Source of the DNA: Noviherbaspirillum denitrificans
GTDB taxonomy: Bacteria > Pseudomonadota > Gammaproteobacteria > Burkholderiales > Burkholderiaceae_D
Assembly: GCF_002211445.1 (NCBI RefSeq)
Contig: NZ_LSTO01000001.1
Location: 4,223-53,536 of the forward strand
Direction of reading: 5' to 3'
Length of the DNA stretch: 49,314 nt
A program made the translations under genes and the position numbers. Shown here one piece after another: positions 1-49,314 of this stretch (its first letter is position 1; each line of letters begins with the position of its first letter). The notes under the pieces are model-generated. The model was not told where the DNA came from. It saw only the letters and a list, made by a program, of their open reading frames with translations, and ran no database searches.

Positions 1-521
1 GGGAAGCGGCGCGGGTCGCTGCCGGTGGTTTTCATCCAGTAGCGCTTGGCATCCTGTTCCCAGCCCGGCGTGGGGAAATTCCGGTTCAGGTCGACGCCGT
101 TGGCGTTCACGCGCTGCGGCTTCGACGCAAGCAGGCCGTCCGGATTGACGACCGGCGCAACGCGCCAGTGGAAAGCCTGCGCCGGCGGCGTCTGCAGCAA
201 CTGCATCCATTCGAAGACGATTGCCGCTGCCGTCAGTTCATCGCCGTGGATACCGCCCAGCAGCAGTACGCGCACAGGCTCGCCCTGCTTGCCGTGTTTT
301 GCAGCCGGGATGGAGCGCATCAGTATGGGAAAACCGTTGCGCGAGGAAGCGCCGGTCGGCTGCAGTCCGCTTTTCTGGCAGGTCGCCGCATTCACGCCGG
401 GAAGCCTCGGCGTCAGCCGCTTGCACCATTCGGCCTGCTGGGCCGCGGTGGCGGGAGCGGCGAACGCGGGGACACATGCTGCCGCAACCAGCAGCGCGAT
501 GGCTTTGCGAATCAATCGCAC
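1..521 (-). CDS. M14-family zinc carboxypeptidase, partial (C-terminus outside window)
   Basis: Read on the minus strand, the frame opens with a GTG at 521 preceded by GGATGA. It encodes a signal peptide (RLIRKAIALLVAAACVPAFA) and then a mature secreted protein. The visible 173 residues contain GGIHGDE, the first zinc-binding pair (His and Glu) of M14 metallocarboxypeptidases, and a downstream DLNRNFP motif, the substrate-binding Asn-Arg region of the family. The second zinc His and the catalytic Glu lie outside the window. An MpaA-like peptidase or amidase acting on peptidoglycan peptides in the periplasm is plausible but not proven. An in-frame TTG at 536 is an alternative start. It lies downstream of metK in the same orientation, separated by two hairpins. 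Confidence 0.82.
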   Translation of the reverse strand, partial: MRLIRKAIALLVAAACVPAFAAPATAAQQAEWCKRLTPRLPGVNAATCQKSGLQPTGASSRNGFPILMRSIPAAKHGKQGEPVRVLLLGGIHGDELTAAAIVFEWMQLLQTPPAQAFHWRVAPVVNPDGLLASKPQRVNANGVDLNRNFPTPGWEQDAKRYWMKTTGSDPRRF

Positions 522-542
522 AATAACGTCATCCAATGAAAT

Positions 543-603
543 CGGGCCTGCACGAGAAATTACTCGAAACAGGCCCGTTGCGCCACTGCCTGCAAAAGCA
601 GGC
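543..603 (-). terminator. Two hairpins downstream of metK, probable terminator
   Basis: Positions 588-593 and 598-603 form GCCTGC/GCAGGC around a 4-nt loop. Positions 543-550 and 570-577 form CGGGCCTG/CAGGCCCG with an inner CGAG/CTCG stem. On the minus strand the larger stem is followed by a modest T-rich stretch (ATTTCATT), so termination after metK is likely but the U-run is weak. Confidence 0.5.
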
Positions 604-615
604 GTAGCGGTGTTA

Positions 616-1779
616 CTACAGACCGGCGGCGGCGCGCAATGCGGCTGCCTTGTCCGTACGCTCCCACGAGAATTCCGGCTCTTCACGGCCGAAGTGGCCG
701 TAGGCGGCGGTCTTCGAATAGATCGGACGCAGCAGGTCGAGCATCTGGACGATGCCTTTCGGACGCAGGTCGAACAGTTCATGCACGAGGACGGCCAGCT
801 TGTCGTCGCTGATCACGCCGGTACCGAACGTGGTGACCATGATCGATGTCGGTTTGGCAATGCCGATTGCATAAGACACCTGGATCTGGCAGCGCTTGGC
901 CAGGCCGGCGGCGACGATGTTCTTCGCCACGTAACGGCCGGCGTAGGCGGCGGAACGGTCGACCTTGGACGGATCCTTGCCGGAGAATGCGCCGCCACCG
1001 TGGGGAGCTGCGCCGCCGTAGGTGTCGACGATGATCTTGCGGCCGGTCAGGCCGCAGTCACCCTGCGGGCCGCCGATGACGAAACGGCCGGTCGGGTTGA
1101 TCAGGTAGCGGGTGTTCTTCAGCCACTCCTGCGGCACCACCGGCTTGATGATTTCCTCGATCGCGGCTTCTTCGATCGCCTTGTGCTCGATGTCCGGGCT
1201 GTGCTGGGTGGACAGCACGATGGTGTCGATCGCAACCGGCACGCCGTCGACGTACTTCAGCGTGACCTGGGACTTCGCATCCGGACGCAGCCACGGCAGG
1301 CGGCCGTCCTTGCGCAGTTGCGACTGGCGCTCGACGATGCGGTGCGAATAGTAGATCGCAGCCGGCATCAGTTCCGGCGTCTCGTCGCAGGCATAACCGA
1401 ACATCAGGCCCTGGTCGCCGGCGCCCTGGTCGAGGTCGATGCCCTTGCCTTCATCCACGCCCTGCGCGATATCCGGCGATTGCTTGTCGTAAGCGACCAG
1501 CACGGCGCAGCTCTTGTAGTCGATGCCGTAGTCGGCATTGTCGTAGCCGATGCGCTTGACGGTGTCGCGTGCGACGCTGATGTAATCGACGTTGGCGGTG
1601 GTGGTGATTTCGCCGGCGAGGACGACGAGGCCGGTGTTGCAAAGAGTTTCAGCCGCGACGCGTGCTTTCGGGTCCTGTGCCAGGATGGCATCGAGGATGG
1701 AATCGGAAATCTGGTCCGCGACCTTGTCGGGATGACCTTCGGAGACGGATTCGGAAGTGAAGAGATATTCGTTTGCCAT
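616..1779 (-). CDS. metK: S-adenosylmethionine synthetase
   Basis: This 387-residue protein has the usual MetK length and begins [19 protein letters not shown]. It makes S-adenosylmethionine from methionine and ATP in the cytoplasm. Family signatures visible are GHPDK near residue 16 (ATP and metal binding), [12 protein letters not shown], and [16 protein letters not shown] in the C-terminal third (phosphate binding). The ATG at 1779 is chosen because AGGAG lies 6 nt upstream and homologues start here; the frame stays open upstream, but that part is leader. A good sigma-70 promoter sits about 125 nt upstream, which leaves a long structured leader (separate entry). The gene is divergent from the acyltransferase pair. 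Confidence 0.98.
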
Positions 1780-1906
1780 TGCAGGCTCCTGTAATGATGA
1801 TTGCTGACCATGTCGCGGCCAAACATTCAATTCGAGCCTGCGACGCTTTAGCGAGATTTGTATTCCGCCTCGCAAGTTGTCGTGTTAACTCGGCGGGTAC
1901 AGCAAT
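1780..1906 (-). promoter_or_regulatory. metK leader: Structured metK leader, candidate riboswitch
   Basis: The RNA would start near 1906 and run to the metK ATG. Positions 1896-1906 and 1800-1809 form a 10-bp closing stem with one bulge. Inside are an imperfect hairpin (1892-1896 with 1865-1869, and 1887-1890 with 1875-1878), a small CGC-UAAA-GCG hairpin (1844-1853), and a stem GTCGC-A-GGC/GCCGCGAC (1836-1844 with 1812-1819). The segment GCAGGCTC (1841-1834) is perfectly complementary to GAGCCTGC (1788-1781), which overlaps the ribosome-binding site and ends next to the ATG. That pairing and the last internal stem exclude each other, as in a translational switch. It shares CAGGCTCG with SAH riboswitches but lacks their remaining core. 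Ligand and direction of control are unknown. Confidence 0.5.
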
Positions 1907-1911
1907 ATGAT

Positions 1912-1939
1912 ATTTTACGCGTCTTCCAAAGTTTCTCAA
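1912..1939 (-). promoter_or_regulatory. sigma-70 promoter of metK
   Basis: On the minus strand TTGAGA (1939-1934) is separated by 16 nt from TAAAAT (1917-1912). The predicted start, about 1905, coincides with the first base of the leader's closing stem. Confidence 0.6.
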
Positions 1940-1959
1940 CATTTCCCATTGACTAATTG

Positions 1960-2805
1960 ATGCTTGTCAGACTTTTTCACCTGCTTTCCGTCATGCCGCT
2001 CCCCGTCCTGCATGGCTTCGGTGCGGTCCTGGGGTGGATGGTCTATCTGGCATCGCCATCCTACCGGCGGCGCATGAAAGACAACATCACCCGCGCTGGT
2101 TACGCAGGTTCGCTGCCATCCGCCATCGCTGAAGCGGGCAAGAACATCCTCGAGCTGCCGTTCGTCTGGTGCGCCCGGCCCGAACGCGTGCTGAAAACCG
2201 CACGCATTGAGGACTGGGAAGTTGTGCAATCGGCGCTGGATGCAAAGCAGGGAATCATCTTCCTGACGCCGCACCTTGGCTGCTTCGAAATCCTGGCGCA
2301 AAAAGTGGCTTCGATCACCCCTGTCACGGTCATGTACCGCCCCCCGAAGAAATCGGCGCTCAAGCCGCTGGTCGAGGACGCGCGCCGGCGCAACAACCTC
2401 GGCCTTGCACCGGCGACGCTGTCGGGCGTACGCCTACTGCTCAAGACGCTCAAGCAGGGCAACCTCATCGGCATCCTGCCCGATCAGGTGCCGCAGGAAG
2501 GCGAAGGCGTATGGGCCGATTTTTTCGGCAAGCCCGCGTACACGATGACCTTGCCGGCCAAGCTGCAACAGATGACCGGGGCACCGATCATTCTCTCGTA
2601 TGCGGAACGCCTCCCGGGCGGCAAGGGCTATGTGCTGCGCTTCGCGCGCTTCGACGGTGACATGACAGGCACGCCCGCCGACCAGGCGCGCGCGATCAAT
2701 GCCGGCATGGAAGCGCTGATCGCACACTGCCCCGCGCAGTACTTCTGGAGCTACAACCGCTACAAGGCCCCGGACGGCATCGCGGGCCCAGGGGAGACAC
2801 AATGA
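1960..2805 (+). CDS. LpxL/HtrB-family lipid A acyltransferase (first of pair)
   Basis: This 281-residue protein belongs to the lysophospholipid acyltransferase superfamily that adds secondary acyl chains to lipid A at the inner face of the cytoplasmic membrane. The hydrophobic N-terminus anchors it. The catalytic HX4(D/E) motif is visible as TPHLGCFE near residue 105, and the family's late motif appears as [10 protein letters not shown] at the C-terminus. The ATG at 1960 is preferred over the TTG just upstream; neither has a clear Shine-Dalgarno. Its stop overlaps the next gene's start (ATGA), so the two acyltransferases are translationally coupled. Which secondary acylation each performs cannot be told from sequence. 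Confidence 0.88.
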
Positions 2806-3674
2806 GGCTGCTCCTTGGGGTAATGTGGCTGCTGCACTGGCTGCCGCTGCCGCTGCTCGCGCGCATCGGCGAAGCAGTCGGCTCGCTGCTTTTCCTAGTC
2901 GTGAAATCGCGCCGGCACATCACGCTGACCAACCTGCGCCTGTGCCTGCCCCAGCTGTCCGAGGAAGAACGCCGGTCGATCGCGAAGAAGCATTTCCAAG
3001 CGTATGCGCGCAGCGTGCTGGAACGCGCCATCCTCTGGTGGGCGCCGGAAGCGCGCCTGCACCGCCTGATCCAGGTCGAGCCACGCGTGCCGCTCGATAC
3101 CATCCAGTCGGGCCCGACCATCCTCCTTTGCCCGCATTTCGTTTCGCTGGATGTGGCCGGCGTTGCGGTCGTCCTGGAAACCAACCTGTGCTCGATCTAC
3201 ACCAAGCAGCAGAACAAGGTGTTCGACGAAGCACTGCGCAAGGGCCGCTCGCGCTTCCGTCCGGTGCGGCTGTTTTCGCGCGGCGAAGGCGTCAAGCCGA
3301 TCATCCGCGCGATGCGCGAAGGCCTGCCCTTCTTCATGCTGCCGGACATGGATTTCGGCGAGAAAGATGCGGAGTTCGTGCCCTTCTTCGGCATCCCGGC
3401 CGCGACGCTGACAGCACCGGCGCGCATTGCCGGAGCAACAGGGGCGAAGGTCGTACCGGTCATCGCCACCTATCTGCCGAATTACCGCGGCTGGAAGGTC
3501 AGCTTCCATCCTGCCTGGGACAACTACCCCGGCGACGACATTACGGCGGCGACGCGGCGCATGAATGCCTTTATCGAAGACCGCGTGATGGAAGCACCGG
3601 CAGAATACTTCTGGGCGCACAAGCGCTTCAAGACGCGTCCGCCGGGCGTGCCAAGCGTCTACGCAAAGTTATAA
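2802..3674 (+). CDS. LpxL/HtrB-family lipid A acyltransferase (second of pair)
   Basis: This is a paralogue of the preceding gene (290 residues) with an N-terminal membrane anchor, the catalytic HX4D motif as CPHFVSLD near residue 112, and the C-terminal [13 protein letters not shown] signature. It probably adds the other secondary fatty acid to lipid A. It starts inside the upstream gene's stop codon and ends 8 nt before dapF, so acyltransferase 1, acyltransferase 2 and dapF look like one transcript linking outer-membrane and peptidoglycan precursor synthesis. Confidence 0.9.
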
Positions 3675-3682
3675 TCGCTGGC

Positions 3683-4534
3683 ATGAAACTCAAATTCACA
3701 AAAATGCACGGCGCCGGCAATGATTTCGTCGTCATCGACGCGATCAACCAGGATGTCCGGTTCACTCCCGAACAGTGGAAGCAGCTGGCCGACCGCCGCT
3801 TCGGCGTCGGCGCAGACCAGATGCTCGTCGTCGAAAAGCCGTCCACCGACGGCGTGGATTTCCGTTATCGCATTTATAACGCCGACGGCGGCGAGGTCGA
3901 ACAATGCGGCAACGGCGCACGCGCCTTCGTGCGCTTCGTGACCGAAAAAGGCCTGACCGGCAAGCGCGCGATCAAGGTCGAGACCATGTCCGGGATCATC
4001 GAACCACGGCTGGAAGCCGACGGCGGTATCACCGTGGACATGGGCGCGCCCATCCTCGAACCGGAACGCGTGCCCTTCGACGCCTCCGGATTGCAGGGCA
4101 AGGCCGAAGGTACCGACACGCTCTGGCCACTGGACGTCAACGGGCAGACAACCTGGATTTCCGTGGTTTCGATGGGCAACCCGCATGCGGTACAGGTGGT
4201 TCCCGACGCGCAATCCGCCGCCGTCCACCAGGACGGCCCGGCGATCGAGCACCATCCGCGCTTCCCCAAGCGCGTCAATGCCGGATTCATGCAAGTCGTC
4301 GACCGCCATGCGGTGAGGCTGCGCGTCTTCGAGCGCGGTGCGGGCGAAACGCTGGCCTGCGGCACCGGCGCTTGCGCGGCCGTCGTTGCCGGCATCCGCC
4401 GCGGCCTGCTCGACTCGCCGGTCAGGGTCACCACACTCGGCGGTGAACTGTCGATTGCCTGGGCCGGCCCGGGTACCTCCGTCATGATGACCGGTCCGGC
4501 CGTCAGCGTGTTCGAAGGCGAAATCGAGATCTGA
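3683..4534 (+). CDS. dapF: Diaminopimelate epimerase
   Basis: This 283-residue enzyme converts LL- to meso-diaminopimelate for lysine and peptidoglycan synthesis. It acts without a cofactor and uses two cysteines; both are visible, Cys75 in [12 protein letters not shown] and Cys226 in ACGTGACA. The N-terminus [15 protein letters not shown] is the standard DapF start, and length is normal. A longer open frame runs into this gene from inside the upstream acyltransferase, but it is an out-of-frame read of that gene and the ATG at 3683 is the real start. Confidence 0.97.
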
Positions 4535-4541
4535 TTCCCTC

Positions 4542-4569
4542 CTCCACAGGCCGCCCGGTGCCTGTGGAG
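4542..4569 (+). terminator. 10-bp hairpin after dapF
   Basis: CTCCACAGGC (4542-4551) and GCCTGTGGAG (4560-4569) are perfect inverted repeats around an 8-nt loop. It is followed by A rather than T, so it is not a textbook intrinsic terminator, although its place between dapF and the porin suggests an end-of-transcript role. Confidence 0.4.
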
Positions 4570-4683
4570 AAAAAGCCACACTCCCTCCTGCCTGTCCTTT
4601 GACCAATTTCTCGCAGGCGTCGGTCCGATAGCCTATGCTGAATAGACACAGACCTTGGAGAACCATCCTGACCGGGAGCCAAC

Positions 4684-5682
4684 ATGCAACGGCCGTTACT
4701 TGTCATTGCAACATGTGGTGCGCTTTCTCTCACAACCGGCGCTGTTTCAGCCCAGACATCATTGACGCTGTACGGCATCGTGGATGCCGGCGTGGTCTAT
4801 GAACGGGGCGGGCCGGCCGGCAACCTGACCAAGCTGACGAGCGGCGTGCAGTCCGGCTCGCGGCTGGGCTTCAAGGGCATGGAAGACCTCGGCGGCGGCC
4901 TGGCAGCAAAATTCAACCTGGAAACCGGGTTCAATACCGATACCGGCGGACTCGGACAAGGCGGACTGCTGTTCGGACGCCAGGCTTGGGTAGGGTTGGG
5001 CGGCCGATGGGGCGACCTCAGCTTCGGCCGGCAATACACGCCGCATTACGAACTCCTCGATCAGGTCGATCCATTTGCCACCGGGCTCGCGGGCAATGCA
5101 GCGAACCTGACGTCGACCACGCCGCGCATGAACAACACTATCAAACTGGCAACTCCGGACTGGAGCGGTGTGTCGGGTGAGCTGGCATACGGCTTTGGCG
5201 AGGTCCCCGGCAACAATACCGCCAATCGTCAGCTGGGCGCATCCCTTGGCTATGCCAGGGGACCGCTGATGTTGAAAATCGCCCACCACCGTATCGAAGA
5301 CGGCACCGGCAGCGATAATGCACGTAGCACCCTCATCGGCGGCAAGTTTGATTTCGGCATGGCGGCAGCCAGCCTCGGTGTCGGGCTGAACCACGGCGCA
5401 GGCGGCACCGACAATCGCGACTACATGCTGGGCGTCACCGTGCCTGTCGGCGCGGGCGCCGTGCTCGCATCCTTCACGCGCAAGGACGACCGCAGCGGTC
5501 TGAATGCAGGTGCAGACCAGTGGGCGCTCGGCTATACCCATGCGCTGTCGCGGCGCACGAATGTCTACACCTCCTTCGCCCGCATCTATAACGATCCGGG
5601 TGCCGGCTTCACTGCGGGCAACGCGAGCGAGCCGGGATCGGGCGACAAGGCATTCAACATCGGCATCCGGCACAAGTTCTGA
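4684..5682 (+). CDS. Gram-negative outer-membrane porin
   Basis: This 332-residue precursor has a signal peptide ending TTGAVSA before Gln24. It then reads TSLTLYGIVDAGVVYERGG, the classic first beta strand of betaproteobacterial general porins (OmpC/Porin_4 family). The chain alternates short amphipathic strands and Gly/Asn-rich turns and ends with a terminal Phe (RHKF), the C-terminal signal for BAM-dependent insertion. Solute selectivity cannot be read from sequence. GGGAG lies 5-9 nt before the ATG. It appears monocistronic. Confidence 0.93.
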   Translation: MQRPLLVIATCGALSLTTGAVSAQTSLTLYGIVDAGVVYERGGPAGNLTKLTSGVQSGSRLGFKGMEDLGGGLAAKFNLETGFNTDTGGLGQGGLLFGRQAWVGLGGRWGDLSFGRQYTPHYELLDQVDPFATGLAGNAANLTSTTPRMNNTIKLATPDWSGVSGELAYGFGEVPGNNTANRQLGASLGYARGPLMLKIAHHRIEDGTGSDNARSTLIGGKFDFGMAAASLGVGLNHGAGGTDNRDYMLGVTVPVGAGAVLASFTRKDDRSGLNAGADQWALGYTHALSRRTNVYTSFARIYNDPGAGFTAGNASEPGSGDKAFNIGIRHKF

Positions 5683-5777
5683 CGCGGCGCGGCGCCTGAT
5701 TTATTGACCGATCCATGCGGCAATGCGGCATCGTTGTCGGGTAAAATCACGGCTTGGCCCAGACCTCCACCGCGCAT

Positions 5778-6446
5778 ATGACCTCCCAACTGGATTCCAA
5801 CGCCGTTGCCGATTTCCTTTCCGACAATCCGCATTTCTTCGAAGAGCACAGCGAACTGCTGGGCAGGGTCAAGCTGACCAGCCCGGTCGCCGGCCGTGCC
5901 GTGTCGCTGCAGGAACGCCAGATGGAAGTCTTGCGCGACAAGATCAAGACGCACGAGCTGCGCCTGGCTGAACTGCTGCGCATCGCGCAAGAGAACGACG
6001 ACATCACCCATAAATTCCACCAGTGGACGCACTCGCTGCTGCTGGCCCGTAACGACGTCGATATCGCGCACACGCTGGTAAACGGTTTGCAGACCATCTT
6101 CGGCGTGCCGCATGCCACGCTGCGCCTCTGGGGCGTGGCGGAAGAATTCGCGCATACCTGGTTCGCCGCGGAGGTATCCGAAGACGCCAAGCTCTTCTGC
6201 AACAGCCTGACGACGCCTTACTGCGGACCTAACCAGGATTTCGAAGCGGCGTCCTGGCTCGATGAAGCGGAAACCGTCCGCTCGATCGCGATGCTGCCGC
6301 TGCGCGTGACCGGCGCGCCTTCCGCCTTCGGTCTGCTGGTGCTCGGCTCGCCCGACCCGCAACGCTTCACTGCCGACATGGCCACCGACTTCCTGTCGAA
6401 GATCGGCGAAACCGCGAGCGCTGCCCTGACCTGCCTGCTGGATTAA
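5778..6446 (+). CDS. DUF484 family protein (GAF-like)
   Basis: This 222-residue protein begins MTSQLDSNAVADFLSDNPHFF, the conserved DUF484 opening, followed by a short coiled segment (about residues 40-75) and a GAF-like domain. No catalytic residue is known for the family. In many proteobacteria DUF484 lies directly upstream of xerC, as here, where the stop codon abuts the xerC start, implying co-translation; the biochemical role is unknown. The ATG at 5778 is preferred to the TTG at 5754 by family alignment. Confidence 0.9.
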   Translation: MTSQLDSNAVADFLSDNPHFFEEHSELLGRVKLTSPVAGRAVSLQERQMEVLRDKIKTHELRLAELLRIAQENDDITHKFHQWTHSLLLARNDVDIAHTLVNGLQTIFGVPHATLRLWGVAEEFAHTWFAAEVSEDAKLFCNSLTTPYCGPNQDFEAASWLDEAETVRSIAMLPLRVTGAPSAFGLLVLGSPDPQRFTADMATDFLSKIGETASAALTCLLD

Positions 6447-7412
6447 GTGAGCAACGAGAACAACCGGGCGCAAGTCGCCCGCTATCTCGAACACCTCGAA
6501 AAGCAGCGCCAGCTGTCGCAGCACACGGTCAGCAATTACGGGCGCGACCTGCAGGAATTCCTCGCCTTCGCCGACGCGATCCCGAGCCGTCCGGCACTCA
6601 GCTCGATCACGCAATTCCACATCCGCAAGCTCGCGGCACAAATGCATGCGCAAGGGCTGAATCCGCGCTCGATCGCGCGCAAGCTGTCGGCGTGCCGCGG
6701 CTTCTTCGACTGGCTCGCGCACGAGGAAGGCATTGCGGCCAACCCGGTCGACGGCGTCAAGGCGCCCAAGCGCGACAAGCCCTTGCCCAAGGCGCTCTCC
6801 GCCGATGATGCAGTGCGGGTGGTGTCGGAAGCGCGCCCCGGCCGCGATGCGCAATCCGCCAGCGAGCTGTGCAACCGGGCGATGTTCGAACTGCTGTATT
6901 CGAGCGGCCTGCGCGTGTCGGAACTCGCCGGGCTGGACGCGCACTATGCAAGGGAAGCGAACTACGAATCTGCCGGCTGGCTGCACATGGACGAGCACGA
7001 AGTCGAAGTCACCGGCAAGGGCAACAAGCGGCGCCGGGTCCCCGTCGGCAAGCCGGCGATGGAAGCCCTCGCCGCCTGGCTTGCGGTACGCGGCGCGCTG
7101 GTGAAGCTCGACCCGCATCCGCTGTTCCTGACCGAACGCGGCACGCGCATGTCGCCGCGCGTGATCCAGCTGCGGCTGAAGGCGCATGCGCAGGCGCTGG
7201 GCATACCGGCCAATGTGCATCCGCACGTATTGCGGCATTCGTTCGCGACACATGTGCTGCAATCGTCCGGCGACCTGCGGGCGGTGCAGGAAATGCTGGG
7301 CCATGCGTCGATCGCCGCGACGCAGGTGTACACCTCGCTCGACTTCATGCGCCTGGCGCAGGTATACGACGCCGCCCATCCGCGCGCGAAGAAATCAAAG
7401 ACTGAAAAATAA
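6447..7412 (+). CDS. xerC: Tyrosine site-specific recombinase XerC
   Basis: This 321-residue tyrosine recombinase acts with XerD at dif to resolve chromosome dimers. The N-terminal SAM-like core-binding domain (about 1-100) precedes the catalytic domain. The active-site set is complete: Arg156 (SSGLRVSEL), Lys191 (VTGKGNKRR), His260 and Arg263 (HPHVLRHSF), His286 (MLGHASI) and Tyr295 (TQVYTS). It uses a GTG start immediately after the DUF484 stop (TAAGTG). Context and length favour XerC over XerD. Confidence 0.95.
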   Translation: MSNENNRAQVARYLEHLEKQRQLSQHTVSNYGRDLQEFLAFADAIPSRPALSSITQFHIRKLAAQMHAQGLNPRSIARKLSACRGFFDWLAHEEGIAANPVDGVKAPKRDKPLPKALSADDAVRVVSEARPGRDAQSASELCNRAMFELLYSSGLRVSELAGLDAHYAREANYESAGWLHMDEHEVEVTGKGNKRRRVPVGKPAMEALAAWLAVRGALVKLDPHPLFLTERGTRMSPRVIQLRLKAHAQALGIPANVHPHVLRHSFATHVLQSSGDLRAVQEMLGHASIAATQVYTSLDFMRLAQVYDAAHPRAKKSKTEK

Positions 7413-7414
7413 AC

Positions 7415-8617
7415 ATGCTGACCATCACCCTGAAACCCGGCAAGGAAAAAAGCCTCCTGCGCCGCCATCCCTGGATTTTCCCGACCGCCATCGACCGCAT
7501 CGAGGGCAAGCCGGAAGAAAAGAACAAGCCCGGCGCGACGGCGCTCGTGCGCTCGGCGACCGGCCAGTTCCTGGCGCGCGCCGCGTTCAGCCCGAAATCG
7601 CAGATCCGCGCGCGGGTCTGGAGCTTCGACGAAAACGAACCAATCGACCACGCGCTGATCAAGCGCCGCGTGAAGAAGGCCATCGCCTACCGCATGCAAA
7701 GCGTGCGCGACACCGATGCCATTCGCCTGATCTTCGGCGAGGCGGACGGCTTCCCCGGATTGGTGGTGGACTGGTATGCGGGCAAGCAGGGACACCTCGT
7801 CTGCCAGTTCCAGTCGGCCGGGGTGGAAGCATGGAAGGCGCCCATCGTGCAGGCGCTGATCGCGGAGACCGGCTGCCCGAACGTCTATGAACGCTCCGAC
7901 GCCAGCGTGCGCGAACGCGAAGGCCTGCCCCTGGTTACCGGCGCGCTCGCGGGCAATGAACCGCCTGAAGAGACGCTGGTCACCGAGAATGGCGTGCGCT
8001 ACGCGGTGGATATCAAGACCGGCCACAAGACCGGCTTCTACATCGACCAGCGCGACAATCGCCGCCTGGTGATGGAGCATGCCGAAGGACGCGACGTGCT
8101 CAACTGCTTCTGCTACACCGGCGGGTTTTCGCTGGCTGCGCTGAAGGGCGGCGCGAAGAGCGTGGTATCGATCGATTCCTCGGGCGAAGCGCTGGCCATC
8201 GGCAAGCGCAATGTCGAGCTGAACGGCTTCGACCCCGCGCGGGCGGAATGGTGGGATGCCGACGTCTTCAAGACCTTGCGCGCACTGCGCGAGCAGGGCA
8301 AATCCTTCGACCTGATCGTGCTCGATCCGCCCAAGTTCGCCGCCTCGCCGGACCAGGTGGAACGTGCGGCGCGCGCCTACAAGGACATCAACCTGATCGG
8401 CCTGCAGCTGCTGCGCGAGGGCGGGCTGCTGTACACCTATTCCTGCTCGGGGGCGATCAGCGCGGACCTGTTCCAGAAGATCGTCGCCGGCGCAGCCAAC
8501 GACGCAAAGGTCGATGCGCGCATCCTGCGCCGCCTGCACGCCGGCGTAGACCACCCGATGACGACCAGCTTCCCCGAAGGCGAATACCTGAAAGGCTTGA
8601 TGCTGCACAAGCCCTGA
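7415..8617 (+). CDS. rlmI: 23S rRNA (cytosine-C5) methyltransferase, RlmI type
   Basis: This 400-residue protein has an N-terminal PUA-like RNA-binding region (MLTITLKPGKEKSLLRRHPW), an EEHUD-type linker and a C-terminal Rossmann methyltransferase domain with NCFCYTGGFSLAA (SAM binding) and LIVLDPPKF (catalytic NPPY-like motif). The later TYSCSG carries the cysteine expected of m5C enzymes. By homology it methylates C1962 of 23S rRNA. It begins 2 nt after xerC and likely shares its transcript. Confidence 0.93.
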   Translation: MLTITLKPGKEKSLLRRHPWIFPTAIDRIEGKPEEKNKPGATALVRSATGQFLARAAFSPKSQIRARVWSFDENEPIDHALIKRRVKKAIAYRMQSVRDTDAIRLIFGEADGFPGLVVDWYAGKQGHLVCQFQSAGVEAWKAPIVQALIAETGCPNVYERSDASVREREGLPLVTGALAGNEPPEETLVTENGVRYAVDIKTGHKTGFYIDQRDNRRLVMEHAEGRDVLNCFCYTGGFSLAALKGGAKSVVSIDSSGEALAIGKRNVELNGFDPARAEWWDADVFKTLRALREQGKSFDLIVLDPPKFAASPDQVERAARAYKDINLIGLQLLREGGLLYTYSCSGAISADLFQKIVAGAANDAKVDARILRRLHAGVDHPMTTSFPEGEYLKGLMLHKP

Positions 8618-8646
8618 AGAACATGAGGTTGCCGTCGCATCAATTT

Positions 8647-8665
8647 TTGCAACTCGATTGCAAAT
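8647..8665. promoter_or_regulatory. Zur-like operator in front of the Fur-family gene
   Basis: TTGCAA-N5-TTGCAA (8647-8663) is a perfect palindrome and runs into a second one, GCAAATTTGC (8660-8669). Fifteen of 18 bases (8648-8665) recur at 11466-11483 in front of the ABC operon. A -10-like CATAAT follows at 8672-8677, so a bound repressor would cover the promoter. Autoregulation by the adjacent regulator is an inference. Confidence 0.65.
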
Positions 8666-8685
8666 TTGCGTCATAATTTTCCATC

Positions 8686-8712
8686 ATGACCCTGATGGCA
8701 ACACCCAGATGA
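8686..8712 (+). other. Possible 8-codon upstream ORF (MTLMATPR)
   Basis: ATG at 8686 opens an 8-codon frame. Its TGA (8710-8712) overlaps the ATG of the regulator gene as ATGA. The regulator start has no Shine-Dalgarno, so the small frame could deliver ribosomes by coupling. This is positional evidence only. Confidence 0.25.
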
Positions 8713-9191
8713 GCAGCAAAGCCAGGCCGGAAGCACCGGCGAACCCGAAACAGTCCGACTCCACCACGCGCGCGGAAGCACAACTGCGCGGCGCCTCGGT
8801 GCGCATCACGGATGCGCGGGTGAAGGTGCTGGCGGCGCTGCTCGACGCGGAGCGGGCGTTTTCGCACCAGGATGTGCAGGAAGCGTTCGCCGACATGGAC
8901 CGGGTCACACTCTACCGCGCGCTCGACTGCCTGACCGATGCCGGGCTGGCGCACAAGATCGCCGGCGACGACCGCGTATTCCGCTACAGCGCGGGCGCCG
9001 AACACGGCAGCGAGCCGCATCACCAGCACGGACATTTCAAGTGCACCCGCTGCTCGCGCGTGTTCTGCCTCGACAGCATCGCGGAAGCGGAAACCCTGCA
9101 GAACGCCCTGCAGCAATCGCTGGGCAAGGGCTTCCGCAGCCACGATATTGAATTCACGATCAAAGGATGGTGCGCCGACTGCGCCAGCTGA
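8709..9191 (+). CDS. zur: Fur-family transcriptional regulator, probable zinc regulator Zur
   Basis: This 160-residue Fur-superfamily protein has a winged helix with the recognition-helix signature RVTLYRAL (65-72). A His cluster HHQHGHF (104-110) follows, then two CxxC pairs (Cys112/115 and Cys155/158) forming the structural zinc site. It is assigned to Zur rather than Fur because a COG0523 GTPase starts 4 nt downstream and probably shares the transcript, and because a shared palindrome marks its own promoter and a metal-related ABC operon. The ATG at 8709 is chosen by alignment; an upstream in-frame TTG (8658) lies inside the operator and is unlikely. PerR or another Fur-type specificity is not excluded. 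Confidence 0.85.
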   Translation: MSSKARPEAPANPKQSDSTTRAEAQLRGASVRITDARVKVLAALLDAERAFSHQDVQEAFADMDRVTLYRALDCLTDAGLAHKIAGDDRVFRYSAGAEHGSEPHHQHGHFKCTRCSRVFCLDSIAEAETLQNALQQSLGKGFRSHDIEFTIKGWCADCAS

Positions 9192-9195
9192 ACCC

Positions 9196-10233
9196 ATGAC
9201 TCTCGTTCCCGCAACCATACTCACCGGCTTCCTCGGCGCCGGCAAGACCACGCTCCTCAACCGCATCCTGCGCGAGCCGCATGGCCACCGCATTGCGGTC
9301 ATTGAAAACGAGTTCGGTGAAGAAAACATCGACAACGAAATCCTGGTCCAGGACAGCAACGAACAGATCGTCGAAATGAGCAACGGCTGCATCTGCTGCA
9401 CCGTGCGCGGCGACCTGATCCTCGCGCTCGGCACGCTGGCGCAGAAACGCAATGCCGGCGAACTCGACTTCGACCATGTGGTAATCGAAACCACCGGCCT
9501 TGCCAACCCGGGCCCGGTCGCGCAGACCTTCTTCATGGATGACGAAGTCGCCTCGCATTACATGCTCGACGCCGTGATTACCGTCGTCGACGCCAAGCAT
9601 GCGATGCAGCAGCTCGACGAGCATGAAGAAGCCCAGCGCCAGGTCGGTTTCGCCGACCGGCTGCTGCTGTCGAAGACCGATCTCGTCAGCGCCGATGATG
9701 TGGATGCCCTCACCTCCCGCATCAAGCGCATCAATCCTCGCGCGCCGATCCGCAAAGTCGATTTCGGCCAGATGCCGGTCAATGAAGTGCTGGACCTGCG
9801 CGGCTTCAACCTCAACGACAAGGTCGAGATCGATCCGGATTTCCTGGCCGAGGAAGAGCACGAACACCACCATGAATGCGGCGAGCATTGCGGCCACGAC
9901 CATCACCACCACGGCCACCGGCATTCGAACCATACGGATGAAATCGCAGCCTTTGTCTTCCGCAGCGACCGTCCCTTCAACACCGCCCGGCTGGATGAAT
10001 TCCTGGGCAGCCTGGTGCAGGTCTTCGGCCCGCGCATGTTGCGTTACAAGGGCGTGCTGTGGATGGAAGGCGCCGACCGCAAGGTGGTTTTCCAGGGCGT
10101 GCACCAGTCCATGGGCACCGACATTGGCGCGAAATGGACCGAGGGGGAAGCACGCGGAAGCAAAATGGTGTTTATAGGAAAGAATCTCCCGAAAGAAACA
10201 TTTATTAGCGGTTTGGAACAGTGTTTGGTATAA
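9196..10233 (+). CDS. COG0523 G3E-family GTPase, putative zinc metallochaperone
   Basis: This 345-residue protein has a Walker A GFLGAGKTT (11-19), the family's metal-binding CxCC (Cys65, Cys67, Cys68 in NGCICCT), an SKTD base-recognition motif (159-162), a His/Glu/Cys-rich insertion (221-246, HEHHHECGEHCGHDHHHHG), and a C-terminal CobW domain. G3E GTPases load or move metals; members beside Zur are linked to zinc allocation during starvation (ZigA/ZagA/YciC type). It is co-transcribed with the regulator just upstream. Cobalamin or nitrile-hydratase roles seen in other CobW relatives are less likely here because no such genes are nearby. Confidence 0.9.
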   Translation: MTLVPATILTGFLGAGKTTLLNRILREPHGHRIAVIENEFGEENIDNEILVQDSNEQIVEMSNGCICCTVRGDLILALGTLAQKRNAGELDFDHVVIETTGLANPGPVAQTFFMDDEVASHYMLDAVITVVDAKHAMQQLDEHEEAQRQVGFADRLLLSKTDLVSADDVDALTSRIKRINPRAPIRKVDFGQMPVNEVLDLRGFNLNDKVEIDPDFLAEEEHEHHHECGEHCGHDHHHHGHRHSNHTDEIAAFVFRSDRPFNTARLDEFLGSLVQVFGPRMLRYKGVLWMEGADRKVVFQGVHQSMGTDIGAKWTEGEARGSKMVFIGKNLPKETFISGLEQCLV

Positions 10234-10331
10234 ACTACCCAACATGTATTGACGTAGATTCAAGCAGTGGAGGTAGTCGTTTGGCAAATTGCGCGGCTGA
10301 TAGCCGTACGCGACGCCCGATGGTATCCAAG

Positions 10332-10350
10332 CCTGCCTGAGAACGGCAGG
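10332..10350 (+). terminator. Hairpin between GTPase and dksA
   Basis: CCTGCC (10332-10337) pairs with GGCAGG (10345-10350) around a 7-nt loop. It is followed by AAAGGTTTTC. It could be a weak terminator for the GTPase transcript or part of a long dksA leader. The 171-nt gap also holds a possible -35 TTGACG at 10249. Confidence 0.3.
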
Positions 10351-10404
10351 AAAGGTTTTCGGGCACGGATCAACGGTCGGGCGCTTCATAATAATGAGGG
10401 GACC

Positions 10405-11361
10405 ATGAACGCAACCGTGACAAGATCCGCCACCAAGAGCACATCGGCAAAAAGCGTCAGCAAGACGGCGGCAAAGACCGCTGACCCGGCAAAAGGCAAG
10501 ACTTCCGCCGTGCCGGCAACCCAATCGATCCTGAAAGCGGTTGCAGGAAAAGTGGTGAAAACCGTCGCCAACGCCCTGAAACCCGCCACCAAAACTGCCT
10601 CTTCGTCACTAAAAGCCATTGCCAAACAAGGTAAAACCACGGTAAAAAGCAGTGTTAAACCTTCGGCAAAAACAAACGCCAAAGGAGCTACCGTCGCAAA
10701 AGCAATACCGGCCGCAACCCGGGCAGCCGCCGCAAAGGGCGCTGTACCGAAAGCGGCCAGGGGAGCAACAGCATCGAAGCAGGCTGCGCAGAAGAAGACT
10801 TCGAGCCAGAGTTCCAAGGAGACATCCGGCGCAAGCATGAGCGGAAGCAATGTCAGCGCCGGGTTAACAGATACAATGGAAAAACCCGTAGTTTCGAAAG
10901 TAAGCGAAGTGGCTACCAAAACAACTAAACCGACCGCCGCCCCAGCTGAGGGCCGACTGCTCACCGAAGAGGAAATCCTCAAGATGAGCGACAAGGACTA
11001 CATGAACGAGGCGCAGCTTGCCTTCTTCAAGGCGCGATTGCAGCAGCTCGAACGCGACCTGCTGAAGAACGCCGGCGAAACCACGGAACACCTGCGCGAA
11101 ACCGTGCTCGTTCCCGATCCTGCCGACCGCGCCACGATCGAGGAAGAACACGCGCTGGAACTGCGTACCCGCGACCGCGAGCGCAAGCTGCTGAAGAAGG
11201 TCCAGCAAGCCATCGTCAGCATCGACGCTGGCGAGTACGGCTGGTGCGAAGAGACCGGCGAGCCGATCGGCATCCCGCGTCTGCTGGCACGCCCGACCGC
11301 GACGCTGTCGCTCGAGGCACAACAGCGCCGCGAGCTGAAGCAGAAGCTGTACGGCGACTGA
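10405..11361 (+). CDS. dksA: DksA transcription factor with Lys/Ala-rich N-terminal extension
   Basis: This 318-residue protein starts after GAGGGG. Residues 1-180 are Lys/Ala/Thr/Ser-rich and resemble histone H1-like tails; residues about 185-318 are DksA. The coiled-coil tip PDPADRA keeps Asp238, Asp241 and Ala243, which correspond to the tip residues that act in the RNA polymerase secondary channel with ppGpp. The zinc-finger positions read Cys281, Thr284, Ser302, Ala305, so a four-cysteine site is absent. Such zinc-independent DksA forms are known in alpha- and betaproteobacteria and as DksA2 of Pseudomonas. E. coli DksA is 151 residues. An in-frame ATG at 10984 (residue 194) could give a short form. 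A strong terminator follows. Confidence 0.93.
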   Translation: MNATVTRSATKSTSAKSVSKTAAKTADPAKGKTSAVPATQSILKAVAGKVVKTVANALKPATKTASSSLKAIAKQGKTTVKSSVKPSAKTNAKGATVAKAIPAATRAAAAKGAVPKAARGATASKQAAQKKTSSQSSKETSGASMSGSNVSAGLTDTMEKPVVSKVSEVATKTTKPTAAPAEGRLLTEEEILKMSDKDYMNEAQLAFFKARLQQLERDLLKNAGETTEHLRETVLVPDPADRATIEEEHALELRTRDRERKLLKKVQQAIVSIDAGEYGWCEETGEPIGIPRLLARPTATLSLEAQQRRELKQKLYGD

Positions 11362-11383
11362 CACGCCGGGCTTCGCCGAAACG

Positions 11384-11419
11384 ACAAGCGCACGATCCTT
11401 CGTGCGCTTGTTTGCTTTT
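11384..11419 (+). terminator. Intrinsic terminator of dksA
   Basis: ACAAGCGCACGA (11384-11395) and TCGTGCGCTTGT (11400-11411) make a perfect 12-bp stem with a 4-nt loop, followed by TTGCTTTT. Confidence 0.9.
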
Positions 11420-11460
11420 GGGGCGCCGGAATCCACGGCACTCTTCCTGCCCGGCCACTA

Positions 11461-11466
11461 TATAAT
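11461..11466 (+). promoter_or_regulatory. -10 element of the ABC operon, leaderless start predicted
   Basis: A perfect TATAAT lies 6 nt before the ATG at 11473, so transcription would begin at or near the A of the start codon. No convincing -35 element is visible and no Shine-Dalgarno precedes the ATG. Confidence 0.5.
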
Positions 11467-11483
11467 GCAACTATGTTGCAAAT
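11466..11483. promoter_or_regulatory. Zur-like operator across the ABC operon start codon
   Basis: TGCAA-CTATG-TTGCA (11466-11480) is an inverted repeat with the ATG of the ATPase gene in its centre. It matches the element before the Zur-like gene in 15 of 18 bases, the three differences all falling in the spacer. Binding here would block the predicted transcription start. Confidence 0.65.
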
Positions 11484-12135
11484 ATCCGGCATCACCTACC
11501 GCTATCCGAACGCCACGGGCCAGCAATTGTCCGTGCCTGCGTTTTCCCTCGCCCGGGGCGAGCATGCCGTCATCCTCGGCCCGTCGGGCTGCGGGAAGTC
11601 GACCCTGCTGCACCTGCTGGCGGCCATCCTCACCCCGCAGCAAGGCGAATTGCGTGTCGCCGGCACGGACCTGCGCACGCTGTCGCCACGCGCCGCCGAT
11701 GCCTGGCGCGGCAGCACTGTCGGCTTCCTGCCGCAGAAGCTGGCGCTGGTGCCCAGCCTGAGCGTGCGGGAAAACGTGCTGATGGCCGCCTATGCCAACG
11801 GCCGCCATGCCGACCGCACGCGCGCGGATGCCGTGCTTGAAGCGCTCGGACTCGGCGAGAAGGCCAACGCCAAACCGCACCAGCTCAGCCAGGGCCAGCA
11901 GCAGCGTGTCGCCATTGCGCGCGCGCTGTTCAATCATCCCGCCCTGCTGCTGGCCGACGAGCCTACCGCCAATCTCGACGATGGCGCCTGCGCCGTGGCG
12001 ATCGGGCTGCTGACCACGCAGGCAGAGCAAAACGGCGCATCGCTCGTCATTGCCACCCACGATGCCCGCGTGCTGGCAGCCCTGCCCGGCGCCAACCTGC
12101 TGCGCCTTGGCCGCACTGCGACGGAGGCCGAATGA
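11473..12135 (+). CDS. ABC transporter ATP-binding protein (LolD/MacB type)
   Basis: This 220-residue ATPase has Walker A GPSGCGKST (about residues 36-44), the signature LSQGQQQR, Walker B LLLADEPTANLD and the switch His (IATHDAR). LolD/MacB-type ATPases pair with FtsX-like permeases and do mechanical work on periplasmic substrates or lipoproteins rather than classical import. The downstream permease starts in its stop codon (ATGA). The start codon lies within the Zur-like palindrome and lacks a ribosome-binding site. Substrate unknown; zinc-related by regulation, which is inference. Confidence 0.93.
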   Translation: MLQISGITYRYPNATGQQLSVPAFSLARGEHAVILGPSGCGKSTLLHLLAAILTPQQGELRVAGTDLRTLSPRAADAWRGSTVGFLPQKLALVPSLSVRENVLMAAYANGRHADRTRADAVLEALGLGEKANAKPHQLSQGQQQRVAIARALFNHPALLLADEPTANLDDGACAVAIGLLTTQAEQNGASLVIATHDARVLAALPGANLLRLGRTATEAE

Positions 12136-13343
12136 CCCGCATCAATGCCTTCACGCTGGCCCTCAAGTCCCTGCGCCACAAGCCGCTGTCGACCGCGGTC
12201 AACCTCGTCCTGATGGCAGTCGGAGTCGCCATGATGTCCTTCGTGCTGTCGGCCTCGCAGCAGCTGGAAGAACGCGCATTGCGGGATGCAAACGGGATCG
12301 ACCTGGTGGTCGGGGCCAAAGGCTCCCCGCTGCAACTGATCCTGTCCTCGATCTATCACATCGACATCCCGACCGGGAACATTCCGCTCGCGACAGCGGC
12401 AGATCTTCAGAAGAACCGCATGGTGAAGAAAGTCATCCCGCTGGCGCTCGGCGACAGCTTCAAGGGTTTTCGCATCGTTGGCACGACGTCCGACTACATC
12501 GCGCACTACAGCGGCGAGATCGCACAGGGAAAAATGTTCGATGCGCCCATGCAGGCCGTTCTCGGCGCACAAGCGGCCGCCAATACCGGACTCACGCCTG
12601 GCGGGCGCTTCATCGGCTCGCACGGCATTGCGGGCGGAGGCGACGGCCATGGCGACGCGCCGTTCACCGTCACCGGCGTGCTCAAACCGACCGGCTCCGT
12701 ACTCGACCGTCTCGTGCTGACGCCGGTGGAATCCGTCTGGCACATGCACGAAGGACACGGCGCAAGCCATGACGAGGAAGAAAAGGACGGGATGGATGAA
12801 GAGCGCGAATTGACCGCCCTGCTGGTCCAGTACGCATCGCCGCTGGCAGCCGCAATGCTGCCGCGCGCCGTCAACAGCCAGCCGGGGCTGCAGGCCGCCC
12901 AGCCGGCCTTCGAATCGGCCAAGCTGTTCCGCATGCTTGGCGTTGGCGTCGACGTCCTGCGCGGCATCGCGGGCATCATGCTGCTGTCGGCAGCGCTGTC
13001 GATGTTCGTCGCGCTCTACAGTGCGCTGGAAGAGCGCAAAACCGACCTGGCCATCCTGCGCACGCTCGGCGCGCCGCCGCGCAAGCTGCTGTCGCTGCTG
13101 CTGGTGGAAGGGCTCTTGCTGGCGTCCGCGGGGGCGGCGCTGGGCTGGCTTGCCGGCCACGCCGCACTAGAGATCCTCGGGCGCACGATGTCCGATGGCC
13201 AGAACTTGACGTTGGACGGCTGGCATGTCGCACAAGCGGAAGCATGGCTGGTTCCGGTCGCCCTTGCCATCGGCTTCACTGCCGCCTTGCTGCCGGCGCT
13301 GCGGGCTTATCGTACCGACATCGCTACCACCTTGTCTCACTGA
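12132..13343 (+). CDS. FtsX-family ABC permease with His-rich periplasmic segment
   Basis: This 403-residue permease has the MacB/LolC topology: one N-terminal membrane helix (about 20-42), a large periplasmic domain (about 45-270) and three C-terminal helices (about 272-395). Residues 204-226 are rich in His, Asp and Glu (HMHEGHGASHDEEE), and GDGHGD lies near 170. Both lie in the predicted periplasmic domain and could bind metal. It overlaps the ATPase gene by 4 nt and is followed, after 97 nt, by a DUF3299 gene. ABC-FtsX-DUF3299 sets occur in other proteobacteria without an established function. Confidence 0.9.
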   Translation: MTRINAFTLALKSLRHKPLSTAVNLVLMAVGVAMMSFVLSASQQLEERALRDANGIDLVVGAKGSPLQLILSSIYHIDIPTGNIPLATAADLQKNRMVKKVIPLALGDSFKGFRIVGTTSDYIAHYSGEIAQGKMFDAPMQAVLGAQAAANTGLTPGGRFIGSHGIAGGGDGHGDAPFTVTGVLKPTGSVLDRLVLTPVESVWHMHEGHGASHDEEEKDGMDEERELTALLVQYASPLAAAMLPRAVNSQPGLQAAQPAFESAKLFRMLGVGVDVLRGIAGIMLLSAALSMFVALYSALEERKTDLAILRTLGAPPRKLLSLLLVEGLLLASAGAALGWLAGHAALEILGRTMSDGQNLTLDGWHVAQAEAWLVPVALAIGFTAALLPALRAYRTDIATTLSH

Positions 13344-13440
13344 ATCCGGGGAGAACGTTTTGGTGCGCCCGCTGTCCCTGTTACCGTCTGCCGCAAGGCG
13401 TAGAATTCCTGCGTATCCAGGTCATTTTTTTGGAGGTGTC

Positions 13441-13941
13441 ATGAAGGGATCATGGCGTTATTTGTTGATTGCCGCGCTCGCCGCTCCCATCCTTGCTGGT
13501 GCACAGGCCGGGCCGGGTGCCAGCCACGTCCCGCCGCCGAACGCGCCGCCGCCGCCAATGCAGCCGCTGCCAGAAATCAAGGGTGTGGTGTCCTGGAACA
13601 CGCTGGCCAAGGTCAAGCAGATCAAGACCAAGGACCGCATCCTGCCCGAGTTCGCAAAAGAGATCACTGCCCTCGACAATACCGAAGTCAAGATACAGGG
13701 CTTCATGATGCCGCTGGAACCGGGCGAGAAGCAAAAGCATTTCCTGATCTCGCTCACCCCGCAAAGCTGCTCGTTCTGCCTGCCTGCCGGCCCCGAAGGC
13801 GTGGTCGAAGTAAAGAGCAAGACGCCTGTGAAGTACACCTTCGAGCCGGTCGTTTTGTCGGGCAAGATGACCGTGCTGAAGGATGATCCGATGGGCCTGT
13901 ATTACCGCCTCACCGAAGCCGCGCCGGTCTCTCTGAAATAA
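13441..13941 (+). CDS. DUF3299 periplasmic protein
   Basis: This 166-residue precursor has a signal peptide ending AGAQA (about residue 23), a Pro-rich linker (30-44) and a DUF3299 domain holding a CSFC pair (Cys110, Cys113) that could bind metal or be redox-active. Translation starts after a strong GGAGG. It lies after the ABC permease and is probably co-transcribed with it, suggesting a soluble or surface partner. Function is unknown. Confidence 0.82.
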   Translation: MKGSWRYLLIAALAAPILAGAQAGPGASHVPPPNAPPPPMQPLPEIKGVVSWNTLAKVKQIKTKDRILPEFAKEITALDNTEVKIQGFMMPLEPGEKQKHFLISLTPQSCSFCLPAGPEGVVEVKSKTPVKYTFEPVVLSGKMTVLKDDPMGLYYRLTEAAPVSLK

Positions 13942-14336
13942 GACCCCGTCCCCGCGTGTACTTTCATTCGGGATTGCAGCTAGAGGACGACTGTCTCGAT
14001 TGCACAACGCGCGCCCAATGCGGAAGTGCGCTATTCGAACAGTTCGCGCGAGGTATTCGACACTTTAGACCTCGGTGATACGGCATTGGAAAAAGAGCGT
14101 TCCTGCAAGACATCCGGCTGCCAATGCCGGTATTGCCGAATGTTGCGCTGCAACCTGGACATTACATCGTTGCCGGCATTCGCACACGTTTCTCAACGTG
14201 CTTGCCAGCATGCTGCCAGTTTGACAAATGCAAGTTGAGTCGTTGTAATGGCAAGCCGGTATGCTATTTGTGTTACCTTAGAAATCCGCCCTGTGCCTCC
14301 GGCGACGGGGCGCAGAACAGCCATCTCAGGGAAAAC
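13942..14336. other. 395-nt gene-free stretch with inverted repeats
   Basis: I see no convincing gene. The stretch holds CGAGGT/ACCTCG (14049-14054 with 14069-14074) and an 8-bp repeat AATGCCGG/CCGGCATT (14123-14130 with 14173-14180) enclosing GTTGC/GCAAC (14142-14146 with 14150-14154). A strong promoter at 14221 follows. A 70-codon frame at 14026 has no ribosome-binding site or recognisable similarity. Confidence 0.5.
14221..14249 (+). promoter_or_regulatory. sigma-70 promoter of the STAS-like gene
   Basis: TTGACA (14221-14226), a 17-nt spacer and TGTAAT (14244-14249) form a near-consensus promoter. The predicted start, about 14256, gives a leader of about 80 nt. Confidence 0.75.
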
Positions 14337-15755
14337 GTGGGGATCTTTTCGCTTTTCGGTAAGAAGGACAGCCGCCAGGCCAAACCTGCGGACAAGGACT
14401 CTGCCCGCGGGAAGAAACCGTCAGGTACGCAACAAGTCGTCAACAAGACGACGACCACCTCAACGACCCGTGTGCCGACTGTCAAGCGCGACGCCAAGAC
14501 AGCCCTAGCCACTGCCCTGAAGATCGACGCCATCGAATCCGAAATGTCGTCCGAGTTCGTCAGCATCACGACGCAACAACCGACGACGCAGCAAAAGAAG
14601 CCTCCCCCCTCTGCACCGAAGCCTGCGCCGCAGCAGGACAAGCCACGCGCCGAGGCTGAAAAGACGGCACCGCCCGTACCCGAGATCTCGCAGCAAGCAC
14701 CCGCCGACATGGGCACCACCACCGACTTCCTGCTCGACGGCCAGAGCGCCATCGTCGACATGGCGACGCCGGCATCCGATGCCGCAGCCGTGATCGAGGA
14801 AGCGGCGATCATGTACGCGAACGGCCAGGCAGTCGTCGTCGAGCACACGCTTCGCTCGGCCATCGAGGAAGACATGCTGGGCGACCTCACGCGCACCGCG
14901 TGGCTGATGCTGTTCGACCTGTACCAGATCGGCGGCAAGAAACAGGAATTCGAAAACCTGTCCATCGACTTCGCGAGCAAGTTCGAAACCTCGCCGCCGG
15001 GATGGATCGAAAATGCGTGCGAGGCCACGCCTTCCGCGCAAGCCGCGACGCCGCTGGTGCCATTCGCGGGCAAGCTCGACGGCAGCTGCGTCAAGCATGT
15101 CGAACGCGCGCTGAAGCTTGGCGAGAATTACCGTGCATTGCGGCTCGAATTCGCAAAGGTGACGGAAGCCACGACCGAAGGCTGCACCCTGCTGCTCGGC
15201 CTGTTTCGCAAACTGCAGAAAACCGAGCACGACCTCATCCTCGTCGGCGCACCCGAATTGGCCACGCGGATTCGCGCCATCATCGAGACCGGCCGCCGCG
15301 ACGACACCGAGGACGCCTGGCTGCTGCTGCTCGAAATCCTGCGCCTGCTGAACCAGGAAAAGGAATTCGAGGAAACCAGCATCGACTACTGCATCACCTT
15401 CGAAGTTTCGCCGCCCGCCTTCGCCGCGCCGAAGAGCAAGGTCACTACGGCGAGCACCGAAGCCACCCAGAAAGCGATGGAAGGTTTCCCGATGCCGTCC
15501 GTGGTCGAAGGACGCATCGACAACCTGATCCTCGCGATCGCCGCCTATTCCGACGAACACAGCCCCGCTGTCATCGACTGCTCGAATCTTAACCGCGTCG
15601 ATTTCAATGCGGCTGGGCGCCTGCTGACCGGTTTGGGGCCGTTTTGCGGCGCGGGCAAGGTCATCGAATTCCACCACGTCAACCACCTCGTTTCTGAACT
15701 GTTCAACGTCATCGGCCTGAAGGACGTCGCCCGCATCGTTCCGCGGAAGAACTGA
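14337..15755 (+). CDS. Two-module STAS-like domain protein, function unknown
   Basis: This 472-residue cytoplasmic protein starts at a GTG after CAGGGAA (VGIFSLFGKKDSRQ). Residues 10-125 are a low-complexity Lys/Thr/Pro/Gln linker. A helical segment (about 187-223) ending EFENLSIDFASKFETSPPGW is repeated at about 326-362 as EFEETSIDYCITFEVSPPAF. Each is followed by a STAS-like alpha/beta domain (about 239-320 and 385-470). The second contains VIDCSNLNRVDFNAAG, reminiscent of anti-sigma-factor antagonist folds. The internal duplication is clear; the STAS assignment is by pattern. It has its own promoter and terminator. Role unknown; a scaffold or partner-switch component is a guess. Confidence 0.8.
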   Translation: MGIFSLFGKKDSRQAKPADKDSARGKKPSGTQQVVNKTTTTSTTRVPTVKRDAKTALATALKIDAIESEMSSEFVSITTQQPTTQQKKPPPSAPKPAPQQDKPRAEAEKTAPPVPEISQQAPADMGTTTDFLLDGQSAIVDMATPASDAAAVIEEAAIMYANGQAVVVEHTLRSAIEEDMLGDLTRTAWLMLFDLYQIGGKKQEFENLSIDFASKFETSPPGWIENACEATPSAQAATPLVPFAGKLDGSCVKHVERALKLGENYRALRLEFAKVTEATTEGCTLLLGLFRKLQKTEHDLILVGAPELATRIRAIIETGRRDDTEDAWLLLLEILRLLNQEKEFEETSIDYCITFEVSPPAFAAPKSKVTTASTEATQKAMEGFPMPSVVEGRIDNLILAIAAYSDEHSPAVIDCSNLNRVDFNAAGRLLTGLGPFCGAGKVIEFHHVNHLVSELFNVIGLKDVARIVPRKN

Positions 15756-15771
15756 ACCACCGCGCTTTTTT
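15742..15771 (+). terminator. Terminator overlapping the STAS gene stop
   Basis: CGCGG (15742-15746) pairs with CCGCG (15760-15764) around a 13-nt loop that contains the TGA stop, followed by C and six Ts. The stem is short, so efficiency is uncertain. Confidence 0.5.
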
Positions 15772-15784
15772 GTCGCCCGGTCGG

Positions 15785-15812
15785 CTTGTAATCCGGCACC
15801 CTGCCCTCATCT
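15785..15812 (+). promoter_or_regulatory. sigma-32 (heat-shock) promoter of hslVU
   Basis: CTTGTAA (15785-15791), 13 nt, then CCTCATCT (15805-15812) matches the RpoH consensus CTTGAAA-N13-CCCCATNT with one mismatch in each box. It lies about 70 nt before hslV, a classical heat-shock gene. Confidence 0.7.
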
Positions 15813-15881
15813 GCGGTTGAATACCCGAACACCCCGTTGCCGATGCGCATTTCCGGCGCCGGCATTTCAGCAGAGGAAAGC

Positions 15882-16418
15882 ATGGAACAATTTCACGGCA
15901 CTACCATTCTGTCCGTCCGTCGCGGCAATACCGTCGCGCTGGGCGGCGACGGCCAGGTCACGCTCGGCAATATCGTCATGAAAGGCAGCGCCCGCAAGGT
16001 GCGCAAGCTGTACCAGGGCAAGGTGCTTGCCGGCTTCGCGGGTGGCACGGCCGATGCATTCACCCTGATCGAGCGCTTTGAGGGCAAACTGGAAAAGCAC
16101 CAGGGCAACCTGATGCGCGCCTCGGTCGAACTGGCCAAGGACTGGCGCACCGACCGCATGCTGCGCCGCCTGGAAGCGATGCTGCTGGTGGCGGATCGCG
16201 AATCGACCCTGATCATCACCGGCAACGGCGACGTGCTGGAACCGGAGAGCGGCATCGGTGCGATCGGCTCCGGCGGCGCGTATGCGCAATCGGCCGCCAA
16301 GGCGCTGCAGGAAAACACCGACCTGCCGCCGGTCGAGATCGTGAAGAAAGCGCTCACTATCGCCGGCGAACTCTGCATCTACACCAACCTGTCGCACACC
16401 ATCGAGACCCTCGAATAA
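15882..16418 (+). CDS. hslV: ATP-dependent protease HslVU, peptidase subunit
   Basis: This 178-residue precursor of the proteasome-like peptidase starts [15 protein letters not shown]. Removal of six residues would expose Thr7 as the catalytic N-terminal nucleophile. [11 protein letters not shown] and the other core beta-type motifs are intact. It forms a double hexamer capped by HslU and degrades misfolded or regulatory proteins. The ATG at 15882 follows AGAGGAA; an upstream in-frame ATG at 15837 would add a non-homologous extension that prevents normal autoprocessing. It is transcribed with hslU, 25 nt downstream. Confidence 0.97.
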
Positions 16419-16443
16419 CGCGATCCGATACAGGCAAGACACC

Positions 16444-17790
16444 ATGAACATGACTCCGCAAGAAATCGTTTCCGAACTCGACAAGCACGTCGTCGGACAG
16501 GGCCGCGCCAAGCGCGCCGTCGCCATCGCGCTGCGCAACCGCTGGCGCCGCCAGCAGGTGGGCGAGCCGCTGCGCCACGAAATCACGCCGAAGAACATCC
16601 TCATGATCGGCCCGACCGGCGTCGGCAAGACCGAGATCGCGCGCCGCCTCGCCAAACTGGCGGACGCGCCCTTTATCAAGATCGAGGCGACCAAGTTCAC
16701 CGAAGTCGGCTATGTCGGCCGCGACGTCGACACCATCGTGCGCGACCTGGTGGACATCGGCATCAAGCAGACGCGCGAATCCGAAATGCGCAAGGTGCGC
16801 ACGCGCGCCGAAGACGCGGCGGAAGACCGCGTGCTCGACATCCTGCTGCCGCCGCCGCGCGACTTCGGCTTCAGCGCAACGCCGAGTGCTTCGGAAACGG
16901 ATGCACAAGCGGGCAACAGCACTCGACAGGCCTTCCGAAAGCGCCTGCGCGAGGGTTCGCTGGACGACAAGGAAATCGAGATCGAAGTGTCCGAAGCCAG
17001 CCCGCACATGGAAATCATGGCGCCGCCCGGCATGGAAGAAATGACCGAGCAGATCAAGTCCATGTTCTCGGGTCTCGGCGGCGGGCGCAAGAAGAAGCGC
17101 AAGCTGAAGATCAAGGAAGCGATGAAGCTGCTGGTCGACGAGGAAGCCGCCAAGCTCGTCAACGACGAAGAACTCAAGCAGAAGGCGATCGCCAATGTCG
17201 AGCAGAACGGCATCGTGTTCCTCGACGAGATCGACAAGATCGCCAGCCGCTCGGAAGTCGGTGGCGCGGATGTGTCGCGCGCCGGTGTGCAGCGCGACCT
17301 GTTGCCGCTGGTGGAAGGCACGACGGTGAATACCAAGTACGGCATGATCAAGACCGACCACATCCTGTTCATTGCCTCCGGCGCCTTCCATCTCGCCAAG
17401 CCGTCCGACCTGATCCCGGAGCTGCAGGGCCGCTTCCCGATCCGCGTCGAACTGGAGTCGCTGTCGATCGCCGATTTCGAGCGCATCCTGACCAGCACCG
17501 ATGCCTGCCTGACGCGCCAGTACGAAGCGCTGCTGGGCACCGAAGGCGTGAAGATCGCGTTCGCCGACGACGGCATCCGCCGGCTCGCGGAGATCGCTTT
17601 CTCGGTCAACGAGAAGACGGAAAACATCGGCGCGCGCCGCCTGTACACCGTGATGGAAAAACTGCTGGAAGAAGTATCGTTCTCCGCCACCGACGCCTCC
17701 GGCCAGACGGTGACGATCGATGCCGCCTACGTCAATGACAAACTCGGCGCGCTGGCCGTCAACGAAGACCTGTCGCGCTACGTGCTGTAA
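16444..17790 (+). CDS. hslU: ATP-dependent protease HslVU, ATPase subunit
   Basis: This 448-residue AAA+ unfoldase (ClpY) has Walker [10 protein letters not shown] (about 61), the pore loop [13 protein letters not shown] with GYVG, an inserted I-domain (about 110-245), Walker B IVFLDEID (about 257), sensor regions [12 protein letters not shown] and IGARRLYT, and the C-terminal tail SRYVL that inserts into HslV. Length is typical. It lies directly after hslV under a heat-shock-type promoter. Confidence 0.97.
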
Positions 17791-17792
17791 TC

Positions 17793-17993
17793 ATGGCCAA
17801 CAAGGCACTCGCCAAGCGGCAGAAGCTGACCATCCGTGTCGAGCCCTCGCAGCGGGCGCTGAAGCCGCGCAATCCGATCGCGCTTGCCGCCAAGCAGAGG
17901 GTGGCGGGCGCGCATCGCAAGAATGCTTCAGGCGAGAGGCAATTGCATGAGCGCCTGCTGAAGAAATTGCTCGGCGGGACCGACGACAAGTAA
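17793..17993 (+). CDS. Small basic protein, function unknown
   Basis: This 66-residue frame (MANKALAKRQKLTIRVEPSQ...) starts 2 nt after the hslU stop without its own ribosome-binding site, so translation would depend on coupling. It is strongly basic with a Lys/Arg/Ala composition and no membrane segment or cysteine. It ends 1 nt from the convergent gspC stop. The tight spacing and sensible codon use suggest a real gene. A nucleic-acid-binding or adaptor role would be a guess. Confidence 0.55.
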   Translation: MANKALAKRQKLTIRVEPSQRALKPRNPIALAAKQRVAGAHRKNASGERQLHERLLKKLLGGTDDK

Positions 17994-17994
17994 G

Positions 17995-18777
17995 TCAGCG
18001 CATCGGGCCGGGTGCAACGCCCGGCAGCGATTGCGCGGGCGGTTGTGGCGGCACGGGTACCGGAGCCGGCTGAGCAGGTGCTGCAGGTATTGTGGGCGCT
18101 GGGCTGACGACTGTGGTTGGCGGCGCAGTAGTCGTGGCTGCCGGCGGAACCGGAGCTGGTGACGGAGCAGGAAGCGCCGCCGGCGGTGTCTGCGGAGGTT
18201 GCGGCTGCGCGGGTGCGGTTTGCGGTGTGATTGCCTGTGGTACAGCCTGGACAGGCGGCATTGCAGGGACCGGTTGCTGTGCTGCTTGTGCCGCCTGCGC
18301 ACGTGAAGGAACAGGCTGGCTCGCTGCCGGCCGGCTTGGGGTCGTCGCCGGTGCTGCTGCAATCCCTTCCAATCCTTTCGCATTATCCGGCAGGTCGACA
18401 CGCTTGTTGGCGCCGCCTTCCGACAGCAGCACGTGGTCGCGGTGCACTTCCTTCACCATTACACCCGGAACAACTTCCTCATCCACACCAATTGCCTGTG
18501 CCGGCTTGCCGTCGGCGCTGATGATCGCCACGCTGCTGCGCGGGCTTCCCGAAAAGATCACGCCGCGCAATTGATAATTGCTGGCCGTCGCGACGGGCCC
18601 CTTGCTGCTACCGAACAGCGTGCCGGCGGCGTCGGGCCGAATCTCGGCCTGCGCGACGCGCGGCGGGGCAGCCACCGGGCGCACCGGTGGCTTGAACAGC
18701 TGCATCGCCCAGTACGCCACCGAGGCGCATAGCGCCACGAACAGCACGAAACTCACGATAAGCGGCAGGCGCCTCAT
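17995..18777 (-). CDS. gspC: Type II secretion inner-membrane protein GspC (no PDZ domain)
   Basis: This 260-residue protein has one N-terminal membrane helix (about 8-30). It is followed by a homology-region domain, GTLFGSSKGPVATASNYQLRG through VLLSEGGANKRVDL (about 53-132), that contacts the secretin. The rest (about 135-260) is a Pro/Ala/Gln-rich low-complexity tail where other GspC proteins carry a PDZ or coiled-coil domain. It is the last gene of the cluster, 22 nt after gspF, not the first as in the classical order. Confidence 0.85.
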   Translation of the reverse strand: MRRLPLIVSFVLFVALCASVAYWAMQLFKPPVRPVAAPPRVAQAEIRPDAAGTLFGSSKGPVATASNYQLRGVIFSGSPRSSVAIISADGKPAQAIGVDEEVVPGVMVKEVHRDHVLLSEGGANKRVDLPDNAKGLEGIAAAPATTPSRPAASQPVPSRAQAAQAAQQPVPAMPPVQAVPQAITPQTAPAQPQPPQTPPAALPAPSPAPVPPAATTTAPPTTVVSPAPTIPAAPAQPAPVPVPPQPPAQSLPGVAPGPMR

Positions 18778-18799
18778 TCCAGTCCTTTTCTCTTTGTTG

Positions 18800-20020
18800 T
18801 TATCGCACCAGCTGGTTGATCTCGATGATCGGCATCAGCACCGCCAGCACGATCAGCAGGACCACCACGCCCATGACCAGGATCAGGGCAGGCTCGAGCA
18901 GGCCGGCGATCGTCATCGCGCGCCGCTCCAGGTCGGTTTCCTGCGCGTTCGACGCTCGCTCGAGCATGGCCGGCAATTCGCCGGTCACTTCGCCGGCGCG
19001 GATCATGTGGATCAGCATCGGCGGGAAATGCTTGTGCGCGGACAGGGCGCGCGCCAGTCCCACGCCTTCGCGCACGCTGGTAGTTGCTTCTTCCACCTGC
19101 TGGCGCATGGCGACGTTCGACAGCGTATCGCGGCTGGTCTGCAGCGCGCGCAGGATGGGCACGCCGGAACCGGTTGTAATGGCGAGCGTGCTGGCGAAGC
19201 GCGCCGTGTTCAGGCTGCGTTCGAACTTGCCGTAGAGCGGCGCATTCAGCAGCCAGCGGTGCCAGCCGAACTTGATGTCGGGATTCTTCAGCGCGGTACG
19301 CCACGCAAGGAAAGCGGCCGCCACCACCAGCGCAACCAGCCATCCGTAGGCGCGCACGAAGTCGGAGATCGCCAGCATGACGACGGTGAGGAGCGGCAGC
19401 TTCTGCTTGGTATTGGCGAACACCGACACGATCTGCGGCACGACATAGGCCAGCAGGAAAATCACGATCGAGAACGCGACCACCGTGACAATGGCCGGAT
19501 AGGTAAATGCCAGCCGCACTTTTTGCACGAGGGAATTGCGGCGCTCGATGTAATCGGCGAGGCGCGACAGCACGCGCGACAGCTGGCCGATCTGTTCGCC
19601 CGATGCGACCAGCGCGCGGTAGATGTCGGCGAAGTCGCGCGGATGCCGCGACAGCGCATCCGACAGTGAGGAGCCGCCCATCACTTCCGAACGGACCGAA
19701 GCAACCAGATCGCGCACATAGGGGCGCTCTGCCTGTTCCAGCAAGGCGGTGAAGGCCTGCTCCAGCGGCAGGCTGGCTTCGAGCAGGCTGGCAAGCTGGC
19801 GAGTGAACAGCGCCAGCTCGGTCGTCGACAACCGATCGCCGAACATGCTGCGGCGCGTCTGTCCGAGTTCGTCGACCTGGGCCGCGATGGCATCGACGAC
19901 GATGGGCACCAGGCCCTGCGAGCGCAGGTCCGAGCGTGCGGCGCGTGCGCTATCGGCGTTCACCACACCCTTGCGAGTCGCGCCTGCTTCATCGACGGCT
20001 TCATAGCGGAATGCCGGCAT
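18800..20020 (-). CDS. gspF: Type II secretion inner-membrane platform protein GspF
   Basis: This 406-residue polytopic protein carries two copies of the T2SSF domain, each a cytoplasmic helical bundle followed by membrane segments (helices near 170-195, 220-240 and 375-400). It begins MPAFRYEAVDEAGATRKGVV, the usual GspF opening. It couples the GspE ATPase to pseudopilus assembly. It starts 7 nt after the gspE stop, with AAAGGG upstream. Confidence 0.95.
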   Translation of the reverse strand: MPAFRYEAVDEAGATRKGVVNADSARAARSDLRSQGLVPIVVDAIAAQVDELGQTRRSMFGDRLSTTELALFTRQLASLLEASLPLEQAFTALLEQAERPYVRDLVASVRSEVMGGSSLSDALSRHPRDFADIYRALVASGEQIGQLSRVLSRLADYIERRNSLVQKVRLAFTYPAIVTVVAFSIVIFLLAYVVPQIVSVFANTKQKLPLLTVVMLAISDFVRAYGWLVALVVAAAFLAWRTALKNPDIKFGWHRWLLNAPLYGKFERSLNTARFASTLAITTGSGVPILRALQTSRDTLSNVAMRQQVEEATTSVREGVGLARALSAHKHFPPMLIHMIRAGEVTGELPAMLERASNAQETDLERRAMTIAGLLEPALILVMGVVVLLIVLAVLMPIIEINQLVR

Positions 20021-20027
20021 CTGCCCT

Positions 20028-21467
20028 TTACTCCTTCGTCACGCGCAGCAGTTCGGCCTGCGTGGTCACGCCTTCGGCAAGCCAGCGCTCGCCATCCTCG
20101 CGCATGGTGCGCATGCCGTCGCGCTGCGCGGTCACGCGAATCTCCGCCTCCGACGCGCGGTCGTGGATCTGCGAACGGATTTCATCGGTGGTGACCAGCA
20201 GCTCGTACACACCGACGCGTCCCTGGTAACCGGTCTGGCCGCACTTGTCGCAGCCGACCGCATGCCACTGGTGCCCATCGTGCCGGCGGCAGACCGGGCA
20301 CAGCTTGCGCACCAGGCGCTGCGCGACCACACCGAGCAGCGAGGACGACAACAGGAAAGGTTCAATGCCCATGTCCAGCAGGCGGGTGACCGCGGAGGCC
20401 GAATCATTGGTATGCAGCGTCGCCAGCACGAGGTGACCTGTGAGCGATGCCTGCACAGCGATCTGCGCGGTTTCGAGGTCGCGGATCTCGCCGATCATGA
20501 TGATGTCCGGGTCCTGGCGCAGGATAGCGCGCAGGGCCTTGGCGAAGGTCATGTCGATGCGCGCATTGACCTGGGTCTGGCCGACGCCGGCCAACTCGTA
20601 TTCGATCGGGTCTTCGACGGTGAGGATGTTGGTTGCCGGCGCATTCAGCTTCGACAGCGCAGCGTAGAGCGTGGTGGTCTTGCCGGAACCGGTCGGGCCG
20701 GTCACCAGCACAATGCCGTGCGGCTGGCTGATGAGGTCGTCGAACTGTTTCTGCACCTCGGGGCTCATGCCGAGGTGGCTCAAGTCCATGCGGCCGCCTT
20801 CCTTGTCGAGCAGGCGCAGCACCGCGCGTTCGCCGTGGCCGGTCGGCAGCGTCGAGACGCGCACGTCGACCGCCTTGCCGCCAACGCGCAAGGCGATGCG
20901 GCCATCCTGCGGCAGGCGCTTCTCGGCGATGTCGAGCTGCGCCATGATCTTGATGCGCGAAATCAGCGAGGCGTGGATGGCCTTCTTCGGACGCACCACG
21001 TCACGCAATGCGCCGTCGACTCGGAAGCGCACGACCGACACCTGCTCGAAGGGCTCGATATGGATGTCCGATGCCTCTTCACGCAGCGCCTGGGTCAGCA
21101 GCGCGTTGATCATGCGGATCACCGGCGCATCGTCGGCCGATTCCAGCAAGTCCTCGATGGCCGGCATGTCCAGCATCAGCTTGGTGAGGTCGAGGTCGGA
21201 TTCGACTTCGTCCACCACCTGTGCGGCATCATCGCCGGAATTGGCATAGGTGCGCGCGATCGCTGCTTCCAGCTCTTCACGCGGAATCGACTTGAGCTTG
21301 ACGCGGCCGAAGCGGCGGCTGACTTCCGCGATGGCGGAAGGCGCGGTGGCTTCGGACACCCACACCTCGACGGCGTTGTTCGCCGCCTCGCTGCGCCGTG
21401 CAAGCACGGCGTGGTCGCGGGCGAAGGCGTAAGGCAAAAGACGGGCGTCGCTCAATACGGTACTCAT
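20028..21467 (-). CDS. gspE: Type II secretion ATPase GspE
   Basis: This 479-residue cytoplasmic motor powers pseudopilus assembly. It has an N-terminal GspL-binding region, Walker A GPTGSGKTT (257-265), Asp box ILTVEDPIEYE (281-291), Walker B IMIGEIRD (323-330), His box LVLATLHTND (346-355) and the tetracysteine zinc site CPVC (390-393) and CDKC (406-409). All catalytic motifs are intact. It starts 2 nt after gspD. Confidence 0.97.
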   Translation of the reverse strand: MSTVLSDARLLPYAFARDHAVLARRSEAANNAVEVWVSEATAPSAIAEVSRRFGRVKLKSIPREELEAAIARTYANSGDDAAQVVDEVESDLDLTKLMLDMPAIEDLLESADDAPVIRMINALLTQALREEASDIHIEPFEQVSVVRFRVDGALRDVVRPKKAIHASLISRIKIMAQLDIAEKRLPQDGRIALRVGGKAVDVRVSTLPTGHGERAVLRLLDKEGGRMDLSHLGMSPEVQKQFDDLISQPHGIVLVTGPTGSGKTTTLYAALSKLNAPATNILTVEDPIEYELAGVGQTQVNARIDMTFAKALRAILRQDPDIIMIGEIRDLETAQIAVQASLTGHLVLATLHTNDSASAVTRLLDMGIEPFLLSSSLLGVVAQRLVRKLCPVCRRHDGHQWHAVGCDKCGQTGYQGRVGVYELLVTTDEIRSQIHDRASEAEIRVTAQRDGMRTMREDGERWLAEGVTTQAELLRVTKE

Positions 21468-21469
21468 TG

Positions 21470-23659
21470 CTATTTACTCTGGTTCTGGTCCGCCGGCGGC
21501 GTTCCCCCTGAGGGCGGGGTCGACGGCGGCACACCCATCGCTTCCGGACGGCCCGCCGGCGGAATGTTCAACATGGAGCCGCCGACCGGACGGCCATCCT
21601 GCAATGGCGGCAGCACCGGCGTCTGCACTTCCGGCAGGATGACGCTGCTGCCGCGCGAGTCGTTCTGCACATTGCGGATGAAATCGTAACGGTCGCCGGC
21701 GAGGTTCACGCTCTGGAAATTGGTGCGCACCACGGTCGGGCGCAGGAATACCATGAGGCTGGTCTTGGTGCCCTTGCGTGTCTGGTACTTGAAGAGGTTG
21801 CCGACGACGGGAATGTCGCCCAGCGCCGGCACCTTTTCCACGCCGTCTTCCACCCGGTCCTCGATCAAGCCGCCGAGGACCAGGATCTGGCCGTCGTCGA
21901 CCAGTACATTGGTTTCGATCGAACGCTTGGTGGTGGTGATGTCCGACGTGCCCGCCGTGCGCGGCAGGACTGCGGAAATCTCCTGGTAGATCGCCATCTT
22001 GACCGTTCCACCTTCCGACACCTGGGGCTTCACGCGCAGCGCGAGGCCGACATCGCGGCGTTCGATGGTCTGGAACGGATTGACGCCGGCGGCGCCACCC
22101 GAAGCCTGGGTGGTGAACTGGCCGGTCACGAAAGGCACGTTCTGGCCGACGATGATGCGCGCCTCCTCGTTGTCGAGCGTGATGAGGTTAGGCATCGACA
22201 GGATGTTTGCGTTCCCTTGCGTTTCCAGCGCGCGCGCGATTGCGCCGAGCGTGAGCGCGCCGTTGACCTGACGGAAGATGCCGATGTTGAGGCCGTTGCC
22301 TGGAGGTAGCGGATTGCCGGTGGTGGCATTGTTCACGGCCTGGTTAATCAGGTTGTTGCCTCCCGAACCAAAACCGCTGGCTACGCCAAGGCGGTAGCGG
22401 CTGGCGTCGTCGCCCGACAGGCCGGCCCACTGCACGCCGAGTTCCGCCGCTTTTTCGGCGGAAACTTCGACGATCAGCGATTCGACGTACACCTGCGCGC
22501 GGCGCGCATCGAGCTGGTCGATGACGGCGCGCAGGTTGCGGTAGACGGTTTCGCTGGCCGTGATGATGAGCGCATTGGTCGCGGGGTCGGCCTGGATGAA
22601 GCCTGCCGGCCCGCCAGTCGGCAGCGCGGCCGGCGTCGTGGATTGCTGCAGCGCCCCCTGCCCGAGCTGCGATTGCTGGCCCTGTGCGGCAGCCTGCGGC
22701 TGCTGCGGTTGCGGTTGTGTGCCGGCCTGCTGCGGCGAGCTGGTGTCGGACGCGACAACCGCGCGCAGGGTTTGCGCAAGGCGCACCGCGTCCGCGTTCT
22801 TCAGGTAGACCACATGCACGTTGCCCGGCTGCGCGGTCGGCTGGTCGAGCTTGGCGATCAGCGACTTGGCGAGGTTGGCGCGCGCAACGGAAGGCGCACG
22901 GATGATGAGCGAATTGCTGCGCGCATCGGCCAGCACGGTGACGCGGCCCGCGTCGGGACCGGCAGCAGGCGCGCCGCCCTGGTCCAGCAAGCGGTTGATC
23001 ACCTGCGCGAGGTCGCTCGCGGAGGCATTGCGTACCGGGACGATGTCGAGGTCGCCCACGGCCGGCGCGTCGAGTGCGGCGATGATGCGGCCAAGGCGCT
23101 TCAGGTTGTCCGCATAGTCGGTGATGACGATGCTGTTGTTGCCGGGATTGACGTTGATCGTGTTGTTCGGGGAGATCAGCGGGCGCAGCACCTGCACCAG
23201 GTTGTTGGCGGATTCATAGTTGAGGCGGAAGATTTGCGTGGCGATCTGGTCGCCGCGCACGTCGCCGGCCTGCGTCGGGCCTGCCTGCAGCTTCGCATCC
23301 GCTTCCGGCACCACCTTGAGCAAGCCCTCTGTCCGCACCACCGCGAAGCCCTGCAGGCGCAGCGCCGAGGTCAGCATCTGCAAGGCCTGCGCCTTGGTCA
23401 CCGGCTTCTCTGACACGAGGTTGATGGTGCCCTTGACGCGCGGATCGATGATGAAGGTGTTGCGCGTGTAATGGCCGACCGCCTTGACCACCGATTCGAT
23501 GTCGGCGCCGACGAAGTTGAGCGTGGCCTGGTTGGAGGCCGGGTCCTGCGTGTACGCGACCGGCGCGCCGGCGATTGCACACAGCAGCACCGCTGCCGCT
23601 CCCACCCGGCGCAATCCGGCCCGGCCCTGCCATGTTTCTGCTGATCGATTTTTTTTCAT
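21470..23659 (-). CDS. gspD: Type II secretion secretin GspD
   Basis: This 729-residue outer-membrane secretin precursor has a signal peptide (ending VAYTQ), an N0 domain (TLNFVGADIESVVKAVGHY), repeated KH-like N1-N3 domains, and the C-terminal secretin pore with the conserved VPALGDIPVVGNLF motif near residue 620. A Gln/Pro-rich insertion (about 290-345) interrupts N3. The last 50 residues are Pro/Gly-rich. Its start overlaps the gspN stop (ATGA). No pilotin gene is seen nearby. Confidence 0.96.
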   Translation of the reverse strand: MKKNRSAETWQGRAGLRRVGAAAVLLCAIAGAPVAYTQDPASNQATLNFVGADIESVVKAVGHYTRNTFIIDPRVKGTINLVSEKPVTKAQALQMLTSALRLQGFAVVRTEGLLKVVPEADAKLQAGPTQAGDVRGDQIATQIFRLNYESANNLVQVLRPLISPNNTINVNPGNNSIVITDYADNLKRLGRIIAALDAPAVGDLDIVPVRNASASDLAQVINRLLDQGGAPAAGPDAGRVTVLADARSNSLIIRAPSVARANLAKSLIAKLDQPTAQPGNVHVVYLKNADAVRLAQTLRAVVASDTSSPQQAGTQPQPQQPQAAAQGQQSQLGQGALQQSTTPAALPTGGPAGFIQADPATNALIITASETVYRNLRAVIDQLDARRAQVYVESLIVEVSAEKAAELGVQWAGLSGDDASRYRLGVASGFGSGGNNLINQAVNNATTGNPLPPGNGLNIGIFRQVNGALTLGAIARALETQGNANILSMPNLITLDNEEARIIVGQNVPFVTGQFTTQASGGAAGVNPFQTIERRDVGLALRVKPQVSEGGTVKMAIYQEISAVLPRTAGTSDITTTKRSIETNVLVDDGQILVLGGLIEDRVEDGVEKVPALGDIPVVGNLFKYQTRKGTKTSLMVFLRPTVVRTNFQSVNLAGDRYDFIRNVQNDSRGSSVILPEVQTPVLPPLQDGRPVGGSMLNIPPAGRPEAMGVPPSTPPSGGTPPADQNQSK

Positions 23660-24429
23660 TTGAACTCTAGCGCGATAACATCCTTGTCGCCTTCTCGTCG
23701 GCGCTGTCCCAGCAAATTCAAGAGATTTGCCAGCCTTTCTTCCTGACCTGCTTCCGCTTCTGCCTTTCCCGAAAACTGCAATCTACCGTTCGTCAGCGTG
23801 CCGTTACCACTCAACAGCATCGGCCCTTTGATCGTTGTCAATGCCAGTTGCGCCTGCCGCCCGCGCCAGTCCATTATCAGTTGGTAAGCGCCCAAGGGTT
23901 TGACCGGTGACAGACGCGACGCAATGTCCTCCATGCGCAGCGTCGCCGTGCCGGCCACTTCGACTGCGTTGCCTTGGCGCGCCACCTGCAGCGGCGTCCA
24001 TGACAGCTGCATGCGGCCCGATGGCTGGATGGTATTGAGCGGCGCCCCCAGCCCGGCCAATCGTTCTGCCGGCAGTGTGACCGCCGCCGGGCTCACCTGC
24101 CACTGGAACCAGTCGCCGGTAATCTTCAAAGGCTGCGACAGCGCCTCGGCATTTTCGACATCGACATCCACCTGCCCCAGCAGCACCATCGGCGACAAGT
24201 GCCAGGCGAACCGTCCGGGCAGCAGGGGCGTCACCGGATCGGCGCCACTTGGCGCGCCACCGACGAAAGCCGACCCGCGCCACAATGTACCTTGCGCATC
24301 GCCGAGCGCGAGGCGTCCGCCCGACTGCGATTCGACCAGCGCGGCCATCCATGCTGCCGGGCAAAACGCCAGCAGCGTCAGCACCATGGCGAGCGTACCC
24401 GCCAGCAACCATATCACGAGACGTCGCAC
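23656..24429 (-). CDS. gspN: Type II secretion protein GspN
   Basis: This 257-residue protein has an N-terminal membrane helix (about 5-25) and a periplasmic beta-rich domain typical of T2SSN proteins (for example LSPMVLLGQVDVDVENAEAL and LTNGRLQFSGKAEAEAGQEE). It uses a GTG start. GspN is accessory in many systems. It lies between gspM and gspD, 10 nt after gspM. Confidence 0.87.
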   Translation of the reverse strand: MRRLVIWLLAGTLAMVLTLLAFCPAAWMAALVESQSGGRLALGDAQGTLWRGSAFVGGAPSGADPVTPLLPGRFAWHLSPMVLLGQVDVDVENAEALSQPLKITGDWFQWQVSPAAVTLPAERLAGLGAPLNTIQPSGRMQLSWTPLQVARQGNAVEVAGTATLRMEDIASRLSPVKPLGAYQLIMDWRGRQAQLALTTIKGPMLLSGNGTLTNGRLQFSGKAEAEAGQEERLANLLNLLGQRRREGDKDVIALEFK

Positions 24430-24439
24430 CGGCTTTTCC

Positions 24440-24934
24440 TCACTCGCCGCGCTGCTGGCGCAGGGTCAGGTTGGCATTCACCGTGTCCGGTTGCTGCTGT
24501 GTTTCGACCATTGCTTCCAGTACGGACATGCGTGCGGTCTTCTGCGCGTCGGCCAGCCACTCGGCCAGCGCCGAGAACGGCACGCCATTCAATTGCAGTT
24601 TGGCAAGCTCACCGCTCACGGTGACGCCCTGCGCTTTCAGCCCCTTGCGTGCGAGTGACGCCTCGATGCTTTCGCGCGTCATTGCCGGCGGCGCGGCCGC
24701 AGGTGTCTTGCTGCCGAGCGCAGACGCTTCTTTCGACAGTGCCTGGACTTCGGCCGCCTGCTGGCGCAGGTTGGGCAGTTTCTTTTCGAGGTCGGCACGC
24801 CCGCTGATTGCCGGATCGATCAGCAGCGCGTACAGCAAGCCGAAGAGAATGACCACGGCGGCCAGCGCCAGCATGTTCTGCTCGCGCTTGTTGCGTTCGC
24901 TCCAGAATTGTTTCATGCCACTGGTACGCGCCAT
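24440..24934 (-). CDS. gspM: Type II secretion protein GspM
   Basis: This 164-residue protein has a short cytoplasmic N-terminus, one membrane helix (about 21-41) and a periplasmic ferredoxin-like domain. It partners GspL in the inner-membrane platform. The ATG at 24934 overlaps the gspL stop (TAATG). The frame stays open upstream into gspL, but family alignment fixes the start at MARTSGMKQFW. Confidence 0.9.
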   Translation of the reverse strand: MARTSGMKQFWSERNKREQNMLALAAVVILFGLLYALLIDPAISGRADLEKKLPNLRQQAAEVQALSKEASALGSKTPAAAPPAMTRESIEASLARKGLKAQGVTVSGELAKLQLNGVPFSALAEWLADAQKTARMSVLEAMVETQQQPDTVNANLTLRQQRGE

Positions 24935-26184
24935 TATTTGCCGCTCCTGATTTGCCAGACGCCCGCTGTGGACTGGGTGAGCGACAGGTTGCGCGACGAC
25001 AGCGCGGTTTTCAGCTGCTCCATCGACGCCGACGTGCCCGGTTTGAGTTTGACGGTGAGGCTGCGGTCGCGGTATTCGAGGCTGGCAACCGGTGCGGGTC
25101 CTTGCCCGGTCGATGCCCATGCTTCGCTGAATGCCGACGCCAATGCAAGGAAATCGTCCGGCGCCAATTGGCCCGAGTCGCGCTGTGCACCGGCCATCTT
25201 CTGCCTGAGTTGCGCGAGCGGATCGATAATGACCGGATCCTTTGGAAAGGCCGCGCGGTAAGTCTGCACCATGCCATTGCTCAGCGCCGATGCTTCGCGC
25301 TTGAGGCGAAGCCAGTCGACATTGAGGCCAATCACGTTGACGAGCAGCACCGCCGCACCAATGACCAGCGGCCAGCGCCACGGCTTCCAGTCGAACTGCG
25401 GTCCGGCGCCGCTGCCCATTCCCGCGATCAGGTCGACACCTGCCTTGCCCGCGCCGGCAACCCAGCGTTGCCAGCTATCGGCGTGCAGCGTGATGCGCTG
25501 CTCCAGCGTCGGCGCGACATGCAGCGATTCCTGGTAATCGCGCACGCGTGATTGCGGCACATAGAGCGCGATGGGCGCGGCCGGCACGACCGCGGCGAGG
25601 GATTGCATCGCTTCGAATGCGAGTGATTCGGGCTGATCGGCAATGATTGACAGTCCCAGTCCATCCTGTTCGGCGACGCGGACAGCGAGGTCGGCTTCAG
25701 GGCCATGTTCGGAGACCGCCGCCGAAGCGGTGTCGCCCTGGTACGGCAGGCACAGTTGCGAGGGTACCGCCGAGATGTTGCGCGCCCCAAGGGAACGCAG
25801 CGTACGTATCAGTAGCTCAAGCCAGTTGCGACCGACGACCGCGACCGTGCGCAAACCCGCATGCATGTCACCGGCGACCACCACGCATTCCTCGGGATCG
25901 CTCATCAGGCGGTCCTCGACCAGATTGGGCAGTGCCGCGCGCAGCTTTGCGCCGGACAGCGGCGGCATCTTGACGCGCAGCAGGGTGACGTCGCTCGCGG
26001 CGAGCAGCAGCACCACGCGTTGCGCGCGCTTCACCTGCTCGGCCAGTTCGGACAAGGCAGCCACGCCTTCTCGCTCGACGGCGCCGCTGGCAGATGCGAC
26101 TGCATAGTGGCAGTACAGCGGCACGCCGGGCTGCAAGCCTTCGGCGGCGGCGTGCGATGGCAGGCGGATGTATAGGTTGCTCAA
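24934..26184 (-). CDS. gspL: Type II secretion protein GspL
   Basis: This 416-residue protein has a cytoplasmic actin-like domain (about 1-250) that binds GspE, one membrane helix (about 272-292, WRWPLVIGAAVLLVNVIGLN) and a periplasmic ferredoxin-like domain (about 340-416) that binds GspM. It uses a TTG start preceded by AGTGAG. It sits 18 nt after gspK. Confidence 0.92.
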   Translation of the reverse strand: MSNLYIRLPSHAAAEGLQPGVPLYCHYAVASASGAVEREGVAALSELAEQVKRAQRVVLLLAASDVTLLRVKMPPLSGAKLRAALPNLVEDRLMSDPEECVVVAGDMHAGLRTVAVVGRNWLELLIRTLRSLGARNISAVPSQLCLPYQGDTASAAVSEHGPEADLAVRVAEQDGLGLSIIADQPESLAFEAMQSLAAVVPAAPIALYVPQSRVRDYQESLHVAPTLEQRITLHADSWQRWVAGAGKAGVDLIAGMGSGAGPQFDWKPWRWPLVIGAAVLLVNVIGLNVDWLRLKREASALSNGMVQTYRAAFPKDPVIIDPLAQLRQKMAGAQRDSGQLAPDDFLALASAFSEAWASTGQGPAPVASLEYRDRSLTVKLKPGTSASMEQLKTALSSRNLSLTQSTAGVWQIRSGK

Positions 26185-26202
26185 GGTCTCACTTTCTTGT
26201 TC

Positions 26203-27153
26203 TTAGTACTCGCGTATCCAGAGGACGGTTTGCCTTGCCTGGTCCCGCTTGATCAGTGCCTGCATCTCCATGCCGGCGCGATTCAGGCGCACATTGCCGT
26301 TCACAAAGAAATAGCTTGTCTTGACGTCGAGGCCATCGCGATTAAGTCCCGCCGACAAAGGCAGGTCGTTCAATGATTGAAACGGTCGGCTTTGCCGTGC
26401 CGCAACCAAAGATGACGCTTCGGCAAGCGACAGTGTATCAACTTTGGCAGCAATCACTTCTGCGGGGGCAGTGTTGACGTTGATCTTTGTCACGTCGGAG
26501 GGGAGGACTACCACGTAATTCCTGACCTTCTCCAGAAGTTCCGGCGTAAAGCCGGGTACAGCCAGCAGGTCGTCGACGTGCAGCAGCTCCATTGGCAGGG
26601 GTGCGGAATCGGCCTTGGCGGCAGGCGCGCCGCCGGGTGACGGGGTCTTGGGCTGTGTCGACTGCATCAGCACCGCCGTGGCACGTGACAGTGCAGGATT
26701 GATGCCGAGCAAGGTAAGCAGCTTGCCGAAACGCGCGACCTCCTGGTCGTTGATGACGCCGTTGCTGCAGAGATTGCGCAAGTTGTAGCGTGCCTGCGCA
26801 TCGGTGATGCCGCCGGAGAGCGCCGCATCCGGCACATCACCGGCCCTGTCCTTTTCCACGTACTGGTCGAGGCGAGTTTCGGCAAGCGGCACCGCCCAAG
26901 GCTCACCGAGATGGTCGATATCGCCGTAGCGGTTGCCGATGCGCTTGTCCTCGCCGAGGATCAGCCGCGCCCAGTCGAGCGCGCCACGCAGGATCCATTG
27001 CTTCTGCAACTGCAGGCGCTGGTTTTCAATGGACCGCACCTGCACCTGCTGCTGCCAGAAGAGGCTGGCGACGATGGTGATCGCGAGGGTGGTCAGCAGC
27101 AGCGCGGTGATGACGGCGACACCGCGTTGACGATGAATTCTGCGCTTCATCAT
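26203..27153 (-). CDS. gspK: Type II secretion minor pseudopilin GspK
   Basis: This 316-residue tip pseudopilin has a prepilin-type leader, cleavage before VAVITALLLTTLAI (RQRG/VAVIT). It lacks the Glu at +5 found in other pseudopilins, as is characteristic of GspK. The globular domain includes the GspK-specific helical insert with INVNTAPAEV and QSLNDL (helix-hairpin-helix-like). Two adjacent ATG codons exist; the first (27153) overlaps the gspJ stop (ATGA). Confidence 0.93.
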   Translation of the reverse strand: MMKRRIHRQRGVAVITALLLTTLAITIVASLFWQQQVQVRSIENQRLQLQKQWILRGALDWARLILGEDKRIGNRYGDIDHLGEPWAVPLAETRLDQYVEKDRAGDVPDAALSGGITDAQARYNLRNLCSNGVINDQEVARFGKLLTLLGINPALSRATAVLMQSTQPKTPSPGGAPAAKADSAPLPMELLHVDDLLAVPGFTPELLEKVRNYVVVLPSDVTKINVNTAPAEVIAAKVDTLSLAEASSLVAARQSRPFQSLNDLPLSAGLNRDGLDVKTSYFFVNGNVRLNRAGMEMQALIKRDQARQTVLWIREY

Positions 27154-27764
27154 GCGGCACCCAGCAGGAAAATCTTCACCAGGTTTTCCGGACTGCCGCG
27201 CACCCGGAGCGAGACTTCCAGCCCGGTCGGGGGAATGGTCGCGCCGCCCGGTCCGGTTCCGCCTTCCATGCCCGCAGGGCGCCACTCGCGGTCGACCCAG
27301 CTGCGGATGATCATGGCATCGATGCTTGCATGCAATGTGACCGCGGGGACCGTCGCCGTGTCACCCAGCGCCGTGAGCCAGGCGGTGTCCAGCTCCTTGA
27401 GGTCACGCGTCGGAATCGATTCGCGGCGTGTGAGCAGGCCGCCTTCGATGCGATAGGCGACAACTTGCACGCGCGACGGCTGGTTCTCGGCGAACACCAT
27501 GCGCACCAGCGTCAGCCGTCCCGCCTGCACGGAGAGCACCGGACGACGGCCGATATCCTCGACCTTCGCGATATGCCCTGTATCGCTTTGCATCTGCGCA
27601 AAGGCGAGCTGCAGGCCGCGCGTCTGGTCCAGCTCCTGGTTGAGCGACACGCGCGAGCGCACGATGGTATCCAACCCGCGCCAGCCGAGCACGGCGACGA
27701 TCGCCATGATGGTGATGGCGACCAGCAATTCGATCAGCGTGAAGCCGCGGTGGGATGTCTTCAT
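27150..27764 (-). CDS. gspJ: Type II secretion minor pseudopilin GspJ
   Basis: This 204-residue protein has prepilin signal MKTSHRG/FTLIELLVAITIMA (Glu at +5), to be cleaved and N-methylated by a prepilin peptidase encoded elsewhere. The globular domain carries the REWRPAG region typical of GspJ. Start overlaps the gspI stop (ATGA). Confidence 0.94.
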   Translation of the reverse strand: MKTSHRGFTLIELLVAITIMAIVAVLGWRGLDTIVRSRVSLNQELDQTRGLQLAFAQMQSDTGHIAKVEDIGRRPVLSVQAGRLTLVRMVFAENQPSRVQVVAYRIEGGLLTRRESIPTRDLKELDTAWLTALGDTATVPAVTLHASIDAMIIRSWVDREWRPAGMEGGTGPGGATIPPTGLEVSLRVRGSPENLVKIFLLGAA

Positions 27765-28141
27765 TGGCGCGACACGATCTGCGCCAGCTTGATGATCTGA
27801 CGGCCAGGATCGTCCTCGTTGTACACCACCACTTCGACGCGGCGGAAAAAGGGATTCGGCGTGGCGAACACTTCTTCCTCGCAATTGAGGCGCAATTCGC
27901 CCTGCGGGCAGGCGAAGCTGCGTTTGCCGATGGCGGGATATTCGCGTCGCAGGCGGATTTCGGCGAGCCGGTTTTCGGCGGACCAGGTCGCCATCATGGA
28001 GGCGCGCAGGCCGCTGCTGTTCTGGGTGAGGCTGCCCACTGCACGCAGGCTGGCGCCGAGCGCCGTGCCGACCACGACGAGCGCGACCAGCACTTCCAGC
28101 AGGGTGAAGCCGGCATGCGTGGAAATGGAGCGCCGACGCAT
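27761..28141 (-). CDS. gspI: Type II secretion minor pseudopilin GspI
   Basis: This 126-residue protein has prepilin signal ISTHAG/FTLLEVLVALVVVG and the GspI core ENRLAEIRLRREYPAIG. It forms the tip complex with GspJ and GspK. The ATG at 28141 lies 1 nt after the gspH stop; an upstream in-frame ATG would give an over-long leader. Confidence 0.93.
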   Translation of the reverse strand: MRRRSISTHAGFTLLEVLVALVVVGTALGASLRAVGSLTQNSSGLRASMMATWSAENRLAEIRLRREYPAIGKRSFACPQGELRLNCEEEVFATPNPFFRRVEVVVYNEDDPGRQIIKLAQIVSRQ

Positions 28142-28142
28142 G

Positions 28143-28652
28143 TCACTCGACCACAAAATGACCGACGCCATCGGCGTGGATGGCCACGCTGGCATCGCCG
28201 AGCGTGAAGGTCAGGATGAAGGGCTTGTCCACTGGTTCGCGCCCGAATACGACGCGCATCGGATTGGATTCGGCGGCAGTCGGCGGATCGATGGAGAGCG
28301 CAATCGGCCCGCGCGGGAATTCGCGCTCGCGCAGCAGGTCGTCCTGCGTCAGCGCCTGCCACTTGTTGCCGTCGCGGATCAGGAAGCGATAACGTTCGGG
28401 TTCGGCCTCGAAGGCGATCGGCCGGTTGCGCACGATCGCTTCGTCACGGGCCAGCTGAAGGAGAAGCGCCACGCGCTGCGCTTCTCCTTGCAGGACCTGG
28501 CGTTCGCCCTGCATGGCGTTGAGGCCGACCATGCCGAGCAGGATGCCGGCGATGACCAGCACCACCAGCAGTTCGAGCAGCGTGAAGCCGCGCGCGGGAG
28601 TGCAGCGCGCAACACGCTGTTGGAGATTGGAAGGCTTGACTATAGATCCCAC
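28143..28652 (-). CDS. gspH: Type II secretion minor pseudopilin GspH
   Basis: This 169-residue protein has prepilin signal CTPARG/FTLLELLVVLVIAG and a GspH-type C-terminal beta domain. Its GTG start (28652) overlaps the 3' end of gspG by 13 nt, pointing to coupled translation. No better start exists before the hydrophobic helix. Confidence 0.92.
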   Translation of the reverse strand: MGSIVKPSNLQQRVARCTPARGFTLLELLVVLVIAGILLGMVGLNAMQGERQVLQGEAQRVALLLQLARDEAIVRNRPIAFEAEPERYRFLIRDGNKWQALTQDDLLREREFPRGPIALSIDPPTAAESNPMRVVFGREPVDKPFILTFTLGDASVAIHADGVGHFVVE

Positions 28653-29101
28653 GAACCGATGTCTGCGTCATTGCCGGTACCGCCAGGCTGGCCGTCGGCG
28701 CCGTAGGAGAAAACGTCGACCTCACCCTTGACGCCCGGCGACAGGTACTGGTACTGGCCACCCCAGGGGTCCTTGGGCAGCTTGTCGAGATAGCCGCCAT
28801 TCTTCCAGCCATTGGCTGCAGGGCCGCTGGTCGGCTTCGCGATGAGGGCCTGCAGGCCCTGCTCGGTCGTCGGATAACGCTGGTTGTCCAGCTTGTACAG
28901 CTTGAGCGCCTGCATCAGGGTCGCGATGTCCTGCCTGGCGGCGGTGATGCGCGCGTCATCCGCGCGGCCCATCAGCTTCGGCACCACCAGTGCGGCAAGG
29001 ATACCCATGATGACGACCACCACCATGATTTCGATCAGGGTAAAGCCGCGCTGGGCGGTACGGCCGGCCGAGCGGCGCAGGGAAATGACTTTGGTTAGCA
29101 T
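28640..29101 (-). CDS. gspG: Type II secretion major pseudopilin GspG
   Basis: This 153-residue protein has prepilin signal RTAQRG/FTLIEIMVVVVIMG and the GspG hallmarks YKLDNQRYPTTEQGLQAL and DPWGGQYQYLSPG, including the calcium-binding loop near the C-terminus (SYGADGQPGGTGNDADIGSW). It is the first gene of the operon G-H-I-J-K-L-M-N-D-E-F-C. A possible -10 (TATACT, 29141-29136) lies upstream without a clear -35. The prepilin peptidase gene (gspO/pilD) is not in this window. Confidence 0.96.
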   Translation of the reverse strand: MLTKVISLRRSAGRTAQRGFTLIEIMVVVVIMGILAALVVPKLMGRADDARITAARQDIATLMQALKLYKLDNQRYPTTEQGLQALIAKPTSGPAANGWKNGGYLDKLPKDPWGGQYQYLSPGVKGEVDVFSYGADGQPGGTGNDADIGSWDL

Positions 29102-29195
29102 CGAGGAATCTTCAAAGGATGACAAACAAACCACTAGTATAAGGCCTGCACGGGCATGGGATGCTTTGAGCGCGGGCAATAAGTCTGTGGGGAAA

Positions 29196-29216
29196 ACAGC
29201 ATGCTGATGATGCTGT
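29196..29216. other. Hairpin in the gspG-cupin intergenic region
   Basis: ACAGCAT (29196-29202) and ATGCTGT (29210-29216) are inverted repeats around 7 nt. The 244-nt divergent region otherwise shows only weak promoter-like elements. This could be a protein-binding site. Confidence 0.3.
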
Positions 29217-29345
29217 GCGGCACGGTATCGGTGGGTTGTAATCGCCGCCTTGCTACAGACCTCGACTGGCCGTGACGGTTCCCGCATGCAATCGAGGAAC
29301 AAACATGGGCGTAATATAGTCTCCAAGACAACAAAGGAGAACATC

Positions 29346-29687
29346 ATGGCACTGCATCGTCCTGCTCCCGGAGAGTTGATCGATATCCGCCCCTTGGGCG
29401 ACAAGCTGGCAGAGGCGGATTCCATCGCGCTGGCGAGGACCGACGACTTCGAAGTGATGCGCGTGGTGATGCCAGCGGGGAAGACGATACCGGAGCACAG
29501 CGTGCCGGCCGAACTGACCCTGCAATGCCTGGAAGGAACAGTCGATGTCCAGGCACTAGGCCGTACGCAAACGCTGGAAGCAGGCCAGATGCTTTACCTG
29601 CACGGTAATACGCCCTATGCGCTGCAGGCGCGCGCCAATGCCTCGGTGCTGATGACCGTCCTGCGCAAGGAAAACATGAAAGGATGA
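29346..29687 (+). CDS. Small cupin-domain protein
   Basis: This 113-residue single-domain cupin has the barrel motifs KTIPEHSVPAELTLQCLEGTVDV and AGQMLYLHGNTPYALQA. The first motif has one His (EHS) but not the complete HxH...E set, so metal binding may be reduced. AAAGGAG precedes the ATG. The gene is divergent from the gsp operon and convergent with gpsA. Substrate unknown. Confidence 0.8.
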   Translation: MALHRPAPGELIDIRPLGDKLAEADSIALARTDDFEVMRVVMPAGKTIPEHSVPAELTLQCLEGTVDVQALGRTQTLEAGQMLYLHGNTPYALQARANASVLMTVLRKENMKG

Positions 29688-29692
29688 TGCGC

Positions 29693-29711
29693 GCCGGGAA
29701 TATCTCCCGGC
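29693..29711. terminator. Bidirectional hairpin between cupin gene and gpsA
   Basis: GCCGGGA (29693-29699) and TCCCGGC (29705-29711) with a 5-nt loop lie in the 29-nt gap between two convergent genes. There is no T-run. Confidence 0.5.
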
Positions 29712-29716
29712 GGCAT

Positions 29717-30715
29717 TCAGGCGGCTTCGTCGCGCGGATCGCGCGACAGCAGGCGTTCGACCATTGCGCGCGGCGAATCGCCGTCGAACAGGACGGCTGC
29801 AACCGCATTGGTGATCGGCATGTCGACACCCACATCCTGCGCCAGCGCGCGCACTGCCTGGGCACAGCGCACGCCCTCGGCAACGTGACCGAGTTCGGCA
29901 ACGATGGTGTCGAGTTTCTTGCCCTGCGCCAGGCCGAGGCCGACCTTGCGGTTGCGCGACAGGTCGCCGGTGCAGGTGAGGATGAGGTCGCCGACGCCGG
30001 CCAGCCCCATGAAGGTTTCGGTACGGCCGCCGAGGGCGACACCCAGTCGGGTTATTTCGGCGAGGCCGCGCGTGATGAGCGCGGCGCGTGCATTCAATCC
30101 CAGTCCCATGCCGTCGATGACGCCGGTGGCGATGGCCAGGATATTTTTCACCGCGCCGCCCACTTCGACACCGACCAGGTCGTCGGTCGAATAGACGCGC
30201 ATCGAGCGGCCATGTACCGCCGCCACCACGCATTCGCGCAGTGCCGCCGATGTCGACGCCACCGTCAGCGCGCAAGGCAGACCGGCCGCAACTTCCTGCG
30301 CGAACGACGGCCCGGACAGTGCCCCATGCGGCAGTTCCGCACCGAGCACTTCGCGCACGACCTGGTGCGGCAGCAACCGGGTCTTTTCTTCAAAGCCCTT
30401 GCACAGCCAGACGAGGTTGGGAATGGATTTGCCCTGCAGGCGCTGCGCCAGCGGACGCAGGCCGGCGACGGAGGATGCGATGATCAGCAGGCCTTCGCCC
30501 CGGCCGGCATGGTCTACCGCGGCCTGGAAATCGGCGGTTGCCTGCACGCCCGGCGGCAATGCAAAGCCGGGCAGGTAGGCGGCATTCTCGCGCTTTGCCT
30601 CGGCATCGCGCATCGCCCCCTCTTCACGCCCCCACAAGACGACCTTGTGGCGGTCGGCGAGCAGGATCGCCAGCGCGGTGCCCCAGGCACCGGCGCCGAG
30701 AATGGAGACGTTCAT
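29717..30715 (-). CDS. gpsA: Glycerol-3-phosphate dehydrogenase [NAD(P)+]
   Basis: This 332-residue enzyme reduces dihydroxyacetone phosphate to sn-glycerol-3-phosphate for phospholipid synthesis. [16 protein letters not shown] is the N-terminal dinucleotide-binding GxGxx[10 protein letters not shown] and the catalytic-Lys region [16 protein letters not shown] are present, followed by [14 protein letters not shown]. The ATG at 30715 is the conserved family start; a GTG at 30745 overlapping the upstream stop is possible but non-homologous. It is the last gene of the rhodanese-grxC-secB-SH3-gpsA cluster. Confidence 0.96.
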
Positions 30716-30741
30716 GGACCTGCAGCTGGCAGCGGGCGACA

Positions 30742-31188
30742 TCACTCGCCCCAGACTTCAGAAACGCGCACGAAACCGGACTGGCCGTCGCGATGCTTCA
30801 CCTTGAGCCAGCCGCCTACGGGGGAATCGACCATGTCCAGCAACACGCCCTTTTCCGCGGTAAAGACCACGGGAGCGGCCTCTTCGGCCGCTGACCGCAC
30901 GCGCGCAGTCGCCGCATTCACGACGACGCTACGGCGCTGCACCAGCGCGCGTGCCTGCACCCATGACAGATCGCCCGCCATGTCGCGTACCTTGACCCAC
31001 TCGCCGTAGGTCAGGACGACTTCGACCGGCATGCCGCGCGGCGCAACGAACACCTTGCGCCCCTTGGGCGACGGCGCGTCATAGAACACGGCCGGCACGG
31101 GTCCGATCGATTTGAACTCGAGCGCATGCGCTGCGCCCGTCACTGCGAGCAACGCCGCGCACAACACGAACAGACGCGCAGATTTCAT
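30742..31188 (-). CDS. SH3-domain periplasmic protein
   Basis: This 148-residue precursor has a signal peptide [22 protein letters not shown] and two bacterial SH3-like segments (about 28-82, 95-146) with the pattern [24 protein letters not shown] and [22 protein letters not shown]. It resembles DUF1058/SH3_4 proteins, predicted to bind peptidoglycan or envelope partners. It lies between secB and gpsA. Confidence 0.85.
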
Positions 31189-31218
31189 CCAGTCTCCCTG
31201 CGATATGGCGGCTGCTTC

Positions 31219-31725
31219 TTAGTGCTTGGCCGGGGAGCCGTCGGGCATCACCAGGCCGGTTGCGCCCTGTGCCTGTTGCTGCTGTTGTTGTTGCTGGAGC
31301 TGCTGCAGGCGCTGCTGGTAGAAGGCTTCGAAGTTGATTTCGGCCAGGTGCACCGGCGGGAAGCCCGCACGGGTGATCACGTCGGCGATGTTGGCGCGCA
31401 GGTAGGGATAGATGATGTTCGGGCAGCCGATGCCGAGCAGCGGGTCGAGCTGTTCCGCCGGGATGTTGGCGGCTTCGAAAATGCCGGCCTGCTTGCCTTC
31501 CACGAGGAACGCAACCTTGTCCTTGATCTTGGCAGTCACGGTGATGGTGACGGTCGACTCGAAAATCGTCTCTGCCAGCGCTTCCGCACCGACGTCCACG
31601 GACACCTCGATGTTCGGGCTTTCCTGCTCGAGGAAGATGGCCGGGGAGTTCGGCTGCTCGAGGGAGAGGTCCTTCAGGTAGACGCGCTGGATCTGGAATA
31701 CGGGCTGGTTGTTTTGCTCGGACAT
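31219..31725 (-). CDS. secB: Protein-export chaperone SecB
   Basis: This 168-residue tetrameric chaperone delivers unfolded preproteins to SecA. The SecB core ([52 protein letters not shown]) is intact. The C-terminus has an unusual poly-Gln run ([10 protein letters not shown]) before the SecA-contact tail. In E. coli and many proteobacteria it neighbours grxC and gpsA, as here. A strong terminator separates it from grxC upstream, so it may have its own promoter or depend on read-through. Confidence 0.97.
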
Positions 31726-31752
31726 GGAAGTCTTTCGTTGAATGTAGGAAGG

Positions 31753-31778
31753 AAAAAGGACGGCTTGCTGCCGTCCTT
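31753..31778 (-). terminator. Intrinsic terminator between grxC and secB
   Basis: On the minus strand AAGGACGGC-AGCAA-GCCGTCCTT is a perfect 9-bp hairpin (31778-31756) running into a T-run (31757-31753). Confidence 0.75.
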
Positions 31779-31798
31779 CCACTAAAAGAAGGCCAAGT

Positions 31799-32062
31799 TT
31801 AAGCGCCTTGCAGCAGCGCGTCCAGCTTGCCTTCGTGCTCGAGCTTGGAGAGATCGTCGAAGCCGCCGACATGGGTATCGCCGATGTAGATCTGCGGCAC
31901 CGTGCGGCGGCCGGTCTTTTGCATCATCTCGACGCGCTGTTCCGGCTGCAGGTCGACGCGGACCTTTTCGATGTTCTGGACACCCTTGGCGGTCAGCAGG
32001 CGTTCCGCCATCACGCAGTAGGGGCAGACGCCGGTGCTGTACATTAAAACGCGTGCGGTCAT
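31799..32062 (-). CDS. grxC: Glutaredoxin 3
   Basis: This 87-residue glutaredoxin has active site CPYC (residues 13-16), cis-Pro in TVPQIYI and GGFDDL for glutathione binding. It is a cytoplasmic disulfide reductase using glutathione. The ATG at 32062 is chosen by alignment. It lies between a rhodanese gene and secB, a conserved order. Confidence 0.95.
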
Positions 32063-32076
32063 GATCGCTTGCTCCG

Positions 32077-32478
32077 TTACTTCGTCAGCGGCAGGCCCTG
32101 TGCCTGCCAAGCGGCAACACCGCCGTCGAGGCTGAATGCCTCGTTGAATCCGGCATTCTTCAGCTGCGCCGCCGCCTTTGCGGAACGGGTGCCGGATTGG
32201 CAAACGGCGATCACAGCCTTCGATTTGAACTTGTCGAGTTCACCGAGTCGGTTCGACAACTCGCCCGCCGGGATGTTCTTGGCGTCGCGCAAATGGCCTG
32301 CGGAGAACTCCGCCGGTTCGCGCACGTCCACTACGACGGCCTTGCCCTGGTTGAGAAGCTGGGTAGCTTGAAGGGTGGAAACCTTGGCACCGCGGCGTTG
32401 CAGGTTAGGCCACATCAAAGCGCCTCCCGAGAGGAGAGCAATACCGATCAGCCAGATGTTATCAAGAAGGAATTTCAC
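32077..32478 (-). CDS. Membrane-anchored rhodanese-like sulfurtransferase
   Basis: This 133-residue protein (YibN type) has an N-terminal membrane helix (about 3-22) and one rhodanese domain with VVDVREPAEFSAGHL and the active-site loop CQSGTRS, with catalytic Cys near residue 93. It likely transfers sulfane sulfur or binds persulfides at the membrane. It is first in the cluster ahead of grxC. Confidence 0.93.
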   Translation of the reverse strand: MKFLLDNIWLIGIALLSGGALMWPNLQRRGAKVSTLQATQLLNQGKAVVVDVREPAEFSAGHLRDAKNIPAGELSNRLGELDKFKSKAVIAVCQSGTRSAKAAAQLKNAGFNEAFSLDGGVAAWQAQGLPLTK

Positions 32479-32584
32479 GTTACTCCAGTGGTTTCAATGG
32501 TTTTAGGCAATCCCGCCATTATAAAATAGATGCGGAAGCCGTATTTCAAAGTCCCAAATACACTATTTTTCATCATCTCCCCCT
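32479..32584. promoter_or_regulatory. Divergent promoter region of rhodanese and gpmA
   Basis: The 106-nt gap contains ATTATAAAAT (32517-32526), which reads as a -10 in both directions (TATAAT on minus, TATAAA on plus). A -35-like TTGAAA on the minus strand has a 20-nt spacer, so exact promoters are uncertain. Confidence 0.4.
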
Positions 32585-33331
32585 ATGTACAAGATCGTAT
32601 TCATGCGCCACGGCGAATCGACGTGGAACCTCGAAAACCGTTTCACCGGCTGGACCGACGTTGACCTGACCGAAAAAGGCGTCAACGAAGCCCGCCAGGC
32701 CGGCAAGATCCTGAAGGAAGCCGGCTTCGACTTTGACCTCTGCTACACCTCCGTCCTCAAGCGCGCCATCCGCACCCTGTGGCTGACGCTGGACGAGATG
32801 GACCTGATGTGGCTGCCGGTCAAGCACGACTGGCGCCTGAACGAGCGTCATTACGGCGCGCTGCAGGGCCTGAACAAGGCGGAAACCGCCGCCCAGTACG
32901 GCGACGAGCAGGTCCTGGTCTGGCGCCGCAGCTACGACGTGCCGCCCAATCCGCTCGACGCAAACGATCCGCGCACCTCGTACAACGACCCGCGCTATGC
33001 CGGCCTGAAGAAGGAACAGATTCCCCTGACCGAGTGCCTGAAAGACACCGTCGCCCGCGTGATGCCGGCCTGGGACGAGGAAATCGCCCCCGCCATCAAG
33101 GCCGGCCGCAAGATCCTGATCTCCGCCCACGGCAACAGCCTGCGCGCGCTGATCAAGTCGCTGGACGGCATCAGCGACCAGGACATCGTCGGCCTGAACA
33201 TCCCCAACGGCCAGCCGCTGGTCTATGAGCTGGATGCCAACCTGAAGCCGATCAAGAGCTACTACCTGGGCGACCAGGAAGCCATCGCAGCGGCCATGAA
33301 GGCCGTCGCCAGCCAGGGAAAGGCGAAGTAA
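32585..33331 (+). CDS. gpmA: 2,3-bisphosphoglycerate-dependent phosphoglycerate mutase
   Basis: This 248-residue glycolytic enzyme interconverts 3- and 2-phosphoglycerate. It has the phosphohistidine motif FMRHGES (His9), [30 protein letters not shown] and the second catalytic His in [10 protein letters not shown]. Length and motifs fit the cofactor-dependent type. It is followed 10 nt later by envC. Confidence 0.97.
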
Positions 33332-33341
33332 CGCTTTTTCC

Positions 33342-34766
33342 ATGCAGTTCTTCAGCCGTCCCGGAAACCGACAGGAATCCCCCTCGATCACCCGGCATCT
33401 GCGCCATGCCGGGTGGGTTGCCCTCGCGGTTCTCGGGGTGGCCCTGGTGCTGGGCAGCGCGCCTGCCCACGCCAGCAAGGTCACCGAACGCACCCGCCAG
33501 AAGCGCGCCGCCGAGGCGGAGCGTGCCGAACTCCAGCAGAAGCTGGAAGCCCTGAAACGCGACATTAGCAAGACCGAAACCGCCAAGAGCCACGCTGCCG
33601 ACGCCCTTTCCACTTCGGAAGCGGCGATCTCGGAAGCCAACCGCGCACTGCACGAACTGGACCGCGAACAGAAGGATGCCGAAGCGAGGCTGGTCCGTCT
33701 GTCGCAGCAGCAGGATCAGCTCGCCAAGACCATCGCCGAACAGCAGGGGCGCCTGTCCCGTCTGCTGCGCGACCAGTATGTCGCAGGCAACGAAGACCGG
33801 ATCAAGCTGCTGCTCTCCGGCGACAACCCGAACCGCATCAACCGCGAGCTGCAGTACATGGGCTACGTCTCGCAGGCACAGGCGAAACTGATCGATGCGC
33901 TGCGTGCCAACATGAAGGCGGTCGAGGACAATAAGGCCGCCGCCCAGGAAGCTCGCGACGAACTCGAGGAAATCGCGCAGGAACAGCGCGAACAGAAAGC
34001 CCACCTCGAGAAAGAAAAGACCCGCCGCGCCACGCTGCTCGCCCAGCTGTCCACCAAGCTGGCATCGCAGCGCAAGGAAGCCGGCAACATCGAACGCGAC
34101 GAGCAGCGCCTTGCCGGGCTGGTCGACCGGCTTGCAAAGTTAATTGAAGAGCAACGAAAGAGTGAAGCCGCGGCGCGCGAAAAGAAGCGCCAGGAACAAC
34201 TCGCCCGCGCGAAAGACAAATCCGAGCCGCAGTCCGACAGGAAAGTGAGTTCCGTCAAGGTGCCAGCGCACAGTCCTGATGCAATAGATGACGATGAGCC
34301 GCCGAAAAAATTGACGGCCCGAAATGAACTCACACCCGAACCCGGCGTCCAAGCCCGGGGCCTCGATCTTGCCTTTGCTTCGCTCAAGGGCCAGCTCAGG
34401 CTGCCGGTCAAGGGAGATCTTGTTGCCCGGTTCGGCAGCAAGCGTGGGGACGGTCCTGCGTGGAAGGGCTTGTTCATCCGGGCCGCCGAGGGCGCGGACG
34501 TCAAGGCGGTCGCCGCCGGACAGGTAATTTTCGCTGAATGGTTGCGCGGATTCGGCAACCTCATCATCATTGACCACGGCGGCCAGTACATGACCATCTA
34601 TGGCAATAACCAGTCGGTCCTGAAACGGGTAGGCGATACGGTCAGGACTGGCGACGTGATTGCCAGCGCCGGCAACAGCGGCGGCAACGAAAATTCGGGT
34701 TTATACTTTGAAATGCGGCATCAGGGCCGCGCAATCGACCCACTCGCGTGGGTAACTATCAGGTGA
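33342..34766 (+). CDS. envC: Murein hydrolase activator EnvC-like (M23/LytM domain)
   Basis: This 474-residue protein has a signal segment (about 24-46), long coiled coils (about 48-125 and 170-290) and a C-terminal LytM domain (about 350-474). The metal-binding HxxxD of active M23 peptidases is replaced (GPAWKGLFIRAAEGADV), as in E. coli EnvC. It therefore probably activates cell-division amidases rather than cutting peptidoglycan. A conserved partner order gpmA-envC-ctpA is seen; ctpA starts 3 nt after the stop. Confidence 0.92.
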   Translation: MQFFSRPGNRQESPSITRHLRHAGWVALAVLGVALVLGSAPAHASKVTERTRQKRAAEAERAELQQKLEALKRDISKTETAKSHAADALSTSEAAISEANRALHELDREQKDAEARLVRLSQQQDQLAKTIAEQQGRLSRLLRDQYVAGNEDRIKLLLSGDNPNRINRELQYMGYVSQAQAKLIDALRANMKAVEDNKAAAQEARDELEEIAQEQREQKAHLEKEKTRRATLLAQLSTKLASQRKEAGNIERDEQRLAGLVDRLAKLIEEQRKSEAAAREKKRQEQLARAKDKSEPQSDRKVSSVKVPAHSPDAIDDDEPPKKLTARNELTPEPGVQARGLDLAFASLKGQLRLPVKGDLVARFGSKRGDGPAWKGLFIRAAEGADVKAVAAGQVIFAEWLRGFGNLIIIDHGGQYMTIYGNNQSVLKRVGDTVRTGDVIASAGNSGGNENSGLYFEMRHQGRAIDPLAWVTIR

Positions 34767-34769
34767 CAC

Positions 34770-36245
34770 ATGAGCAGCAAACTGAAGAACTTCGGCCTTA
34801 TCGGTTTAGGCGTTATTGCTGGCATCGCCGGCTCAATGCAGTTTGAAGCAAGCGCCCAGAAGCATACGTCTCCGCTGCCACTGGAAGAATTGCGCCAACT
34901 GGCGGATGTGTTCGGCCTGATCAAGTCCGATTACGTCGAGGCGGTGGAAGACAAGAAGCTGCTGACCGAGGCGATCTCGGGCATGGTGTCTTCGCTCGAC
35001 CCGCACTCCGCCTATCTCGACAAGAAGGCCTTCAAGGAACTGCGCGAAGGCACCCAGGGCAAGTTTGTCGGCCTGGGCATCGAGGTCGGCATGGAAGACG
35101 GCTACGTCAAGGTCATCTCCCCGATCGAAGATTCGCCCGCGTTCAAGGCAGGCCTGAAGGCCGGCGACCTCATCACCCGCCTGGACAGCACCCCGGTCAA
35201 GGGCCTGACGCTGGATGAAGCGGTCAAGCGCATGCGCGGCGAGCCCAACACCAAGATCACCCTGACCATCGCCCGCAAGGACGAGGACCGCCCGATCATC
35301 GTCACCATCGTGCGCCAGGAAATCCGCGTGCAGAGCGTGAAGTCGAAGGTCGTCGAACCCGGCTACGCCTGGCTGCGCGTATCGCAGTTCCAGGAGCCGA
35401 CCGTCGAAGACATGGCCAAGAAGCTGCAGGCGATCTACCAGCAGGAACCCAACCTGAAGGGCCTCGTGCTCGACCTGCGCAATGACCCGGGCGGCGTGCT
35501 GCCGGGTGCCATCGGCGTCTCCGCGGCCTTCCTGCCGAAGGACGTGCCGGTCGTGTCGACCAACGGCCAGCTGCCGGATTCCAAGCAGACCTTCTACGCA
35601 CGCCGCGAGTTCTACACTTCCTCGCGCGTGGCCACCAGCGATCCGCTCTCCAAGCTGCCGGAAGCGGTCAAGAACGTGCCGATCGTGGTGCTGGTCAACA
35701 CCGGCTCCGCGTCCGCCTCGGAGATCGTGGCCGGTGCGCTGCAGGACTACAAGCGCGCCACCATCATGGGCACGCAGACCTTCGGCAAGGGCTCGGTGCA
35801 GACCATCCGCCAGCTGTCCGCAGATACCGCGGTCAAGCTGACCACCGCCCGCTACTACACGCCGAACGGCCGCTCGATCCAGGCCAAGGGCATCGTGCCT
35901 GACCTGCTGGTCGACGAAACCGCCGACGGCGACGGCCTGAATGGACTGCGCCTGCGCGAAGCCGATCTGCAGAAGCACCTGCTGAACGACAAGGACAAGG
36001 ACGAAGCTGCCCGCAAGCTGGATGAACTGGAAGAAGAACAGCGCCTCGCCGCCCTCGAGAAAAAGCGCAAGCCGCTCGAGTTCGGCAGCAAGGAAGACTT
36101 CCAGCTGGCCCAGGCGCTGAACCACCTGAAGGGCATGCCGGTCCAGCTCTCCAAGTCCGCGAAGATCGAGAGCAAGAAGGAAAACACCATTAATGAGAAG
36201 AAGAACGGCAATGGTGAAAAGAACGGAAACGGCGAGAAGAAGTAA
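34770..36245 (+). CDS. ctpA: S41 carboxyl-terminal processing protease
   Basis: This 491-residue protein has an N-terminal signal or anchor segment (about 8-28), a PDZ domain (about 98-185), and the S41 catalytic core with Ser315 (GSASASEI) and Lys340 (QTFGKGSVQ). It cleaves C-termini of periplasmic proteins or peptidoglycan hydrolases. The last 25 residues are a Lys/Asn/Gly/Glu repeat (NGNGEKNGNGEKK) of unknown use. AGGTGA lies before the start, inside the envC end; the pair is co-transcribed and a terminator follows. Confidence 0.95.
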   Translation: MSSKLKNFGLIGLGVIAGIAGSMQFEASAQKHTSPLPLEELRQLADVFGLIKSDYVEAVEDKKLLTEAISGMVSSLDPHSAYLDKKAFKELREGTQGKFVGLGIEVGMEDGYVKVISPIEDSPAFKAGLKAGDLITRLDSTPVKGLTLDEAVKRMRGEPNTKITLTIARKDEDRPIIVTIVRQEIRVQSVKSKVVEPGYAWLRVSQFQEPTVEDMAKKLQAIYQQEPNLKGLVLDLRNDPGGVLPGAIGVSAAFLPKDVPVVSTNGQLPDSKQTFYARREFYTSSRVATSDPLSKLPEAVKNVPIVVLVNTGSASASEIVAGALQDYKRATIMGTQTFGKGSVQTIRQLSADTAVKLTTARYYTPNGRSIQAKGIVPDLLVDETADGDGLNGLRLREADLQKHLLNDKDKDEAARKLDELEEEQRLAALEKKRKPLEFGSKEDFQLAQALNHLKGMPVQLSKSAKIESKKENTINEKKNGNGEKNGNGEKK

Positions 36246-36261
36246 TCCCGCCCGATGAAGG

Positions 36262-36288
36262 AAAAGGCCGCAGCGATGCGGCCTTTTT
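36262..36288 (+). terminator. Intrinsic terminator after ctpA
   Basis: GGCCGC (36266-36271), loop AGCGAT, GCGGCC (36278-36283), flanked by A4 and T5. Confidence 0.82.
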
Positions 36289-36341
36289 CATTTCCTGCCC
36301 GGGTACAATCCCCGTATTGCCATCCCCGCCCACGTAGCGCC

Positions 36342-37088
36342 ATGAACGACAACCAGCTGCTCCGCTATTCCCGCCACATCCTTCTCGACGAAATCGGCAT
36401 CGAAGGACAGGAAAAAATCCTGGCCGGCCACGCGCTGGTGATCGGCGCCGGCGGTCTGGGTTCGCCGGTTGCGTTCTACCTGGCGTCGGCAGGCATGGGC
36501 AAAATCACCCTGGTCGACAACGACACAGTGGACCTCACCAACCTGCAACGCCAGATCCTGCACACCACGGAGCGCGTCGGCCAACCGAAGGCGGAATCAG
36601 GCAAGGCCACCCTGGCACGCATCAATCCTGAAGTCGAGGTGGTGGCGCTGAAAGAGCGCCTGGAAGGCGAACGCCTCTCCGAACTGGTGAGCCAGGCGAG
36701 CGTGGTGCTCGACTGCAGCGACAACTTTGCGACGCGCCACGCCGTAAACCGCGCCTGCGTTGAGCACAAGGTGCCACTGGTATCAGGCGCCGCAATCCGC
36801 ATGGATGGACAGATTTCCGTGTTCGACACGCGCCACGAAATGTCGCCCTGTTACGCCTGCCTGTTTCCGCCTGAGCAGCAGTTCGAGGAAGTGCTGTGCT
36901 CGACCATGGGTGTGTTCGCGCCGCTGGTGGGCATCATCGGCACCATGCAGGCGGCGGAAGCGCTGAAGCTGGTCGCGGGCATCGGCGAGTCGCTGGCGGG
37001 CCGCCTGTTGCTGCTGGATGCGCGCAATATGGAGTGGACGAGCATCCGCGTCGCACGCAATGCAGGCTGCTCGGTGTGCGGCAGCTAA
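36342..37088 (+). CDS. moeB: HesA/MoeB/ThiF-family sulfur-carrier adenylyltransferase
   Basis: This 248-residue E1-like enzyme adenylates the C-terminus of a sulfur-carrier protein (MoaD or ThiS). It begins RYSRHILLDEIGIEGQEKI and has the ATP-binding GAGGLGSP (about residue 37), DNDTVDLTNLQRQ and zinc CxxC pairs (CYAC and CSVC). MoeB (molybdopterin) and ThiF (thiamine) cannot be separated confidently, and no neighbouring cofactor genes help. Its stop overlaps the convergent lipoprotein stop by 3 nt. Confidence 0.9.
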   Translation: MNDNQLLRYSRHILLDEIGIEGQEKILAGHALVIGAGGLGSPVAFYLASAGMGKITLVDNDTVDLTNLQRQILHTTERVGQPKAESGKATLARINPEVEVVALKERLEGERLSELVSQASVVLDCSDNFATRHAVNRACVEHKVPLVSGAAIRMDGQISVFDTRHEMSPCYACLFPPEQQFEEVLCSTMGVFAPLVGIIGTMQAAEALKLVAGIGESLAGRLLLLDARNMEWTSIRVARNAGCSVCGS

Positions 37089-37405
37089 TCCGGCAAGGAA
37101 TTCACGATGCAAGCCGGGACGCCCGCATCAACCTCGCGCGACACGGCACTCCCATCGCCGCTCGACCGGTACATGCTCGAGGACTCGTCCGACAGCGCCC
37201 GGTAAGCGGTGTAAATGGCAAAGTGCCGGCGCTCCGCCATGAGCGCCTGGCTTGTCGCGGCGCCATCCTCCTCCGCCACGGCCTGGATCACCGGTGTGGC
37301 AGCATCGGCATAGGACAGTTCCACCCTTCCGCAAGCCGCCAGCGGCATGGCCGCTACCAGCACTACCACGTTCGCCATCTTGTTCCTGTGCGCAGGCTTT
37401 TTCAT
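37085..37405 (-). CDS. Small putative lipoprotein, function unknown
   Basis: This 106-residue precursor follows AGGGAGA. Its N-terminus MKKPAHRNKMANVVVLVAAMPLAAC fits a lipoprotein signal with lipobox LAAC (Cys25). The mature part is short and soluble with one further cysteine near the C-terminus. I recognise no family. Confidence 0.68.
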   Translation of the reverse strand: MKKPAHRNKMANVVVLVAAMPLAACGRVELSYADAATPVIQAVAEEDGAATSQALMAERRHFAIYTAYRALSDESSSMYRSSGDGSAVSREVDAGVPACIVNSLPD

Positions 37406-37438
37406 GTCGATCTCCCTGACATGATTATTAATGTTCCG

Positions 37439-37459
37439 ACAAGCCGGTTTTTGGCTTGT
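37439..37459. other. Hairpin in the lipoprotein-EamA intergenic region
   Basis: ACAAGCC (37439-37445) and GGCTTGT (37453-37459) around GGTTTTT. It lies upstream of the lipoprotein gene and of the EamA gene promoter; role unknown. Confidence 0.3.
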
Positions 37460-37536
37460 ATCAACGGCATTACAAGCCGCGTCCCGATTTCACCTGCGCC
37501 CTGTGCATACGCAACAAAGCGCTTGAAAAGTCACAG

Positions 37537-37545
37537 TGTTACAAT
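37537..37545 (+). promoter_or_regulatory. Extended -10 promoter of the first EamA gene
   Basis: TGTTACAAT matches the extended -10 (TGnTATAAT) with one mismatch, about 40 nt before the ATG. No good -35, as is common for this class. Confidence 0.45.
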
Positions 37546-37583
37546 CGAACGACCGCTCTTTTTCCCCTCTGCAACACTCCCCC

Positions 37584-38453
37584 ATGTCTGCCGCCGACCT
37601 TGCCAAGCTGGTGTTCCTGTCCGCGATCTGGGGCGGCTCCTTCATCTTCCTGCGCGTTGCGGTGCCTGAAACCGGGCCGTGGCTGACGGCCACGCTGCGC
37701 ACGACACTGGCCGGCATTGCGCTGCTCGCCTTTGCGACCGCCACGCGGGTGAAGATGGACTGGCGCGCAAACCTCAAGCCCTTTGCAGTGGTCGGCCTGT
37801 TCGCAGTCGTGATTCCCTTCTCCTGCTTTTCCTTTGCCGCGCTGCATCTGCCCGCAGCCCACTCGGCGGTGCTGAACGCAACCGCGCCGCTGTTCGGTGC
37901 CGTCTTCTCGATGGTCTGGCTGGCGGAGCGCCTGACCATGCAAAAGCTGGCCGGCCTGATGTTGGGAATCACCGGCGTCGCCGTGCTGGTCGGCGCAGGA
38001 TCCATCCCCTTGAACGCCAATACGCTTACCGCCTTCGCCGCCTGCCTCGTGGCGGCAGCGGGCTATGCGCTGTCGAGCATCATCGTCAAGAAAACCGGGC
38101 AGCCGGGCGGCATCCATCCGATTGCCATGGCGTCCGGCTCGATGGCAATCGGCAGCCTCATCATGCTGCCCGGCGTGCCGTTCAGCGTCCCGGCGGCCAT
38201 GCCTTCGATGACGGCCATCGCCTGCATCGCGGCAATGGCGCTGCTGTCGTCCGGGCTGGCACAGGCGCTGTTCATCCCGCTGATCGTCAAGATCGGACCG
38301 ACACGCGCGATGAGCGTGTCCTTCCTGATCCCGCTGTTCAGCATGCTATGGGCCTTCCTCTTCCTGCATGAGCCGGTCGGCATGGCGACGGTCGCCGGCG
38401 GCAGCGTGGTGCTGGGTGCGATGGCGCTCGTGCTGACGGCGCCGAAAGCATGA
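37584..38453 (+). CDS. DMT-superfamily EamA transporter (copy 1)
   Basis: This 289-residue inner-membrane protein has ten predicted helices in two EamA repeats, with LSAIWGGSFIFLRVA at the start of helix 1 and the second-repeat signature LIPLFSMLWAFLFLHEP. EamA proteins export amino acids or metabolites; substrate unknown. It closely resembles the EamA gene at 39728, and the MFS gene between them starts in its stop codon (ATGA). Confidence 0.92.
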   Translation: MSAADLAKLVFLSAIWGGSFIFLRVAVPETGPWLTATLRTTLAGIALLAFATATRVKMDWRANLKPFAVVGLFAVVIPFSCFSFAALHLPAAHSAVLNATAPLFGAVFSMVWLAERLTMQKLAGLMLGITGVAVLVGAGSIPLNANTLTAFAACLVAAAGYALSSIIVKKTGQPGGIHPIAMASGSMAIGSLIMLPGVPFSVPAAMPSMTAIACIAAMALLSSGLAQALFIPLIVKIGPTRAMSVSFLIPLFSMLWAFLFLHEPVGMATVAGGSVVLGAMALVLTAPKA

Positions 38454-39652
38454 GCGCGGTGCAGGCCGGACAGTTCGCGCTCCGCCATCCGCTGCTGACA
38501 GCGCTTGCGCTGTCCTTCGGCGCGGCGATTTCGCTCGGCATTTCGCGCTTTTCCTATGCGCTGCTCTTGCCGCCGATGCGCGCCGACCTGCAATGGTCTT
38601 ACCTGCTGGCGGGAGCAATGAATACGGCAAATGCCTTCGGCTACTTCGTCGGCGCGCTGCTGACGCCGGCGCTGATGCGCAGGCTGAATGCGCAGGCGGC
38701 ACTGGTCGGCGGCGCGGTGCTCACGGGCATCTTCATGCTGCTGTCCGGCTTCGTCACCGAGGCCGCGGTCCTGCTGCTGCAGCGCGTGCTGGCGGGCGTT
38801 GCAAGCGCCTTCATCTTCATTTCGGGGGGATTGCTCGCCGCGCGGCTTGGCGCCCAGCATCCGAAGCATGCCGGCTTCCTCATCGGCCTCTATTACGGCG
38901 GGACCGGTTTCGGCATCACGCTGTCCGCGCTGCTCGTTCCCGCGACGCTGGAATCAGCAAGCCACACAGCACATCCGTGGCAATGGGCATGGCTGGTGCT
39001 GGGCGCGGTCTGTCTCGTGATGACCTTGCTGATGGCACTGCCTGCGCGACAGGTGGATGGCGCGGCGACGGCTGCCGCCGGGGCAATCCACTTCCGCGTG
39101 CGCGAGTTTGCATTCGGTCTCGCCGGCTATTTCATGTTCGGTGTCGGGTACATCGGCTACATGACCTTCATCATCGCGCTGCTGAAGGAGCAGGGCATGC
39201 AGGCGCCGTCGATCACGCTGTTCTACGCCATGCTCGGCCTGGCGGTTGTCGCCTCGTCGCGCATCTGGGCGCGCATGCTGGACCATTTCAAGGGCGGCCA
39301 GGCCCTTGCTATCCTCAACGGCTTGCTCGCCATTGCCACCCTGCTGCCGGTGCTGACGTCGGCGCCGGTCGCCGTGTTCGCGTCGGGCATCCTGTTCGGC
39401 GCGGTGTTCCTGTCCGTGGTCGCATCAACTACCGCGCTGGTGCGGCACAACCTGCCCTCGCAAGCATGGTCGTCGGGCATCAGCGGCTTTACCACCGTGT
39501 TCGCCTTCGGCCAGATCGTCGGACCGACCATCGTGGGATGGATTTCCGACGGCGGCGGCGGACTGCAGCGTGGACTGGTGTTTTCCGCGGTCGCGCTCGT
39601 CGCCGGCGCCTTGCTTGCATCGCGACAGCAACCCTTGCGGAACCGCGCATGA
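38450..39652 (+). CDS. MFS transporter, YbfB/YjiJ family
   Basis: This 400-residue protein has 12 predicted helices and the family pattern GISRFSYALLLPPMRADLQWS at the N-terminus and LKEQGMQAPSITLFYAMLGL after the central loop. Substrate unknown. It is translationally coupled to the upstream EamA gene, so the two may be used together. Confidence 0.92.
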   Translation: MSAVQAGQFALRHPLLTALALSFGAAISLGISRFSYALLLPPMRADLQWSYLLAGAMNTANAFGYFVGALLTPALMRRLNAQAALVGGAVLTGIFMLLSGFVTEAAVLLLQRVLAGVASAFIFISGGLLAARLGAQHPKHAGFLIGLYYGGTGFGITLSALLVPATLESASHTAHPWQWAWLVLGAVCLVMTLLMALPARQVDGAATAAAGAIHFRVREFAFGLAGYFMFGVGYIGYMTFIIALLKEQGMQAPSITLFYAMLGLAVVASSRIWARMLDHFKGGQALAILNGLLAIATLLPVLTSAPVAVFASGILFGAVFLSVVASTTALVRHNLPSQAWSSGISGFTTVFAFGQIVGPTIVGWISDGGGGLQRGLVFSAVALVAGALLASRQQPLRNRA

Positions 39653-39727
39653 TCGCTTGTCCGAATCCGGCCAGCCAGCCTTGCGCAGCCGCGCTAATCT
39701 TTCATTCCGCTCATATCAGGATTCACC

Positions 39728-40627
39728 ATGCGTAGCGCCGACCTCGCCCGCCTCATCGCCCTTGCCGCCATCTGGGGCGCGGCCTTTCTCTTCATGCGTA
39801 TCGTCGCCCCGGTGCTCGGCGCACTATGGACTGCCGAGTTGCGCGTGGCGATCGCGGGCACGGCAATGCTGATATTCATGCTGGTGACAGGACGGAACAT
39901 GCAGTTCCGCGCCAACTGGAAGCAGTACCTCATACTGGGCACGCTGAACTCGGCCATCCCCTTCGCGCTGTTCTCGTATGCCGCGCTGACGCTGCCAGCG
40001 GGATACTCCGCCATCCTCAATGCCACCAGTCCGCTGTGGGGCGCGCTTGTTGGCGCCGCGGTGCTCGGCGAAACGCTCACCACGCGCAAGATCGCCGGCC
40101 TCGTCACCGGCGTGATTGGCGTCGCCTTCCTGGTCCGTCTCGGACCAGCGGCCTTCTCGCCGCAGGTGATGATCGCCGCCCTGGCCTGTGTGACAGCCGC
40201 CCTGTGCTATGGCATTGCCGGTGCGTATTCGAAGAAGAAATCGTCCGGCATCGCGCCGCCATTGATGGCCACCGGTTCCCAGCTCGGCGCGGCCCTCGCC
40301 TTGCTGCCCTTCGCGTCCCTGTCGCCGATACGCGGCGAGATCACGCCCTTCGTCATGGTGATCGTGCTGATGCTGGCCTTGCTGTGCAGCGCGGTCGCAT
40401 ACTTCATCTACTTCCGGCTGATCGCGGACCTGGGGCCGACCAAGGCGTTGACGGTCACCTTCCTGATTCCTCTGTTTGCGCTGGTGTGGGGCGCGGTGTT
40501 CCTGCATGAGGAAATCAATTTCAACACGCTGGTCGGATGTGCGCTGGTGGTGCTGGCGACCTGGCTGGTGGTGTTCCAACGAGTCGATGTCGCGAATAGC
40601 GCGCCGGGGGAGCGTCTGTCGCGCTAG
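39728..40627 (+). CDS. DMT-superfamily EamA transporter (copy 2)
   Basis: This 299-residue paralogue of the gene at 37584 (compare RSADLARLIALAAIWGAAFLF with SAADLAKLVFLSAIWGGSFIF) has two EamA repeats and a second-half signature LIPLFALVWGAVFLHEE. CAGGATTCACC precedes the ATG. Substrate unknown. Confidence 0.92.
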   Translation: MRSADLARLIALAAIWGAAFLFMRIVAPVLGALWTAELRVAIAGTAMLIFMLVTGRNMQFRANWKQYLILGTLNSAIPFALFSYAALTLPAGYSAILNATSPLWGALVGAAVLGETLTTRKIAGLVTGVIGVAFLVRLGPAAFSPQVMIAALACVTAALCYGIAGAYSKKKSSGIAPPLMATGSQLGAALALLPFASLSPIRGEITPFVMVIVLMLALLCSAVAYFIYFRLIADLGPTKALTVTFLIPLFALVWGAVFLHEEINFNTLVGCALVVLATWLVVFQRVDVANSAPGERLSR

Positions 40628-40741
40628 ATGTCATGAAATTGTCGTCGTAGTCTTGCCCGTCCCTTGAAAGACTCCGCTTGATTGCCTATCTGTCTCCAGC
40701 GCATCCACGCGCCATCTCCGGCAGGCAGAAACGAGCTTTCA

Positions 40742-41227
40742 ATGCGACTGATACACCACGACATCCACCGCGCGACGGCCAGGCAACTGGCGGCCAACCA
40801 ATACAATGACTTCGTGGCGGGCGCCCTCTATGCGCCTGTTTTCGCGGGATTGTTCGGGGCGTTTCTCCTGGACTGGCCATTCATCTTCCTGGCGTATGTG
40901 TGCGTCGTCATCCACGCGACACGGCGACAGATAAGGGCAGCACGGGATTCGGACTTCGGGCGTTTTGTTTCCGGATGGCTGCAGCATGTGGTGTTGTTCA
41001 TTACTTCGTTCGCCGGTGTCGCAGCGTTGATGGACGGCAGCCGCGAGTACGCCACCTTTCTTGTCTTTGCACTTCCGCCGATCCTGATCGAATACCTCAA
41101 CCGCCGGAAGTGCTATCGCGCCCTCCACTTTCATGTGGCGCGCGCCTACATTCGCGATGTATACGATGTCCGCACGCGCTTGCAACGGCAGCGGAAGAGG
41201 AAGGCGTCTTACCGTGCGCCGAAGTGA
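40742..41227 (+). CDS. Small membrane protein, function unknown
   Basis: This 161-residue protein has about four hydrophobic segments (about 26-40, 42-58, 80-98 and 104-118) and a basic C-terminal tail (RTRLQRQRKRKASYRAPK). An upstream in-frame TTG (40682) would add 20 non-hydrophobic residues; the ATG at 40742 is preferred. No family recognised. The next gene begins 4 nt later, suggesting a pair. Confidence 0.65.
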   Translation: MRLIHHDIHRATARQLAANQYNDFVAGALYAPVFAGLFGAFLLDWPFIFLAYVCVVIHATRRQIRAARDSDFGRFVSGWLQHVVLFITSFAGVAALMDGSREYATFLVFALPPILIEYLNRRKCYRALHFHVARAYIRDVYDVRTRLQRQRKRKASYRAPK

Positions 41228-41231
41228 CGGC

Positions 41232-41705
41232 ATGAAACTGGCCCGCAATCGATGGACGGAAGTGGCCGCGCTGGCCTTGCTGGGCCTGTGGTGGGGGGTG
41301 CCCGCCATCCGCATATGGCAGGCGGACAGGATGGTGGATGAATTGTGCGCCAAGGATGGGGGCTTCACTATCCATGAACAAGTGCAACTGTCCGACGACG
41401 AACCCGAGCAGGCAGTGCCATCCGCGGCACTCGACGCAAGCGTCATGCAAGTGACCGACAAATACTACCGGACGCGAAAAACCCGATATATCAGCGGTGA
41501 TTCGAATTCGCCCGAGTCTCTGGCGATCATTCAGGACCGCTACCGGCTATACCGAAGTTCGGACAGGAAGCTGCTTGGCGAGGCGATTGCCTATATGCGT
41601 ACAGGCGGCGATCCGGTCGGCCCGTGGCGATCGTCCCCGCATAGCTGTCCGCAGCATGCGGACCAAGGATTAGCAAAAAGGATCTTCCGGAAATCGGGTG
41701 CCTGA
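41232..41705 (+). CDS. Signal-anchored protein with CAKDGG motif, function unknown
   Basis: This 157-residue protein has one N-terminal hydrophobic helix (about 12-28) and a soluble domain containing DELCAKDGGFTIHEQVQL, a pattern I associate with small uncharacterised envelope proteins of Burkholderiales and Acinetobacter. A second cysteine lies near the C-terminus (SPHSCPQHAD). It is paired with the preceding membrane-protein gene. Function unknown. Confidence 0.65.
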   Translation: MKLARNRWTEVAALALLGLWWGVPAIRIWQADRMVDELCAKDGGFTIHEQVQLSDDEPEQAVPSAALDASVMQVTDKYYRTRKTRYISGDSNSPESLAIIQDRYRLYRSSDRKLLGEAIAYMRTGGDPVGPWRSSPHSCPQHADQGLAKRIFRKSGA

Positions 41706-41722
41706 GCGTTTGCTCCGGCCTC

Positions 41723-43588
41723 CTAAACGATGGTTGCCGGCAGCACGCCACGCAGTGCATTGCACAGGATGACTTCTTCCGCGGCGCGCAAGTCTTCGAG
41801 CGTCAATCGCCTTTCGCGCGCAGCCCATGCCGGGTCATCCAGCAGCACGCCACGCATCACGCCCGGCAACACACCCGCTTCGAGCGGCGGGGTAAACCAT
41901 TGCCCACCCAGCTTGACGAACACGTTGCTGCGTCCGCCTTCCGTGAGTTCGCCACGCTCGTTGAAGAACAGCATGTCGAATCCGCCCTTCTCCTCGGCGG
42001 CACGCCATGCCGCATCGTACTGCGTACGCACGCTCGTCTTGTGACGCAGGAAGAGGTCCATGGACAGCGTCGGTGCCGGGGCCAGGAATACCTTCGCCGG
42101 CAAGGGCAAAGGCGTGATCGCCGCTGCCTGCAACGATATGCTGCCGTCCTCGCGCAGGGACAGGCGCATGCGGTATGTCTTCTGCGGCTCCAGCGATGCA
42201 CACCCTTGAACCACCTTGTCCGCGATCCGGCCGTCATCCCATGCAAATCCGAAGTACGAGGCGGACGCGCGCAGGCGCCGCAGGTGCCGATCCAGGTTGC
42301 GGCATCCATTCTCACGCGTGGCCTGCATGGTTTCGAACAGCTCGAAATCGTTGGACAGGCCCGTCAGGAACGATGCTTTCAAACGACATTCCGCCAGTTC
42401 ATCGGCGGCAATGCTGTCATGCACGATGCCTGCGCCGACACCCAGTTCGCCCTGCCGGACACCGCCGGATTCGGCTTGCAGCGTCAACGTCCGAATCGGG
42501 ACCGACAAACAGAAGTCGCCGACGCGGCGATCCGCGGACGGGGCGTCGAACCAGCCGATTGCGCCGGTATAGATACCGCGAGGATCGGGCTCGAGCTCGC
42601 GGATGATCTGCATCGTGCGGCGCTTGGGTGCGCCGGTGATCGAACCGCAGGGATACAGGGCGGTGAACACATCGGCGAGGTTCGCGTCGTCACGCAGCTC
42701 GGCCTCGACTGTCGACGTCATCTGCAGCACGCTGCTATAACGGTCGACGCTGAACAGCTTCGGCACACGCACCGAGCCGAACTTCGCCACGCGCCCGAGG
42801 TCGTTGCGCAGCAGGTCGACGATCATCAGGTTTTCGGCGCGGTTTTTCGGATCGGCTGCGAGTGCAGCGGCACGTTGCGCATCGATCGCCGCATCGCCTG
42901 TGGCCGCTGCGGTGCCTTTCATCGGCCGCGTCGTAAGCGTGCCCTTTGCATGGCGCACGAAGAGCTCCGGTGACAGGGACAGCACTGCCTCGCCGCCGGG
43001 CAGCGCAATCAATGCGCCATAGGGAACCGGCTGTCTTTCGCGCAGGCGGCGGTACAGGTCGAGCGGCGAGCCGAAGGCGTCGAAGCGCAGCCGGTAGGTG
43101 TAATTGATCTGGTAGGTGTCACCCGCCTCGATGTAGGCATGGATGCGGGCGATGGCATCCTCGAATCCGGCATCGGTGACGTTGGCGCGGACCTGCGCAA
43201 TGCCTGCAGGACGGTCCTGCCGGCGTGCGTCGAGCCATTCCCGCACCTGTTCGGACGACATCCGCGCGCAGTCGGAGAACAGCAGTATTCGCGCGAACGG
43301 CCCCTGCCCTGGATGCGGCGCGATGCGATGCATCTCCGCGCCGAGTTCATAGCTGAACAGGCCGACTGCATGCAGCCCCTGTTTGAGCGACGCCTCCATC
43401 TGCGCCAGCATGCCCGGCAGCCCGGCAGCGTCCGCGCATTCGAGCGTGCCGGCATGACCGGTCAACAGGCGCGAACGCGGGTCGTCCGCGCTGGCGTCGC
43501 AGTCGTCGAGCAGTGCGAAACAATCGTCGGCGGAGTGAGTGGAGGCGTTCAAGGCAGTGTCACGCGAGCAAGTTGGCGTGCCGGACAA
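41723..43588 (-). CDS. pabB: Fused aminodeoxychorismate synthase I and aminodeoxychorismate lyase (PabB-PabC)
   Basis: This 621-residue bifunctional enzyme makes p-aminobenzoate for folate. Residues about 20-385 are chorismate-binding, with the PabB-type catalytic Lys in TTRPMKGTA, then ENLMIVDLLRNDLGRV and TGAPKRRTMQII. Residues about 405-621 are a class IV PLP-dependent lyase, with RNLDRHLRRLRASA, the PLP Lys in RHKTSVRTQYD, LTEGGRSNVF and GVLPGVMRG. The amidotransferase subunit PabA is not in the window. Only TTG codons (43588, 43552) are available as starts, without a clear ribosome-binding site, so the N-terminus is uncertain. Confidence 0.93.
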   Translation of the reverse strand: MSGTPTCSRDTALNASTHSADDCFALLDDCDASADDPRSRLLTGHAGTLECADAAGLPGMLAQMEASLKQGLHAVGLFSYELGAEMHRIAPHPGQGPFARILLFSDCARMSSEQVREWLDARRQDRPAGIAQVRANVTDAGFEDAIARIHAYIEAGDTYQINYTYRLRFDAFGSPLDLYRRLRERQPVPYGALIALPGGEAVLSLSPELFVRHAKGTLTTRPMKGTAAATGDAAIDAQRAAALAADPKNRAENLMIVDLLRNDLGRVAKFGSVRVPKLFSVDRYSSVLQMTSTVEAELRDDANLADVFTALYPCGSITGAPKRRTMQIIRELEPDPRGIYTGAIGWFDAPSADRRVGDFCLSVPIRTLTLQAESGGVRQGELGVGAGIVHDSIAADELAECRLKASFLTGLSNDFELFETMQATRENGCRNLDRHLRRLRASASYFGFAWDDGRIADKVVQGCASLEPQKTYRMRLSLREDGSISLQAAAITPLPLPAKVFLAPAPTLSMDLFLRHKTSVRTQYDAAWRAAEEKGGFDMLFFNERGELTEGGRSNVFVKLGGQWFTPPLEAGVLPGVMRGVLLDDPAWAARERRLTLEDLRAAEEVILCNALRGVLPATIV

Positions 43589-43616
43589 GCGATGGGAGGT
43601 GATAACCGTATTGTAC

Positions 43617-44510
43617 TCAGCTCCCGCGCTTGGACAGGTAGATCCCCCACAGCAGCAGCACGCCCCCGGCCATCTGCACCGGGCCGATGGCTTCCTGGAA
43701 AATGATCCATGCCGCGACGGCGGCGGTCAGCGGCTGGATCAGCAGGCTGACGGAAGTCAGGTTGGCCGGCAGGTGGGCCGCCGCATAGGCGATGACGGTC
43801 TGGCCGCCGATCTGCGCGACCAGCGCGAGCGCCAGCAGCGGAAGCCAGCTGGCGGCCGTAGCGGGCCAGAATGCGCCGGGCGCGGCCAGCGCGAACGGCA
43901 GCAGGGCCAGTCCGGTGACCGTCGTGCTCCACGCCATCAGGCGCGCGGTGGAGTATTCGTTGCGCGCGTCCTTGACCACGAGCTGGTAGGCGGCGTAGAA
44001 CACCGCGCTGGACAGGCCGAGCGCATCGCCGAGCAGCTTGTTGCCGCCGCTGCTTTCGCCGCCTGCATTGGGGCCGACCAGCATGATCGCGCCGACCAGC
44101 GCGATCACCATGCCGACGATGAAGATGCGGGCGAAGCGCACCCGGTATGCAATCCACATCCACAGCGCGATGAAGATCGGAGCGAAGTTCGACAGCAGCG
44201 TGGCGTTGGCGACCGTGGTGTAGTGCAGCGACAGGTGCCAGATGCCCATGTCGCCGGCAAAGTAGATGCCGGCCAGGACCAGCGCCTTCGTGAAATCGGT
44301 GCGCTTGCCCGCCGCCTTGTCCTGGTTGCGCACGGCGAAGGCCCACGCCCAGAGGAAAGGCGATGCCAGCGCCATGCGCCAGAAGGCGGATGCCACCGGA
44401 TTGACGTCGGACAGGCGCATGAAAATGCCGGCGAAGCCGATGGCCATGCCGCCGATCAGCAGCGATGCAAAGGCGAAGACGGGGAAGTGCTTTTCGGTGG
44501 TGGAGTCCAT
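43617..44510 (-). CDS. DMT-superfamily EamA transporter (copy 3)
   Basis: This 297-residue protein with ten predicted helices and two EamA domains (IGGMAIGFAGIFMRLSDV; VSLLIQPLTAAVAAWIIFQE) is more distant from the two EamA genes at 37.6 and 39.7 kb than they are from each other. It lies 28 nt upstream of pabB in the same direction. Substrate unknown. Confidence 0.9.
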   Translation of the reverse strand: MDSTTEKHFPVFAFASLLIGGMAIGFAGIFMRLSDVNPVASAFWRMALASPFLWAWAFAVRNQDKAAGKRTDFTKALVLAGIYFAGDMGIWHLSLHYTTVANATLLSNFAPIFIALWMWIAYRVRFARIFIVGMVIALVGAIMLVGPNAGGESSGGNKLLGDALGLSSAVFYAAYQLVVKDARNEYSTARLMAWSTTVTGLALLPFALAAPGAFWPATAASWLPLLALALVAQIGGQTVIAYAAAHLPANLTSVSLLIQPLTAAVAAWIIFQEAIGPVQMAGGVLLLWGIYLSKRGS

Positions 44511-44629
44511 GCAGCCGGGCGGTGAAATCGCAAAGACAGAGAGTGTACTGATCTTTGCATGCCGGCGCAGGACGCAGACGACGGGAAGCGAATCAAATTC
44601 GGATCCACCCCGCAAAAAACCGCGAAGCT

Positions 44630-45205
44630 TCAGGCAAGCAGCATCGCGATCTGCGCCTGCGCATTCTCCGACGGGTTGTACTTGAAGCCGCTCTTGGCAT
44701 AACGATGCCATTTGCCGACCACCAGGCTGGTGATCATGCAGGCGCGGGTAGCGATTTCATTCTCGCGCGCCTGGCCCTGGGTCGCCGCGATGCGCAGCGC
44801 CTGCCGGATGGACAGTTCGACGCGTTCGATGAACTGATTCATGCGCGACTGCAGGCGCTCGTCCTCATTGACCAGCGCATCGCCGATCAGCACGCGGGTC
44901 ATGCCGGGATTGCGTTCGGCAAAGCTGAGCAGCATGGCCGCGATGGCCTGTACCTGCGCCAGGCCGTTTTCCTGCTGTTCGCTGATCTGGTTGATCAGGC
45001 CGAACACGCTGGTCTCAATGAATTCAATCAGGCCTTCGAACATCTGCGCCTTGCTGGCGAAGTGCCGGTACAGCGCGGCCTCCGATACGTCCAGCTTGGC
45101 CGCCAGGGCCGCGGTCGTGATCTTTTCCCCCTTTGGATGCTCCAGCATTGTGGCCAGAGTCTGCAGGATTTGAAGCTTGCGTTCGCCCGGTTTTGTGGTT
45201 GCCAT
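44630..45205 (-). CDS. slmA: Nucleoid occlusion factor SlmA (TetR family)
   Basis: This 191-residue TetR-like protein begins MATTKPGERKLQILQTLATMLE. The helix-turn-helix spans about 29-50 (TTAALAAKLDVSEAALYRHFASKAQMFEGLI), which is the SlmA pattern. SlmA binds dispersed chromosomal sites and blocks FtsZ over the nucleoid. The gene is 21 nt after the HAD nucleotidase gene, a common neighbour in Burkholderiales. Confidence 0.93.
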   Translation of the reverse strand: MATTKPGERKLQILQTLATMLEHPKGEKITTAALAAKLDVSEAALYRHFASKAQMFEGLIEFIETSVFGLINQISEQQENGLAQVQAIAAMLLSFAERNPGMTRVLIGDALVNEDERLQSRMNQFIERVELSIRQALRIAATQGQARENEIATRACMITSLVVGKWHRYAKSGFKYNPSENAQAQIAMLLA

Positions 45206-45226
45206 GATCGTTTTATGGAGAAGGTT

Positions 45227-45952
45227 TTACCTCAGCCTGTGCAGCATCGCCGGAAGTTGCCTTACGGATTGTACTTTGACATCGACATAAATGGGGCGCT
45301 TTGTGAATCTTGGTATGGGTCGACCGTTGGCAAGCTGCCTCAGGTTGGGGCTGGTTGCGAGATACTGGGTGACCCAAGCGGTGCGCATGCCCAGCGCCTT
45401 GGCCGCCTTCAGGTTGTCGGCGGTATCCTCGACCAGGATGCAGCGGCGCGCCGGAACACCCTCGCGCGCCAGCAGCTTGCGCAGTAATTGCCGAGACGGC
45501 TTGGGGCGCAGCTGGCCGTGGACATGCATGGATTCAATGGGGATGTGCTGCGCAAAATGGCGGTGCAGCCCGAGGTGGCGCATCACGTCGTGGGAGTAGC
45601 GCCGCGGCGCATTGGTCAGCAGGATCTTGCGGCCGGGGAGCCGTTTCAGCAGGCGGCCGAGGCCGCGTTCGGCGCGGATCATCGTGCCGAGATCCTCGAA
45701 AAGGTGGGCCTCGCGCAGGAAGTCATCCATCTTCACATCGTGGTGCCGGACCATGCCGAGCAGCGTCGCGCCGTAGCGCTTCCAGTAAGCGAGGCGCACC
45801 GCATTCACGGTCTCGGGGTCGGCGGGCTGGTCGCCATTGCCGAGCACCTTTGCCATAAATGCATTCATGTTGGCGTTAATCGCCGGGAAAATCGCGTGCG
45901 ACGCATTGTGCAGCGTGTTGTCGAGGTCGAACAACCAAATCGGTGAAGGCAT
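45227..45952 (-). CDS. HAD-family pyrimidine 5'-nucleotidase
   Basis: This 241-residue HAD hydrolase (Sdt1-like) has motif I DLDNTL (nucleophile and acid-base Asp), motif II LLTNAP and motif III Lys followed by motif IV VEDTADNL. It dephosphorylates pyrimidine nucleotides by family inference. Divergent from the TraB/GumN gene across only 51 nt and ahead of slmA in the same transcript. Confidence 0.9.
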   Translation of the reverse strand: MPSPIWLFDLDNTLHNASHAIFPAINANMNAFMAKVLGNGDQPADPETVNAVRLAYWKRYGATLLGMVRHHDVKMDDFLREAHLFEDLGTMIRAERGLGRLLKRLPGRKILLTNAPRRYSHDVMRHLGLHRHFAQHIPIESMHVHGQLRPKPSRQLLRKLLAREGVPARRCILVEDTADNLKAAKALGMRTAWVTQYLATSPNLRQLANGRPIPRFTKRPIYVDVKVQSVRQLPAMLHRLR

Positions 45953-46003
45953 CTGATACAGTGAATTGAGCCGCCATCAGCGCGGCAAATCAGGGAGAAA
46001 AAA

Positions 46004-46933
46004 ATGAAGTCGGGTGTTATTGTTTTGCTAAGCCTGTGCCTGGCTGGCTGGTTCGGCGCAGCGCATGCGGACAATAATGCAGCACCGGCTGCAAGCGCAC
46101 AAGCAGGTGCAGCGAAGCGCGGTACCCTCTACCGCGTGCGCCACCACGGCAACACCGCCTACCTCTTCGGCACCATACACGTCGGCAAACCAGCCTTCTT
46201 CCCGCTGGAAGATGAAGTGACTGGCGCCCTCGCCCGCGCCGGCAAGCTGGTGCTCGAGATCGACATCCGCAAGCCGGAACCCTTCCAGGCGGCGTTGAGC
46301 AAGCACGCCTTCTATCCGGTCGGCGAGTCAGTCGAGCACCACCTGTCGCCGGGCGTGCTGGTACAACTGAAGCGCGCGCTGGACGTGGCGGGCCTCGCCT
46401 TCGAGGATGTGCGCCATATGAAGCCCTGGCTGCTGGCCAACATGCTGGTCGGCCTCGACCTCGAACGCAACGGCTACGAGCGCAGCCACGGCATCGAGAC
46501 ATTCCTGCTCTCGCTGGCCGACAAGCAGGCGAAAGACGTGCGCGAACTCGAGTCGGCCGAGTACCAGATGTCGCTGTTCGACGGCATGCCCGACGCAGTG
46601 CAGGAGCAGTACCTGCGCGAGAACCTGGACGAGCTGGGCGACGGCAATGCGCTGAAGAAGGCGCAGGCGCTGATCGACGCGTGGGCCACGGCCAACAATG
46701 ATGCAGTGGAAGCCTTCATGCGCGCGTCGCTGCTCGAGAAGTCGGCATCATCGGAATTCACGCAGCGCGTACTGCTGGACAAGCGCAATCCGGAGATGGC
46801 GACCAAGATCGAGGAACTGCTGCGGGATGACGAAACGACCTTTGTCGGGGTCGGGCTGCTGCACATGGTCGGGGAGACCGGGGTGCCGACCTTGCTGCGG
46901 CGGAGGGGGTATGAGGTGGAGAAGCTGTACTAG
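46004..46933 (+). CDS. TraB/GumN family protein
   Basis: This 309-residue precursor has a signal peptide MKSGVIVLLSLCLAGWFGAAHA and a TraB/GumN domain with LFGTIHVG near residue 54, EIDIRKPE, and the C-terminal GVGLLHMVGETG. These are the conserved GxxH-type motifs thought to form a metalloprotease-like site in the Tiki/TraB clan. Activity in bacteria is unproven. CAGGGAG precedes the ATG. It lies between argB and the nucleotidase-slmA pair. Confidence 0.9.
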   Translation: MKSGVIVLLSLCLAGWFGAAHADNNAAPAASAQAGAAKRGTLYRVRHHGNTAYLFGTIHVGKPAFFPLEDEVTGALARAGKLVLEIDIRKPEPFQAALSKHAFYPVGESVEHHLSPGVLVQLKRALDVAGLAFEDVRHMKPWLLANMLVGLDLERNGYERSHGIETFLLSLADKQAKDVRELESAEYQMSLFDGMPDAVQEQYLRENLDELGDGNALKKAQALIDAWATANNDAVEAFMRASLLEKSASSEFTQRVLLDKRNPEMATKIEELLRDDETTFVGVGLLHMVGETGVPTLLRRRGYEVEKLY

Positions 46934-46936
46934 GCG

Positions 46937-46959
46937 CGGGGTGCGCGGAGCGCACCCCG
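46937..46959. terminator. 10-bp hairpin between TraB gene and argB
   Basis: CGGGGTGCGC (46937-46946) and GCGCACCCCG (46950-46959) with a 3-nt loop, in the gap between convergent genes. Very stable but without a T-run; likely a shared transcription barrier. Confidence 0.55.
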
Positions 46960-46967
46960 GCCATCAA

Positions 46968-47879
46968 TCAATGCGACCGGATCATCGTCCCGAACGCCTG
47001 CTCCGTCAGCACTTCCAGCAGCAGCGAATGCTCGATGCGGCCATCAATGATGTGCACGGTATTGACGCCCGACTTCGCGGCGTCCAGCGCGGATGAGATC
47101 TTCGGCAGCATGCCGCCCGAGATCGTGCCGTCGGCGAACATCTCGTCGATCTGGCGGGCCGACAGGTCGGTCAGCAGGTTGCCCTTCTTGTCCATCACGC
47201 CCGGGATGTTGGTCATCATGATCAGCTTTTCCGCCTTCAGGATTTCCGCGATCTTGCCCGCCACGAGGTCGGCGTTGATGTTGTAGGCCTGGCCATCCTC
47301 GCCGAAGCCGATCGGCGAAATGATCGGGATGAACGCATCGTCCTGCAGCGCCTTGACCACTGCGGGGTTGATGGCATCGATCTCGCCGACGAAGCCGATG
47401 TCGAGGAATTTGCCCGGGTTTTCCTTGTCCGGCATCTGCATCTTGCGCGCACGGATCAGGCCGCCGTCCTTGCCGGTCAGGCCGACCGCCTGGCCGCCGT
47501 AGTGGTTGATCAGCATGACGATATCCTGCTGCACTTCGCCGCCCAGCACCCACTCCACCACTTCCATGGTTTCTTCGTCGGTGATGCGCATGCCCTGCAC
47601 GAAGGTGCCCTGCTTGCCGATCTTCTTCAATGCATTGTCGATCTGCGGACCGCCGCCGTGGACCACGACCGGGTTCATGCCGACCAGCTTGAGCAGGATG
47701 ACGTCGCGCGCGAAGCCGTGCTTGAGGCGCTCTTCGGTCATCGCATTGCCGCCGTACTTGACGACGATGGTCTTGCCGTGGAACTTGCGGATGTACGGGA
47801 GTGCCTGGGCAAGAATTTCAGCCTTGATTTGGGGCGAAACACCGGACAGGTCTGTATTGGGGTCTGCGAGGTCGGTCAT
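46968..47879 (-). CDS. argB: Acetylglutamate kinase
   Basis: This 303-residue amino-acid kinase catalyses the second step of arginine synthesis (N-acetylglutamate phosphorylation). It has VVKYGGNAM (phosphate-binding Lys and Gly loop), [25 protein letters not shown] and the C-terminal [13 protein letters not shown]. Length is typical, and the N-terminal extension fits arginine-sensitive hexameric forms. A hairpin covers its ribosome-binding site (separate entry). Confidence 0.97.
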
Positions 47880-47886
47880 GGCGGGT

Positions 47887-47916
47887 CCTGTAAAACGATT
47901 TTCGCGATTTTACAGG
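47887..47916 (-). promoter_or_regulatory. Inverted repeat in the argB leader overlapping the ribosome-binding site
   Basis: Read on the minus strand, CCTGTAAAA-N12-TTTTACAGG is a perfect 9-bp inverted repeat whose second arm contains AGG of the AGGA ribosome-binding site, 7 nt before the ATG. It could hide the site when folded or be a repressor operator. The spacer contains TCGCGA. Confidence 0.5.
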
Positions 47917-47921
47917 GAAAG

Positions 47922-47941
47922 TGCGGCACGAAGTTGCCGCA
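47922..47941. other. Perfect 7-bp hairpin between argB and the sigma gene
   Basis: TGCGGCA (47922-47928) and TGCCGCA (47935-47941) around a 6-nt loop in the 142-nt divergent region. It may be an operator or a structured leader end. Confidence 0.35.
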
Positions 47942-48021
47942 TCCCCGGCGGATTTCTTGTAATTGCGCGCTCCATCCGCTAGGCTTTGTCCAAATGACAA
48001 TCCGTGACCAAAAACGGTGAC

Positions 48022-48579
48022 ATGACGACCATACATCCTCGCGAACTCGATGCCCTGCGCCCCGCCTTGGTGCGCTTCGCCGTCTTGCAGCTTCGCAATG
48101 AGGCGCTGGCCGAGGATGTGGTGCAGGATGCGCTGATCGCCGTCCTGGAGAAGCCGGACCGCTTTTCCGGCCAGTCCTCGCTGCGCACTTATGTCACCGG
48201 CATCCTCAAGCACAAGATCGTGGACGCGCTGCGCTCGACCAAGCGCGAACTGCGCATCGAAACGGGCGAAGACCAGACCGACGCCGAGGTCATCGACGCG
48301 CTGTTCAAGCCCGACGGCCATACCGTGGACATGCCGCGCCAATGGGGCGATCCGGACGCCACGCTGGAGCAGAAGGATTTTTTCCGGGTGCTCGAAACCT
48401 GCCTCGAAAGGCTGCCGGCCAGGAATGCCCGCATTTTCATGATGCGGGAGTGGCTGGAACTGGACACCGAAGAAATCTGTAAGGAACTGGGCATCAGCAC
48501 GTCTAATGCCTGGGTAATGCTGTATCGCGCTCGTGTGCAGCTGCGCGAATGCCTTGACCTGAACTGGTTCGGACGATGA
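48022..48579 (+). CDS. ECF-type sigma factor
   Basis: This 185-residue sigma-70 family protein has region 2 (LAEDVVQDALIAVLEKPDRFSG, SSLRTYVTGILKHKIVDALRST) and region 4 (LPARNARIFMMREWLELDTEEICKELGISTSNAWVMLYRARVQLRECL). It has no region 1 or 3 domains. A GTG at 48004 is an alternative start. Its stop overlaps the start of a zinc-finger protein gene (ATGA), the typical sigma/anti-sigma pair. The signal it responds to is unknown. Confidence 0.9.
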   Translation: MTTIHPRELDALRPALVRFAVLQLRNEALAEDVVQDALIAVLEKPDRFSGQSSLRTYVTGILKHKIVDALRSTKRELRIETGEDQTDAEVIDALFKPDGHTVDMPRQWGDPDATLEQKDFFRVLETCLERLPARNARIFMMREWLELDTEEICKELGISTSNAWVMLYRARVQLRECLDLNWFGR

Positions 48580-48761
48580 TCAAACCCACCTGCAAGGAAG
48601 TCCACCGCCTCACGTCCGAAAGCATGGACCGCGAGCTGACGCTGCTCGAACGGTCCCGCGTGCGCATGCACCTGCTGGTATGCAACGCCTGCCGCAACTT
48701 CACTGCGCAAATGGACCTGATCCGCAAGGCGATGCAGCGCCTCGGGCCGGGCGGAGATTAA
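48576..48761 (+). CDS. Minimal zinc-finger (zf-HC2) protein, probable anti-sigma factor
   Basis: This 61-residue protein contains the anti-sigma zinc motif His32-x3-Cys36-x2-Cys39 with an upstream Cys6/His10. It ends soon after, with no membrane helix. Coupling to the sigma gene (4-nt overlap) supports an anti-sigma role. A soluble, zinc-binding, possibly redox-sensing regulator is likely, though this was not tested. Confidence 0.8.
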   Translation: MIKPTCKEVHRLTSESMDRELTLLERSRVRMHLLVCNACRNFTAQMDLIRKAMQRLGPGGD

Positions 48762-48768
48762 CCCTGCC

Positions 48769-49314
48769 TCACTCGCACTTGCGGATTTCCTGCCTCGGGA
48801 ACTCCGCCCTCACCTTGTCGAATGCCGACTTGCCATCCTCGTCGAGGTCGCGCACCTGGAACGCCACCTGGCTCGACGTCACCGTGCGCTGCCCGATGCG
48901 CGCGCTGCGCACGCCCTTCTGGTTGAGCGCGGCGAGATGCGCCTTGGCCGCGTCCTCATGCTTGAACACACCGAGCGAGATCCCCCAGCGCATGCTGGAG
49001 TTGTCCTGGATGATGAAGAAATCGTTCACGCCCATCTTGCGCAGCTCGCCGGCCTTCTTTTCCGCACCGTCCTTGTCGGCCTGGGGCGGAATGTAGACCA
49101 TGTGGTTCGCCACTTCCTGCAGCGCGCGCTGCTTTACGCGGTCGGCAAAGGGCAGCTTCGCCAGCTCGGCGCTGAAGCGCTTGGCATCATCGGGGGGGAA
49201 GTTGCCGATCTCGGTGCAGGCCAGCACGACGGTCTTTTTCACCGCCGCAGCCGGGGGCACCGGCTCCGGGGCCGGTTCGGGAGCCGGTGCGGGCTTGGCC
49301 GCCGGCGGGGGGAC
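48769..49314 (-). CDS. SPOR-like domain protein, partial (N-terminus outside window)
   Basis: The frame is open to the window edge. It begins with a Pro/Ala/Glu-rich linker (VPPPAAKPAPAPEPAPEP) and continues into a domain with CTEIGNFPPDDAKRFSAEL, AGELRKMGVNDFFIIQDNSSMRWGISLGVFKHEDAAKAHLAAL, which fits the SPOR peptidoglycan-binding fold (an IGNF opening and ISLGVF strand). The protein is probably anchored in the envelope by an N-terminal segment outside the window. Its stop lies 7 nt from the convergent anti-sigma gene end. Confidence 0.78.
   Translation of the reverse strand, partial: VPPPAAKPAPAPEPAPEPVPPAAAVKKTVVLACTEIGNFPPDDAKRFSAELAKLPFADRVKQRALQEVANHMVYIPPQADKDGAEKKAGELRKMGVNDFFIIQDNSSMRWGISLGVFKHEDAAKAHLAALNQKGVRSARIGQRTVTSSQVAFQVRDLDEDGKSAFDKVRAEFPRQEIRKCE

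Follow-up and report, generated by a model that had tools for sequence, protein, structure and literature searches.

What controls metK in beta-proteobacteria is the question raised by the locus analysed here, which lies in a window of 49,314 nucleotides from Noviherbaspirillum denitrificans (the window being the whole stretch of DNA under analysis). As far as the accessible text of a survey of approximately 200 proteobacterial genomes goes, the beta-proteobacterial metK was left without a known methionine regulator, and a search for one failed (PMC4239095). A sequence-only reading of the window had proposed that the metK leader is a SAM-related translational switch based on mutually exclusive pairings, and this is the reading best backed by the comparative data. 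Judging from these comparisons, the leader very probably switches translation off by means of an aptamer of the SAM-II type that has diverged.

The gene is metK, as had been proposed, and the promoter, closing stem, anti-Shine-Dalgarno and internal stem named in the sequence-only reading all lie where it had placed them (Table 1). The promoter hexamers (1939-1912) are separated by a 16-nt spacer and together match 10 of the 12 consensus positions; two promoter-like sites are present on both strands of 1700-2060, against a mean of 0.3 (sd 0.5) in shuffled sequences. The heptamer GTAAAAT is found no more than 50 nt 5' of the P1 helix in 21 of 31 family leaders (raw count), in 16 of them at about the same spacing as in the window and in five approximately 25 nt further upstream. 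Counted from the predicted RNA start, the metK leader is approximately 126 nt long, and its fold (-41.3 kcal/mol, z -2.21) is moderately above chance, being equalled by 3 of 200 shuffles. No transcription terminator was found in 1700-2060. A coding leader, suggested by an open frame that runs upstream past the ATG, was rejected, since 65 of 89 relatives hold an in-frame stop between the aptamer core and the ATG. The closing stem of the sequence-only reading (1906-1896 with 1809-1800) exists in the window as 10 pairs with one bulge and -12.5 kcal/mol, but 36 family leaders show no conservation of it, own pairing (-3.61 kcal/mol) hardly differing from permuted pairing (-3.56 kcal/mol; 2144 of 5000 permutations as good), and it was therefore rejected as part of the element.

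Table 1. Features of the metK locus, in window coordinates (R1, covariance model described in the text; SD, Shine-Dalgarno)
Feature	Coordinates	Strand	Sequence	Basis or remark
metK, methionine adenosyltransferase	616..1779	-		NCBIfam TIGR01034, 602 bits; three Pfam S-AdoMet_synt domains
-35 hexamer	1934..1939	-	TTGAGA	consensus scan
-10 hexamer	1912..1917	-	TAAAAT	consensus scan; GTAAAAT recurrence in family leaders
SAM-II-like aptamer (P1, third strand, P2a/P2b pseudoknot)	1840..1898	-		R1, RF00521 alignment, pair counts
P1 5' strand	1892..1896	-	CCGCC	covariation with 1869-1865
Third strand	1887..1891	-	GAGUU	G at 1889 corresponds to U10 of SAM-II
P2b 5' strand	1879..1881	-	GAC	pairs with 1844-1842
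P2a 5' strand	1870..1873	-	GCGA	covaries with 1854-1851 at 2 of 4 pairs
P1 3' strand	1865..1869	-	GGCGG	covariation with 1896-1892
P2a 3' strand	1851..1854	-	UCGC	pair counts with 1873-1870
P2b 3' strand	1842..1844	-	GUC	also used by the competing hairpin
Competing (anti-anti-SD) hairpin, 5' strand	1836..1844	-	GTCGCAGGC	kept in 31 family leaders
Anti-Shine-Dalgarno	1834..1841	-	GCAGGCTC	exact complement of 1788-1781; co-variation with SD
Competing hairpin, 3' strand	1812..1819	-	GCCGCGAC	GCGAC almost invariant within a variable stretch
Shine-Dalgarno region	1781..1790	-	AGGAGCCTGC	1788-1781 = GAGCCTGC, pairs with 1841-1834

The core of the leader, which the sequence-only reading had missed, is a pseudoknot formed by P1, P2a and P2b. 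A third strand, GAGUUAA, sits in the P1 loop, and the P2 helix is made by CUUGCGA and UCGCUAAAG. For its comparison, a covariance model (R1) was trained on 25 metK elements and two tandem copies, 27 aptamers in all, with P1 as its only structure. Pairs were counted in 115 R1 matches from 90 loci (104 distinct rows, no motif filter), loci that had been picked as strong R1 matches and are thus biased toward conserved cores. The P1 hairpin followed by the P2 pseudoknot, in the SAM-II order, is present in this set, with 93.6% of the cells of P1, P2a and P2b paired, and both-side changes occur at 11 pairs and in 158 cells (57.7 in shuffles). The covariation reaches 0.255 compared to 0.083 in shuffles (0 of 500 as high), falling to 0.064 or less when the partners are slid by one to three columns. 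Both-side changes affect two pairs of P2a and two of P2b, and the P2 counts are independent of R1, because P2 is absent from the aligning model, whereas the P1 counts do lean on it.

Similar values were obtained when the model was applied to metK elements on their own (67 of 94 leaders; 65 distinct rows): pairing extends to 94.8% of the cells, both-side changes occur at 8 pairs and in 82 cells (28.3 in shuffles), and the covariation is 0.224 against 0.117 (0 of 500), while further pair types are about as numerous as in shuffles (201 of 500). These leaders had passed a string filter demanding CTTGC or ATTGC together with GCTAAAG, so that the invariance of those letters is circular, and the counts were for this reason repeated on all R1 matches unfiltered. 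P2b is nearly invariable among the metK elements, in contrast to the wider set, and 27 of the 65 rows lack the outermost pair of P1. The window's family (31 leaders) has an almost identical core between variable flanks. Both core strings occur in 40 of 48 metK upstream regions of relatives; in the remaining eight (L034, L038, L041, L042, L045, L046, L048, and L049), R1 gave 14.3 bits for L049, 8.7 bits for L041, and nothing at E <= 10 for the other six, none of them convincing. The sequence-only reading had tied its proposal to conserved stems with compensatory changes in related genomes. P1 and P2 do covary; of the stems that it had itself described, the closing stem is unconserved, and the internal stem is kept among 31 family leaders but shows no both-side change there.

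The relation of this core to SAM-II emerges from searches in both directions. RF00521 (SAM_alpha) was the single match in a 141-base scan, where it aligned with 1906-1827 co-linearly and over the full length of the family model, but with 9.7 bits (E 5.6) against a curated cut-off of 36 bits, so that the clear match to an existing Rfam family, named by the sequence-only reading as a refutation, holds for the alignment and not for the score. No Rfam family reached its cut-off in a scan of the whole window, and the same leader within 701 bases left RF00521 unreported at E <= 10. Over 18 loci, 16 of them metK leaders with the core strings, cmscan reported 2 of the 16 at E <= 10, namely L006 with 18.2 and L029 with 18.0 bits, and two further metK leaders reached 17.7 and 16.5 bits in a genome search with RF00521. 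Such low scores by themselves would not count as evidence.

In the opposite direction, R1 gives 78.3 bits on the window aptamer, which is one of its own training sequences. Among 60 relatives, RF00521 passes its cut-off in three genomes (L051, 45.2 bits; L052, 40.6 bits; L053, 38.4 bits), and R1 scores 41.9, 32.7, and 42.6 bits at the same three loci, the first of which lies upstream of an O-succinylhomoserine sulfhydrylase gene. Six of ten strong SAM_alpha loci elsewhere in the phylum were recovered by R1 at 14–19 bits (E <= 0.02), the other four being unreported at E <= 1. Over 150 genomes of the phylum, RF00521 found loci in 25 at E <= 0.0001 (22 above the cut-off) and R1 in 15 at E <= 0.01; four loci, as we read the two tables, are common to both models, and these do not include the strongest RF00521 loci. 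The core is best explained as a diverged pseudoknot of the SAM-II type, carrying a translational platform and falling below the Rfam threshold.

The binding pocket was compared by position, using numbers placed through the co-linear alignment and a crystal sequence. According to the accessible text of PMC3764141, U10 is completely conserved in SAM-II together with U11, U12, U20, U21, G22, C23, G42, C43, U44, A45, A46, and A47. The twelve positions other than U10 are all present in the window, each of them in 55 of 55 metK matches, and they are invariant in 115 of 115 R1 matches. Position 10, on the other hand, is G in the window. Three groups of elements, separated by the neighbouring gene (tblastn) and by the string preceding UUGC, differ at this position: metK elements (n = 55) hold G in 48 cases and U in the other seven; other elements of the metK type hold G in 14, U in 17, A in one and a gap in one (n = 33, including L134 and L136, both truncated downstream); and terminator-type elements hold U in 26 and G in 1 of 27. 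By these counts, G10 is a property of the element type, commonest at metK.

The same distribution speaks for a SAM-II-shaped aptamer whose ligand preference has been retuned through G10, tolerating SAH, for example, or binding SAM much more weakly. Also in its favour, U8 of SAM-V (the equivalent of U10) forms a hydrogen bond to the U paired with the adenine of SAM, as described in the accessible part of PMC6061858; a G could, by analogy, retain such a bond. Since the other listed pocket positions are invariant, those of the U-A-U triple close to the sulfonium among them, and G and U alternate inside the element type, a retuned preference appears improbable. Slightly less doubtful, although still tentative, is that G10 marks a functional SAM-II variant with affinity or specificity reset, such that metK (G10, translational) and metX (U10, terminator-like hairpin) would answer different SAM levels in the same cell; the occurrence of G10 in 14 of 33 elements of this type outside the metK group lowers the odds of this two-set-point reading. 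Strict membership of RF00521 is not claimed, because the leader scores below the cut-off and lacks U10. A function like that of SAM-II is nonetheless likely, a view that rests on the co-linear alignment, the conservation and covariation, the reciprocal recovery, and the pocket.

Between this aptamer and the ribosome-binding site the leader holds the two competing pairings. As the sequence-only reading had noted, GCAGGCTC is an exact complement of GAGCCTGC, and the internal stem (1844-1836 with 1819-1812) is present and is kept in the 31 family leaders. Both pairings use 1841-1836 and are therefore mutually exclusive, with -15.4 kcal/mol for the competing hairpin alone and -24.8 kcal/mol for the anti-Shine-Dalgarno to Shine-Dalgarno segment. 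The Shine-Dalgarno sequence (1790-1786) starts approximately 50 nt past the aptamer end at 1840. The 31 family leaders vary little here (88.9% of the cells paired for the competing hairpin, 90.7% for anti-Shine-Dalgarno/Shine-Dalgarno), and taken alone they give no excess of anti-Shine-Dalgarno/Shine-Dalgarno pair counts over shuffles. A wider test took 88 leaders that had passed the string filter and reduced them to 45 representatives at 62% similarity (L113 was dropped for its leader length). Each anti-Shine-Dalgarno pairs with its own Shine-Dalgarno at -13.52 kcal/mol, compared to -9.62 kcal/mol (sd 0.42) for permuted partners, a value reached by 0 of 5000 permutations, which leave some shared ancestry in. 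For the 37 representatives that do not belong to the first family set, the values are -12.84 and -9.33 kcal/mol (0 of 5000), and control windows give 293 (downstream) and 1756 (upstream) of 5000. Some lineages, such as L120, L140, L141, and L148, have a weak anti-Shine-Dalgarno, and the competing hairpin was not recognised by eye outside the window's family.

These parts suggest how the switch might operate. The binding of SAM would stabilise P2, including P2b (GAC 1881-1879 with GUC 1844-1842), whose formation would withdraw the GUC from the competing hairpin formed by GTCGCAGGC and GCCGCGAC; the freed GCAGGCTC would then mask the ribosome-binding site by pairing with GAGCCTGC. When SAM is absent, the competing hairpin would keep the anti-Shine-Dalgarno, leaving the Shine-Dalgarno open and metK translated. 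From this we infer SAM as the ligand, the OFF direction, and a decision made during transcription. An equilibrium model covering 87 of 89 leaders, all of which had passed the string filter, weakly backs the OFF direction: among the family leaders 20 of 37, and among the others 40 of 50, have a higher predicted energy of opening the Shine-Dalgarno in the bound state, and in the window this energy rises from 6.9 to 8.9 kcal/mol. In many close relatives this opening costs 8–10 kcal/mol in both modelled states, so that a real switch would need to be decided during transcription.

A Shine-Dalgarno that is hard to open in either modelled state would also be expected of a translational leader without any ligand, such as a thermosensor or a protein-binding site. 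That reading is very unlikely, given that the pocket nucleotides left unpaired do not vary between families, an invariance that a simple thermosensor does not need. More unlikely still is a new class of SAM riboswitch unrelated to SAM-II, which agrees with the lack of any Rfam family at its cut-off in the window. The sequence-only reading, which recognised none of the known classes and called the switch possibly new, had leaned this way; a new class was rejected because the core is SAM-II-like, with a co-linear SAM_alpha alignment, a conserved pocket, and a metK-based model that recovers accepted SAM_alpha members. Finally, the location between divergent genes and beside a promoter could point to an operator or a promoter feature conserved as DNA instead of an RNA, a reading that base-pair covariation in P1 and P2 and co-variation of anti-Shine-Dalgarno and Shine-Dalgarno leave with next to no probability.

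The SAM-II-like element is associated with metK beyond the window. An exact pattern derived from the window's element, which thus favours its own kind, gave at least 117 matches in a collection of 84,980 genomes. Among the matches listed, 98 of 117 lie directly upstream of metK, 20–320 nt 5' of the gene, 9 have a MATE transporter as the second gene, 4 precede another or an unrecognised gene, and 6 are too close to the end of the locus for classification; no upstream SAM-II was found by pattern in the 98 named metK loci among the matches listed. Among the matches listed, the records that name an organism are, as we take them, beta-proteobacterial, and their genera include Massilia, Janthinobacterium, Undibacterium, Oxalobacter, Cupriavidus, Bordetella, Polynucleobacter, Dechloromonas, and Chromobacterium, among others; some records say only Proteobacteria or uncultured bacterium. 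With all element types pooled, R1 at E <= 0.01 finds matches in 226 of 300 genomes sampled from the order.

Three elements are detected by R1 in the window's own genome: at metK, on contig 9, and upstream of metX. The metX element (L060, 1514-1570) is a SAM-II element with U at position 10, followed before metX by what looks by eye like a terminator hairpin with a T run, and is probably the metXZ element of PMC4239095. On contig 9 (L031), a SAM-I/IV riboswitch (1387-1495, 59.2 bits) is followed 3' by a SAM-II-like element (1567-1624; 67.6 bits with R1, of which it is a training sequence). This tandem precedes an ORF of 188 aa without Pfam match at E <= 0.01, and the flanking ORFs (123-1181 and 2695-3270) look like near-identical antiporter pieces, as if the segment had been inserted or duplicated. 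The same genome holds an SAH riboswitch (RF01057, 53.9 bits; L273, 1501-1581) 5' of ahcY.

Tandems of a terminator-type SAM-II followed by a metK-type element were observed in other genomes (L076, L078, L098, L106, L119, L123, L137, and others). They precede a small protein starting with MFDC or MYDC (the two tested had no Pfam match), which is followed, where read, by a MATE-like transporter. Tandem elements were also seen in L101 and L102, the former upstream of an ORF resembling an HD-type hydrolase and with a second metK-like ORF further downstream (both named by eye). In one genome of the class (G576), the metK-type model matches 10 times, and several of these matches form pairs approximately 100 nt apart. 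A class genome outside the order shows a SAM-II-like match of 40 bits with a longer loop (L286, 1501-1565). Some elements in L033, L036, L039, L040, L114, L119, and L123 hold an extra stretch, a hairpin by eye, between P1 and the P2 3' strand, recalling the 'SAM-II long loops' named in the accessible text of PMC2864571.

Compared to known systems, the metK element shares with SAM-II (RF00521) P1 and the P2 pseudoknot, the third strand, the UUGC / GCUAAAG core, the order of the parts, and a methionine/SAM gene context. Unlike SAM-II, its metK leaders score 9.7 bits (window) and 16.5–18.2 bits (four others) against the cut-off of 36; it usually has G10, its P2b is GAC/GUC, it would control metK, and it reaches a Shine-Dalgarno approximately 50 nt past the aptamer through an anti-Shine-Dalgarno. 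The SAM/SAH riboswitch (RF01727) and the SMK box (SAM-III) are likewise translational switches 5' of metK, differing from it in fold and lineage, and neither had an Rfam match in the leader. SAM-V (RF01826) was absent from the Rfam matches at E <= 10. The accessible parts of PMC4239095 and PMC6061858 also place the SAM/SAH riboswitch and the SMK box in other folds and lineages than the metK element. SAM-V has a related core and translational control, and has been found downstream of terminator-type SAM-II in tandems (PMC6061858, PMC9481103, in part); however, its Shine-Dalgarno lies inside a short helix at the end of the aptamer, as the accessible text of PMC6061858 has it, whereas the metK leader uses a separate anti-Shine-Dalgarno. 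The available part of a review reports 44 SAM-II tandems, some with a second copy masking the ribosome-binding site, as well as two SAM-I/IV + SAM-II tandems (PMC9481103); the order it describes, terminator-type SAM-II and then a second SAM-II, is that of the non-metK L076 and L119.

The beta-proteobacterial metXZ element of Leyn et al. 2014, described in the accessible text as a pseudoknot of regions 1-4 and 2-6 located 5' of metX/metZ (PMC4239095), probably corresponds to the metX/metZ SAM-II elements found here; unlike the metK element, it has a terminator platform, and it is unreported for metK. In the parts of the literature available, SAM-II is mainly alpha-proteobacterial, with Bordetella, Coxiella, and Bacteroides also listed (PMC1273637); Barrick and Breaker describe terminator-type SAM-II in alpha- and beta-proteobacteria (PMC2258182), and Leyn et al. 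SAM_alpha only in Rhizobiales and Rhodobacterales (PMC4239095). No report of SAM-II 5' of a beta-proteobacterial metK was found in these texts, although supplementary lists may name some. Thus, the SAM-II kind and its tandems are already known, and what seems to be new is the placement at the beta-proteobacterial metK together with the unusual pocket base.

The element in the window is overlooked by annotation at the Rfam cut-off. Its G10, with the usual U at metX in the same genome, provides a natural experiment on a supposedly fully conserved position of the SAM-II pocket, and the G10/U10 pair would, if the two set points were true, amount to two-set-point control of SAM synthesis. For the organism, the cell is probably able to turn metK off when SAM is plentiful. 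The metK element probably fills the regulator gap left in the accessible account of PMC4239095, giving a specific, testable answer for metK regulation that may extend over much of the order.
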